Source of the DNA: Thuidium tamariscinum | Taxonomy: Eukaryota; Streptophyta; Bryopsida; Hypnales; Thuidiaceae | Assembly: GCA_947034885.2 (NCBI GenBank) | Contig: OX344754.2 | Coordinates: 11,949,501 to 12,013,500 of the forward strand | DNA: 64,000 bases | Direction of reading: 5' to 3' | Part shown: positions 1 to 64,000 of the stretch, one piece after another | How positions within the stretch are numbered: the stretch's first letter is position 1 | Layout: every line of letters begins with the position of its first letter | Notes under the pieces: model-generated | Databases searched by the model: none | Told to the model about the DNA's origin: nothing | What the model saw: the letters and a program-made list of their open reading frames with translations, nothing else | Translations under genes and position numbers: made by a program

Positions 1-406
1 CTCGGACCAGAGAAGATATCATTCTCAATATGCTGATGTTGCCAATGTCCGAGTCAAGCAATTCAGCACAGCTCAAGATGTAACACCCCCCACTCTGCAT
101 GCAACGCTCGATTTCTGCCAAGGAGAGTAACAACCATGATAGAGACTCCGCTTCTTCAATGGGCTTTACGACGATGGATGGTCCCTCACGCCATTGCAGC
201 ACCATTTGCACTAGTGCGGTGATCTTCTCCACACCGACCTGGTAGACATTTGCAAGTCTCTCACAGTCAACACGATTAGTCTTGACCACAATCAAGTTGG
301 TCCGTACTTGCTTCAATGTCTCTTCTTCCAAAACCTGTAGCGCGTACTTTAAATAGCAGGTTAACTCGTCCAAATAGACACCACCAAGTTCCATGAGAGA
401 AGTCAT
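1..406 (-). CDS. Kinase-IRG gene, copy A (5' part only, cut by window edge)
   Basis: This is the first 135 codons of a third copy of the gene seen complete at 9364-13176 and 19668-23549. The ATG is at 406-404; an in-frame TAG lies six codons upstream, so the start is well constrained. The frame is open to the window edge. The protein is helical and closely matches copies B and C (for example YLKYALQVLEEETLKQVRTN and SGGCYILSCAELLDSDIGN). It covers only the N-terminal helical region; the kinase and GTPase parts would lie to the left of the window. Nothing in the visible part is broken. Function is inferred from the other copies. Confidence 0.8.
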   Translation of the reverse strand, partial: MTSLMELGGVYLDELTCYLKYALQVLEEETLKQVRTNLIVVKTNRVDCERLANVYQVGVEKITALVQMVLQWREGPSIVVKPIEEAESLSWLLLSLAEIERCMQSGGCYILSCAELLDSDIGNISILRMISSLVR

Positions 407-3330
407 CACTGCAAATCTGCGCTATGCCCTCCGAGAGACACCAGGACAAAATCACGTGTGCAAAACTGCTCGGGGTTGATCCGTTCCTAGTAGTTTGCAA
501 GGCGAAGAGAGTCCAAGATCTTGATACCAAATATCTTCAGTGGACTCAGACTAAGCGTAAGTCAGCTTTCTGGTTTTCCGAACATTTCGGACTAGAGTCG
601 GTAACCCGGGGTCCTGCCATTCAAGCATACACGGTCACTCTCCTTGCATGCCGTGGGACCTTAATCGCCAGATTTTAATGACGCCAAGCTACCTCAACAA
701 TAGAATCTACAACACTGTGTCTCAGTGACATACTTTCAATCTGTAACGTCTTGATGCGATTCCCAGTCTATGATAATTATAACGCACTCCTGATCCCAAT
801 CTAGCGAACCACACCAGAATCCCATGGGTGGTTGATGAAACACTCCACTTCAGATGAAAATTAGGGTTCCCACACCAAGGAATCAAAGCGTGCTGACCGT
901 TCTAAGAGCTCGCCAGATACTTGACCCCTACATCTAAGGCATAGAATCCGATCCCCTGTGAATAAGAAACGATGGACAAGGTGAAAGGTTGAATTCGCAG
1001 TGTCCGGATTGTTCACACAGGGTACTTGGTCCTTCTAGCCTGTGAGAACAAATTTGCCTACTGCGGATTCAATATAAGTTCTCTGTGTTTCCGCGATAAC
1101 AATCCCACAGAATTCAGCCACAAAATTATGCGTGAGATTTCTTACTACATCGGTGACGGCCAGTCGTTTGTCAAAGCACGCTGTCCTCCAAACCGCGCGA
1201 TCCACCGTCAAGTACGCTCCCTGCTACGAATTGAAGTTCACACCTTTCAAAGACCACATAAAACGACCAAGAGGCCCAGCGAAGTCACAGGGACGCCCAT
1301 CTCCAACAAGAGCACAACTTCACAACTGGTACTAGGGTATTGCCTTTCGTTGATCGAGAACAGGCTCCCTGCCGACAGTGCATAAAGCCGACAATCCTGG
1401 GGACACTGTAGCTCTCTTATATTTTATTGTCAACAATGTAAAAATCAGGGTGCGCATCCTGATCACCCACCGTCGTGGGAGTCGAATTTGGCTGCCAGCG
1501 AGGGAGTGAAATTGCAGTTGATTGGCAAGGAACCGACCGCTCAAGAAAAATATTGTAACAGCAGTTTCGTGAATGGATGCGGGATGTTGATTTGTAAAGC
1601 AAGGCGGTGCTTTCTGCAGCTTCTTCACACCTGCAGGAAGGGCAATGGGCTCTGAATCGTGCACAGGCCACGGGAGTGACTGGCCCAGTGGCCAGTGGCT
1701 AAAGCGCAGGAGCCATATCCACAGAGTGTGAGTATACCCATGACCATATTGCAATCCTGGCTGATTGGTTTTAGCCTCTGCCTCTTGCATGTTACGGGGA
1801 AACATTTAAGATACTGCCGAGCCATTATCACCGTGGAGAAAAGTATCAATTCGACCTCTTCACTTTCATGAAATCTAGCTTAGCCTCTGCGGAGGTCAAT
1901 CTTCGCTTTGCAACTCGCTTGTAGTGACACTATGCCACCTTGTGCTGAACCAAACCTAGGTCAGTTATGCAGAGCCGTTGCTGTTGTGTCACCAGACAGG
2001 AACAACTTTAGAGATAGGTGCCCCCAGAATTGTTTCAATTCTATGCATCCCCAGCCTCACACCACCATAGATTCGTGAATGCTTCCTCATTTATAGATCG
2101 CCTGGCCGCCATGATCTCCTGTGAACGAATGCAAAATAATTACAAAGAAAATCTCAACTACTGGAGGGATGTAGGATTCCAAGCAGCCTCATCATGAGCT
2201 CACGATCGTCGCCAGAGCGACATTCAACCCCTCCCTTCCTGCCGCAGCTCTCCCTCATTCGCATTCCTCCATTGCGAGCTCTCCGTCGCCACGAGCTATG
2301 GCGACAGAAAAAGCATTCACCTGAAGGAGCATGAATGCATGATTCCTCGATGTTAAAAAAGAATTGCTCCTCTCCGCATTGAGCTGTGCAATTGATGTAC
2401 GACCTAAAGAAGAACACCAAATTAAAGTCGACTCCCGAACTGAACTAACATAACATTCAGTAGCAAGGCTGGCATTGCCTTGGCTCTACAGTGATGGTGT
2501 GGAATATGCCACACCCAGCAGTGTTCATAAGTAACTGATTGGTTGGGAGTGGAATATGCCACACCATCACTGTAGAGGCATGGCATGCTACTGAATGTTA
2601 TGAACCTCTTCATTTGACAATCCAAATGAAGATTAAAACTCTTATTAACCTTCCTACTCTCTTTCCCCCTCTTCTTTCACCGGCAAACAGCTCGCTTGAT
2701 TGATCACTCTTAATCGCAGAAGCAGAAACGCTCTATCTCTCTCCAGTTGAATGCTCTGAGATTAAAATGTTCATGCATAAAAAGGAACAGAGACAGAGTG
2801 AATGAAGCACATTGCGATAACGAGAAGAAGGCGCGATCGAGTGTACATGCAACAAAAGCGATAATGATGGTATTGCACAAGAGCTCGAAAAGTTTGAAAA
2901 GCAGCCACTACACATTCTTCGTGACTCTGTTGATCGAGCTGCTGTCAGAAATGGTCTCACACGGAGGAAATCTATTTCCGCTTGGTTGGTCCGCTGAGAG
3001 ATTGCTCTCAGTTGGAAATGCGCCGAACGCCGCAATCGAGGGCCGCAGGGGGAGCATGAGCTGCTCCTGCTGCTGCTTCTGGTCCTCCTGCGATGATCTA
3101 TGGCAGGAGGCTCGAAATCCGCCTGGCCATTCCAAATCGTCCCTGTAGGCGTCCCTCAATGCAGTGCGAGGAGTTTGCGAAATCGCTCAACGTCTGTGTG
3201 CTGCGAAAACGTGATTGCTTGTGCGCTGGTTCAGAGACAGGATAAAGTGATTGGGGAAAATGTTGAGGGTACCCAAAATATAGTGGAAACACCCAAAACC
3301 GTGCAAATAAGGAGTTCAGCATAGTTGGAG
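407..3330. repeat. Segmental duplication, 5' flank of copy A
   Basis: About 2.9 kb upstream of copy A that aligns, with indels, to 13177-16310 (copy B) and 23550-26320 (copy C). It should hold the promoter and 5' UTR of the minus-strand gene, but I could not place a TATA box or transcription start. Short open frames on both strands are partly conserved between copies, but they suffer stops and indels: a frame starting MARRISSLLP near 3127 is stopped after ten codons here but runs on in copy C. I do not call them genes. A 154-bp foldback at 2449-2602 is present only in this copy. Confidence 0.75.
2449..2602. mobile_element. Foldback MITE, 154 bp, unique to copy A
   Basis: Perfect 17-bp terminal inverted repeats begin CATAACATTCAGTAGCA, and the arms stay imperfectly paired for about 55 bp with a short loop. 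Copies B (near 15906) and C (near 25620) have the empty site, so this is an insertion made after the duplication. The duplicated target is only 2-3 bp (AA or AAC) and cannot be fixed exactly. Confidence 0.7.
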
Positions 3331-5730
3331 GCAGTGTTTTCTAAAAATGACATTTTTCTAGTATTAGCAAGTGAAAATCATGAATATTAAAAAAAAAAAA
3401 AAAATCCGATACAGTATGTAATTTCTACAAATTTTCAAAGTGTTGGCTCCCCAGACCTGTGAAACCGTCCAGTAGGCCCCCCAAAATTGAACCCTACAAA
3501 AATCAGCATTCAGCCAACCAGATTCTCCTATGTGTCCTTCAACTGTGTCAGCTAATTATAATTACACATGTGGCAAACACATTAAGGAAAGTCTACTGAC
3601 ACAATTGGGAGAGTCTATGGTGCATCCCAAGGAACATGCACGGGAATGGGTGTTTTGCCCTTAGTGAAATTAGGTTGCCTTACATCAAGAAAGTCACTTT
3701 ACATGTCACCAAAGTCAACTAATATTTCTAAAACTATTTTCTTTTGACACAAATAAAGGATAATCTTTACTATAGGAAGTAAACATACAATTTCTAAAAT
3801 TGTTTTCATTTGTGCACATGCATGTTCATGAGTCCCAATTACAACAATTCCTAATTCAAACTAGTCACTCCCACTTCCATAAATTGTGAATTTTGAGTTA
3901 TTTTGGAAGTCTTCTACAAACAACGTGTCCTCTGTATTGATGACTTTTAGCACTGGCCTGGGCTACTACTGAAAGCCATTTTGCATTTTTTTAATATTGC
4001 TCTCTATAACATTGGTAGATACCTGCGGAGCTTCCACTTCCATAAATTGTAATAATTTTGTTTCAACTTTGAAAATTCTAATTCCCCTATTGTTTAAAAA
4101 AAAATTTGATTCCAATGTGCACTACAGTGTTATTCTTTTCCCTTCCACCAAAAATTATTGAAATCCGATTACAATGACCAGTTGAACACATTTCTCTACA
4201 AACTTGCATTTCAAGTTGAATGCATGCATTATGAGCCTCTTACCATAGTATTGTCACTATTGTTGCACTCGTCTCTATTCTTTGTTGTTGTTTTTGACAC
4301 AAATGAAATGGAATTTCATTGCATAAAATTAGAATATATAACCGGTTGTTGGTTTTTCAATGCTAAAATGGCTTTATGCCATGGGCTAACCATCACCATC
4401 GCCATCCAAGTTGCAACTCATAATCTTCTTTCTTTTCAACTTGTTTCCTACACCCTTGGATCTTGAAAATCAAAGGTTGTGATTGAAAAGTGAACAATTG
4501 GTTATGTTTGATAACCTTCTCGCCACTACTGTGGCTTGAAGGTTATCCAATATATAACCTTCAACTACAATTGGAGTGGCTTGGTAGGTGGAACCACAAA
4601 CAACACAAGAAATTTTCTTTGTCCTATAAGGCTTCACTAAGGTAAAACATGCCTATTCCGTGAGCATATTTGTTATGGCTAGAAGAACATTGGAGAAGTT
4701 ATTAGTCAACTCACTTATATTTTAGAGATTGAGCTTGAGATTGAGAAGTTCGAGAGAAGACATTAAAATTAGGACATTTTGACAAGAAATAATTTCTTCT
4801 TCTTCTTCAAAGTTTGTTGGAACTAACTTTGTAAAGCATAGATAGATCCATGCTAAAACCACTAATCCAATTACTTTTTCCTCCTTTAAGTGCATCATCA
4901 TGATGTTAAAGGGGTGCTAAGTTTATGGTAATGGATGGATGACCAATGCAAATGGAAGGGTTCATGAGATGTTGAAATTAGCTAACTAACTACATTGCAT
5001 TGTTCTACCTTACATTAGGTCTTGGGTCTCTTATTATCATTAACTCATTCACTATAATTTGAAGCTATGTAGGGAATTAGAGATATCATATTTGATTCCT
5101 AGAATAATGTACAAACTATATACTTAAATGAATTTTTTCATATACTATTAGATGTTTAATTCAACAATTAGCATCTTTTGTTTGAATGGATGTTATATTA
5201 TCATCTCAATCTTATCATCGTGTTCAGATACAACACCTTACATGTAGAATGCATAATCATTTGTGGCTTTTGAGACATGATGGGGGTGCAATGATGCATG
5301 ATTGAAATTGGGAGTGTCATGGATTTATGGATCTAGCTCAATATGCATACAAACTTTTGTTACTATTCTATATCTCAATTTACATACTCATGCAAAGAAG
5401 TTTGAATTCATATTTGGAATGAAGTACTCCATATTAGCTTGAAGGAACTGGGACATATGAAGAAATAACCAACTTCAAGACAATGGTTAATATTTACATT
5501 TGTCCCTACTTGATGAGCTTTTTCACTAAATAATTGACTTTTCCATAGCAATAACTAATTTTGTAAAAGTACCTCTGAGTAAATAAGCACAAAGCTAAAT
5601 TGTATGTGATTGCCTAAGGTAATTCTACTAGTCAAATTAGATTCAAAGGTACCAAAAGGAATCATATGTAGTAAAATCTACAATGTATTTCTTGTTAGCT
5701 ATTGTTTTCTAAAGTTAATCTATTAATCAC
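3331..5730. repeat. AT-rich segment duplicated at 26320-29010
   Basis: Noncoding DNA that aligns closely with the flank of copy C from about 3664 onward (shared start GTTGCCTTACATCAAGAAAG). Homology ends near 5730 here and near 29010 there. The two copies differ by discrete indels: copy C carries insertions at 26543-27012 and 28240-28511, and copy A carries an extra segment at 4343-4558. No credible gene; the reading frame at 4158-4466 is not conserved in the other copy. Confidence 0.75.
4333..4558. other. Copy-A-specific segment flanked by 10-bp direct repeats
   Basis: About 206 bp present here and absent at the matching place in the other duplicate (near 27496). It is bounded by the direct repeat AATATATAAC at 4333-4342 and 4549-4558. 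Either a small element inserted with a long target duplication, or the other copy lost the segment by recombination between the repeats. No clear terminal inverted repeat was seen, so the direction is undecided. Confidence 0.45.
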
Positions 5731-8700
5731 ATTAGAAGAGATTTGACGGGTGTAAGAGATTGTGAGTTCTTGTACTTTGGAAACATAGTGAAGTATAGAA
5801 TTGTAGGAATTTGATGTATAGAATCATATTGAATTTTTTTGAAAATGTTGGCCTAACAACTTTCAGCCGTTTTAGACTATAAATCCAAAAATTAAACATT
5901 CATTGAATTCAAGCAAAGCTCTAAATATAGTATTTGATCAATTCTATTGTTTTCTTTATTAATAGATCTCTTCCTAAAACAAATTTGGATTTGCAATGAT
6001 AGAAAATTTAATTCATTGTATTGTTCAATATACGTGTATAATTGTCAATATGTATTTTTAAATACAAAAATGAGACTTCCCTATAAAATCACCTTACAAT
6101 AACAAAAAAACTATTTGATTCAATTTATTGTTGATAAATCTTGAAACTAATATTGATTGTAGACTTCTTTTTTCCATACCACATAAGTTAATTCAATTCA
6201 TGTGCTTCTTACTACTATCACTAACTTGTACCAATTAGTGTATAAATTATGGAAATTTGTGATGCACTCTTATTTGGTGCTTCATGGTATTTCAATATAG
6301 TGTGGTCCAAAGGTACTTAATTCCTACTATCTCAAGTACATTGATTTCTCTTAAATAATTGCATCAATTTCATCCACTTTCATCTAATTTGCATCAAATG
6401 TTTTACTTGAAATAGATCATGGTCTTCCTAAATTATTCAAATTTGTGTGAAGAGATCTCACACTACTCAAACTCTTGAACAAACTCAATTAGCATGTTTA
6501 ATGAATAAAGTTGTCTTTCATCTTTGAACAAGGCCTTCTTAACTTCACAAAAAGCCCCAAAATAGCTCTTTGGTCCTTGAGAGGTTCAAAATTTGATGAT
6601 GTTGACTTCATAATTTTGAAATTTTGCATGAAATTTTTAGGATGATGCCTCCCATCTTAATCTATGGATGAAGTTTTGTTTCACATCATTCTAATAAATA
6701 TTGTAAAATTTATAATAATATATAAAATATATTATATTTATTGGAGATTGTATAGATTGATACCTATTCAAAAAAAAATTGAACCATTCAATTCTAAATA
6801 GTAAGGCAAAAGTTACAAGGAGATTTATTTTGTAGGCAATGATGGTAGAAAATACATACAAAGTCATCTTTGCTCCCAATTTTGAAAATTTTGAAAATTG
6901 AAATTAAAATCTATGATATCAATTTTTATTAAAACATTTTTACCATTTGGATCGATAGTTTTTTATTTCTTATTAAATTTATTAGCATATTAGTTTTCTC
7001 TTTCATTCAATACCACCTTCCGTTGTACAATTTCTTAAATGATCAATGTGAAAGCTTTTCTGGATAAACTTTTTTGGACAAGTTTTCAACCCATTTTCCA
7101 ACATGTTGGCAAAATGCAAAAATTACAAAACTTATGTGATTTTTAAAAAAATATTGAAAGACAAAACTTTACATTTTGGAAGGGCTAGAATGACCTATAT
7201 TTTGAAGTTTAGGCACCTTGAACTTGCAATTAGTGAGGACATTTATTCTAAAATTTTGGGACAATGCCTTTGAACAAGTCAATTAAAAGATCGTACAATT
7301 TGATTTTCTAAGTCATGATTATTGATTAAGATATTGACCTTGCTTTCAAGATGAGTCTTTTGAAGCAATTTTAGGCCTCTAAACATATATGATGGTCCTA
7401 AGCAAGTGCATAGCAACCCTTTTTTTTTACTTTTTGAGAAAGTGTCAAGATGGCAATTACTTCAAATTTGGTGAAGTATTGTATTTCTACATTCATTTGT
7501 CTTTGGAACTTAAAAACACTTTTCCATCATATTCAAACACTTTTTCATCCAAATTTGGCAACTTCATCCATATTTTGAAGAGAACTAGAAAAATTTTGGC
7601 GAAAAAAAATTACTTTTATCTGGCAAAAAAAGACATTTATTTTGAAATGGTACAATTAGGCCCTACGGTGCCAAAAGAAAAAGGGTTGGTACATAGTTCT
7701 TGGAGACGAGTACTTCAAAATGGTTATATTACATTCTTCAGTCTAAAAAATGATTTTTTTTTTCCAAATTATGGATTTTAGCACTCGTTTTAGCAACCCT
7801 TGGTTGAGGAAAATTTAATTTTGGATAGACAAAGCCTATAACCACACTTTCAAATTGGAAAATCTTTTATGCTATTTGCCTAATTGTTCTATTTTTTCAT
7901 AACAAGTTGAAATTTTTATTTTTCAAAAAATAATTTATCACGTCTTTTTTTAATTTCATGAAAATTTCAGATTTTTGTGAAGATTTGAAAATAATGTGAA
8001 ACTGTGCAATAAAAAAGAAGAAATTCAATACTAACTAAGAAATCTGAAAATTACATCACACTTGTATATTAAAGTCAAGAATATTCGTGTGTAAACAAAG
8101 TTATTGTATAATTCTATAAATAGTAAAATTAGTAAACCATCGTAAGAAGACCCAAGTTCAAATTGCAATACAGGTTTCAATATTGGGAATTTTCAAAACT
8201 TTTAAATTACATTAGGAATTACACTTGATTAGCTTCAATTCATTAGTCGGGCCCGGTCTAATTTAAAAGAAAATGGGTTTCACTAGTGAAAATCTAATCT
8301 AGATCAAGGAGCTAGAATTTGTGAGATATAGTGTGATACACATTCAACTCCTAATAAGGGACCAAGGTCTTTTTTTTTTAACAGCAAAAAAACACTTAAA
8401 TTACCAATTTTATATATAGCAAAGGATAAAACAATTTGAAAATTCTTTTTTTTCCACATCTAATCACCTACCTAGTATGAAAATACGTGGAAATTTTTTC
8501 ATAAACTTTGACTTCATAGATTGCTAAACATTTATGTTTAAAGTGAAAGAAAAAAGTTTCTCAGCACATTGCAAGATTAGATTATTTGACTTTGAACCCC
8601 TTAAATTTTATTTGATTGCACTTCAGAGTTTTGAGTCTTTTTGAAGCTTTGAATCTTATGATAGAAGATTGAGATGAGAGTCTAGGAAAAGAAAAAAATA

Positions 8701-9200
8701 CAAAAAATTTAATTTTTATTCTTTAAGAAAATTGTTAAGTAGAAGTGGCTACAAGATAGAAGGCAAATCTAAATTATTGATATCTCTAAGATGGAATTAA
8801 AATTCACTAATATAATGGTAAGACTTTTCTAGTAAGAAAAATAAACCATGTAGAACTTTGAAAGTTGAAAGAATTGCATTAAAAGACAAATCATGTGTTA
8901 ACTTTTCAAGAAGATGATCACATTGCTTGAAAAATAAGATTGTCCATAGCTTTCTCATAACAAATTCAAATGGAATAAATCAAAGTTTTCAATGTAGACA
9001 AAAAAATAATCTATAACAAGAATTTCTTTTTAAAAACAACTAAAATTGTAATTTCTTTTTGGTGGCCCCCTCTCCCCTAGTCAATTTTTTCTATTTTCCA
9101 AAGAAATTTAAAGAAAACAAAAACAAAAATTGAGACCATAGGTACTTACCCAAAATCCCATTTGTCCCCCAAACACACAATGGTCTTTTAGGGGTTAAAT
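5731..9200. other. AT-rich intergenic DNA, no gene seen
   Basis: Strongly AT-rich sequence with poly-A/T runs and many stops in all frames. The longest open frames (6691-6879 minus, 7389-7781 plus) are low-complexity, rich in Phe, Lys, Ile and Asn, and lack any motif. No structured repeat was recognised. Homology to the flank of copy C begins near 9200 (matching about 19500). Confidence 0.6.
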
Positions 9201-9363
9201 AGTTACCACTTCTATTCATTCAAAAATACATAACACACCTATGATGTTTTGACTGCACAAAAAACAAGAGAGACAAAGTGGAACACTCAGAAATAGTTGG
9301 ACAAAAACTTGTTGCTTTACATTCACTAGCAGTCAGGCCCACTGGCCTTGAAAAAGTCGGATT

Positions 9364-10136
9364 TCAGAAAAATTTGCAACATTTCGAAACAAGACTCATC
9401 ATCGGTATTTTAGTCGAAACAAAAGTCCCAAGATCGGTATGGAGCGAATGCATGTCGAGGATTTCAAAGTCTTGTTTGCTGGACATGATGTAAACGCGTT
9501 GCTTCCGCAGCAACTCTTGGTCCCGCAAGTTCATTTCCGGGTCTGTCGCCATGGCTGTCATTAGACCCTGGAACTCTGAGCGAGTGACCTGCATATATTT
9601 GTCCACTATCTCCTGATACAACTTTTTATAAGAAAGCTTGTCACCAGGTTCAACACCGGTTTCGAGCCTGATCATGTTCGCAATATGCTGGTCGGCCTTG
9701 TTGCGTATAATGAACACCGGGACGTTGCACCGTATACTAGTTTTGATGATCTCCGCATCCATCCTAGAGAAACGCGCATCGTAAACCAGGAAGATGGCAT
9801 CGAAGATGAAGAGCCCTTGGTCATTGAAGTACTGCCCCTCTGGAGACGCCATAGTTCCAGCGCCTGGGACGTCGTAAAACCACAAGGCCCCCTTGAACGA
9901 TGGAAAAGTGGAAGCGTTGAGTAATTTTTTGAAGCGACTGATTTTAGATGTGCACTGGGTCACCCCTACACGCGCTGCGCCGACGTCTCCATATCCTAAA
10001 ACGCAAAAGGCGTTGATGAAGGAAGATATTCCGCTTCCGGAGGTGCCGCACACAGCAATGTGGACATTGAAAGATTCGAGCTGAATCCGATCCCTAGCAC
10101 CGGAGACTTGGCTCCGGGATGGCATGACAGCGGGCC
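9364..10136 (-). other. IRG-like GTPase exon of copy B
   Basis: Encodes about 257 residues with a Ras-like GTPase order. G1 is GTSGSGISS, the switch region holds GAARVGVTQCTS, G3 is WFYDVPGAGT, G4 is NKAD and a likely G5 is MSSK. The pattern VHIAVCGTSGSG, SSFIN, GAARVGVT and DVPGAGT resembles immunity-related (p47/IRG) GTPases. The P-loop lysine is replaced by Ile, in the position where IRGM-type proteins have Met. The C-terminal helical domain of animal IRGs is missing; the helical exon upstream may substitute. The exon begins at an AG acceptor (10138-10137), not at its internal ATG (10125), because splicing keeps frame through GPAV before that Met. Confidence 0.75.
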
Positions 10137-13100
10137 CTATGCAATGCAGAACAACAGCATCTTCTCGATCACAGCATCAGACAACAATTGACAGCAACGA
10201 TTCAACTTGAAGAGCGAAATCCAAAGATCAACCTCAACCTCGGCACAGAAAGAAGGATTCTTCCCAGGTCCCAAAATTTCAGTATATGTTCGAATTCGGG
10301 GAATCTAGAGAAATTTGCTACATGAATCCTGGCATAGGGAAGACCAGATATCAAACAATAACGAGTCCATACCTTGAAGACTAGCAAAAAGCTCCGTGAT
10401 GTCATACAGGGCCTCAGAGCTAAACAACCCGAGTAGTCCGCATATGGCAATTGAAATACGCACACAGTGATGAACTCCAACCTTGCAAAGTGAATATTCC
10501 ACCTCTCTCAATGACCATCGCACATCCAATATGCATTTACGTAGACGTTCCACATCGGCCAAGCATAGCCTCTGAATCCAAGATTTCGTCGACTTCTTCA
10601 TGATCGACTCTGTACATTCTTTGATCCACGAGAGGTCATGCTTCAGTTTACTGCACACAGCATTACATCCTCCATCCGACCTTGCAATATTTATCACACT
10701 CTGTATAGTCTCTGTAACTTGCAACGCTCCTCGAGAGCAGTTTAGTAACACCGGAGCTTGCACTCTTCCCTTCAACACATGATGCACCTGGATTTGGTTA
10801 TGCAGAGATTGTTACTCTTGACTTGATACATATACTCTCATCAAAAATTAATTTGATCCCTCACGAATTGAACATAAAAAGAAACAAACACATCTCTATA
10901 GAGGATAAGTGCCCATCCATACGTACCTTGCTTCCTGAGATTGGGGACGATGAACCAACTCCTGATGAGGTCTCACTTCCGTTGATATTCGCCCTTCTGG
11001 TTTTCAAAAGGAAGGACCATTTCAATAGGCATACTCTTGACAAGAACACTCTGATAGACAAGAAATGATCGAATGCACATGATTCACAATCCAGTGTCAC
11101 TAGTGGGATCTGGCAGCTAATTATTGCGCCCACCATTCAAATGTTCCACCGCACATATTTTCGAGATCAGTGCAAGAGTTGACCAGGGAGGATATGAAAT
11201 GGAGTTTACCATCTCACTTGAACCATAACCACCTGCTAAATGCTTAAACTCCATTTCATTTCTTGCATGGAAAACTATCCTAACTCCTTGTCTACAGGTG
11301 GGGTTAAGAGTTCACAGGGTCTCCCATTACCTTACACATGAATCGAGGTAAGTTTTAAATCACAAGAACAAACGACCATAATGAAATCTAGAAGAAAATC
11401 TCACACAAAATGTTCCTACAAATGCACATTGAAGAGCCTTGAAGCTATGAATCAAGTCGAACAGGGCATGCAAGTTCAGAACCTGGAATCCAGTCGAAAG
11501 CAAAAAGTTTGCCAACTTGTCGATGCGTTCTCCATCATGAAAAAGTGAAACACCTTGCACTCCCACAACCTTCGGTGCACTTCGAAAATATCAGGTCGCT
11601 CTTCTGATTTCAGCTTCCAACAATCTTCAACCAGCCTTCTCAAAGGATCTCCAGCACCGAGAGGAAGCTCAGGCCTCTCACCTCCACGCACTGCCGCAAG
11701 AGTATTGCCGATGTGTGCCATGTATTTTTTAAACGGAACGACGCCCGTCAAAATTTCGGAACACACCAAGCCGAAGCTGTACACGTCTGCTTTCCAGGAG
11801 TACCCATGCTTTCCACACCCCTCAGGCAATAACGTGGCAGTCATAACCTCAGGCGCCATATACGCTGGGGTACCTACTCGAAGTGTGCTGAATATAGAAT
11901 GACCATTATCTCGGACCTTCGAAGTCCCAAAGTCGGCAAGCTTCACGCGATAGAAGCGCTCACATGGTTTCGTGCGCTCATCTGGCCGACTCAAAAGGAT
12001 GTTGGCCGGTTTCAGGTCACGGTGAATCACCCTCTGAAGTCTCAAAGCACACATTCCTTCCACAATTTGAGAAATTATGTCCATCGCGACATCAATTGGA
12101 AACACAAGCGAATCACCACTCAGCCGTCTCCTCTCACTGATGATGGTGCGTAGGTCTGTTTGCATCTGCTCCATCACATAAAATCCTTGAGCCCTTCCCT
12201 CCGTGTACCCAAATCCAAAAGTTTGCACTGCGTTCGGATGACGAAGTGATGCAAGAATCGAAACCTCCCTCTCAAATGCCCTCTCACACTCCAAGTGTTC
12301 AGGATCTAGCTGGATTTTTTTCACCACCATTTCTTTGTCATGCCATTTGCACCTAAACACAGTGCCAAAACTTCCCTGTCCCAAATACTTTTGATCTTGC
12401 ACGTCTTGGTGGTCAATTCTTGACGGCGATGGGCCACCAGGTTGAACACTTAGCTCTTCGAATACTGAAACGAGATCTGGTTTACAGTTGTTTCCCGGAT
12501 GACCAAGATGTCCTTGATCGTTGTAAGCAGCTTCTCCGACCAAGGCAGAGAATTGCCAGAGTTCTTGTCCCAAATCCAAGAAGCACTGCTTCAGAACTGG
12601 TCTACGTCGCCTTTCACACCATTCAAAAAGTTCAGACGGTCGACAATGATCCAGCAATTTAGCAGCAAGACCTTGCCACTCGTAGAAATCCCCCAAACTT
12701 TCATGTCTCCTGTGTTTGCACTTCGAGATGCTGAACACCGCCTGCACCAAATCCAGGCTGAAAGAAAATTCTCGGACGAGAGAAGATATCATTCTCGACA
12801 CGCTGATGTTGCCAATGTCCGAGTCAAGCAATTCAGCACAGCTCAAGATGTAACACCCCCCACTCTGCATGCAACGCTCGATTTCCGCCAAGGAGAGTAG
12901 GAGCCATGATAGACACTCCGCTTCTTCAATGGGTTCTACGATGATGTATGGGTGGTCACGCAATTGCAGCACCATCGGCACAAGTGCGGCGATCTTCTCC
13001 ACACCGGCCTGGTAGATATTTGCGAGTCTCTCACAGTCAACACGATTAGTCTTGACCATAGCCAAGTTCGTCCGCACTTGCTTCAATGTCTCTTCTTCCA

Positions 13101-13176
13101 AAACCTGTAGCGCGTATTTCAAATAGTAGGTTAACTCCTCCAAGAGGACATCACCGGGTTTCATGGGAGGAGTCAT
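9364..13176 (-). CDS. Helical-kinase-helical-IRG-like GTPase protein, copy B (four exons)
   Basis: Model: complement(join(9364..10136, 10373..10787, 10927..10996, 11483..13176)), 983 residues. The ATG at 13176 is fixed by an in-frame TAG six codons upstream. Exon 1 carries an N-terminal helical region (residues 1-255) and a TKL-like kinase (about 260-540). Exon 2 is a 70-nt Ser/Gly-rich linker, exon 3 a helical segment of about 138 residues with a hydrophobic stretch (ISIAICGLLGLF), and exon 4 an IRG-like GTPase. The intron phases (2, 0, 1) all close in frame, and copy C does the same. Donors are GTTCTG (weak), GTACGT and GTATGG. Exons 3-4 have no conserved start of their own: exon 3 opens with GTG here and ATG in copy C, and an in-frame stop precedes exon 2 in copy C. 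That is why I join kinase and GTPase. If the weak first donor is not used, they are two adjacent genes, with the kinase ending at 11476. No stops or frameshifts. The kinase resembles an active signalling kinase. A role in innate immunity or membrane targeting is inference. Confidence 0.7.
11172..11290. repeat. Decayed foldback in intron 1 of copy B
   Basis: Inverted arms (11172-11207 and 11245-11290, including ATGAAATGGAGTTT and its complement) with a loop of about 37 nt. The same place in copy C (21508-21636) holds a perfect version. It lies in the predicted 486-nt intron between the kinase exon and the linker exon, so the insertion predates the B/C duplication. Confidence 0.6.
11560..12399 (-). 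other. Protein kinase domain of copy B
   Basis: All catalytic landmarks are present: glycine loop GQGSFGTV (residues about 266-273), the ATP-binding lysine in MVVKK (about 286), the helix-C glutamate region AFEREVSIL, HRDLKPANILL (385-395), DFGTS (415-419), and GTPAYMAPEV in the activation segment. HRDLKPAN favours Ser/Thr specificity and the overall look is tyrosine-kinase-like (TKL). It is therefore predicted to be active, unlike plant MLKL-type proteins, which pair an N-terminal helical bundle with a pseudokinase. The preceding 255 residues are mostly helical; likeness to a HeLo/DUF1221-type bundle is a guess from layout only. Confidence 0.85.
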
Positions 13177-14076
13177 CACTGCAAATCTCCGCTATGCCCT
13201 CAGATACCAGGACAAAATCACGTGTTCTGAACTGCTCGGGGTTGATCCGTTCCTGGTAGTTTGCAAGGCGAAGAGAGTCCAAGATCTTGATACCAAGAAC
13301 CTTCAGTAAACTCAGACTAACCGTAAGTCAGCTTTCTGGTTTTCCAAACATTTCGGACTAGAGTTGGTAGCCAGGGCCTGCCATTCAAGCATACACGGTC
13401 ACTCTCCTTGCATGCCGTGGGACCTTAATCGCAAGATTTTAATGACGCCAAGCTACCTCAAGAATAGAATCTACAACACTGTGTCTCAGTGACATACTTT
13501 CAAACTGTAACGTCTTGATGCGATTCCCAGTCTATGAAAATTATAACGCACTCCTGATCCCATTTTAGCAACCATTGGGTGGTTGATGAAACACTCCCCT
13601 TCAGATGAAAATTAGAGTTCCAATATCAAGGAGTCAAAGCGTGCTGTCCATTCTAAGAGCTCGACAGATACGTGACCCCTAGATTTAAGGTATAGAATCC
13701 GATCCCCTGTGAATAAGAAACGATGGAAAAGGTGAAAGGTTGAATTCGCAGTGTCCGAATTGTTCACAGAGGGTACTTGGTCCTTCTAGCCTGTGTGAAC
13801 AATTTGCCCACTGCGATTTCAATATGTGTTCTCTGTGTTTCCGCGATGACAATCCCGCAGAATTCAGCTACAAAATTTAAGCGTGAGGAGATTTCTTACT
13901 ACATCGGTAACGGCCAGTCGTTTGTCAAGCGCGCTGTCCTTCGAACCGCGCGATCCACCGTCAAGTACGCTCCCTGCTACGAATCGAAGTTCGCATCTTT
14001 CAAAGACCACATAAAACGACCAAGAGGCCCAGCGAACGCCCATCTCCAACAAGTGCACAACTTGACAACTGCTTTT

Positions 14077-14563
14077 TGTAAGAGCCATCTCTTGGGGGAG
14101 ATAATTTTGAGGTAAAGTAATAGTTTCCAGTTGTAAAGTAATTCTAGATGTCCATTCTAGAAACTGTATAGTAGAAGAGGTTGTAGGCTTTCAAGATGTA
14201 AGTAGTGCTCTTCAAACTTTGAAGAAGTTTTTGGAGCAAAGACCTAATGACACCATGTTATCTATTAGGAATATTGAAGCATTAGAAAAGGAAGTAGAAT
14301 CTTGGCATGTAGCAGAAAACTTGCCAAAGTACTATTGATTCATTCTTTCGATGGACTTAGATGAATAATGAATCAATATTTTGTAATTTCATCCATTTTT
14401 TCTATAAATGTTATGTATTTACCTTTTTAATTCTTCTAAGTGTTATTTTTTATAAGTGTTACAAACCATCGGCATCACCTTCTATAAGTGTTATGTGTTA
14501 CTAGTGTCTAAGTGTTAACGAAAAGTACGCTCCCAACCCCTAACACTTATCGAAGTTTGACTG
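14077..14563 (+). mobile_element. 3' end of a pogo/Tigger-like (Tc1/mariner) transposon
   Basis: AT-rich insertion in the copy B flank that displaces sequence kept in copies A and C. The right end, read inward on the minus strand, is CAGTCAAACTTCGATAAGTG, the typical pogo/Tigger-type terminus, and it abuts a TA (14564-14565) that is present as the empty site in copy A. Five copies of a TAAGTGTTA-like motif lie subterminally at 14435-14545, as expected for transposase binding sites. The left end is missing, so the copy is truncated and cannot move. Confidence 0.65.
14120..14338 (+). pseudogene. C-terminal remnant of a CENP-B/Tigger-type DDE transposase
   Basis: About 72 codons are open and end at TGA 14336-14338. 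The tail includes EEVVGFQDVSSALQTLKKFL, the kind of helical C-terminal region that follows the DDE domain in Tigger/CENP-B-like transposases. No catalytic residues remain. The call rests mainly on its position 225 bp from a pogo-like terminus; the protein match alone is weak. Confidence 0.5.
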
Positions 14564-16317
14564 TATATTTTATTGTCAACAGTGCACCCAACATCATGGG
14601 AGTCGAATTTGGCTACCAATGAGGGAGTGACATTGTAGTTGATCGGCAAGGAACCAACCGCTCGAGAAGAATAGTAGCAATTTCGCGGCACTTCCGACGG
14701 CCTCTATTTTCTCTGAGAAAGGATACATGTCGTGCGGGGGCTAAATGAGCGCGGAAGGCGGCTTTGGAATTCACGGAGAAATTCAAGTGCCGTTTCTTGT
14801 CCTCCAGAGGTGAAGAAACGGCACTCGCACCCAATTTTCTTCAAGAAATTCTTATCTCCACGACGGTTTTTCACTCCTCCCTGCCAATTTCACCTTGTTT
14901 TTTAGGTTGCTGGGTCTCGAGTCTACAAATCCAGGTAACTCATTCTCTAGGAAACAGTTCTCATGCCGGACTCACCCATTTAAGGGATGACACCCCCTAT
15001 TGTAACAGCAGTTTCGTGAATGGATACAGGATGTTCATTTGTAGAACAAGGCGGTGCTTTCTGCAGCTTCTTCACAACTACAGGACGAGCAAAGGGCTCT
15101 GAATCGTGCACATGGCAGAAAATGGCCATGGGTGCCGAATGGCCAGGGGCTGACGCGCAGGAGCCATATCCACAGAGTGTGAGTATACCCATGACCACAT
15201 TGCAATCCTGGCTGCTTGGTTTTAGCCTCTGCCTCTTGCATGTTACGGGGAACATTTAGGGTACTGCCGAGCAATTGCCATTATCACCGTGGGCTAAAGT
15301 ATCAGTTCGACCTCTTCACTTTCAAGAAATCTGGCTTAACCTCTGCGGAGGTCAATCTTCGCTTTGCAACTCGCTTGTAGTGACACTATGCCACCTTGTG
15401 CTGAACCAAACTTAGGTCAGTTATGCAGAGCCTTTGCTGCTGTGTCACCAGACTGGAACCACTTTAGAGATAGGCGCCCCTAGAATTGTTTCAATTTCAT
15501 GCTTCCCCTTCACACCATCATAGATTCGTGAATGCTCATGTTCTAATCCTCGTTCATACATCGCCTTGCCGCCATGATCTTCAATGAAGTGGTGCAAAAA
15601 CAATTACGAAGAAAATCTCACCCTGTGGAGGGACGCAGGATTCCAAGCAGCCTCATCATGAGCTCACGATCGTCGCCAGAGCGACATTCAACCCCTCCCT
15701 TCCTGCCGCAGCTCTCCCTCATTCGCATTCCTGCATTGCGAGCTCTCCGTCGCCACGAGCTACGGCGATAGAAAAAGCATTCACCTGAAGGAGCATGAAT
15801 GCATGATCCCTCTTTGATAAAAAAGAATTGCTCCTCTCCGCATTCAGCTGTGCAATTGATGTATGACCTAAAGAAGAGCACCACAGTCGACTCCCGTACT
15901 GAACTAAACTCTTCATTTGTCTATCCAAATGAAGATTAAAACTCTTCTTAACCTCCCTCCTCTCTTTCTCCCTCTCCTTTCACCGGCTTCCATTAACCAG
16001 AGCGGACGACCATTCGCATGCAGCAAGCAGCTCGCTTAATCACTCTTAATCGCAGCAGCAGAAACGCTCTATCTCTCTCCAGTTGAATGCTCTCGGATTA
16101 AAATGATCATGCATAAAATGGAACAGAAACAGAGGCGGAGTGAGTGGAGCTAATGATTCCATCGGTGCCATGACAAGCTCCATTGCGATAGGCGCAACTG
16201 AGAGTACATGCCATATTGATGGTATTCCACCTGACTAAAGCTCGAAAAGCAGGCAATAAGTTACACATTCTTCGAGCTTCTGTTGAACGTGATGCTGCCA
16301 GAATTGGTCTTCCACCA

Positions 16318-16855
16318 TAGCAACCAGGCAGCCTCGAGTTTGAGGGAGGGCTCCCTCCATCTGGGCCCTCCACGCCATTGACGGACCAGATGGAGGGAAG
16401 GTTGCTTGGGCAGCGTGGTAAATCTCATTTTACTAGGGGTTGACAAGGGTTTGGGGTTTATATTTGTGTTGGGTTTTTTTGGTATGTTTGGGGTTCCCCT
16501 TGCTAATTTAGGGTCCCTGATTCTGAATCTGAATTCTGAATTTGAAAAATCTCATTTTACTAGGGGTTGACAAGGGTTTGGGGTTTATAGTTGTGTTGGT
16601 TTTTTTTGGTATGTTTAGGTTCCCCTCACTAATTTGGGGTCTCTAAATCTGAATTTGAATTCAGAATTTGAAAAAAATAAAAAATAAAAAAAATAAAAAA
16701 TTTCAGTGTTTTCCTTGAGGGTTTTGATGTATTATTTAACACGCTCCCCAAAATCATATCGTGTCACGTCCTTGCATCTGGTCCGTCACTGCACTGAAGG
16801 GCCAGGGACCTCTTCCTGAAACTCGAGGTTGGCTGGAGACGAGGGTCTCCCACCG
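16318..16855. mobile_element. Foldback element with long terminal inverted repeats
   Basis: Arms of about 85 bp at 16318-16404 and 16762-16855 are inverted copies of each other (shared GACGGACCAGATG and CCTCGAGTTT). The core contains two tandem copies of a 128-bp unit (16420-16547 and 16548-16676) carrying CTCATTTTACTAGGGGTTG and a CTAATTTRGGGTC motif. The same motif occurs in the copy C insertion at 26543-27012, so the two are related non-autonomous elements. No coding capacity. Confidence 0.55.
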
Positions 16856-17271
16856 GATAATTGTTTCCATGGTGAAGTTGTAATCTGGGGTTTTCAGACA
16901 AAAAATTCTTTAGTGTACAAAATACACAGACTGTAAGACTACTGTATCCTACCGTAGTACCCCGAAGGCCGAAACCAGAGGATGTGATATTAAAGAAAAA
17001 CGGATGTACCATTCAGATGAAAAGTGTCGTGTGGATGATTTAATATCTCGTTCCCCTTGCGCGGTCTCATTGTTCTCCGCTCTAACGCCCGACATTCACG
17101 ATACGCGACAGATCTTCAATCTGACATTAGTGCAGTCCTGCACTCGTAGAGAAATAGAGAAATTCCACATTCCCCACCTCGTCACGGATTCAAACATTCA
17201 CAATCTGTGAGTTTGACGTTGGTTTCAGATCACCAATTCAGTACTGCAATCGCATTTGCGGTTCTTCAGCT

Positions 17272-18098
17272 ATGGCGGCCTCTGTTGCAGCCACGGCGTC
17301 GACCATGCTTTGCTGCCCCGGCTCGCGCATGGAGGCGCCACTTTCGTCGTTGCGGTGCTTCCGCCCCAACGAGCTCGTGCAACTGGGGACCCAAGCTCGA
17401 CTTCGACTTTGCAGTGACGGGTAAGTGTTTCTTTAGGGTACAGGGGAAGGAATCGTATTGGATAGTAGTGACATTGCTCAGGTTTCTTGTGGTGAGAATT
17501 TTTTCATTTGGGCAATCAATGCAGGCTGCAGGTGAAGTGTGCTTACAGCCCTGACTATAGCGCCTCCCCAATTGACGTTGTTGCTGAAGTCAAGTCTCAG
17601 AAGGTGATTTTGAACCCTCCACCAATGCCGTTTGTACCTCTTTTGGCAATGTGGTCAGAAATTGGGACAAGTACTCGGATCTCTTGAATTATATCACCTG
17701 AGTTCTTCACGTTTTCACCATGAAATCGTTTGAATGTGTTAGAAGTTTTAGAGAAGGTGATAGTAAAGAGGGGTTCGAGATTACTTGGATTTGAGCAGAA
17801 GTTGGCCCATCGTAGCTGCAGTGGTTATATTAGTATATAGTTGAAGTCATAGTGCATTGTTCTAGTTTTTGGTAAATCATCTTGACATAGGTTTTGGCAA
17901 TTGTGGTTGTGTTTTAATCTGATGCACAAGGTTTTGTTTCCTTGGGCGTGCAGATTCTGGTGTTGGGTGGGAATGGTTTTGTTGGGACAACAATCTGCAA
18001 ACGCGCTATTGCGCAGGGCATCTCGGTGGTGAGTCTCAGCGGATCTGGACGCCCATCGAACCTGGAGTCTTGGGTGGATCAGATCACCTGGATATCAG
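17272..18098 (+). CDS. Plastid-type NAD(P)-binding Rossmann protein, first three exons only
   Basis: Exons 17272-17420, 17525-17603 and 17954-18098 join in frame to 124 codons. The start reads MAASVAATASTM, followed by an Arg/Ser-rich, acid-poor stretch like a chloroplast transit peptide, then VVAEVKSQK and the Rossmann fold start ILVLGGNGFVGTTICK (GxxGxxG) and VVSLSGSGRPSNLESWVDQITWISG. This matches plant atypical SDR proteins such as the Arabidopsis At1g32220 type. Introns 1 and 2 use GT-AG. Exon 3 ends at AG|GCAAGC, a GC-type donor; if it is not used, translation runs into a stop at 18152. I found no exon for the rest of the domain (about 200 residues are expected) before the next gene, which is on the opposite strand. 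So this is a 5' fragment, or a gene with a very long intron. Confidence 0.65.
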
Positions 18099-19500
18099 GC
18101 AAGCTGACTGCAAACCCTAAACCCAAAGAAGAGAAATTCATTTTTGGTTCATGACCACTTTATCATGTCTGGTCATGTTGTCACTGCTTGCAACTCATGG
18201 TGTTTTATGGTTACTATAAGCTTTGTCTCATTATACTACAGCAAATTATTTTACAAGTATGCTTTTGGTTGCAACATCTTCAAGCTACAAAGAATTCTTC
18301 CACATAAGGAGATCTTTTAGTTGTGGAAAGCGATTTCTTTGTAATTAGTAGTACCCACGATAATTACAATGTTTGGTGTGCTTTGAAATTTTCCTGAGTT
18401 TAAATACGAAGCACTCCGAAACTTGTGTGAGTGTATGTTGAGTGATGCTTGCTAGGCATAACTTCCGTCACAAGATTGATGGAATGTAAGGTGGACCATG
18501 AACCACCGCGTGCAGTTGAAATCGGTGTAAACCAAATCTTGAGAAGTGGTACAATTTCCCTGTTCTTTACATAAGATAAGCCACTCCATCTTGGGATTCA
18601 CCCTATGTAAGGCGACATTGATTTGGGCTTCCACCCTTGTGTACAGTGTCGTACGTTGATGAGGCCACTTGATGAAGTGACTTACCCGACGCTCATTTAT
18701 TCCTCACAATAGGCAAGTTTGGAGCGTCTTACAAAGGCATGCTTGAGAAAGACATGAAAATTCATGAGTACTTTTTCTTGAGTTGATGGTGTTTGCAGGT
18801 TTTGAAATACCCCAGGTTAAAACAAGTGATAGTTGCAGTTGCAAAACAGATGGTGAAGGTGTATGATAACTAGCTCTGGTTGATTTCTAATGGAGTTTAG
18901 CCGTAGAAACTGTTTGAGATTGAGATTTCTAATTGGAGGTTATGCTACTAGAGTAAAGTAGTAGGTCTGATTCTTTTGCCTCTAGATGTCAGTTTACAAT
19001 TTTACGATTCATCTTTGAACATTTTAGCTAGGATTCAGCGCACATTGCTTGCCTTGCTGCTGAGGCATGGATGAAGAAGTGAATCCTTGGTGATCTATTC
19101 AATAAGTTCAAGTTCAAACTGATGATCACTACATATAAGCATACAATCCTCATATCTAATGAGAGATGCAATTGGTTGGAGAGATGTTGTTCTGCAGTTC
19201 TGGTGTTCATTGTATTCACACGCAAAGTTTCACACTGAGCCCAGTGACAGGATCGAGCAATTGGCGATTGAAGAAGTTGTGGATTCCATGTCAAGTGCAG
19301 GAGTGATGTAGGTTTTGAATGTAAGAGTTAAATGTTTAAGGATCGATTCATAACCATTAATAAAATGACTTGTGTACCCCTTGCAATTTTTTGTAAGAAC
19401 TTTTTGAACAATATGATAATGACATGTGGACCTTTTGATATTCATGTTATGAAAAACAACAGTTTGTCACAAACTCACACAATGTACAATGCACCCAAAA
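18099..19500. other. Non-coding stretch downstream of the NAD(P)-binding exons
   Basis: Moderately AT-rich. No exon continuing the Rossmann domain was found. A short open piece at 19244-19312 (plus), reading SDRIEQLAIEEVVDSMSSAG before a stop, could be a last exon of something but has no recognised family. At 19486-19515 there is a copy of the motif GCACCCAAAAGTGGCAGTAA that also forms a palindrome at 36378-36445. Confidence 0.4.
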
Positions 19501-19667
19501 GTGGCAGTAACTACCACTTACATTTCCACTTACATTCATTCAAAAATACATAACACATCCAAGACTTCACTGCACAAAAACAAGAGAGGAAGCCAGTGGA
19601 CCACTCAGAAATAACTGGATGAAAACTTGTTACTTTACATTCACTGGCAGTGAGGCTCTCACTGCCA

Positions 19668-22600
19668 TCATAAAGTCAGATCTATGACACATTTGTAACA
19701 ATCCGATACAAGACTTATCATCGGTATTTTAGTCGAATAAAAAGTCCCAAGATCGGTAATGAGCGAATGCATGTCGGGGACTTCAGAGCCTCGTTTGCTG
19801 GATACGGTGTAAACGCGTTGCTTCAACAGAAGCTCTTGGTCCACAAGGTCCATTTCCGGGTCTGTCGCCATGACAGCCATTAGACCCCTGAACTCCGAGG
19901 AAGTGGCCTCGACATATTTGACGGAAATCTCCTGATACAACTTTTTGTAAGAGCGCTTGTTACTGGGTTCAACGCCGGTTTCGACCCTTATCATGTTCGC
20001 AATATGCTGGTCGGCCTTGTTGCGGATAACGAACACCGGGACGTGGAACCGTAAACTGGTTTTGATGATCTCCGCATCGATACTTGAAAAACAGGCATCG
20101 TACACCAGGAAGATGGCGTCGAAGACGAAGAGCCCTTGGTCATTGAAGTATTGCCCCTCTCGGTATGTCATAGTTCCAGCGCCTGGGACGTCGTAAAACC
20201 ACAAGGACCCCGTCAATAATGGAAAAGTGGAAAAGTCTTGGTAGCGAGAGATTTCAGATGTGCATTGGGTCACCCCTACACGCGCTGCGCCGATGTCTCC
20301 ATCTCCTAAACCGCGGAAGTTGTTGATGAAGGAAGATACTCCGCTTCCGGAGGTGCCGCAGACAGCAATGTGGACATTGTGGGGATTGAACCGAATCCGA
20401 TCCATTGCAACGGCGACTTGCTCCTGGGTTGGCATGTCAGCGGGCCCTATGCAATGCAGATCAAGAGCATCTTCTCAATTACAGCAACATACGACAACTG
20501 AGCAACGATTCAACTTGCAGAGCGAAACCAAAAGATCAACCTCAACCTCAGCTCAATCAAATGTTTGCACAAACAGAAAAAAGGATTCGTCCCAGATCCC
20601 TCAATTTCAGGGTACATTTAAATTTTAAGAAATCTAGAGAAATTTGCTACTTGAATCTTGACATAGGGAAGACCAGATATCAAACAATAACAACTCCATA
20701 CCTTGAAGACTAACAAAAAGCTCCGAGATGTCATACAGGGCCTCAAAGCTAAACAGCCCGAGCAGTACGCATGTGGCAATTGAAATACGTATACAGTGAT
20801 GAACTCCAACTCCAGCCTCGCAAAATTTATCTGCCACCGCTCTCAACGACCCTCCAAATTCCATTATACATCTACGCAGACGTTCCTCATCGGCCAAGCA
20901 TAGCCTCAGAATCCAAGATTTCGTCAACTTCATCATCATCGATTCTATACATTCTTTAATCGAAGAGAGCGCATCCGCCATTTCAGTGCACACAGGATTA
21001 CATCCTCCATCCGACCTTGCAATATTTATCACATTCTGCATAAGCTCCGTCACTTGCAACACTCCTTGAGAGCAGTTTAGTAATACCGGTGCTTGCTCTC
21101 TTCCCTTCAATACATGATGCATCTGGATTTAGTCATACAGAGATCGCTACTCTTGACTTGATACACACAATCTCATCAAAAATTAATTTGATCCCTTATG
21201 AATTGAACATAAAAAGGAACAAACAAATCTCCATAGAGGCTAAGTGCCCGTCCATACGTACCTTGCTTCCTGAGATTGGGGATGATGAACCAACTCCTGA
21301 TGATGTTTCACTTCCGTTGATATTCACCCTTCTAATTTTCAAAAGGGAGGATCATTTCATTAGGCATACTCTTGACAACAGTAATCTGATAGCCAAGAAA
21401 TGATTAAGTCTACAAGATTCACAATCCAGTGTCACTCGCGGGGTTTGGCTGCTAATTATTGCACCCAGCATTGTAATGTTCCACCGCACATACTTTCAAA
21501 ATCACCACAAGGGAGTTAGAAGAGTTGGCCAGGGAGGAAATGAAATGGAATTGACCATCTCAATTGAACCGTAACCACCTGCTAAGTGCTAAACTCTATT
21601 TCATTTCCTCCCTGGCCAACTCTTCTAACTCCCTTGTCTACCGGTGGGGTTAAGGATAAGAGTTCATAGGTTTCCCATTACCTTACAAATGGAACGAGGT
21701 TCTAAATCACAGGAACAAACGACCAAAATGAAATCTCCCTTATCTTCTAAGATGTAGAAGGAAACCCTACAAAAAATTGTTCCTACTCATGCACATTAAA
21801 GAGCCTTCAAGCTATGAATCAAGTCGAACAGGACGAGCAAGTTCAGAACCTAGAATCCAGTCGAAAGCAAAACGTTTGCCAGCTTGTTGATGGTTGCTCC
21901 ATCATGAAAAAGTGAAACACCTTGCACTCCCACAACCTTCGGCGCACTTCCAAGACATCAGGTCGCTCCGATGAATTCAGCTTCCAACAATCTTCAATCA
22001 GCCTTCTCAAAGGATCTCCAGCAGCGAGAGGAAGCTCAGGCCTCTCGCCTCTACGCACTGCCGCAAGAGTATGGCCAATGTGTCCCATGTATTTTTTGAA
22101 CGGAACCACGCCCGTCAAAATTTCGGAACACACCAAGCCGAGGCTATACACGTCTGCTTTCCAAGAGTAGCCATGCTCTCCACCCCCCTCAGGTAACAAC
22201 GTGGCGGCCATAACCTCAGGCGCCATATACGCTGGGGTACCCACTCGAGGTGTACTGAAGATAGAATGACCATCACCTCGAACCTTCGAAGTCCCAAAGT
22301 CAGCGAGTTTCACGCGATAGAAGCGCTCAAAGGGTTTCATGCTCTCATCTGGCCGATTCAAAAGGATGTTGGCCGGCTTCAGGTCACGGTGAATCACCCT
22401 TTGAAGTCTCAAAGCACACATTCCTTCCACAATTTGAGAAATTATATCCAACGAGACATCAATTGGAAACACAAGCGATTTACCACGCAGCCTTTTCTTC
22501 TCTCTGATGATGGTGCGTAGGTCTGTTTGCATCTGCTCCATCACATAAAATCCTTGGGCCCTTCCATCCGTGTACCCAAATGCAAAAGTTTGCACTATGT

Positions 22601-23549
22601 TCGGATGACGAAGTGATGCAAGAATCGAAACCTCCATTTCAAATGCCCTCTCACACTCCAAGTGTTCAGGATCCAGCTGGATTTTTTTCACCACCATGTC
22701 TTTGCCATGCCATTTGCACCTGAACACAGTGCCAAAACCTCCCTGTCCCAAATACTTTTGATCTTGCACGTCTTGGTGGTCAATTCTTGACGGCAATGGG
22801 TCACCAGGTTGAACACTTAGCTCTCCCAATACTGAAACGAGATCTGATTTACAGCTGTTTCCCGGATGACCAAGATGTCCTTGGTCGTTGTAAGCAGCTT
22901 CTCCAACCAAGGCAGAGAATTGCCAGAGTTCTTTTCCCAAATCCAAGAAGCACTGCTTCAGAACTGGTCTACGTCGTCTTTCACTCCATTCAAAAAGTTC
23001 AGATAGTCGACAATAACCCAACAATGCAGCAGCAAGATCTCGCCACTCGTATGAACCCTCCAAACCATCATGTTGATATCTCCTGTGATTGCACATCATG
23101 ATGCTGAACACCGCCTGAAACAAATCCAGGTTAAAAGAAAACTCTCGGACGAGAGAAGATATCATTCTCGACATGCTGTTGTTGCCAATGTCCGAGTCAA
23201 GGAATTCAGCACAGCTCAAGATGTAACACCCCCCACTCTGCACGCAACGCTCGATTTCTGCCAAGGAGAGTAACAGCCATGATAGAGACTCTACTTCTTT
23301 GATGGGTTCCACGATGATGTATGGGTCGTCACGCCATTGCAGCACCTTCGGCATAAGTGTGGCGATCTTCTCTACACCGGCCTGGTAGACATTTGCAAGT
23401 CTCTCACAGTCAACACGATTAGTCTTGACCACAATCAAGTTGGTCCGTACTTGCTTCAATGTCTCTTCTTCCAAGAGCTGTAGCGCGTACTTTAAATAGC
23501 AGGGTAACTCGTCCAAGTAGACATCACCAGGTTCCGTGAGAGAAGTCAT
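19668..23549 (-). CDS. Helical-kinase-helical-IRG-like GTPase protein, copy C (four exons)
   Basis: Model: complement(join(19668..20446, 20702..21122, 21262..21331, 21850..23549)), 989 residues, same exon layout and intron phases as copy B. The kinase keeps GQGGFGTV, the VVKK lysine, HRDLKPANILL, DFGTS and GTPAYMAPEV. The GTPase exon keeps GTSGSGVSS (Val where copy B has Ile, again no P-loop lysine), WFYDVPGAGT and NKAD. Exon 3 opens at CAG|ATGCATC, so a separate GTPase gene starting here is possible in this copy but not in copy B. The predicted first intron (518 nt) carries a perfect 39-bp-arm hairpin. Small in-frame differences from copy B (for example one codon more near residue 157, two more in exon 3) preserve the frame, which argues that both copies are still under selection. 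Partners and substrate are unknown; a defence role is inference. Confidence 0.7.
21508..21636. repeat. Perfect 39-bp inverted repeat in intron 1 of copy C
   Basis: Arms 21508-21546 and 21598-21636 are exact reverse complements (starting CAAGGGAGTTAGAAGAGTTG) around a 51-nt loop. The matching foldback in copy B is clearly mismatched. It would form a strong hairpin in the pre-mRNA. Confidence 0.85.
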
Positions 23550-26320
23550 CACTGCGAATCTCCACTATGCCCTCAGACAGATACCAGCACAAAATCACGT
23601 GTTCAGAACTGCTCAAGGTTGATCCGTTCCTGGTAGTTTGCAAGGCGAAGAGAATCCAAGATCTTGATACCAAATACCTTCAGTAAACTGAGACTAACAG
23701 TAAGTCAGCTTTCTGGTTTTCCGACTAGAGTCGGTAGCCCGGGGCCCTGCCATTCAAGCATAAACGGTCACTCTCCTTGCATGCCGAGGGATCTTAATTG
23801 CTAGATTTTAAGGACGCCAAGCTACCTCAAGAATAGAATCTACTACAGTATCTCTCAATGCATACATTCAAACTGTAACGTCTTCATGCGATTCACAGTC
23901 TATCATAATTATAACGCAATCCTGATCTCAATTTAGTGAATCACACCAGAATCCCGTGTGATGTTGATGAAACACTCCCCTTCAGACGAAAATTAGGGTT
24001 CCAAAATCAAAAGAATCAAAGTGCACTGACCGTTCTAAGAGCTCGCCAGATACTTGACCCCTAAATCTAAGGTAAAGAATCCGATCCCATGTGAATAAGA
24101 AACGATGGACAAGGTGAAAGATTGAATTCGCAGTGTCCGGATTGTTCACACAGGGTACTTGGTCTTTCTAGCCTGTGTGAACAATTTGCCCACTGCGATT
24201 TCAATATGAGTTGTCTGTGTTTCCGCGATAACAATCCCACAGAATTCAGCTACAAAAATTATGCGTGAGGAGATTTCTTACTACATTGGTGACGGCCAGT
24301 CGTTTGTCAAAGCGCGCTGTCCTCCGAACCGCGCGATCCACCGTCAAGTACGCTCCCTGCTACGATTTGAAGTTCGCACCTTTCAAAGACCACATAAAAC
24401 GACCAAGAGGACCAGCGAAGTCACAGGGACGCCCATCTCCAACAAGTGTACAACTTCACAACTGGTACTAGGGTATTGCCTTCCGTTGATCGAGAACAGG
24501 CTCCCTGCCGACAGTGCAGAGTGCCGACAATCCTGGGGATACTGTAGCTCTCTTTTATTTTATTGTCAACAATGTAAAAATCAGGGTGCGCATCCTGGTC
24601 ACCCACCGTCATGGGAGTCGAATTTGGCTGCCAGTGAGGGAGTGAAATTGTAGTTGATCGGCAAGGAACCGACCGGTCAAGAAGAATATTGTAACGGCAG
24701 TTTCGTGAATGGATGCGGGATGTTGATTTGTAAAGCAAGGCGGTGCTTTCTGCAGCTTCTTCACAACTGCAGGAAGAGCAAGGGGCTCTAAATCGTGCAC
24801 AGGCAGAAAGTGGCCATGGGAGTGACTGGCCGAATGGCCAGGGGCTGACGCGCAGGAGCCATACCCACAGAGTGTGAGTATACCCATGACCATGTTGCAT
24901 TTCTGGCTGCTTGGTTTTAGCCTCTGCCTCTTGCATGTTACGGGGAAACATTTAGGATATTGCCGAGCAATTGCAATTATCACCGTGGACTAAAGTATCA
25001 ATTCGACCTCTTCACTTTCATGAAATCTGGCTTAACCTCTGCGGAGGTCAATCTTCGCTTTGCAACTCGATTGTAGTGACACTATGCCACCTTGTGCTGA
25101 ACCAAGCTTAGGTCAGTTATGCAGAGCCTTTGCTGCTGTGTCACCAGACCTGGAAGAACTGGAACCACTTTAGAGACAGGTGCCCCCTGAATTGTTTCAA
25201 TATTATGCATCCCCAGCCTCACACCACCATAGATTCGTGAATGCTCATGTTTTAATCCTCATTTATAGATCGCCTGGCCGCCGTGATCTCCTGTGAACGA
25301 AAGCAAAATACTTACGAAGAAAATCTCACCCTGTGGAGGGACGTAGGATTCCATGTAGCCTGATCATGAGCTCACGATCGTCGCCATAGCGACATTCAAC
25401 CCCTCCCTTCCTGCCGCAGTTTTCCCTCATTCGCATTCCTCCATTGCGAGCTCTCCGTCGCCACGAGCTATGGCGACAGAAAAGCATTCAGCTGATCGAA
25501 GGAGCATGAATGCATGATCCTTCCTTGTTAAAAAAGAATTGCTCCTCTCCGCATTCAGCTGTGCAATTGATGTACGACCTAATGAAGAACACCAAAGTAA
25601 AGTCGACTCCCGTACTGAACGAACCTCTTCATTTGACTATCCAAATGAAGATTAAAATTCTTCTTAAACTTCCTACTCTCTTTCTCCCTCTTCTTTCACC
25701 GGCTTCCAGTTACCACAACGGACGACCATTTGCATGCAGCAAGCAGCTCGCTTAATTAATCACTCTTAATCGCAGAAGCAGAAACGCTCTATCTCTCTCC
25801 GGTTAAATGCTCTGGGATTAAAATGATCATGCATAAAAGAAACAGAGACAGAGGCAGAGTGAGTGGAGCACATTGCGATAACGAGAAGAAGGCGCGATCG
25901 AGTGTACATGCAACAAAAGCAATACTGATAGTATTGCACAAGAGCTCGAAGAGCTCGAAAAGCAGACACTGCACAGTCTTCGTGACTCTGTTGATCGAGC
26001 TGCTGTCAGAAATGGTCTCACACGGAGGAAACCTATTTCCGCTTGGTTGGTCCGCTGCGAGATTGCTCTCAGTTGGAAATGCGCCGAAATCAGCAATCGA
26101 GGGCCGCAGGAAAAGCATGAGCTGCTGCTGCTTCTGGTCCTCCTGCGATGATCTAGCCAATGGTAGGAGGCTCGAAATCCGCCTGGCCATTTCAAATCGT
26201 CCGCCCTATTCGCGTCCCTCCAAACAGTGCAAGGAGATTGCGAAATCGCTCAACGTCTGTGTGCTGTGAAAACGTGCTTGCTTGTGCGCTGGTTCAGGAC
26301 AAAGTGATTGGGGAAAATGT
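23550..26320. repeat. Segmental duplication, 5' flank of copy C
   Basis: Aligns with 407-3330 and 13177-16310 and probably holds the promoter and 5' UTR of copy C. A frame at 25978-26190 (minus; MARRISSLLPLA, then a Gln-rich stretch) is open here but stopped in copy A. Its Arg/Ser-rich start could mimic an organelle-targeting peptide, but with no conservation of the frame I do not call a gene. Confidence 0.7.
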
Positions 26321-26542
26321 TGAGAGTAAGTTATACAGAAGAGTGAAATTAAGTTGCCTTACATCAAGAAAGTCACTTTAAAGTCATCAAAATCTACTAA
26401 TATTTCTAAAACTATTTTTTTTGACACAAGTAAAGGGTAACCTTTACAGTAGGGAGTAAATATACAATTTCTAAAACTATTTTCATTTGTACACACGGCT
26501 GCATGTTCATGAGTCCCAATTACAACAATTCATAATTCAAAA

Positions 26543-27012
26543 GTAGTAAATTACATTTTTGTACGATAACATATAGTGTCAAATCTCAAGAAATTAGTGT
26601 GGGGTACCCTAATTTTACTGGCATGTTACTAACTTCATCCCACGAAGTGCATCCAACATGGTAAAACTTAAGTTATTCCAGGGATAAAAGTAAAAAAAAA
26701 AACTAGTTTGTATCATGTTTTAGGGGATGTTTGTGCCCTCTCCTCACTAATTTTGGGGTCCTTAATTGCAAATATGAATTCACAATTGCAAAAAATTGCA
26801 AAAAATTAAAAGAATTCAGTATTTATCCCTAGGAAAAGTCCAACCCGTTGGACTCACTTTGTGGGACGAAGTTAGTGCAGGTCCTGCGTTTCACTATTTT
26901 GTGTACTTAGAGCTATCAATACTATTCTTAATTGTGTTCTTGTAAAATAGTAATATGTGGATTGTAGAAGTGAAGAGGCCATACTGGAATCTCTAAATAA
27001 TGTTGAATTCAA
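26543..27012. mobile_element. Insertion with inverted arms, related to 16318-16855
   Basis: Absent from the other duplicate, where the sequence passes directly from AATTCAAA to TCACTCCCACTTCC (near 3860). It contains imperfect inverted arms of about 40 bp (26622-26662 and 26840-26890, sharing TAACTTCRTCCCAC) and a core with CTCACTAATTTTGGGGTCC, like the element at 16318-16855. Non-coding. Confidence 0.55.
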
Positions 27013-28239
27013 TAAATAATTGGTCACTTCCACTTCCATAAATTGTACTCCGTATGAATTTTGAGTTATTTTGGAGGTCTTCTACAAACTACATTGCCCT
27101 CAATATTGATGACTTTTGGTAATGGTGTGGTCTACTAAAAGCCATTTTGCATTTCTTGAATGTTGCTATCTATGAACATTGGTAGATACCTATAGAGCTT
27201 CTACTTCCATAAATTGTAATAATTTTGTTTCAACTTTAAAAATTCTAATTCTACTATTGCTTCAAAAAAATATTTGATTCTACTATCCACTGCAGTATTA
27301 TTTTTTTCCTTTCCTACAAAAATTATTGAAATTTGATTACAATGACCAATTGAACATATTTCTCTATAGACCTACATTTCAAGTTGAATGCATGCATTAT
27401 GAGCCTCTTACCATCACTATTGTTGCTCTTGTCTCCATTCTTTGTTGTTGTTTTTAACCCAAATGAAATGGAATTTCATTGCATAAAATTGGAATATATA
27501 ATCTTTAGCCACAATTGAAGTAGCTTGGTAGGCGAAACCCCAAACAATACAAAAAATTGTCTCCGTCCTTTGAGGCTTCTCTAAGGTAAAACATGCCTAT
27601 TCATTGACTATGGCTATGATATGTTCTATGGCTATAGGGACATTGGAGAAGTTATTAGACAACTCACTTATATTTTAGAGATTGAGAAGTTTAAGAGAAG
27701 ACATTAGAAATGAAGACATTCTAACAAGAAATAATTTCTTCTTCTTCTTCAAAGTTTGTTGGGACTAACTTTGTAAAGCACAGATAGATCCATGCTAAAA
27801 CCACTAATCCAATGACTTGTTCCTCCTTCAAGTGCATCATTGTGATGTTAAAGGGGTGCTAAGTTTATAGTGATGGATGGATGACCAATGCAAATGAAAG
27901 GGTTCATGAGATATTGAAATTGGCTAACTAACTACATTGCATTGTTCTACCTTACATTAGGTCTTGGGTCTCTTATTATCATGACCTCATTCACCGTAAT
28001 TTGAAGGTATGTAGGGAATTAGATATTTCATATTTGATTCCTAGAATAATATACAAACTATGTACTTAAATAAGTTTTGTTATATATCATTAGATTTTAA
28101 ATTCAACAATTAGCATCTTTTGTTTGAATGGATTGTTATATTATCACTATCTCAATCTTATCATCATGTTCCAATACGACACCTTATATGTAGGATGCGT
28201 GATCATTTGTGGCTTTTGAGACATGATGGGGGTGCAATA

Positions 28240-28511
28240 AGGTGGGTATACCTAAAAGCGCCACTTTTGGATACTGTACCTAGTTACTATTATAAAACTA
28301 TTCAAATTTTCATATAGTCTTCTTTGCAAGTGAAAGAAAGTTCTAATACACTAAAGAACACAACATTTGAATACAATATACAAAAGTTATTAAGGTTTGA
28401 AGTTTGTTTCTAAAATTACTCTAGTCAAATATGTACATGACAGAATTCAAAAATGTACATCAACTTTAGATGGCGCTTTTAGATTAGGTGCACTTTTAGG
28501 TGTACCCACCT
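28240..28511. mobile_element. 272-bp MITE with TA target duplication
   Basis: Terminal inverted repeat AGGTGGGTAYACCTAAAAG with subterminal GCGCC/GGCGC, flanked by TA on both sides (28238-28239 and 28512-28513). The duplicate at about 5294 has the unoccupied site (CAATGATGC, against CAATA and TAATGC here), which proves the ends. The TA duplication places it with Tc1/mariner (Stowaway-like) MITEs. A second copy, inverted, is at 45614-45886. Confidence 0.85.
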
Positions 28512-29010
28512 TAATGCAAGATTGAAATTGAGAATGTCATGGGTTGATGGATCTAGCTCAATATACATACAAACTTTTGTTACTATTGTATATCTCAATT
28601 TATGTACCATCTATGTCAAAATAAATACAAAAAATAGAGAGATAATTTATTATTATTATTTACCATGGATGATGCAAGGAAGTTTGACTTCATATTTGGA
28701 ATGAAGCACTCCATATTAGCTTGAAGGAGTTGGGATATAAGAAAGAGTAACCAACTTCAAGACAATGGTAAATATTTACATTTGTCCTTGCTTGATGAGC
28801 TTTTTCACTAAATAATTGACTTTTCCATAGCAATAACTCATTTTGAAAAAAATTACCTATGAATGAATAAGCACAAAATCAAATTGAAGGTGATTGGCTA
28901 AGGTAACTCTACTAGTGAAATCAGAGTCAAAGGTACCAAGAAGGGATTATATGTAGTAAAATCTTCAATGTAACTTAATGTTTTCTAAAGCTAATCTATT
29001 AATCATAGAT

Positions 29011-31540
29011 AATTTAGTACTTTTTGACTAGAACTTCAATTTATGTTAAGTCTGATATTTTTGTATTCATCAAAAAATTAAAGATTCTATACTAAAGTTC
29101 GAATTGAAGTTTACATGTCAACTTGTTAGGTTTTTCAATAGTAGAAAAGGGGTCTAATTTTTAATGGAAATAAATAATGTGATTGAATCCAAAATATCAC
29201 TTTTCTATATAATCATATGATAGAGTAGAAAAAACACTCTTTTGCTGCAATTTGAGCATTTTTTCATTTTCTATAATATTCAAAAATAAAAATATATGAA
29301 TGTCTTCTTCAATATAAAAAATGATCTAAATAGCAATTGTATTAGAACTAAAATGTATATATTATTTATGTTAAGGGCCTACTTAATCTATTTTTAGAAT
29401 TGAGTTTTAAGAAAACTTAAAATAAATAAAAAATTTGTCAAAAATTAATTAATCAATTAAAAAATTATACTATTTTGAGTTGAAGATTTAATCACTAAAA
29501 ATCCTTGTATGCTTGAGAATTATAAAATATTTAGATAAAAATATCTTTTTAAATTTCTATATAATAATATAGACACTAAATTTAGATTTGCAACTCGTGA
29601 TTTGTGTCCTAAGGATTTCATCTATGAAAATTTTTCTTCAACTTATAAAATAAATGCATTGCAATACTATTCATCTATAAATTTATTAGAAAAGTTGACA
29701 ACATCAAAGTAATTTAGAATTCAAAAAATGATTCAAGTCTTGTCCTAGCAAGGTAATCCCAATGGTACTCTACCCAAATGCATTTGAATAGACAATGTAG
29801 CATGGTTTCATATTTATATTGAAAAAAGATTTTGTAGGGTCTAATTGGTAGTCAAAAGAAAATTCAAAATTTTTTTGGAAGGCATTTTGTAGACACCTTA
29901 TGAATAAATTATGAATTTCCAAAGTCCTGAAAATAGGTGTGCCAAAATGCAATTTTAAGCTCTCATAAATAGAGGTTGTATATTGTAGGCAAGAATTTGT
30001 CCTATGATTGGCAAAATGTATGGTGAAATGAGGTGCAAGGGCCTCATTAGTGAAACATGCGGCTATTTATGACCTACAACTCAAAAATGCATCATAGTAT
30101 GTTTTGAGAAAAACATGCGAAGGTAGTTGAAAGAAGTGTTAGCAAGTAAGTATATAATCTATAAGCCTACAATAGGAATCTATATTATAGACATTTTCTG
30201 TACTTATAGGTGTCTATATTTTAAGTACATATATTATAGACTCTTTCAATGTTATAATGTATGTTATAAGTATATATGCTATAAACACCTTCAAACATTT
30301 GTAAATACACATTTGCAACTAGGTTCAAGGCTCATAGGCACATGTCATTGTAGATATGCTTTAACATTGTTAGCCACTTAGGATTGTCAAGAAAGTTGCA
30401 AGGGATGTTTTATCCATTTGCAAAGGAAGTTGTTTTCATAGGTAGGTTGCTTTGGGGGTTCTTGGATGTAAACTTTTTAGTAATTGGATTTTGTCCATGA
30501 TGCAAAAGTGGTTTCAAGTCCAGAAAACCATAAGCCTCTTTTAATTTAATGCATTATGTAACATGATCCATCCTATTTATGTCTTCAAATTAATTGAACT
30601 TGTTTGTACTACTATGTATCCTAGAGTAGGACAAAAAGGATGTTTTACTATTAGGGCCTTGTGCCACATAAGACTAGTGGGAAAAAAAAGTACTAAGAAT
30701 TAAGAAGTGAACACCCATTGTCTTGCCTACCTTGATGAGCAGAGGAGTAAGATTTCAAGGTTCACTGATATTAGTGAACAAGCCTATTAGTAGAGGTTGT
30801 TCAATCTTGAAGGGAATCCTCTACAATTTAGGTATTATAGTTGAATAAATGATGATTGAGTACGTACTAATCCAATAGGAAGTTGTAGTACCATAGTCAT
30901 CTTCATTTAATCTTCATTTTTTTTTCTTACAATAAGTCTCTTCTAGGTCTATTAGATAGAAAGGAAAATGCAAATTTATTCATTTTTCAATCTACAAAGG
31001 CTCCTCAATCTCTAAGCTTTAACTCCTAAAGGTTTTTGACTATGTTATCACAAAAACTGCTCCAAAACTATTATTTCTAGGATAACTACCAAATTTTAGA
31101 AAAAAACATTTTTGAACAAATTTAACCATAGGATCTTTTAATACACCAGTTGAAAAGATGTAGAAAAAATTTCAAAAATTTCTATTGTGTAGATTGCAAT
31201 ATATTAGTATTTAAAGTGACAAAATCCTTTTTATCAACCCTACAAAAATTTGGGCAACTGCACTTCAAAAAACCACAATTGTATGAAAAATCTCCAAAAT
31301 GGTTGTAACTCTTTGGATTCATTCTTCAAGTCAAGTTGGCTACATTCTTGGAAATTTTCAAATCAATTGGAATTGTACAACATGTAGGAAATAAATAGCA
31401 AGTAGAAAGAAGTAAAAAATGATTTGAAATACTAAATTGTCAACAAATTATTTGTAGAATTGAAAACTGCCAATTCCAATGGTTGTAATGGTGTAATAAA
31501 CAACCTTCACCCAATGTTTTTGTTCTTTTTCAAAAATATT
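29011..31540. other. AT-rich intergenic DNA, no gene seen
   Basis: Very AT-rich with frequent stops. Small frames at 29770-29952 and 30127-30381 are Tyr/Ile-rich low-complexity and unconvincing. The only structure is the left copy of a dispersed repeat (31018-31450). Confidence 0.6.
31018..31450 (+). repeat. 430-bp dispersed repeat, copy 1
   Basis: Direct repeat of 35192-35622, beginning CCTAAAGGTTTTTGACTATG and ending near ACTAAATTGTNAACAAATT. The copies are collinear with many substitutions and small indels. No terminal inverted repeat or frame was seen. Confidence 0.7.
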
Positions 31541-31549
31541 AAATATTAA

Positions 31550-33045
31550 GGGGCAATTTATATTGGGCCTAGGGCCGGATGGAAGATCGGCCAGATTGGC
31601 CTTCAATCCAGCCTTCAATCCAGCCCCAATTTTACCATCCGGCCCTCATTAATATAAACCCCTTGGGCCGGATTCTAGAGCCTAATTTCTAATTCATGTA
31701 CTCTTGGATTTTCTCAATGCTCAATAAAATCAATTAAAAAATTAAAAAAAACTTAAAAGTATGTATGTTAATCTTTTCACATCCTCTAATCTTTATTGAA
31801 AAATAAACGAAAAACATGTGTTTTTGTTTTTTTATTTTTTTCCTATTTATTTTACTTCAAAAATAAAAATACTATTTTTCTACAAATTTTTTACATTGCA
31901 AATTAGTGGGAGGTGCTACAAATCTAATGAGTCCATTCAAAGATGTATAAGATGGACTACTAAGAAAAAAATTTCATTGAAATTCCATACAATCTAGCAC
32001 TAAAATGTCCATAGAAAGAGCTTTCAGATGTTTAAAAGGGAGATGGAAGATTTGATGTGCTACTAATTTACAGAAATATATAATGACTTGGGTTAAATGC
32101 CAAATTAAATTATATTCTTTCTACAATTTTTTGAAAACCATTTGAAAGAGTTCAACTTCCTTGAAAAGTCAAAAAGATCTTAAATGGTAGCTTCAAAAGA
32201 AGGCTACCATATTTTGCTTAAACTATTTTAGAATATAGAAATATAATATAGTATCCAAATGCCACATTCTTTGGTCTATAGGAACTTCTTTTCACATCCA
32301 AACAATGAAATAGAGAAATATGAACTAGTTATAATGGTAGCTTTTAGCAAGTAAACAATAAAACTTATTCAAATATTTAAACAAAATATATATTTTTTAT
32401 TTAACCATTTGAGGTTAATTTAATTTTATAATTAAAAAAATTATATTATTACTATTATTTGAATTATAAAATATTTAAATAGTTATTTGAATTTTTTTAA
32501 ATAGTAATTATTTGAATTAAAGTTTTCTAAATATTTTTTAAAATTAAAATTATTTAAATAATTATTTGAATTAAAATTCAGACTCCTTGCATTCCTAATG
32601 CACCAAACAGAACAGCACAACTGGCATGTATGCACAGGCACAAATCAAAACATACATGTAAGCTTATTATACTTGATTCTAATTGCAGAAACAAAAAGCC
32701 GCTTCTAGACAAACAAGCAAGAAAAACAATAGAAAATTTAAGAAAACAAAAGTGAAGTTTAAAAAATTGAAGGTAGAGATTTCCTTGATCCAATGGAGGA
32801 GCCCAATCCGGCCCTAGATGGGAATTCCAGCCACCCCAAACCTCGTCCTAATTACTCCCTTGGGGCCGGATGGTTTGGCGCCAAAACCATACCACCTAAG
32901 ACGACACGTAGGATGAGTTATAGTTCCGGCCAACCCCAAGTATAAACCCCTTGGGCCGGATTTGGAGAAATTGAATGATCCTATTGGTTCAAACTTGGAG
33001 AGTTTCACCCGGCCTTCAATCCGGCCCCAAGTATAAATGAACCCC
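31550..33045. mobile_element. 1.5-kb non-autonomous MULE-like transposon
   Basis: The ends are inverted copies (GGGGCAATTTATATTGGG on the left, GGGGTTCATTTATACTTGG read inward on the right), followed by repeated GGCCGGAT motifs in both subterminal zones. Flanking 9-mers AAATATTAA (31541-31549) and AAGTATTAA (33046-33054) match at 8 of 9 positions, as expected for a Mutator-like 9-bp target duplication. The interior is AT-rich without a transposase frame. Confidence 0.65.
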
Positions 33046-33278
33046 AAGTATTAAATAGAAGACTCAAAGTTTATTTTAGAGTACTTCCTTCAAACTACTG
33101 ACCAACTAAATCTCCCATAACTTTCACCTCATTAATTAAAATCAAATGATTCAAAATTTTCCATGTATATATAAATCTACAAAAACAATTTCATATTATT
33201 ATTTTCAAAAAAAGTGATTTTTGAAGAAGTTTTTTTCACTACTTGGATTGCCCATAGAGCAATGAAAACTACATATTA

Positions 33279-33813
33279 CCACCTCCGTCCTGGACTAAAA
33301 AGCTCCAAATCAAGTAGAATTTTGTCCCACTAAAAAGCTCTGTTTTTTTATTTCAACCATTTAGTAAGTGTTTGTTGCGTTGAACAACCTCGTGCAAGCA
33401 AATAAAACAATCTTAGAGCATTCTTTTGGCCTTGCAAGCTTGGTCTTGTCAATATAAGGCACTTTGTACTAATTGCGTCAATACACAATAGTATTGACAA
33501 TGTATTTAGTGATCACTTTGGTGCTATGAAAATTTGATTATAAAATGAACTAGTATTTTTTGGGGGGATATTTAGGTTGGGGAACATGTTTCTAAGATCT
33601 CATTGTTGCCACTACATTGTAAATCATCTAAAATGATAGAACTGGCAACATTCACAAAATATACTTAAATACCACACTTCTCACATGAATATTGGGTGTC
33701 TAAATAGCAACACCTAAGCTAAAGATTTTGCATAGATCTAAGGGATGCATGTATTTGTAGCACTATGATTGAAATTATAGTTATTTTGGAGCTTTTTAGT
33801 AGGACAGAGGTAG
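33279..33813. mobile_element. 535-bp Stowaway-like MITE
   Basis: Terminal inverted repeats of about 28 bp (CYACCTCYGTCC, then CTAAAAAGCTCC), flanked by TA at 33277-33278 and 33814-33815. The CTCYGTCC terminus and TA duplication fit Stowaway/Tc1-mariner MITEs. A CTAAAAAGCTC motif is repeated just inside the left end. Non-coding. Confidence 0.7.
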
Positions 33814-34067
33814 TACTATACAATAACTTTTGAACCATATAGTCAAAAGTTATGAAAATTGTTGGGCCTCAAAGCTACTCTTTGGGGACATGTTGTGTGA
33901 AATCCTCCAAAAAAACCAAAAAAAACCCCTCCATTTGTAGCTAGTGAGTTGCTCAAAATTGCTATGTTGCCAAGAATGCAGCATAAGAAGTTTTTTCAGG
34001 GGTTTGAGAGACTGTTTCGGCCCTATTCCCTAGTCTAAGAACCCATCAGATTAAATAATAATAAAAT

Positions 34068-34205
34068 ATTAATAAATAAATAAATTTAAAAAAAAATTTA
34101 AATTTAAAATTTAAAAATTTAAAATTTAAAAAAAAATTTAAATTTTTAATTTTTAAATTTTAAATTTTTAAATTTTAAATTTTTAAATTTTAAAAATTAA
34201 TTAAA
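34068..34205. repeat. AAATTT low-complexity tract
   Basis: About 140 bp composed almost only of A and T in TTTAAAATTTAAA-like units, locally self-complementary. Confidence 0.9.
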
Positions 34206-34489
34206 TATTTATATCTAATGTGGCAGTCTCTTAGCCACATCAGATTGCCCCTGTAGCAGCTTTCAGCAAGTTCCCACAGTCTGGGAATTTATAGTCTTTT
34301 ACATAAGCTGAAAAACCTCTTATGTTTGGTCCATTAGGTTTTAGAAATTTTTTACCTCTATTTTCTACCCCTCAGAGAAGAATGCACGTGGAGGCATGGA
34401 GCTATCAAGTTTTTCTTGTACATAGCTTCACACTTTTTGGATACTATGTCCTTTCTAAAGCCCTGGTTTTCTCAAGTGCAATTTGGTGT

Positions 34490-36052
34490 CGGTTGGGGGC
34501 TGTCGTCAAGCAAGACATTAATTTGGTCCCATGAAACCGCTGCTTGAGGTGTCAGGCACGGGCCTTGGCCGGACTGCCATCCAGTCGAGCCTGAACCCGG
34601 CGGATGACGCAGTGGCTTCGTAAAACATCCCGGCATCGCAGAACATCCCGACTTCGCAGAACATCATGCAGGACATCGACTTTGTAAATTTTTAAACTAT
34701 GAACTAATTTACTTATCCTATATCCTTTGTCTTTCCTTCTACCGCCTATGCATATATATGGAGTTGTCTTCTCAATGCAGAACACAAATCAAAAAACACA
34801 AAATATAAATCTCAAAACACAAATATAAATCTCAAAATAGAAAACACAAATTACAACAAAGTTTGTATAATTCTATTAAGTTCTAATATAACAATGGAAA
34901 ATCTCATTAAAATGACAACATTCCATATGCTAATTTTTGGATTGTGCAATTTGAATTAAAAATTGACATCTAAGATAGGTATAGATTTTCAAACATCTAG
35001 GACTCTTATAGATCTCAAGAAACCCATGGCATATATAGATTTCACACTATATTGTTTTAAACATCTTAGACATGTATAGATTTCAAACATCTATAAAACA
35101 TATAAATTTCATAAATCTATGACAGATTTAGAATTCACATTGCATAGGATGAAGTGTAAAAAGTGTCAAAGTAATGGAATGTTGTCATTTTAACCCCTAA
35201 AGGTTTTTGACTATGTTTTCACCAAAAATGCTCTAAAACTGCCATTTCTAATACAAGTGCAATTTTTTTTTAAAACACATTTTTGACTTATGTAACCGTA
35301 GGATATTGTAGTAATGTGGTTTGCAAATATGTGGAAAAAATTTCAGAAATTTCCACCATGCAGATTGCAAGATATAAGCATTTGAATTGACAAAAATTGT
35401 TTTTTTATCATTGTGAAAATCCGGGCAGTTGCACTTCACAAGGTCACATTTGTGTGAAAAAAAATTCAAAATGGTAGTTACTCTTTGAATTCATACTTCA
35501 ATGCAAGTTGGCTACATTCTCAAAAAATTTCAAACCATTTGGAATTGTACAACATATAGGAAAAAATAAGTAAGTAGAAAGAAGTAAAAAATGAGCCAAA
35601 ATACTAAATTGTGAACAAATTGCACAATCCAAAAATTAACATATGGAATGTTGTCATTTTAATGAGATTTTCCATTGTTATATTAGAACTTAAAAGAATT
35701 ATACAAACTTTGTTGCAATTTGTGTTTTCTATTTTGAGATTTATATTTGTGTTTTGAGATTTGTATTTTGTGTTTTTTGATTTGTGTTCTACATTGAGAA
35801 GACAACTTCATATATACGCATAGGGGGTAGAAGGAAAGACAAAGGATATGGGATAAGTAAATTAGTTCATAATTTAGAAATTTACAAAGTCGATGTCCTA
35901 CACGATGTTCCGCAAAGTCGAGAAGCCATTGCATCATCGCTGAGGTTTAGGCTCGACTAGATGACAGCCCGGCCAGGGCCCGTGCCTAACACCTCGGGCT
36001 TCGGTTTCGTGGGACCAAATTAACGTCGTGCCGTCGTTAGCCGCGTCCCATT
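34490..36052. mobile_element. Long inverted repeat (about 450-bp arms, 670-bp spacer)
   Basis: Arms 34490-34951 and 35618-36052 are imperfect reverse complements over their length, sharing TTAATTTGGTCCCA, ATCTCAAAATAGAAAACACA and ACAATGGAAAATCTCATTAA. The outer 100 bp are GC-rich, the inner parts AT-rich. The spacer holds a copy of the 430-bp dispersed repeat. This could be a foldback/MULE-type element or an inverted duplication. No gene; outer ends are not sharp and no target duplication was identified. Confidence 0.65.
35192..35622 (+). repeat. 430-bp dispersed repeat, copy 2
   Basis: Partner of 31018-31450. It is flanked on both sides by the direct repeat ATGGAATGTTGTCATTTTAA (starting at 35173 and 35643); the right-hand one belongs to the inverted-repeat arm. 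This suggests the repeat entered the foldback structure after that arm existed. Confidence 0.65.
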
Positions 36053-36377
36053 CCTACTTTGACAGTGTAAGCTCCACAGCAGGCAGTGGCTACAAAAGGT
36101 TGTGAAATAGTAGGAGAGACCAAGGAGTAAGTTACTCTTTGATGACCAAGAAGAGTATAGTGTCAAGAAGCTTTGCAACATGTTGATGGCCTACATGGTG
36201 TTGGAGTTGATACTAGTGAGTTTCCTTGGAGGTAACCATTTCTCTTTTCTTGAATCCATGGTTCTTGACCCTAAAGGAGTGATACTTCTTAATTTGAAAA
36301 TTACCAATTTCATTAATCTCATTGTTAAGAAATTATATATTTCAGACAAGGAATATTGGATATATATAATTATGGAG

Positions 36378-36445
36378 TTGGCAGTTACTGCCACTTTTGG
36401 GTACGTTGTGTAAACAATGTACCCAAAAGTGGCAATAACTACCAA
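36378..36445. repeat. Short palindrome, 32-bp arms
   Basis: Arms 36378-36409 and 36414-36445 share GTTACTGCCACTTTTGGGTA and its near-perfect complement. Half of the motif recurs at 19486-19515, so it may be the two joined ends of a small inverted-repeat element. Confidence 0.6.
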
Positions 36446-36614
36446 TTCTAAAAAATTTAAAATTTAAATTTGGATTTAGTACACTTGGCATGTTCTTACA
36501 GGCCAAAGAATTTAAAATTTAAAATTTTTAAATCTTCATTTCTCTCCCCCCTCCCCTCTTTCCTCTTGTAAGTTTTTGAAACCAACTGATTGACAAACAT
36601 TATGGGACAAGTGA

Positions 36615-36830
36615 TCCTGTATTGATATTCGTATCTATATTCGTATCTATATTTATATCTATATTTTTATTTGTATTATATTTGTATTTGTATTTATATT
36701 CATATTTGTATTCGTATCTATATTTATATTTGTATCTATATCTATATCTAGACCGTATCTGGACCATATTCATATAATCCGTATAGTATATATAGAGTAT
36801 CCGTATCCATATCCATATCTAAACAGTTCA
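36615..36830. repeat. TATYTG-type hexanucleotide tract
   Basis: About 215 bp of degenerate 6-bp units (TATCTA, TATTTG, TATTCG and TATCCG). Confidence 0.9.
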
Positions 36831-36845
36831 GATTAAATCTTACAC

Positions 36846-37480
36846 GATCAATGGCTTGGGGATTTTTGAAAAATCAACAGTGATTACAAAGGTAAACTTT
36901 TAAAAAAAAAAATCAATGGCTTGTAAATTTTTTGAAAGAGGAGGGGGGCTAATTAATTGACCTGGGTGGTACGCCACTTTTCGTCACATTGTGTGTGTGT
37001 CACATCGTACATCAAAATAATCAGTATAGAACATTGTCTGTGTTGGTAAAAACAAAAAATGAAACAATAGGTAAGTCTCACTCAAATTTGCTGAAGTAAT
37101 GTGGTCTTGTAATTAGGTGTCACTCCTTGTTGTGTTTGAATGTGGTTTACGTGGTGAATGTCTTTTGTAATCTGCGTTACATGCTTTTTTTTTCTATTAG
37201 TGACAGCTTGTTGTGTTTTTAAATAAAGTTTTTCAACAAAATTAGCAACTTAGATTTCTAGAGGAGATTCACATTTGTAAGCTACTGCAGGAAACAGACA
37301 TGGATGTCTTGGTGATAGCCCAACAATAGCCTTAAACAGCAAGAATGTTAATTATGTCATTACCCATTTGGTTGCGACTGCTGCGCACCTCTTGATCAAA
37401 ATACTATTTTTCTCATTTTGTGACTTCATATACAAGCCATCTCTCATCATCCATTTATGGTCCTCGTAGCTAGGCTGTGA
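36846..37480. other. Intergenic DNA before the LINE, no gene seen
   Basis: Moderately AT-rich with no frame or motif I recognise. It ends at the left target-site duplication of the LINE (37481-37498). Confidence 0.5.
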
Positions 37481-37832
37481 CCAAGGCCTTTCAATTTTAT
37501 TTATTTTTTGAAACAAATGAACGAATTCCATTGCAATGGGAACCAGAACACAGACCAGAGAGCAAGCCTTCGGCGAGAAATATTTTTGGGAACAACAAAA
37601 AGAGCACACTAGCCTGCCTAACAGACTAAACCCCACATGTTGAACTTAAGCAATAGCCTGTATTTCTAATTTTTTAGGTGCTTATCAACTTCCAATTTTT
37701 TCCGTCCTTTTTTCTTGCAAGCAAACGCCCAGGAAGCCAACGACGGCCGCAGGCCGTCATAGCCTGAAGCACGGAGCAAACCATAACTCCCAGGCACACG
37801 CCATAACAATTCCTAACCAACACTCATGCCAC

Positions 37833-40800
37833 TTAAGTGAAGGTTCCCACTTTGGGATGAGTTAAATGCCAACTCATCTGCATGTGAGACCTTTCACCGA
37901 AAAAATTGGTTTGGAGCCAAATAGCATCGAAGCGCTGGAGAAAGGTGCCTGCCTTATCTGGATACATGACACACAGCGAAGAAGTCTTAAGCCATGCTCC
38001 TCGAGCATAATCAAGAAAAGCTTCCCACAAAGTTAATTCTAACTTATGGGTAGGCTAGACGTCACTATTAAAACAGATGGCATTGCGGTCAAGCCATACA
38101 ACCCAAATCACAGAACCACGAATTAAAGACCACATGGAAGTCCCTTTTTTCAGACGTTGAGGAAGTTTAGAGCCCAAAATGCATTGTTGCCAAGTCAAAC
38201 TTGGCCAACATCCTGCCACCGGTGGAATCTTCAACGCCTGATACAACACTGAGAGGGCGAAATCCCAAGCGTGCCGAGTTTTATCACACTGGTAAAAGCG
38301 ATGGAGGATGGATTCGTCAATACCTGCATGACAGCTTTGGCATTCCGTAGAGATATCCGGGCATATCGTTCTCCTCCAGCAATGGACTGCAATGGCACAG
38401 TGGTAAAGGGACCACAAGAATCCCGCATCCTTTTGGGGCCTGTGTTTACTCCACACCTCACTTCATCTGGATTTGTAACCAGTCACTAAGACGCCATTCC
38501 ACTTTTCATGAATAGGCTTACGTAGTTGTTTACGGCAAGTCAACAGAGACCTACCGAGCTTCGTGGAGTACGATTGCAGGGGTCTAGATTCTCCCCAAGA
38601 CCATCTTCCGGGATCAAAGAATAGTTCTTCAATAATTCCCACGTAAAGGGGGGGCCCTTTTAGTGATTGAGTTACCCTGATTCTTTTAAAGAATCCTGTG
38701 AGAAGTAACCCGTCTTGTATTGCAGCTTGAGGGCTAGATCGAAGGATGGAGGATCTACGGCCCACCGTAAAGTAAGGGAAGTCAGGGGGAAGTTCGATTG
38801 AATGGTGATTCTGGGCAAGTCAGGGTTTAAACCGCAGAGTCGTGATGAATACCAGAGATGGGAGAGTATCCGATGCGTGAGGGAAAAAACCGATATATTC
38901 TTGTTTTGTCGTCACCCCTCACTCCACAGTAAGTTTGCGAATCCATGGTGTTGGAACTGTGGAAGTTAATCTTCTGTAGATTGGAGTGTCCTCACTGCTC
39001 ATGCCAAATTGCTCGCTGGCTGACTCCCACGAGAGAAAATCTTGACTGTCTGGATTCCATATATCTTTAAGCTGATCCATTCCGTTCACCATTAACCGGG
39101 ATGCTCTAGATGCCGAAAAACCATGATTACCCCTATATAAACCGTAGTCCACCAGATCGAGGTAGTAAGGACTTCATCACCATTTTTTGGGGGAACGGCG
39201 AAGATGTGTTTATGAACCAGTCTCCATGCCTTAATAATATGGTCCCATGCCCGAGAGCCTTTCCTTGCTTGGAATTTACCAAGCATTGCCCATTGTGCCA
39301 TAGGAGGCCAAGTACCTTGTGATTGACGCTTGAGCTGGAGGAGTTTGAAGCATAGAAAAAATTGGAGATTAGAAGTACCTGGAGTCATGGCTTTAAGCAC
39401 CCATTTTGCCATCATTGCTTGAAGAGCTTCCTCAGGGTCCACAATATTTAACCCTCCAATTAGTCAAGATGCGCAACAGTCAAACCAGCTTACTCTGGTA
39501 CGACATCTGTGGGTAGTTTTTGACCATAGAAAATTGCGTAACAAGCCACGTATTTTTCGAATAACAGCAAGGGAACCCCCCCATATGGCTATAAAATACC
39601 AAAGAGTGCTTAAAAGAACTGCGTTGATGATTACTACTCGGCCAGCGAGAGATAAGTGAATATTGACCCAATAGTCAAGTTTTTTCTGTACTTTGCTTTC
39701 AAGGAAAGCATCAGTATCTGGGGTGTGTAGATTGATTCCAAAAGGAGAACCGAGAAGTTTTTCCATTTGATGCTCAATCGCCCAAGGACATTGAATGTCG
39801 GAGAGCCACGTAGGGGCTGGTGCCGTTGAAAGCCAATAAGTCAAGCTTTTCCCCCAGTTGATACACAACCCCGAAGCTAGTCCATAACGCTCAATAAGTA
39901 GGGATAGACGACGAAAATACCGTTCCTCTCCTCGGATTGTGAAATTGACATCATCGGCAAACTGGCTAATAAGTTGTTCAGCTGCCTCTTCTGGTAATGT
40001 GATACCTGCTAAGTCACCCTTCTCCATAAGATGCTTAGCTGCCACATTCAATGCTTCCTTAATAAAGAGGAATAAGTAAGGTGCCAGGGAGCATCCTTGA
40101 CGGACCCCTCTTAGCACTGGAAAGGATGCAGAGTCAATACCATTAATACATATTGACGAATCGGCATTGGTAAATAAGAGCTTAACAATGTTGATGAAAG
40201 TAGGAGGAATCCCCATCACTTCCAAAACTGAAAATAGAAATGGGAGGTGTACTGAGTCATACGCCTTTTGGAAATCTAATTTCAATAAAATCGAGTCTTG
40301 GTCTGATTGTTTTGCCCAGGAGATCGATTCATGCACTAGCAGAATATTATCCAAAATATATCGGGACGGTATGAATGCCGACTGATCAGTTGATATGATT
40401 TCGGCTAGGATTGGTTGGAGGCGTCTCTAGAGCGCTTTGGCAAGGATCTTGTAACCAGTGTTGAGTAAACTAATAGGCCTCCAGTTGGTGATTTCGTCCC
40501 TCGAACCTCCTTTGTGTAAGAGCGCGATTGTACCTTTATTCATCCCTAAAGGTAAGGAACCTTGATTATTTGATTGCTGGATTATTCTCGTGAATTCCAT
40601 CCCTATCAAGTACCAATATTTTTGATAAAATTCAGAAATGATTCCATCTGGGGTTGTTGCAAGAAACACTTACCGGTTTTGGCTCAAAATGGCTCAAAAT
40701 CAATGAGTCCTGTGAGTCCTATGACCCTTTGAAATAAAAAGAATTTTAAATGAAAAAAATATGGATAATTTGAAGAGCAATGAGAATATTATGTCTCTTG

Positions 40801-42829
40801 AAATTCAGACCTAAGAAATTTTTTCTCTAAATGTTATAGACAATGGAAAATACAATGAAAATAGCTCTTTTTTCACTAATTTGGTAAAAATAGTACAAAA
40901 ATTCAAAAAATTAAAATTAAAAATCCTTTTTTTCTTCAAGTAAATCTCTTTCTTTTCCAACAAATTTCATCTTTGGAAAAAATAAATTCTATTCTCTACA
41001 CCTACGCAAAGTCAGCCACTTTGATGACATGTGGAAGTTGGACAGTTTAATATTTTCAAAAATCCTTTTTAGGGATTGTGTAACTATACTATAGATCTAA
41101 GCATGCCAATTTTTAGCTCAAAATTTTCATTTTTGAGTCAAAAATAGGACTAAAAACCCCCAAAATGGCCAAGGTAGACAGCCAATTGGGGGCAGTTTAA
41201 AAATAGTAAACTAATTTTAAAAAAACTGAAAAAATTACACAACATATAAAACTTTTGTGTGCACCTTCATTCCAAATTTCAAGTTGATAGGGAAAAGGAT
41301 GCAAAAGTTATGAGCAAAAAACTACCTATTGGAGGTCAAGGGGACAAAAAATAGGACAAGTGTTTCTTGTAATCACCCTCTGGTCCTGGACTCTTGTGCG
41401 GGGCCATCTCATCCAACGCCAATTTCAGCTCTTGTTCGGTAATTGGAGTAGATAAGATAGCTTTTTCCTCAATAGACATGTTATCAGATAAAAGATCAAG
41501 GAATTCCTTCATTGCTGCAGTTTTTTCTGGAGATGCTGATTCCACTGAATAAAGATTATTGTAGAAATTGGAGCAGATTTTTCGCATACCTTCGCTATTT
41601 GTGACAGCTTGACCTTGCGGGTTCTGAAGTCTCGAGAGTGTTGATGAGGCAGGCTTTTCTCGAACCGCCTTGAAAAACTCCGCTGAAACCATATCGCCCC
41701 GCAGTTTCCATCGGATCCTCGAACGAGCCCGTTGCCCAACGATCTTTTTTGTTTCAACCTCTTGTAAGTTGAACCTTGCCGCTCCATGCTATTGCTGGAG
41801 GCTAGAGTCCTTAGGTTTTTGTTGGAGAAGTGTCGAGGCAGTTGAGAGTTCCTTATGAGCTGCATCCTCAACTGCGCAAAAATCTAGAGCCTTATCTTTA
41901 CAAAAGGAACGATATGCTTTGGTTACCTTCTTTAATTTTGAAAAAAAAGACGATGATGGGGAGGAGTTATACCATGCCCATTCAATAACTGGTTTAGTAG
42001 ATTCCAACCACTGGCTGCTCATCTTCCAACGGGAGGGACGAGCAGGGGAACTGTGAAACTCAACCAACGCTGTTACAAGAAGATGATCAGACCATGCATT
42101 GTCGCATCGTATAGTATACTCCATGAGTTTCCTACTAGAAGAACCTGATTCGTTTTTGAAGAGATACACCTTGTCCAGCCTTGCTAGGATACGCTGATCG
42201 TCCCTTCGGAAATTGTCCCACACGAAGGGTGAGCTACCCGCTGACCGTGGATTGTCCTCCATATGAAGGTGTCTTTTTAGGTTGGAAAAAATAGCCCTTT
42301 CTAGTGCTCAAATCATTCTACCGCACGTACTGGTCTTATCTTGTCTTGATTCAACCATGTTGAAGTCTCCTGCAAGTATCCACCGACAGCCATAAGGGAG
42401 GACACGAATCATGGTTTCCCATAACTGACAGCGAGTATGTGAGTCATTAGGAGCATATAGGTTGACTACTCCTATATTACCTCCCGGGAAACCTTTGAGA
42501 ATGAGCCACTGTGCCCTGTTCTCTAGAATTGTTCCTGAGTCTACAACCATGTGAGAAAACTTGGGAGCTAGTAACGTAAGGATGCCCCTTCGCCCAGCTC
42601 CATTGCCAGTAGGATCATTATTGTATCCTACACTAGCAGGGGCTATCCATGTGGAGGCTTGAGGCCAAATGAGCTTACCAACATTTTGTGCGTCCTGGTT
42701 CCTCAATTTATATTCTTGGATGAAGATGATGTCCAAGGGTGGAATCGATTGGATGTAGTTGCGCAACAGTGACACTGAGGCCTTATCGTTTAGGCCTCTC
42801 ACATTGAAAGATAGTAATCATAAAATCAT
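37833..42829 (-). pseudogene. LINE ORF2: endonuclease, reverse transcriptase, zf-RVT; broken
   Basis: It starts at ATG 42829 (MIL, then a TGA where LLSFNVRGLNDKA follows). The APE-type endonuclease (42829 to about 42000) keeps IQEYK, NLYAPN and AGDFNMV. The reverse transcriptase (about 41340 to 39460) keeps KSPGP/PDG, NWRPISLLN, LLKLDFQKAYDSV, GVRQGCSLAPYLF and QFADD. The zinc-binding C-terminus (zf-RVT, 38456-38055) shows WRRTICPD, CQSCHAGIDESILHRFYQC. The frame ends at a natural TAA (37833). Damage: TGA at codon 4 and near 42305, TAG at 40424-40426, TGA at 39461-39463 and 38463-38465, TAG near 38052, one frameshift between about 39090 and 39150, and the nested transposon, which with its target duplication adds 732 bp and so leaves the frame aligned. 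Confidence 0.9.
40651..41378 (-). mobile_element. 728-bp non-autonomous DNA transposon nested in LINE ORF2
   Basis: It splits the conserved KSPGPDG motif of the reverse transcriptase. The inverted ends read GGGTGATTACAAGAAACACT and GGGTTGTTGCAAGAAACACT. The 4-bp target TCTG is duplicated (40647-40650 and 41379-41382), and removing the element plus one copy restores the codons for GPDGIISEF. It belongs to the same family as 48415-49134 and 50258-50979, in the opposite orientation. Confidence 0.85.
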
Positions 42830-43242
42830 TGACGGGTGTTGGAGAGGGAGGATCTATTGGCGGGGTCCTCAACGCTAGGAAGTGAAAGTCCAGATTTGTA
42901 GCCCCATCCGTCATATCCAACCTGCACAGGAGTGATCGATGGTGTAGATGGGGATGAGCTGAGGGCGCGAGCTGCTGCTCGAGCATTCTTGACGGAGATA
43001 GTTAATTCTACAGCTGGGATGGAAGATGATGGGACAACGCTTGTGGTCGTAACTGGTGTCTAAAGTCGACTTGAGTCAGGTACGTCTTGATTCTCCTGAG
43101 TATGTCGAATTCTTGGTGCAGTGAGCTGTTGAATTGCTTTGTAAGCTCTCTTGTTATCCCTAGCTTCAGCCCTACTGAATTGAGATGATAGGCGAGAGGG
43201 GTTTAGAGAAGTTCTAGAACCTTGAGAATTGTTGTCGTGGCC

Positions 43243-45216
43243 CTAGGGAGAGAATTGGATTGATCGAGGTTGTAGCGGGTTGAGTAGAGGTTGTCCCTGT
43301 TGCCCCAAATTCTGAATTCCAAGCTTAACAGGTGAGAATTGCTTGCACTGAGCGTCCTCAAAAGCCTCTTCCTCATATGGTGACGGTCCTTCTTCATCGT
43401 CAACTGGTTGATTTCCTTCTGAATCATCAGAGAAAGCAAATCGTTTACCTTGTGTGAGATCAATCCCAAATAAGGCCAACGTGATGCTAGCTGGTTCTAA
43501 GGGGCCATGTTGAACTGAGGGAGGGCAAGAGTGCGGTTGTGCCGAGCTCAACTTTGGTGCCTGTTGCGGAAGGTGGGGCTGGGAGCATTGACCCGGGTTT
43601 GTTATCGAGTCGATCTTTGGTGCAGCGCCAATGGACTCGCTTAGCTTGGCTGATTGAGGGGGGCTGTCATCTTCGATCAGATCCTCCTGCTCCACTTGAT
43701 CAACTTCCATGATACGTTCCTGCTCTTCTGCTAAGTGGAGCATCTACTACTCAATCTCGGCTTCAAGGGAAGAGTCGATATTCTTGTCTTGATCAGTGGT
43801 ATCGTCGATCTCGATGATGTTTGACAAATGGACCGGATTGTCGATCGGTCGGAGTGGGGGGGGGGCCGGGGGAAGGATTTCTTGTACTTCTAATTCCTCT
43901 TGGGGGTTTGCTAATTGAGGCGGGTGAAGGCAGATGAGAACCTAATCGACGGAAGATTGTGGCAGATTACCGTATCCACTTATTTTGTCCTTGGTCGAAG
44001 TTGCTCCATCAAGAATTGCAGTTGAGTTTTGGATGAGATTTGGCATGGCATTTTCCACCTTTGGATATTCAATATCCATTGCTACCGGTTTAGATGCCCT
44101 TGCGTCACTTTCAGCTTGCTGAGTGTAAGATTGGTGTCGACGCCGCGGCTTCGACTGCTTCACCTTCAACTTGTTGTTTTTCCGTACCACCAACGTAAAC
44201 CCCTCCTCATCAGGTGAAGAAGGTTGTGAAGATTGTTGTCGAGGTGTGTTATCAGGATGAGAACGCACACGTTGCTCGGATCGATGACGATGACGATCTG
44301 GTAGTGGTTTGCCTCTGTATTGAGTTAGACCTCCCTGTTGTGCCGCCAGAGGAGGTGACGGTAGGATGCCCCGGCTTGGACAGTCCGATTCTTCATGCTC
44401 CAACCCCGGGCATCGGCGACAGATGGTATCCACAATTTCATATTCAATTGTAACTTCAGAGAAGAGCCCTGTCACGTTAGCCACTGAAAGCTTCAATGTG
44501 TAACCAACGACAGGGTTGATAGCAATGCAAAACCTTGGGTCAACATTGTTAAGCATGTTCCTATCTTCATCGAGGACCGTGCCTACAATACTAGCAAATT
44601 TCTTCGCTTCATGTTGGTGGAACTCTAGTGGAAGATTCTTGAGGTTAATCCAGCAAGGGATTCCTAATCCTATTGGTTGGCTAGGGTTAAATGCAGGAAT
44701 CCATCGTTGAAGGATTGCAATGCTAATCTTTAGGCGGCATGGGGAAAGATCAAGGGCTTGTTTGACTAGCTCTACTGACGCAAGTTTGATAAAATGAAAG
44801 CCACCTCCTACGTACATGTAGAGTTCGATCCTAGAGTTGATCAGAATTTCAATCTCCCGAATCCAGTGTTCATGGTTGGTTGATGGGGGCAAGTCAGTCG
44901 TGAATCTAACAATAACGACATGGAGTTTAAAGTAAGCTGCCTCCTGTTTAAGCGCCACCATGTCCAGTGTCGACGCTAGCACTTCCACACAGTCGCGTAT
45001 CGGCAGCCCGTTAGGGTTACGGTGTACATCCGATGGCGAGACTGGAATTTGACGCACGTTTTGAGTATCCTGGTGTAGCATCTGAGATGCCACAGCAAAG
45101 TCCGTGGCTGTAACCCTACGGCGGTTATTCAAAGCAAGCCCGAAGGAATCTAGAATACTAGATCTAGAAACGCACCTGTCACACCGTATGGCGGCGGCGT
45201 AGTTAGGCGCTGACAT
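43243..45216 (-). pseudogene. LINE ORF1 (DUF4283 and CCHC zinc knuckle), stops inside
   Basis: The ATG is at 45216. The first 424 codons are open, then the same frame continues to 43243 through TAG stops at 43942-43944 and a double TAG at 43744-43749. Residues about 95-215 look like DUF4283 (GIPCWINLKNLPLEF and similar), followed by a CX2CX4HX4C zinc knuckle at 266-279 (CRRCPGLEHEESDC). Beyond it lies a Ser/Gln/Arg-rich basic tail with RRRH. This is the nucleic-acid-binding protein of plant L1 elements that coats the LINE RNA. All three internal stops are TAG, consistent with C-to-T decay of CAG codons. Confidence 0.85.
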
Positions 45217-45451
45217 TCTAGTGTATTAGGTTATACTAAGACGGTTTGCGAAACTAAGGTCGAATATACTGAACTAAGCTCAAGTTTATCAATCGCATGT
45301 GCACACATGAACGTGACCGTAGCAATTCGGGAAACAACAAGTCTCAAGATGATGCATTTCTTTGTGAAACTAGCTCGGATTTGTGGTGCGGCAGCACCAC
45401 ACGACTCCTCCAACTCTCACCATCTCTTCCAATCCAAAGCCTTGCAATTTT

Positions 45452-45613
45452 GACAATTGGCTTACAATTGGCTTTGCTCTCAGAGATTTATGCCTTACAG
45501 TACCGGTTTAGAAAGTATAGTATGATCTTGAAAGACTGGAATGGATTATTGTATTCTAAATCCATTCTTGCTCTCACTATTTGGTGATTCTATTTAATCT
45601 TTTAAGTGCACTA
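45452..45613. other. Short intergenic spacer
   Basis: Unique sequence between the LINE target duplication and a MITE. It contains no feature. Confidence 0.4.
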
Positions 45614-45886
45614 AGGTAGGTACACCCAAAATGGCACCTAACCTTAAAGTGCCATCTACAATGTGCATACATTTCCAAAATCAGTCATGTACTCAGATTG
45701 TAGATGGTGCTTTCAGAAACAGACTTTGACCACTAATAATTTTTGCATACGGTATCCAAATCCTTTGTTCTTTGGTGGGTTGGAACACATTTTCACTCGC
45801 CAACAAGACTGTATAAAAATTTAAACAACATAATAACAGCACCTAGGCATAGTAAGAATAAGTGGCACTTTTAGGTGAATCCACCT
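45614..45886. mobile_element. 273-bp MITE, inverted copy of the 28240 family
   Basis: Begins AGGTAGGTACACCC and ends inverted in TTTTAGGTGAATCCACCT, flanked by TA (45612-45613 and 45887-45888). Read in reverse it aligns with 28240-28511 over most of its length, including a shared GTCATGTAC and AGAAACARACTT core. Same length class, so a true family with internal conservation. Confidence 0.8.
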
Positions 45887-45888
45887 TA

Positions 45889-48410
45889 ATCTGGTACTCT
45901 CAACATCAAGAAAATGCTTGATCATGATTGCTTGCCTGGACAATTGCTTTGTTAGGATTGACATGTTTCAGTTTCAACTTAGAGTTGTTTATGATTTAGG
46001 GTTTAACCTTAAAAACTTCCACTTCACAATTGTTTGAAGAATGAAAAAATCAAGTTTCTATTTTTGAATTTTTTTTCTTAGACAACCATAATATTTTGTA
46101 ACCTTCATGCACTATAATTATTATGTTGAGTTTCCACCTATTCACTAAGCTACTAATGAGTATAGAATATTCCATGCCCTCTACTTTAAAGTCAAGGCAA
46201 TGACAATGTATCCTATTGTATATTATGTTCACCTCAATTTTTTCTTTACTGCTACTAGGTGTTATACTCAATTCAATATATTCTTCACCATATTAAAGAC
46301 TTAAACCTTTATCAAAAGTTTGTACAGTAGTACAAAAAAATTAAGTTACAAGCATTCAAAGTTTGAAAACCTAGTATGGCAAGGTGCAAAACCATTGATG
46401 TTTCATTTTATAGTAAATGCTTATATCATGTAATCTATATATAGTAAAGTGTTGGTAGGGAGAAAAAATTAGTGTTTCTTTCTATAATAAATATTTATAT
46501 CTTGCAATCTGTGGTCAAAATTTCTACAAATTTCTTTTTTAAATTCTCATACTTGTCTAATTGAAAGAGTAAACAAATGGCAAACATTGTATTTTAAGGA
46601 AGCCAAATATTCATCCATCTCTAAAACAAGGATAACCTTTATTTTCTAGTTTCTTTTATTCTACTTTCATTGTGAATTGATAGTTTTATTGATATTTTTG
46701 TAGAAATTAATAAAAGTTGTTGAAAAAAGTTATATTTTGAACACTAAATATAATTGTCTTTTAAATGGTGCAATTTTTCTTCATATTGCCTAAAAACAAG
46801 GGTTCATTAATGTATGAATGATTTTAATTTTTTTTTCTAAAGACAAAATCACATAGTTTTCAATTTCTTCTAGTTTGTTGAAATTCATTAGGTTCAAATT
46901 ATAAATAAAATTATTCAAATTTGTTTCCATGGTGACAAATAAATAATTTTTGTGCTTTCTTCTAAGGTCCACAAATAGATATGTGCAAAAAAATTTATTC
47001 CTAATTCATGTAAATGTAATTTCTATCAATGCTAAGCTTTTCCTCCCTTGTATTATAGTCAATAATCAAAATATAGTTAAAATAAAGGACAAAATGATTT
47101 GTGCAATAACTTGATTGTCTATGAAAATTGTAGTTTTGAAAATAAATTACCAAACATTCATCATAATAGAATCCTACTTACAAAGTTTAGAACATTCAAT
47201 AATAAAAAATGATGTACAACAACCAAGCACTAATAGCAAGATTGATGTCATTTAATTGTTAATAAAGCACTTCTAGAGGTGAATATTGTATGCATCAACA
47301 TATAATAATGTGAATATAGGTGTACCTTCCTAATTAGTTAAATGAAATTAATTGCCTCCAAATTGGAAAAATCAAATTAATTAAAATGTAATAAAATCAT
47401 GATGGTGGACAATCTCAACTCCTAAAAGAATAGAAATTAGAAGATACCTATACTTTGAAGTAAGTAAACCTTTTTATGCTTTTTTATTATCATTCATAGT
47501 TCATTTCAAGTTTATATTTTGGAATTGAAGTCTAAAAGGTCAACTGTTTATTTAGACTTCAACTTGAGAGTAGAAATCACTCTCAAAATCCCCTCTCGTT
47601 TGTCAAATCAATTAGTTAACTAATACATACTTTCTAAGGAAGACACCCCAATATATTCATTTTATTGATGATATTTAAATCAAAGAGGATTATTTTAAAT
47701 TAAATTAAATAAATTTTGTTGTCTTTGTTGGTGGCATCAAAATAAAATAATATACCATAAAATTTTGGTATATTAGTGTATTTGCAGTGTCTCTTTGTCT
47801 ATCAATTGGGTATTTTTGAGTGATTTAGTGATGCTGTCTGTTTTCACTTAAATCTAATTATGGAAATTTGATCAAAACAAAAGCAATATTGTAACAAATT
47901 TGTTCCAAGAGAAGCACAATGTTTTCGTCGAAACAATATTGTTGCAAATACCAATATAATTTTTTATTATAAATAAAAATAAAAATGATATCTTTTCCTT
48001 ACAACACAATCATCAATGATGGTTGTAGTTGGTGATTTGAAGACCTAGTTTGGTTAGTAGCTTTTCCATATCCAAAATTGATAGTAAGACATAAATTTTT
48101 GTCCATCAGAAATGGAACCACCCCAAAAGGAAATTTTTTCCTAGACAATTTTTCTTAGAGGAAAGTTATTGATTTATAGAAAAGTGTTGTTAAGGTTGAC
48201 AAACAAGGAAATTTGTAAACTAGTGGCATCAATGTAGTATCCTTTAGCAGAATCCTTGCCATTCAATTTGCTTCTTTAGTTTTCATAAGATTTACTCAAC
48301 CTTGCCATTCATGTCTCCTTAGCCAACTTTTGGTGCATGGGATCACACTTATCTCAATGTCACTGTGATTGTGGTAAAGGTGGTTATAAAGAATTATCTT
48401 TCCAAGCAAT
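45889..48410. other. AT-rich intergenic DNA, no gene seen
   Basis: Low-complexity AT-rich sequence. The small frames at 46050-46271 and 46790-46972 lack any motif. No structured repeat was recognised. Confidence 0.55.
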
Positions 48411-48414
48411 GCTA

Positions 48415-49134
48415 GGGTGAATGCAAAAAACACTTGTACTGTTCTGCATCACATGATGTATACTAATCAATTTTTTGATCATAACTTTTGTGTTTTGACT
48501 TTAAATGATTCAAGATTTATAGGGAAGGTACTCATGACTATTATATTCCTTTTCTGATTTTTCCATAATTTTCACAAATAATGAACTATCAAAAAATTGA
48601 CCCCAATTTAATATTACACTTGCCAATTTGGAGGGTTTTTTGTACTATTAAGCACCCAAAAAGACAATTCTTGAGCTGACATTTGGAAGAGATGGTCTTC
48701 TAATAGAATTTCAGCTAGTGGAAAAAGGAACTCTTTAAGTAATTATTTTTATGTAGTGTAGAAGTCTACAAAGTGATCTTCTTTCAGCTTGCATTTTGAA
48801 ACATGTAACAAATAATTTTGGTGAGTTTTTGGTGAACATCCATCTCTATAAAGTTGTTGCAAATGTATGATTTTAATTTTATTTCTTAAACTTTTTTCCT
48901 ATTTTTTTCTAATTAAAACAATCCATCAAAGTAAGATTTTCTTGAGATTTAGCACTTTTCTATTTCTACTACTTAGAGAATTTTCCTATGAATTTCCTTT
49001 GGTGGTTATCTTCATCTTACATGTGCATACATTAGATATTTTTTTTAAATTTTAATTATTTTTCTAATTTTAAAGTACTCCCAAAAAAATCATAAAAACA
49101 CAACAAAATTGACAAGTGTTTCTTGCAATCACCT
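48415..49134 (+). mobile_element. 720-bp non-autonomous DNA transposon, family copy 2
   Basis: Inverted ends GGGTGAATGCAAAAAACACT and AGGTGATTGCAAGAAACACT, with near-identical 4-bp flanks GCTA (48411-48414) and ACTA (49135-49138). The interior shares CATAACTTTTG near the start and GCACTTTTCTA and TACTCCCAAAA near the end with copy 3, in the same orientation. No transposase frame. Confidence 0.8.
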
Positions 49135-49138
49135 ACTA

Positions 49139-50253
49139 TGAAGTAGACAATTCTAAAAATCTTCAAGTGCTTGGAGGTAGAGCTATAGCCTATTGCAACT
49201 ATGGTATGCCTAAGTGATTTTTTTAAACTTCCTAACCCTTACTACTAATGTGGATCATTTGTTTATGTGTAAAATACTAATACTTCATTTAGATAGTGTT
49301 GCATATGGCAAGAAGGGCTCAACTCCTTTGTTAGTGACACATCCCTTTTCAAAATAATAAAGAGAATTGTCCATTGAATAAAATTGCAAAATTAGCATTA
49401 TTTAGAACACTTCTATACAAAAATCACCAATCTTTCACATTTTCCTAAACGACTTAGTAATTTCAAAAATAGCATAAGACAAAAAAAAGTAATGAAAGCA
49501 CTTCCACAATTTTTGTAGAATTGCAAGTTGCACACTAGTGGGAAAAAAATGGTAGCCAAATTGCCACTTTTTTTCTACAAGTTTACACTAGTAGAAGCCC
49601 CTCTTTTTGGGGTGTTAGCAACAAAGAAGAATGTTTTTAAGAACAAAACATGGAAGATGAGATTGTAGCCAAAGGGGGGGGAAATTTTCTTGAAGGTCCC
49701 AAAAAACAAGTAGATGTCACAAACAAAATGAGTCCATATCCTATATGACAAAAGTGTTTTGATAGACATAAAAAAAACACCAGTGTGTTTTGGAGAACAT
49801 CTGAGATGACACAAACTTGCCACATTGGCAAGGGATTTTGTTTTTGACTTTGGGTAAGTTTTTAGAACTATTACAAGTTATTAGGGGCTAAGATAAAATA
49901 TTAACCAAATGTGAAAAAACTAAAAAGGGTAATTTAGTGATGTGGCATGCCATGTCAACACAATTTGGTGCCTTTCAGGAATTTTAGCATTGTTTTTAGA
50001 AAGTCAACTAAGATGTCAAGTGAGACATGCAAATATTTCTTACAACATCCACTAAGACATTCAAATAGACAAGATCCAAAGCCCAATAGACCAAATATAT
50101 CCTATATGATTCATCTTAATTCCTACCATAATACTTCTATAAATATCTTGTCTTCTTATATAAATATACACACCATAAGTAGCTTATCAACCCATATATA
50201 CAATGTAAATGAAAAGTAGGTGCATAGTGTATGGCATATTGTGTATCATATAT
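49139..50253. other. AT-rich spacer between two family members, no gene seen
   Basis: No supported gene. A CACTAGTGGGAAAAA string at 49533 looks like a CACTA-type end but no partner end was found. Frames at 49575-49831 and 49947-50219 have no motif. Confidence 0.45.
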
Positions 50254-50257
50254 TGTA

Positions 50258-50979
50258 GGATGATTGCAAGAAATGGTTGTCTTTTTTGGCAACACAATGG
50301 AAGTGACTTTCATGCCATCAGTTATAACTTTTGGGGCATGAAGCCAATTTAATTAAGATTTTCATTGAAGATGACCAACTTGATAGTAATGAAATTCCAT
50401 ATTTTTAAGGAATTTCCAAAAAACATTTTCTAATAAAATTTCAATTTAGCTAATTTGTCACACTTTGCAATTTAGGGTTTTTTAGTACTGTAGAGTATCC
50501 AAAATTAATTATGTAGACTTGAAATTCTTTTTATCTATTTAAACACTAGAGATTTATATGTCCACCAAAAAGATTTTTAAAAAACATTACTTTATGTCCT
50601 CTAGATTCATTCAAATAGGGGCCCCTTGCAAGTACAATTCTGAACATTGAAAATGGTTATAAAATCATTCTTTTGGTGAAATCTCATCACCATCAATACT
50701 TTCCAAATATACAATTTTTAGTTTTAAGAAAATTACTTTTCCTATTTTTTACAAATTAAAATGTGAAAATATTCATTTTAATGAGAATTTGCACTTTTCT
50801 AGGTCATCTAGTTAGAAATTTTTTCTACACATTTCTTTCCTAAGGTACCTTCTTCTTAAAGGTATATTCAATAATTATATTTTTTACATTTAAAATTTTT
50901 TATTTTTCTAATTAAACAATACTCCCAAAAGAAGAACATAAATGAAACAAAAAATGGAAGGCCTTTCTTGCAACTACCC
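50258..50979 (+). mobile_element. 722-bp non-autonomous DNA transposon, family copy 3
   Basis: Inverted ends GGATGATTGCAAGAAA and GGGTAGTTGCAAGAAA with an exact 4-bp target duplication TGTA (50254-50257 and 50980-50983). It inserted into a TGTAT/ATATG-rich tract that continues on both sides. The interior aligns with copy 2. Confidence 0.85.
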
Positions 50980-50983
50980 TGTA

Positions 50984-52600
50984 TATGATGTATGGTGTAT
51001 GGTATACAATGTATGACATATTATGCATGATATATTTTTTACTGTATACAATATATGATGTATTGTGTACAGTAAATATATAAGCCTAGAATGTCTCAAA
51101 AAATGTCTAGACATCTAATTTTTTGTTTGAAAAAACAGTCACAAAATCCTTCTATGTACACATCTATATCAATTGATGTTGCTAGAAACAATATTAAATT
51201 TTTTTACAATATCTTCATTGATGTTGCTAAAAGCTATACTTATATTTTCATATGTTGTGATGTTAGGTACCATGTCAATTGCCATGTAATTGTTGGATCA
51301 AATTATAATATAATCCTAAATGGCATTGTTCAGTTGCATAGCGTTTACGTGGAGGTGACATAGTCACCACATGGAATTCTTTAATTTTGGTACCTTCTTT
51401 AACCATGTTAGCAAAGACTTTGCTTTAAAAACATAACATGTTTATTTAGGTTTCTTTGTGTTTTTGCCATGTCAATCTTAATGCATTTTCCTAAACATCT
51501 ATGGTAGACATGCAGCCTAGCATTCTACTAAACATCTATCCAAGTTTATAGGCTTGTAAAAAAAATGTAAATTCCTCCTAGTGTTATAGAACTTTTTTCA
51601 ACAAAATAAAAGTCTATTGAAAAAATAGCAGTTGTTCTATATGGCCATAGCATTTTGTGAGAACCACCTATAGCTGGTCTAGAATTACTGTTCGTACCTT
51701 AATAAGGTTTTGTTGCAAATTGTGAAGGTTTGTTGGAGAGTGCAAAAATTCATTACAAATTGTGGAAGAAGAAATATATTGTAAGCCATGTCATAAATGT
51801 TTTTTTGGACGCTTGCATTGGAGGATCCAATCTCTAGATGCAATTGCAAGTAAGCAATTTTTTCTTTTAGAATTCCTTCATTTGTTCATTCTTATGTAAT
51901 ATTTTTGTTTGCTTGTTTGCATTTTAGTGGCTATAGTGTACTTCTTGCATATGTATCTACATTCACAAAATAAGGTTGAATGTCTCATTGCTAAATTGTT
52001 TATTGTAGTTAAAGTCTTAGCTAATCATTTTTTTCAAATATTTAGTTCATTTGTCAAGATTACCAACGTTGCTAGGAAGGGAGCGGGGAGCGGGGAGCGG
52101 TGAGCAGGGAGCAGGGATTAGTGAGCGGGGACGAAGAATAATGAAAGGAAAATTGAAAAAATAGTTAGAATTCTTAAGAAAATTGCAAAGAAGAAGAAAA
52201 AAAAATGGATGAATTTTTGGAAGAAGTTAGATGAAATGACACAAAAGTGGATGAAAAAAGTGGATGAAAAAAGTGGATGGTTCATGAAAGCAGATGAAAG
52301 AAGATTTTCACTCTACTAATGACTGTACACAGAGGATACGATGAAAATAAGCTCCAATTATATCCTAAGGAAATTTTTTACATTGCGGGGTGAGGCCTCT
52401 TTGAAAGGACAATTTTTATCCCGTACTTCCATCCATATTGACATCATGATGTTTAGGAAGGGACATGTTGTTTATTATGTTAAATAATGAGGCATTAGGT
52501 ATTTCTTGTAATTCAAATATTAAGGACATTGAAGGGTTCATTGAATTGGAGAAGGACAAAATTGGTGCAATTAGAAGATGAATGGCTCATGTGCTTTTAT
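50984..52600. other. AT-rich intergenic DNA with small tandem tracts
   Basis: TGTATGATGTA-like repeats at 50984-51080, a GGGGAGC tract at 52079-52130 and an AAAAAAGTGGATG tract at about 52237-52290. No gene was recognised; frames at 51091-51363 and 51909-52103 have no motif. Confidence 0.5.
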
Positions 52601-53882
52601 TACTATTTGAGACTGTCGTAGCACAGGAAAGCACAATTCCTTCTCTAAGGCGTTAGAATGCACTAAGTTAGCCTTAAAGTGACTCGTGTATCGTTCCCAA
52701 AGGATTTGGTCGAAAGTTGACGAAAGACCGGAACACGTTAGTGATTACCACAACAAAACCCAAGCAAAAAGACTAATCCGGTCCGGGTCTCAAAGATTCC
52801 TAAGATTTCCTTAGATCTGATCACCAGATCAATCCTTTATCTTTCCAGACTTATATATATATTATATCAGTATATTTTATTCACCTTTATACTTATCCTT
52901 ACTAGATATGGGTCTAAAGACCGGATACTAGGAGTTGGTCCAGTCCCTAGATTCAGTAACCGAATGTAAGTTTTACCTTGATGACAAGAGGGATCTGCTT
53001 GTTTGGGTGTTTAGGAAGGAAGCTTACTCCTACCCTTCAAGTTTTAAAGTGTCAGAAGTTCCACTTGCAAGAAAAAGAAACTACTACTACAACCAGACCG
53101 GAATACCTCACAACTGGACCGGGACTAATCCAGCCCAGCAGGTCACGCAAGCACTCCTGCCTAATCCTAACGAAGACTACAACGATAGATTACCCAGTTA
53201 GTCTAAGCCCTGGTAGAATAAGGGCGGTAGCTTATGCAAGTGAGCTAAATTTCCTCACTAGTCCTTCTTTCTTCTACAGAGACCGGATCACCATTCAGTT
53301 GGCATTTGGCCGAGTCCTTCCCGATCTCAAACCCAGACTCTACAAGTGTCTATCCCTATCGAATACTCCCTAGACCTGTTTCAGAAAACACTTTGAGATC
53401 CTGCATAAATTCCCTATCAAAATCGAATTCACTTTAAGTCCAGAGACCGGATAAACTGAACATCCGGGCACACATCTATCCACACAAGGTTGCAATTCTA
53501 ACCATCACTATAAGACTTTGACAAGGTCCCATGCACATAGTCCACTTCAAAGTGAATCAGAAAGGTTCTGACTTGTATTTGCAACACAAAAACTTGCGAA
53601 AGTAAGATAACATAATGCGCGCCCGGATTCAATTACGAACCGGGTTTAAATAATAAACTAAAAGGAAACCTAAAAGCGCAAATGGAACCAACATCAGCCG
53701 CCTAGAATGCCACGTAACATTCCTCTACAACTTGGGCGGGTTGACTTCCACAAAACTCCAAAAATACCAACAAAATAGGATCTCAGATCCTACAAATCTG
53801 GATCCGGTCTAGGTTCAAAACTACCTATTCTAAATATATCCTGCTTTAGCCGCCTTCCTATCTATCTGGTGTTAATGCTTCC

Positions 53883-55977
53883 CTATTTCCTCGCCCGTTT
53901 GACAGGCGATGCACCCTTCCGGGATGGCTGCTTCTTCGGAGACCGGTACATCTTGATGGGCTTGGGTTTCGGTTTGGTCTTACCCCGCGCCTTGGCCCTG
54001 GTCTGCTTGGTCTCCGCCAGTGCCTGGTCTGCATCTGAGTACTGTTCCGACTCATCACCGGAGTCGGTCTCCCCCTCCGAGTCCTCATCTTCCTCTTCTG
54101 ACTCCTCTTCCTCTTCATCTCGGGCCTTCTACTTCACCTTGGATGTCTCCGTGGTCTTCTTCTTGAATCCGGTGATGGGCGGGTGGTGCACTGCCTTGCT
54201 TTGTAGGGTCTGCTCTCCCACTCTCGGTAGTCCGGGCTGGTCCCTTGCTTGGTGACCCGGATCCAGATCCGGTCTTCAGAATGGAGCGGACCTGCACCGT
54301 TGCCTTTGCTTCCCCTCCGGTCTTCGGTTGTGTGACGACCGTGGGTGATGACTTGCTTGGAGAATCGTCCAGCAAGTTGATGAACTTGGTCTTCTCCCTT
54401 GGCGGTGTCGTTCCCCGGATTATCTCCCGTAACACCATCGGCTCGGGTTCCGGCTCTTTGGTCTTCTCAGGTTGAGAAACCCCGGGCTCTTCAATCCGGG
54501 TCTGTGGGACAGGTTCCTCCGCCACGGCTTCAGACCTGATCTCCTCTTCCTTTGCCGGTTCGGATGTGCCGGCTTCTACTTCGACTGCTGCTGGTGGTGG
54601 TTGATCCTTCGACTGCTCTTCCTCCATCTTTGGCTCTTCCGGTCTTGAGACCGGAGCAGAACTAGCTTGGACCTCCATGACCACTAATCGCCACTTCTCC
54701 AGCGCTGCCTCCATCTTCTTGTTGTAGGCCACTAGAGCTGTGAGCATCTGGGGCCCCACCATCTTACCTACTTCCAACACCTTCCTGTCGAACAGCATGG
54801 CTTTGTTGATGACCTCGCCCGGATGCGTGATGAACTCCCGGATTTCTCCGAGAGTATTCTGGGTCTGAGTGGAGAGGCGTCTCTCTTCATCCAGCTCCTC
54901 CTGGGTGTGATGGAGCTCCCTCTTCAGGGCTGAGACTTGGTTCGTCAACCGGAGTACCTCCTCTCTGTCCCGACTATCATGTGCTTCCTGAATCAATTCT
55001 CCCAACACCTCCATGATCTTGGAGGGTGGGATAGAGCCTAGGGCTTGGCTTATGCCCCGCAACAACCCTCTCTCCTCCAGGTGGTGTTTTCTAAAGTCGT
55101 CCAGGTCTCGCAAGATTCTTAGCAAGGGATCCTATTCCCAGACCGGATCTAACCTCTGGGCTTTCCCGGCTACTACAGGGGTTTCTAGAGGTGGATTTTC
55201 TCCTCCTACCTCTGGAGCTTCATCTCCATCATGTGTGCCTCCTTGCTGCCCCTCTTGACTCTCATCCTCGGAGTCCCCCTCATCTTGGTCATTCTCCACT
55301 TCCGGGTCTCCAATCTCATATTCTATCATTGCAGCCCCTATCTCGTAAGCTTCCCTCTCTCCTTCTCTCAAGAGGTCTAATGAATGGTATAAATGAAACA
55401 GGAATGGTGAAATGGGAGAGGGTTTAGACTTCCCAATCCCTTTCACCATTCTGTCCATCCGGTCTCTCATGACTAACCCCCAATCTATTCTCCGGTCTCC
55501 CGATAGCGCACCAAAAACTGTGTTGGCTATGGTGACCGTAATCCTGCTAGGCCTATTCGGGTTCAAGATCGCCATCATGAACCGCAACAGCCTCTTGTGT
55601 CTAGCAGACACACACTCGGCTACCGTAAAGCCGTCCTTCGGGTTAGTGGGCCTGCGGAACTTCCCCTTGTGGAATTTGTCCGTCCGGGTGCCTGTCGCAT
55701 CTTTGCCTTGCTCGAAGGCGTACACCTTGCGCCACATAGCCGCGCTCCACTCCTTTGGCAGCGCCCGGACCGTCCCCTTCCATTCGTTGGTTTGGCCGGC
55801 CAGCAGCTCCTCCACCATCGCCTCATCCTTCAGGTTCCAGGGATGAGCCATGAACCCCTCGCAGCCCATCTGCCTGAGGTCTTCCTCCAGCTCCCGCTTG
55901 TCTTGTGCGTCAGTTGGCACGACCGGATTCACATTCCGGAAGGCTAGAATTAGCTCTTCCTGCACTTCTTCTGCCAT
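53883..55977 (-). pseudogene. Gag-like / plant transposon-protein-like gene, one stop and one frameshift
   Basis: The ATG is at 55977. The frame is open for 281 codons to an in-frame TAG (55132-55134), then continues in the same frame to 54115. From about 54120 the reading continues in another frame as a Glu/Asp/Ser-rich stretch and a basic tail ending VKRARK at 53883. The first part contains CVSARHKRLLRFMMAILNPN, ANTVFGALSGDRRIDWG and SPFLFHLYHSL, the pattern of plant proteins annotated as 'putative plant transposon protein' (Transposase_32-like) or gag-like. The middle is coiled coil (LTNQVSALKRELHHTQEELD), followed by Pro/Glu-rich disorder. No catalytic domain. Family assignment is from pattern only. 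A nucleic-acid-binding or capsid-like role is a guess. Confidence 0.45.
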
Positions 55978-56390
55978 CGCTCACTTGACGCCTACACAAT
56001 CTAGGCGCGGTCTAACTTGACTGAACCTCCCGCGCTCAAGAACCTCTCAATTAGTGTAGTGCTAATCGCTCAACTATGTATCAGACCGGATTGACAGATT
56101 ATCTATCCCTTCTCTCTGTCTGTAGACCGAATACTCTATCTCTGGCCGGAAGACCCTTTCTCGAATTGTGTGCAAGAAAGTGGCAGGACCTGGCCCTACT
56201 TCCCTGGTCCAGGGTTGCTTCCGTCGCGTCACGTCCGTCCGTCAGGATGTCCGTCCGCTGACGTGACGGGGAGCCGAGCGTCTGTCAGGATGAAATTCAC
56301 GACAGAATCCGCGACAGAGGATGAAAAATCGTCGACAGGGCCGTCGACGAGGCCGTCCACCGTCGACCGGACCGTCCAGGATAGAATCGA

Positions 56391-56585
56391 ACCGATTAGG
56401 GTTAGCCGGCTGTAAACTTCAGAGCCTTGTAACTTTTGCAAAAAGTCTTCAAATTGGGCAAATGAGATGTTTTTCGGCATCTACAGTTTCTGTAGATGCC
56501 GAAAAACATCTCATTTTCCCAATTTGAAAACTTTTTGCAAAAGTTACAAGGCTCTGAAGTTTGCAGCCGGCCAGCCCTAATCGGT
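56391..56585. repeat. Near-perfect hairpin, 96-bp arms, 3-nt loop
   Basis: Arms 56391-56486 and 56490-56585 are reverse complements with only a few mismatches (centre CTACAG TTT CTGTAG; outer ends ACCGATTAGGG and CCCTAATCGGT). The complementarity continues more loosely outward into the GGACGGCC-rich sequence on both sides (56326-56650). Lies 5' of the gag-like gene. Confidence 0.9.
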
Positions 56586-56599
56586 GGACGGCCTCCTCG

Positions 56600-56870
56600 A
56601 CGGCCCTGTTAACGGTCGACGGCCTTGTGGACGGCCTTGTCGACGGTGGACGGCCTCCTCGACGGCCCTGTCGACGGTGGACGGCCTCCTCGACGGCCCT
56701 GTTAACGGTCGACGGCCTCGTGGACGGCCTTGTCGACGGTCGACGACCTCCTCGACGGCCTTGTTAACGGTCGACGGCCTCGTGGACGGCCCTGTCGACG
56801 GTGGACGGCCTCCTCGACGGCCCTGTCGATGGTGGACGGCCTTGTCGACGGTCGACGGACTTCATCCAGG
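56600..56870. repeat. 31-bp CpG-rich minisatellite
   Basis: Unit CGACGGTGGACGGCCTCCTC plus 11 bp, starting at 56641, 56672, 56703, 56734, 56765, 56796 and 56827: an exact 31-bp period for seven units, with degenerate units at both ends. GTCGAC alternates with GTTAAC at the unit junctions. The open frames here are by-products of the period. Confidence 0.9.
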
Positions 56871-57250
56871 TCGTCGACGACGCCGTCAACATTCAGGACG
56901 GCCTCTGACGCGTCCTAACTTGTCACGACTAACGCGTCATGACATCCGGACGGGAAAAGCCCACGTCACGTCGGGATAGACAACCCTGCCCTGGTCTTAT
57001 ACTTTTTCCCCGGCATTAATTACTCACCGTTAGGTTTAAACCTGTTTGGTCACGTGGGAGAGTTCCCGACGATCTCTAGACTCGGTAGCCACTCATTGCC
57101 TATCCGGTCTCGGTCGCTAGGTGGGCGGAATCCGGGTTTTCTTACGTTGTTCCTTAGCGTAGTTTCTGGTTTACGGTCTGGGGTTTTCCAGTTTTCGGTC
57201 TTGGTCCTAATTGTGCGTAAAAACTAAGAAAACAACAAAAAAAATGGGGA

Positions 57251-59260
57251 TTGAATAGATCCCTCTTCCCGTATTTTGCTTAAGAACCTGCTTAGGGGAA
57301 TTCTAGGTTGCCACAAAGACTTTTAAAAAAAAAAAGATAATTGTTAATACATGCTCATGATGTTTGCACTATGAAATGCCTCTTATTGGACACTAGAACA
57401 ATAGGTACTTTTGGTCATTCAGGTCCTTTGTACTAGAAGTGAATTTGTAACATTGACAAGTTCAGAAGTACTTGATGATATTCACACAAGGTAGTGACAC
57501 ATATTTTGTATTTAGGCTATCAACTCTAGATTCCAATAAATAGCTTTGCATGTGAATTTGTTAGGGCCTCCTTCAAGCTTAAAAATTCATCTTATGACAT
57601 AGTCGTACTGAACTTTGTATTTTTGATACCTTACAAATATTTCTACATAGATGTTGAAGATCCTATAACCGTGGAAATACGTAGAAGTCTTGAAATCCCG
57701 GGAATGTAGGGGACGTATTTTCAATTTGTGGATTCCTCTAATTCTAATCACGCAAAAAAACACTTCATCATTTAGTGTAGTTCTTGCACACTACATTGAG
57801 GTATGTTATGAAATTTGAGTCCCAACTTTGCGAAGGGTAAAGTTTATTTGCAGTTCATTTTAAATACGACCACCCACAGCTTCGTTGTTCTTTATCGCTT
57901 ACATATGCTTGATTAAACCTTAGGGTATAGAGAAGGGCGTTTAGGGTAGCCAAATCAATGAATGGTTAATATTACTTGTCCTGAAAGTGCGAGCACAGTA
58001 ATGAACAATTGTTTGTCATTTCGGGACGTCATTATTTAAGATACATTTAAAATGAAGTAGGACTTCCACTTTGCATACATCTCATTTAATGTTCTAGTAG
58101 TATTGGGGTGTACTCGCTAACTAAGCTGAACATTGTATGTGGGAAGGGACACTAGCTAGTCGTCCCCAAGCTCCACTAGAACATATCGAAATTGCCTACA
58201 AAACATGAAATTCAGAGTTGGTGTGTAACATTATACTTGGGCCGAAGCCCTAATTGTAATGTCAGACTCAACCCACTGAGTAATTGTCAGCATAATTACG
58301 TGGACTTCTCAATACATGAGCACGTACATCTCCAATAACCTCTTGCACACTAGAATCATGAACATCAGCTGTAGAAGCCACAGAACGCCTAAGAATCTAT
58401 AAAAAAAAAAATTAATTGCAAGTGGATGCTAGACATCATAGAATGTCGATTCATTCTAAATGGTAGCCCGATGATGACGTTTGTCCAACTATGAATCGAG
58501 TGACCTGAAATTTGTAGCAGTGACTCTAGAATTAGATTCATAAATTAATATCAAGATACAAGGAATGTTGCAGGTCTTGTGAGAGGTTTAGGGTCCTTTC
58601 TCCCACGCCATTCCTAAGCTCTGGTTTTATAATCACTGTGTGTCGATGCCCCAGTGCGGGTTCTGCGATACATGAGCTCTGACCCTATTAGTGCGTATAG
58701 GTCGGTTTTGGGCGTCTCTAATTCCAAATTTGGATATTCAATTGATTACAATACAACAGTAATGTTGTAGATGGGGTTGAGGGTCGAAGGCCCTCCCTTA
58801 TTCTCTTGGTCTTAGGATGGAGATGTATATGATGTGACAATTTGCATCGCATGGCAAAAACCACCTTCCTGGACGTTAGTGCCAATAAGGGTCCTGCGCT
58901 ACTATGTCCAAGATTTTATCCTATATCAATAGCAGTCTAAAATGAAAGCCACAGTAGGAGCGTAGGGGTTAGGGGGCCCTCCTTGCACCCCATTTTATAG
59001 GTGTGGGAATGGATCGTGGGTTAACATGGTGTTAACGTGTTAGTCCCTCAATGTATAGGCTTCACTCCTAAGTCTGCTCGGTGCATGGAAGGTGCTCGGG
59101 GAGGCCAAGGCCAAGCACCGCTGTTTCTAATTGTTGGTCGTATGGCGTAACCTATGAGATATTAATGCCACACATGGATGCGCGGGAGTAAGAGACGCAC
59201 TCCCTCACCCCATTCATTTCAAATGAAACGTGGTGTCAATGGCGCGATGATGTCTGTCGT
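57251..59260. other. Intergenic DNA, no gene seen
   Basis: Mixed composition, rising in G+C to the right. No frame above noise and no structured repeat was recognised. Confidence 0.5.
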
Positions 59261-59269
59261 GAAATGAAT

Positions 59270-61732
59270 TGACTGGCTTTTCCAAGGAAAGAGGGTCCTC
59301 TTCGGGCGTCCGGGTCAAGCGCCAGCCTGAACGTGATTCACATTCATATCGACAGAAGTGTGAGTCGATGCTGCGATGGCTGTGTCTCGGGTAGTGGCCT
59401 TTGCCAAAGCATCTCCAATTTTTTTTAAATTTCTTTTTCAGGGGTCTGGATGCGGAGTGCGCAATGTGCGAATTGTATCAATCATGGATGCCTAGACTGC
59501 CCCCCTCCTCGGGATGTCTCGGCACCGAGGGGTCCCCATCGGGCGTCCGGGTCCAACGCCAGTATGAACGCGAATGACATTCATATCGAAACACGCATGT
59601 GTCGATGCCGCGGTGGCTGTGGTTGGGGTGGTGGCTAAGGCCGAGCCACCCCATTTTTTGGCTTCTCTTTTTCAGGGGTCTGGATGCGGAGTGCGCAATG
59701 TGCGAGTTGTATCGAGCATAGATGCATAGACTGCCCCCCTCCCTCAGGCTTCTCACCACCAAGAGGATCCCCAGTGGGGACGGGGTCATGCGCCAGTACG
59801 AACTAGAATCACATTGATATCGACACAAGTGTGTGTCGATGCCGTGGTGGTGGGTGGCTGGGGTGGTGTCCTTGGCCGATCCACCCCCATTTTTTTTGTT
59901 TTCTTTTTCGGGGGTCTGGATGTCAAGGGGCCTTGGCCGATCCCTCAATTTTTTTTCTTTTCTTTTTCAGGGGTCTGGATGTCGAGTGCGCAATGTGCGA
60001 GTTGTATTGAGCTTAGATGCACAGACTGCCCCCTTCCCTGAGGCGTCTCGGCACCGAGAGTTCCCCCATCGGGGTCGGGGCCATGCGCCATGCGCCAATA
60101 CGAACTGGAATCTCATTGATATCGACACACGTGTGTGTCGATGCTGCGGTCCCGGGGTGGCTGGGGTGGTGGCCAAGGCCGATCACCCCCCCATTTTTTT
60201 TGTTTTCTTTTTCAGGGGTCTGGATGTTGAGTGCGCAATGTGCGAGTTGTATCGAGCTTAGATGCACAGACTGCCCCCCTCCCTAAGGCGTCTCGGCACC
60301 GAGAGTTCCCCCATCGGGGTCGCGGCCATGCGCCATGTGCCAGTACGAACTGGAATCTCATTGATATCGACACAAGTGTGTGTCGATGCCGCGGCCCGGG
60401 GTGGCTGGGGTGGTGGCCAAGGCTGATCACCCCCATTTTTTTTCTTTTCTTTTTCAGGGATCGGGATGTCGAGTGGCCTTGGCCGATCCCCCATTTTTTT
60501 CTTTTCTTTTCAGGGGTCGGAATGTCGAGTGCGCAATGTGCGAGTTGTATTGAGCTTAGCTGCATAGACTGCCCCCCTCCCTGAGGCGTCTCGGCACCGA
60601 GAGGTCCCCCATCGGGGTCGGGGCCATGCGCCATGCGCTAGTACGAACTGGAATCTCATTGATATCGACACAAGTGTGTGTCGATGCCGCGGTCCCGGGG
60701 TGGCTGGGGTGGTGGCCAAGGCCGATCACCCCCCCATTTTTTTTGTTTTCTTTTTCAGGGGTCTGGATGTCGAGTGCGCAATGTGCGAGTTGTATCGAGC
60801 TTAGATGCATAGACTGCCCCCCTCCCTGAGGCGTCTCGGCACCGAGAGGTCTCCCATCGGGGTCGCGGCCATGTGCCATGCGCTAGTACGAACTGGAATC
60901 TCATTGATATCGACACAAGTGTGTGTCGATGCCGCGGCCCGGGGTGGCTAGGGTGGTGGCCAAGGCCGATCCCCCCCATTTTTTTTCTTTTTCTTTTTCA
61001 GGGGTCTGGATGTCGAGTGGCCTTGGCCGATCCCCCCATTTTTTTCTTTTCTTTTTCAGGGGTCGAGATGTCGAGTGCGCAATGTGCGAGTTGTATCGAG
61101 CTTAGATGCATAGACTGCCCCCTTCCCTGAGACGTCTCGGCACCGAGAGTTCCCCCATCGGGGTCGGGGCCATGCGCCATGCGCCAGTACGAACTGGAAT
61201 CTCATTGATATCGACACAAGTGTGAGTCGATGCCGCGGCCCCGGGTGGTTGGGGTGGTGGCCAAGGCCGATCACCCCCATTTTTTTTATTTTCTTTTTCA
61301 GGGGTCGGGATGTCGAGTGCGCAATGTGCGAGTTGTATTGAGCTTAGCTGCACAGACTGCCCCCCTCCCTGAGGCGTCTCGGCACCGAGAGTTCCCCCAT
61401 CGGGGTCGGGGCCATGCGCCATGCGCCAGCACGAACTGGAATCTCATTGATATCGACACAAGTGTGTGTCGATGCCGCGGTCCCGGGGTGGCTGGGGTGG
61501 TAGCCAAGGCCAATCACCCCCCCATTTTTTTTGTTTTCTTTTTCAGGGGTCTGGATGTCGAGTGCGCAATGTGCGAGTTGTATCGATCTTAGATGCATAG
61601 ACTGCCCCCCTCCCTGAGGCGTCTCGGCACCGAGAGTTCCCCCATCAGGGTCGGGGCCATGCGCCAATACGAACTGGAATCTCATTGATATCGACACAAG
61701 TGTGTGTCGATGCCGCGGCCCGGGGTGGTGTG
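59270..61732. repeat. Satellite-like array with alternating 245/298-bp units
   Basis: The motif GTGCGCAATGTGCGAGTTGT recurs with its GCAATG at 59461, 59695, 59990, 60235, 60533, 60778, 61079, 61321 and 61566. The spacings are 234, 295, 245, 298, 245, 301, 242 and 245. The longer units carry an extra block of about 53 bp (GGCCTTGGCCGATCCCCC and a pyrimidine tract). Every unit has a palindrome around CGACACAAGTGTGTGTCG, a CTCGGCACCGAG palindrome, and a T/C-rich tract ending TTTTTCAGGGG. Left units are degenerate; the array ends abruptly at 61732. Open frames within it only reflect the repeat. Confidence 0.9.
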
Positions 61733-64000
61733 AGTCCCCGATTTGTCACCAGGGACTCACGGGTTCTTTTTTCAAATTTATACATAAACTAAGGCGTATT
61801 TAGGCTCATAACACCCACAAAAAGGCATTAAACCTATATTGGCATTACACATACCAATGTGCCATTTGGTCATTAGGTGGGATTTAGGATAGTTTACATC
61901 CAAAACGGGCCCGGTCTTAGCTAAATAGACGCCAAATTGATGGAGATGTACAGAATTAGGGTAAGAAGCCTAAGAAGGCCCTGTCTAGGCTAGGAAGTCC
62001 TCATAGGGGGATCTAGGAGGAATCCCCTACTCCCCATAGCATCGAAGAGAATACGGATAAAATACTAACCTTGAAATGCAGGTATCGGCGATTTCCTAAT
62101 TCTAAGAGTACACAGTGGGGATGCAGATTTGCATCCAAGTGGGGGGATCCCATGGGTGGTCCCCTCTTAAGTTTGGGAATTTTTCGACATTGTTTGAACA
62201 TTTTCCCAGACGGTCAACCGCGGTGGACTTTGGGTGGGAATTCGAAAGAATATCCCAAAGTGCGGTAAAATCCCACTAAAAATCCGGCGAGGCGGTCTCA
62301 CACCAACGGAGCGCTTCCCCAAGTTTTAAGACAAAATGATAGTCAGAAGATCCCGAATCGGCGACATTCCTCCCCAACTGACAAATTAAATGGCGAAAGC
62401 GATGGTTGACCGGCGTACCGGGGCCATACGACATCGGAACGGAGCCTATCTTGGGTCTATTCCTACCCCCTTCCATCTACTTGGGAGATTGGCGAAGGTT
62501 TGGGGTCCAAAATTGCTAAACTCCAAAAGTTGGGAATTTATCCCAACTTGGATCCCAGCTTACGCTAAGATTCCTCGAGAATTTGGACATAGTTTAAGGG
62601 GTGAAGGATTCTTTGCGAGCTAATTATGGCCTTCCGAAGCCAATGGCGCAATCCGTTTGCCATTTGAAGCTAAACTCCAAAAGTTAGCCTTTTGGGGACA
62701 GCACATGGAGAAGAAATGGGGGTTTTGGGCCCCCCAATGCATTTTTGGGGAGTTTGGGCCCCGTTAGCCGTGGGGAACGCGTAGGGAACGTGTGGGGAAC
62801 TTCGAGCACATGTGGGAGCAAGTACCACCTCAAAAAGTTAGTGGAGGTGGCTCATGTGCTTTGGTGTAAGTAATTTCAAATTAAGTAGGTGGGAACACAT
62901 GGGAACTTCTCCCATGTGAGAACTTGTAGATTTTGGGGAAGGTAAATTTGACGGTTTTGCAAGTTCTTGTGAGGTTAGGTAAGATTTGAATTTCCCAATT
63001 CAAATTGTATAGATTTTAGGTGGATAATTAAATTTGGGAGGGGTAAACATGTACGGACCTCCTAATTTCCCTCATCCAGTTATTCTTAGTAGATTAAGGG
63101 GGAGGTGTTGCTCCCTTTTGGGTTTAAAAGGGGCGGCATTCTCCTCTCATTCTCTCTCTTTTCTCACTCCTATCCATTTAAGGGAGGAGGACTATTGGGC
63201 TCGGGTTATGTCGGATTTCCTTTGGCCTTTGATGCCAAGGGAGCCTTTGATGGTCTTTTGGGGTTTTTACACCCTTTGGTAAGTGTGGTTTTTTACTTGG
63301 GGACTTGAGACCCCCCCCAAGTGGTGGAACTTGTTGCAATCTAAGCTTGATGACTCATTGTATTGTGCACCATTCAGAGTTGTTGTGGGAGAGTATTGTG
63401 AGGAACCAAGGGGCAACTTAGGAGGTGACTTCGAGCGTATGTTTGCACTTTGTATTACTCTCTTCTCCCTCTTCTCTTAGTCACGGGGTTAATTTAGTCC
63501 CATCGGGGACGGCGAAGCTTTGAACTATAGACTAGATAAGTTGTGTGAACATTCTCTTCTCCCTCTTCTCTTAGTCACGGGGTTAATTTAGTCCCATAGG
63601 GGACGGCGAAGCTATGAACCCCCGCCCTTCCTAAGAAACTAAAGTCTTAGCCACGTGTCAAAACACCTCACTCTCACGACGGAGCTTTGAACCCCCTAAG
63701 TCTTAGTGGGGTGTCAAATAACCTCCCTCTTGAGTTAGACTCAACGTTTAGTGTCCAACACGGTTGGCACTAAGTCAACGTTTAGCATTCAACATCCATT
63801 GGGGTGAACCCCTTGGGCCACATCAATTGTTCTTTTGTTAGGAGGTTTCTAATTCCACTAAAAAAGCCAAAATTCACGAGTGAGGCCTCAGCTCCAACGT
63901 TGGACCAGCCCCAACCAGCCAGCCGAGAGCCCCAACCAACCAGCCGAGAGCCCCAGCCGGGTCCGCAGCCGGATACCGCAGCCGGGTCTGCAGAGTCAGG
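61733..64000. other. Repeat-derived DNA to the window end, no gene seen
   Basis: Begins with a small hairpin (GTGAGTCCC and GGGACTCAC at 61732-61771). Contains a 94-bp tandem duplication (63459-63552 and 63553-63619, unit with CTTAGTCACGGGGTTAATTT) and, near the end, CCAACCAGCCGAGAGCCCC repeats (63911-63957). It resembles non-coding parts of an LTR-type element, but I found neither a primer-binding site nor a second LTR. Frames at 63034-63480 show no domain. Confidence 0.4.
63459..63619 (+). repeat. 94-bp tandem duplication
   Basis: Two adjacent copies of a unit starting TCTCTTCTCCCTCTTCTCTT; the second is partial. Differences are few (CATCGGGG against CATAGGGG; GCTTTG against GCTATG). Confidence 0.85.

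Follow-up and report, generated by a model that had tools for sequence, protein, structure and literature searches.

Organization of the kinase cassettes

The window analysed here is the whole stretch of 64,000 nucleotides from the moss Thuidium tamariscinum (assembly GCA_947034885.2, contig OX344754.2, forward-strand positions 11,949,501-12,013,500), and all coordinates are window positions. It contains cassettes in which a kinase exon is followed by a short linker exon, a putative helical exon and a GTPase-like exon (Table 1). An earlier note on this DNA had placed these exons on one strand with intron phases of 2, 0 and 1. This arrangement was reproduced, and the spliced frames are open over 983 (copy B) and 989 (copy C) amino acids. 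The junctions, given as last/first exonic base, are 11483/10996, 10927/10787 and 10373/10136 in copy B and 21850/21331, 21262/21122 and 20702/20446 in copy C.

The earlier note spoke of two duplicate copies, but the genome holds five kinase-IRG cassettes in the same order (A to E), four around the window (A, B, C and D) and one on another chromosome (E). Copies B and C lie inside the window, copy A occupies its start and extends beyond it, and copies D and E are located at C6:12.07 Mb and C2:7.38 Mb, respectively. The spliced model of copy D encodes 983 amino acids. Two of the five GTPase exons are damaged: that of copy A carries a frameshift, which shortens the product to 885 amino acids, and that of copy E lacks 16 codons including G3. 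Copy E has also lost the acceptor AG of exon 3, and it yields 975 amino acids only with a shifted acceptor.

Table 1. Positions of cassette features in the window
Feature	Position	Strand	Support or remark
Copy B exon 1, N-terminal helical region and protein kinase domain	11483..13176	-	Pkinase; open in 5/5 copies
Copy B N-terminal region, residues 1-245, N-x-x-x-C-x-x-L motif	12442..13176	-	Alignment of moss kinase N-termini
Copy B protein kinase domain, active-type motifs	11569..12396	-	Pfam, motifs, dN/dS
In-frame TGA closing the unspliced kinase frame (..LDSRF*)	11476..11478	-	Present in 5/5 copies
Copy B intron 1, donor AG/GTTCTG, acceptor AG/AAGGG	10997..11482	-	
Copy B exon 2, linker, 70 nt, end SGSK/GTACGT, phase 0	10927..10996	-	dN/dS, third-position sites, PNL tail similarity
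Copy B exon 3, putative helical region, no known family	10373..10787	-	Helical by reading, not by model
Copy B exon 4, IRG-like G domain	9364..10136	-	IIGP E=5.1e-21
Copy B P-loop GTSGSGIS, lysine replaced	10024..10047	-	
Copy C exon 1 (kinase)	21850..23549	-	Pfam, spliced model
Copy C exon 2	21262..21331	-	
Copy C exon 3	20702..21122	-	
Copy C exon 4, IRG-like, P-loop GTSGSGVS	19668..20446	-	IIGP E=2.1e-21
Copy A kinase exon start	1..406	-	Remainder before the window (L021); GTPase exon frameshifted

Kinase domain and N-terminal region

The reading frame of the kinase exon is open in all five copies, and residues 261-536 of copy B match Pkinase in Pfam (E=2.6e-44). The kinase is of the active type, as the earlier note had claimed: the catalytic lysine (VVK), the aspartate (RD) and the DFG motif are present in every copy, with HRD reading YRD in copy E. 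The dN/dS ratio of the domain among the five copies is 0.33; this and the ratios below are pooled pairwise Nei-Gojobori values over few copies, and the underlying counts are therefore not independent. The best PDB sequence matches are the Arabidopsis MLKL-type proteins 6lba (E=9.1e-27) and 6ka4 (E=9.8e-24); A-Raf is close to the latter (1.5e-23). Plant MLKLs are pseudokinases, a description that the five cassettes, with VVK, RD and DFG kept, do not fit. Matches in NCBIfam, far under its cut-offs, and in PADLOC were attributed to a general likeness among kinases.

In an alignment of 13 moss kinase N-termini, chosen by hand from the collected loci other than L036, N44, C48, L51 and C113 are invariant in all 13 rows. 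L029, L031, L032, L033 and the other kinase of L030 were left out because the N-terminal motif was not seen there. Comparison of the cassette N-terminus with other moss kinase N-termini by hhalign gave P=0.0003 at a probability of 39.6. For this region, the MLKL comparison made in the earlier note found no more than a hint. The 13-sequence profile matched residues 25-109 of 6lba at a sub-significant E=0.66, the sole match at E≤10 among 177,635 PDB sequences, and the structure model of the kinase exon was unusable (pLDDT 30) and was discarded. The cassette profile alone had no PDB match. A profile of six other moss kinases reached 6lba at E=0.12, but three designed repeat proteins, judged to be artefacts, ranked ahead of it. 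An MLKL-like N-terminus in the cassette proteins is thus only hinted at by these profiles.

IRG identity and the altered P-loop

The assignment of the GTPase to the IRG family, which is best known from cell-autonomous immunity in animals, proved correct: exon 4 matches Pfam IIGP at E=5e-21 with 75.6 bits against a curated cut-off of 24, and the 13 PDB sequence matches under E=1e-7 are all IRG proteins. IIGP was far ahead in the profile search, followed by MMR_HSR1 (0.0011), and no AIG1 or septin family reached E≤1 in Pfam. In Foldseek, the 18 top matches of exon 4 (E≤0.001) are likewise all IRG proteins, with TM scores of 0.32-0.47 and rmsd of 7-12 for a model with a pLDDT of only 58. Eight IIGP places were found in the genome, five of them behind a kinase exon, and IIGP was matched at E≤0.01 in all seven moss members scanned (B, C, D, E and the stand-alone relatives L023, L024 and L025; copy A lay outside the scan). 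IRG proteins carry a long C-terminal helical domain, which cannot be complete in the cassettes because only about 100 residues of the chain follow G4.

The P-loop lysine is missing in all five kinase-linked copies, which read GIS or GVS, so that the IRG signature (GxxxxGKS or GMS) is found in none of them. GKS is kept in the three stand-alone relatives. The remainder of the P-loop is preserved in four of the five copies, copy E having Tyr for Ser. Because the lysine is absent from every copy, the kinase-linked G domain may not be a working GTPase.

A bacterial or viral source of the IRG part was considered and set aside. Scans with moss patterns matched 49 prokaryote and 37 viral stretches, none of which was confirmed as a relative, although distant relatives would escape such patterns, and tblastn against 50,697 phage records gave no relative.

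Proposed connection of the kinase to the downstream exons

Exon 2 in the fused frame has a pooled dN/dS of 0.16 and no indels, and seven of its ten variable sites are at third codon positions. The random-substitution test of its open frame (1477 of 5000 trials) is little informative for so short an exon. In copies C and D, the frame of exon 2 can be followed back for 7 and 10 codons before it closes, with no in-frame ATG on the way; B, A and E do have such an ATG, each at a different place.

The non-consensus donor GTTCTG of intron 1 had been regarded as the weak point of the fused model. It does depart from the consensus at +3 to +6; however, it is invariant in all five copies, and it pairs with U1 at -5.6 kcal/mol in B and -4.0 in C, near the values of the other donors of copy B (-5.9 and -6.2 kcal/mol for introns 2 and 3). 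From this donor, an ATG-started frame leads into exon 2 in 5/5 copies. A conserved site at 11330 (AAG/GTAATG), 152 nt past the donor and after the stop, pairs better with U1 (-6.6 kcal/mol). None of the 15 GT sites conserved in all copies after the kinase stop opens an ATG-started phase-2 frame into exon 2 in all five, the best doing so in three. In particular, a separate first exon of a GTPase gene after the kinase stop was rejected, its best candidates 11335 (B, D and A) and 11041 (B, C and E) working in three of five copies. Towards the end of the kinase frame, within its final ~215 nt, three conserved GT sites are in the right phase (11566, 11551 and 11482), among which 11482 has the best U1 pairing; sites in the kinase frame were judged by phase because the ATG test covered only the segment from 11700 down. 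Two others there, 11553 and 11580, open an ATG-started frame in 4/5 copies, but a different one.

The fused model does not account for the TGA kept in every copy or for the conservation of the ~75 nt behind it (90% identity among copies). An alternative frame after the stop (..VLNLHILFDLIHSLKALQCA, recognised by eye) is altered in B and ends at an earlier stop in C.

The proposal of the earlier note that the kinase, the helical part and the IRG domain form one chain is supported by evolutionary evidence, namely the exon 2 constraint, frame keeping and the donor phase. Alternatively, two adjacent genes may have been duplicated jointly, a kinase gene whose frame of 571 codons from stop to stop ends at the TGA, and an IRG-like gene further downstream that begins at a methionine near the start of exon 4 or in an undetected first exon. 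The invariance of the TGA, the weak donor and the existence of stand-alone IRG-like genes are consistent with this arrangement. So is the in-frame Met in exon 4 (PAVM, PADM, LAVM or PVVM in the five copies), which amends the earlier statement that exons 2-4 have no conserved start codon; for exons 2 and 3 none was found. However, exons 2 and 3 upstream of this Met look coding, exon 2 by its dN/dS and exon 3 because random substitutions leave it open in C, D and A in only 5 of 5000 trials (copy E was left out). Moreover, of the three stand-alone relatives, L023 and L024 have this Met at an internal position and L025 has Trp in its place. We regard two separate genes as unlikely, though the strongest of the alternatives to a single fused gene.

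Constraint and possible decay in exons 3 and 4

Of 13 distinct gap events in exons 3 and 4, 11 have a length divisible by three, compared with 5 of 25 in introns 1-3 (Fisher p=0.0003; the count omits the single gap of the 75 nt behind the stop, whose length is not divisible by three). Exon 4 remains open under random substitutions in 71 of 5000 trials for C and D and in 2 of 5000 for C, D and E. Variable sites at codon positions 1/2/3 number 44/46/41 in exon 3 and 83/73/78 in exon 4, with no third-position excess. The dN/dS ratios are 0.89 for exon 3 and 0.67 for exon 4 (without the frameshifted copy A). A division into segments, with borders set by motif while the alignment was in view, used B, C, D and A for exon 3 and B, C and D for exon 4; in the latter, the G3-G4 core gave 0.22 and the loop before it 4.6 from few sites. 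Exon 3 has only five significant places in the genome, no Pfam match and no significant PDB match; PDB matches at E=0.07-1.3 and a further genome place at E=0.33 were taken as chance.

Set beside the 0.33 of the kinase, these ratios are in keeping with a signaller that is conserved and a sensor that changes, and the ratios near 1 without third-position excess would also fit relaxed constraint. Decay of the GTPase part is possible because the GTPase exons of A and E are damaged and E has lost its exon 3 acceptor. The IRG part of a fused gene might accordingly be a decaying passenger, with the kinase alone mattering; the loss of the P-loop lysine in all copies, the frameshift in A, the missing G3 in E and the high ratios of both exons, with no third-position excess, point that way. 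The low ratio of the G3-G4 core, the mostly in-frame indels and the otherwise intact P-loop in 4/5 copies argue against it, and we consider a passenger improbable.

Likeness to moss kinase-NBS-LRR genes

Receptors of the PK-NBS-LRR (PNL) type are known from mosses (Xue et al. 2012, PMC3352924). Like them, the cassettes have an N-terminal kinase exon, a phase-0 intron after ..SK, an NTPase exon next and clustered copies. PNL genes are present in this genome (L038 and L040, with LRR repeats recognised by eye), and on chromosome C8, by a by-eye count, 11 of 19 kinase places have an NB-ARC place within ~4 kb downstream on the same strand. In L038 and L040, the kinase exon ends in ..SSSK/GTATAATG and the NB-ARC exon begins with /VHEAKP or /VYEAKP; all seven PNL-type kinase exons examined, those on C8 being chosen by reading-frame length and place, end in ..SSK/GTAT[A/G]ATG. 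Cassette exon 2 ends in ..SGSK/GTACGTAT and exon 3 begins with /VHH, so that the phase-0 boundary SK/VH is that of the PNL kinase intron, whereas the other two cassette introns (phases 2 and 1), one of which splits the kinase tail, are foreign to the PNL plan. The NTPase also differs, being IRG-like instead of NB-ARC: exon 4 is IIGP, and none of the 126 NB-ARC places listed, a minimum for the genome, lies beside the five cassettes.

When exon 2 was compared with the L038 tail anchored at the junction, 14 of 20,000 shuffles reached the observed similarity (the sole tail so tested). Unanchored comparisons were weak, with 708 (L038), 1102 (L040) and 8600 (L050) of 20,000 shuffles. The likeness to PNL genes was noticed post hoc, exon 2 has a composition rich in Ser and Gly, and the residues past the boundary in L040 are VY instead of VH.

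At the sequence level, the cassettes and PNL genes share a related kinase, the same phase-0 boundary and a similar linker tail, from which we infer a common origin. With their like exon plan, PNL genes are the closest precedent, and the earlier note had missed them. The lost P-loop lysine, the exon 2 constraint, the lack of a rival donor after the kinase stop that works in all copies and the PNL-like exon 2 tail are likewise new.

Proposed product

We favour, with a little better than even confidence, a single gene per cassette encoding a fusion of a kinase with a lysine-less IRG domain on a PNL-like plan, in which the IRG part is a sensor and a kinase-only isoform is possible. The main product would be one protein of ~980 residues, in which an N-terminal region and an active Ser/Thr-type kinase are followed by a short linker of Ser/Gly type, then by a helical region and finally by a G domain of the IRG family; the NB-ARC part of the PNL exon plan would have been exchanged for the helical and IRG parts. 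These parts, resembling the GKS IRG-like proteins of the same genome, could act as a sensor or integrated decoy that pairs with those proteins or with their attackers. A change in them would release the kinase/N-terminal module for signalling or membrane action. Because the donor is weak and the downstream stop invariant, unspliced messages would give a kinase-only form, and with two forms expected their ratio may be regulated. Compared with the one-chain structure, a sensor function and an isoform switch are more speculative.

The cassette protein might instead regulate the stand-alone GKS IRG-like proteins in the way that mouse GMS (IRGM) proteins act on GKS IRGs; contact between the two would then switch the kinase. 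The same residue is changed, to Met in mouse GMS proteins (PMC1297648 and PMC4837601) and to Ile or Val in the moss, and GKS relatives exist in the same genome. However, the replacement residue differs, and the lineages are too distant to assume a shared function, which leaves this analogy doubtful, about on a par with the passenger. Slightly more doubtful still is an elaborate moss IRG-type defence, in which intact GKS proteins at membranes would be guarded by a lysine-less IRG domain joined to an MLKL-like active kinase on a PNL chassis. This protein would trigger cell death and represent a class of plant immune receptors with an IRG switch instead of NB-ARC.

Comparison with known systems

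Bekpen et al. 2005 (PMC1297648) treat IRG proteins as a resistance system of vertebrates with an obscure origin and report no unambiguous homologues elsewhere (later work surveyed in part). Among the open-licence papers listed by literature searches, none had a title or abstract start on IRG-type proteins in mosses. A plant family above the curated IIGP cut-off, with both lysine-keeping and lysine-less members, bears on the origin of IRGs. If the fusion is real, the moss kinase-NTPase receptor plan can accept a different NTPase, and the rules of domain exchange would become testable within one genome.

Like vertebrate and mouse IRGs, the cassettes have an IIGP G domain that contains the motifs DVPG and RNKAD, and a P-loop lysine changed as in GMS proteins (PMC1297648 and PMC4837601). 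They differ in belonging to a plant, in having Ile or Val instead of Met, and in the C-terminal position of the G domain in a kinase chain. The Arabidopsis MLKL-type proteins (6lba and 6ka4) resemble them as the best PDB kinase matches and in the region ahead of the kinase, whereas the cassettes keep the catalytic motifs and have an extra helical and IRG part. In wheat kinase fusion proteins such as Pm4, Sr43 and Lr9, an immune-type kinase is also joined to another domain; however, the partner domains and the lineage are different, and those are resistance genes whereas the moss cassettes are known from sequence alone. In mouse Irgb tandem transcripts (PMC1297648), expression of an IRG unit seems to occur solely as the 3' portion of an upstream gene, in frame with it. 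The cassettes would share this in-frame 3' IRG unit, but the upstream partner in Irgb is another IRG, not a kinase.

Copies of the cassette and its relatives

Spliced as the earlier note proposed, cassettes B and C, which lie on the minus strand of the window, translate into 983 and 989 amino acids with intron phases 2, 0 and 1. Each consists of a kinase exon 1, a 70-nt linker exon 2, a helical exon 3 and an IRG-like exon 4, in that order. The 363-Mb genome (19 contigs; window G000:C6:11949501-12013500) was searched with these exons. The kinase exon has five near-full-length matches by tblastn (79-100% identity), corresponding to copies B and C, copy A at the window start and beyond, copy D (L020, C6:12.07 Mb) and copy E (C2:7.38 Mb). 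A sixth match, L028 (C2:29.35 Mb), is 44% identical over almost the entire exon. No helical or IRG match was found in the 9.9 kb read there, in which a 23-codon linker could escape detection, and L028 is a candidate for the unfused state of the kinase.

Significant matches to exon 3 are confined to the five cassettes (next best in the genome, E=0.33). The GTPase exon occurs at 11 places, of which the kinase-linked ones belong to five genes, copy A being divided over two places. The Pfam IRG model, IIGP, recognizes eight places, all above its cut-off: the five kinase-linked genes and three stand-alone reading frames of 416-535 codons (L023-L025, C2:8.79-8.82 Mb). These three make up an IRG-like plant family of their own. 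By eye, their N-termini look coiled-coil-like, with a hydrophobic stretch ahead of the coil in L024 and L025. L026 and L027 on C7 are degraded IRG-like pieces with 1 and 7 in-frame stops in the matched stretch, so there has been turnover in the family.

In copy D, 991 nt bounded by matching inverted ends (CAGTCAGGTCCAGCTCAATT..) and resembling a small DNA transposon have been inserted into intron 1, which is thereby about 1.5 kb long.

Mobile element remains in the window
Feature	Position	Strand	Content
LINE-like retroelement remains	39464-45225	minus	pieces of reverse transcriptase, endonuclease and DUF4283, each in its own frame

Kinase and N-terminal region

All five copies have the catalytic Lys and Asp and the DFG motif, in agreement with the active-type kinase assigned earlier; copy E has YRD in place of HRD and a degenerate glycine loop. 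In PDB the kinase scores best against two sequences from plants, 6lba and 6ka4, which are Arabidopsis MLKL-type proteins. The N-terminal 245 residues by themselves gave no PDB match, and the Pfam search of this region returned chance-level families only (E>=0.12, each in one of six members). An N..xC..L pattern is common to the N-termini of the cassettes and of other kinases in this moss (13/13 rows of the alignment), and hhalign between the two groups gave P=0.0003 but a probability of 39.6. The profile of six other moss kinase N-termini hit 6lba at E=0.12, below designed repeat proteins, and the single PDB match of all 13 at E<=10 was 6lba residues 25-109 (E=0.66). An MLKL-like N-terminal bundle is thus a lead, not a demonstration.

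G domain and P-loop

Exon 4 matches IIGP with E=5.1e-21 (B) and 2.1e-21 (C), and all 13 PDB sequences that it matches below E=1e-7 are IRG proteins, so the IRG-like assignment stands. The sole further PDB match, at E=2, was put down to chance. An AlphaFold model from two sequences was modest (pLDDT 57.6, pTM 0.56); all 18 of its Foldseek matches at E<=0.001 are IRG, although their TM-scores lie at 0.32-0.47. The P-loop reads G-T-[S/Y]-G-S-G-[I/V]-S in all five kinase-linked copies, whereas GKS is intact in all three stand-alone relatives. The kinase-linked domain is thus IRG by profile but has neither the GKS nor the GMS motif, and nucleotide binding may be kept or lost.

The reading frames of exons 3 and 4 are kept: 11 of 13 gap events are multiples of three (introns, 5/25), and stops are rarer than under random placement (exon 3 C/D/A, 5/5000 trials; exon 4 C/D, 71/5000, and C/D/E, 2/5000). 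Codon positions 1/2/3 have similar numbers of variable sites (exon 3, 44/46/41; exon 4, 83/73/78), and therefore substitutions alone give no sign of constraint. Pooled dN/dS is 0.56 for the N-terminal region, 0.33 for the kinase, 0.89 for exon 3 and, copy A excluded, 0.67 for exon 4. Within exon 4 (B, C, D), it is 1.73 in the first 22 residues, 0.81 in the P-loop stretch, 4.6 in the loop ahead of G3 (26 vs 2 pairwise-summed changes), 0.22 from G3 to G4, 0.62 in residues 156-205 and 2.0 in the remainder. The kept core and changing loops suggest, on small numbers, a sensor under diversifying selection, a reading tempered by the damage in copies A and E.

One chain or two genes

In the fused frame, exon 2 behaves as coding sequence, judging from its pooled dN/dS (0.16) and its variable sites at codon positions 1/2/3 (0, 3, 7; Fisher p=0.026). 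The absence of a conserved start in exons 2-4, claimed earlier, holds for exon 2 but not for exon 4, which has a conserved Met. Read back directly upstream from exon 2, the frame closes after 7 codons in C and 10 in D with no in-frame ATG before that point; the other three copies, B, A and E, do have such an ATG, at a different place in each. For codons 1-62 of exon 3, which precede the first in-frame Met that the copies share, dN/dS among B, C, D and A is 0.57. These observations argue against two neighbouring genes, which we consider unlikely, although the Met in exon 4 would suit them or a second product. So would the invariant TGA after the kinase and the ~75 nt past it, 90% identical in the five copies. 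This stretch (11408-11475) matches the end of the kinase exon in identity, with one 1-nt gap, and no coding or splicing reason for its conservation was found in the five copies.

Between 11690 and exon 2, 21 GT dinucleotides are kept in all five copies, six of them ahead of the kinase stop and 15 beyond it. One of the latter, at 11330, outpairs the donor proposed earlier (11482) with U1, again in favour of two genes or a second product; however, none of the 15 yields a right-phase ATG-started frame in all five copies (best 3/5). Three of the six before the stop are in the right phase, among which 11482 pairs most strongly in copy B (-5.6 vs -3.7 and -3.6 kcal/mol); in copy C it reaches only -4.0 kcal/mol. 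Splicing of intron 1 into one polypeptide is thus our preferred reading. Because the donor is weak and the stop invariant, a kinase-only isoform from unspliced message is possible, and the two forms may act as a switch.

Comparison with known systems

Xue et al. 2012 (PMC3352924) propose kinase-NBS-LRR (PNL) genes as a moss-specific class, and the presence of such genes in this genome marks the plant as a probable moss. Two of the next-best relatives of the kinase, L038 and L040, have this plan: a kinase exon, an NB-ARC exon with GMGGVGKS above the NB-ARC cut-off and, by eye, a frame of LRR-like repeats. Their kinase exons end in ..GLGSPICSSSK/GTATAATG and ..GLGSSICSSSK/GTATAATG (/, boundary), and the following exons begin with VHEAKP and VYEAKP, respectively. 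Five further C8 kinase exons adjoining NB-ARC places share this ending, so that all seven examined end in ..SSK/GTAT[A/G]ATG in phase 0. The genome has at least 126 NB-ARC places, at least 11 of them, counted by eye, on C8 a short way downstream of kinase exons that the exon 1 search picked up.

Exon 2 of the cassettes ends similarly, ..GVGSSSPISGSK/GTACGTAT in phase 0 (GTACCTAT in E), and exon 3 starts with VHH in B, D and A and MHH in C; the acceptor AG is gone in E. Anchored at the junction, exon 2 and the L038 tail, the only one so tested, score 24, which 14 of 20,000 shuffles reach. Local alignment without the anchor says less (708, 1102 and 8600 of 20,000 for L038, L040 and L050). If exon 2 is an old PNL-type kinase tail, it would have been part of the kinase gene from the start, with intron 1 in a later insertion. 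This likeness is the chief new argument for one chain, albeit post hoc and in a Ser/Gly-rich stretch.

The most likely product of the cassette is a kinase fusion protein of the moss, laid out on the PNL plan but with the phase-0 boundary leading to an IRG-like NTPase part instead of NB-ARC. The lysine-less IRG domain would act as sensor or decoy, possibly linked to the stand-alone GKS relatives, and the kinase as signaller. In mouse, methionine in place of the P-loop lysine marks the GMS group of IRGs (PMC1297648), which keeps GKS effectors inactive (PMC4837601); the moss kinase-linked copies have I/V at this site. Among the papers listed by searches on both subjects, the combination of kinase and IRG did not come up, while the kinase and the G domain each have known relatives. 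Wheat kinase fusion proteins likewise join a kinase to another domain, and they show that such an immune-type kinase can serve as a resistance protein.
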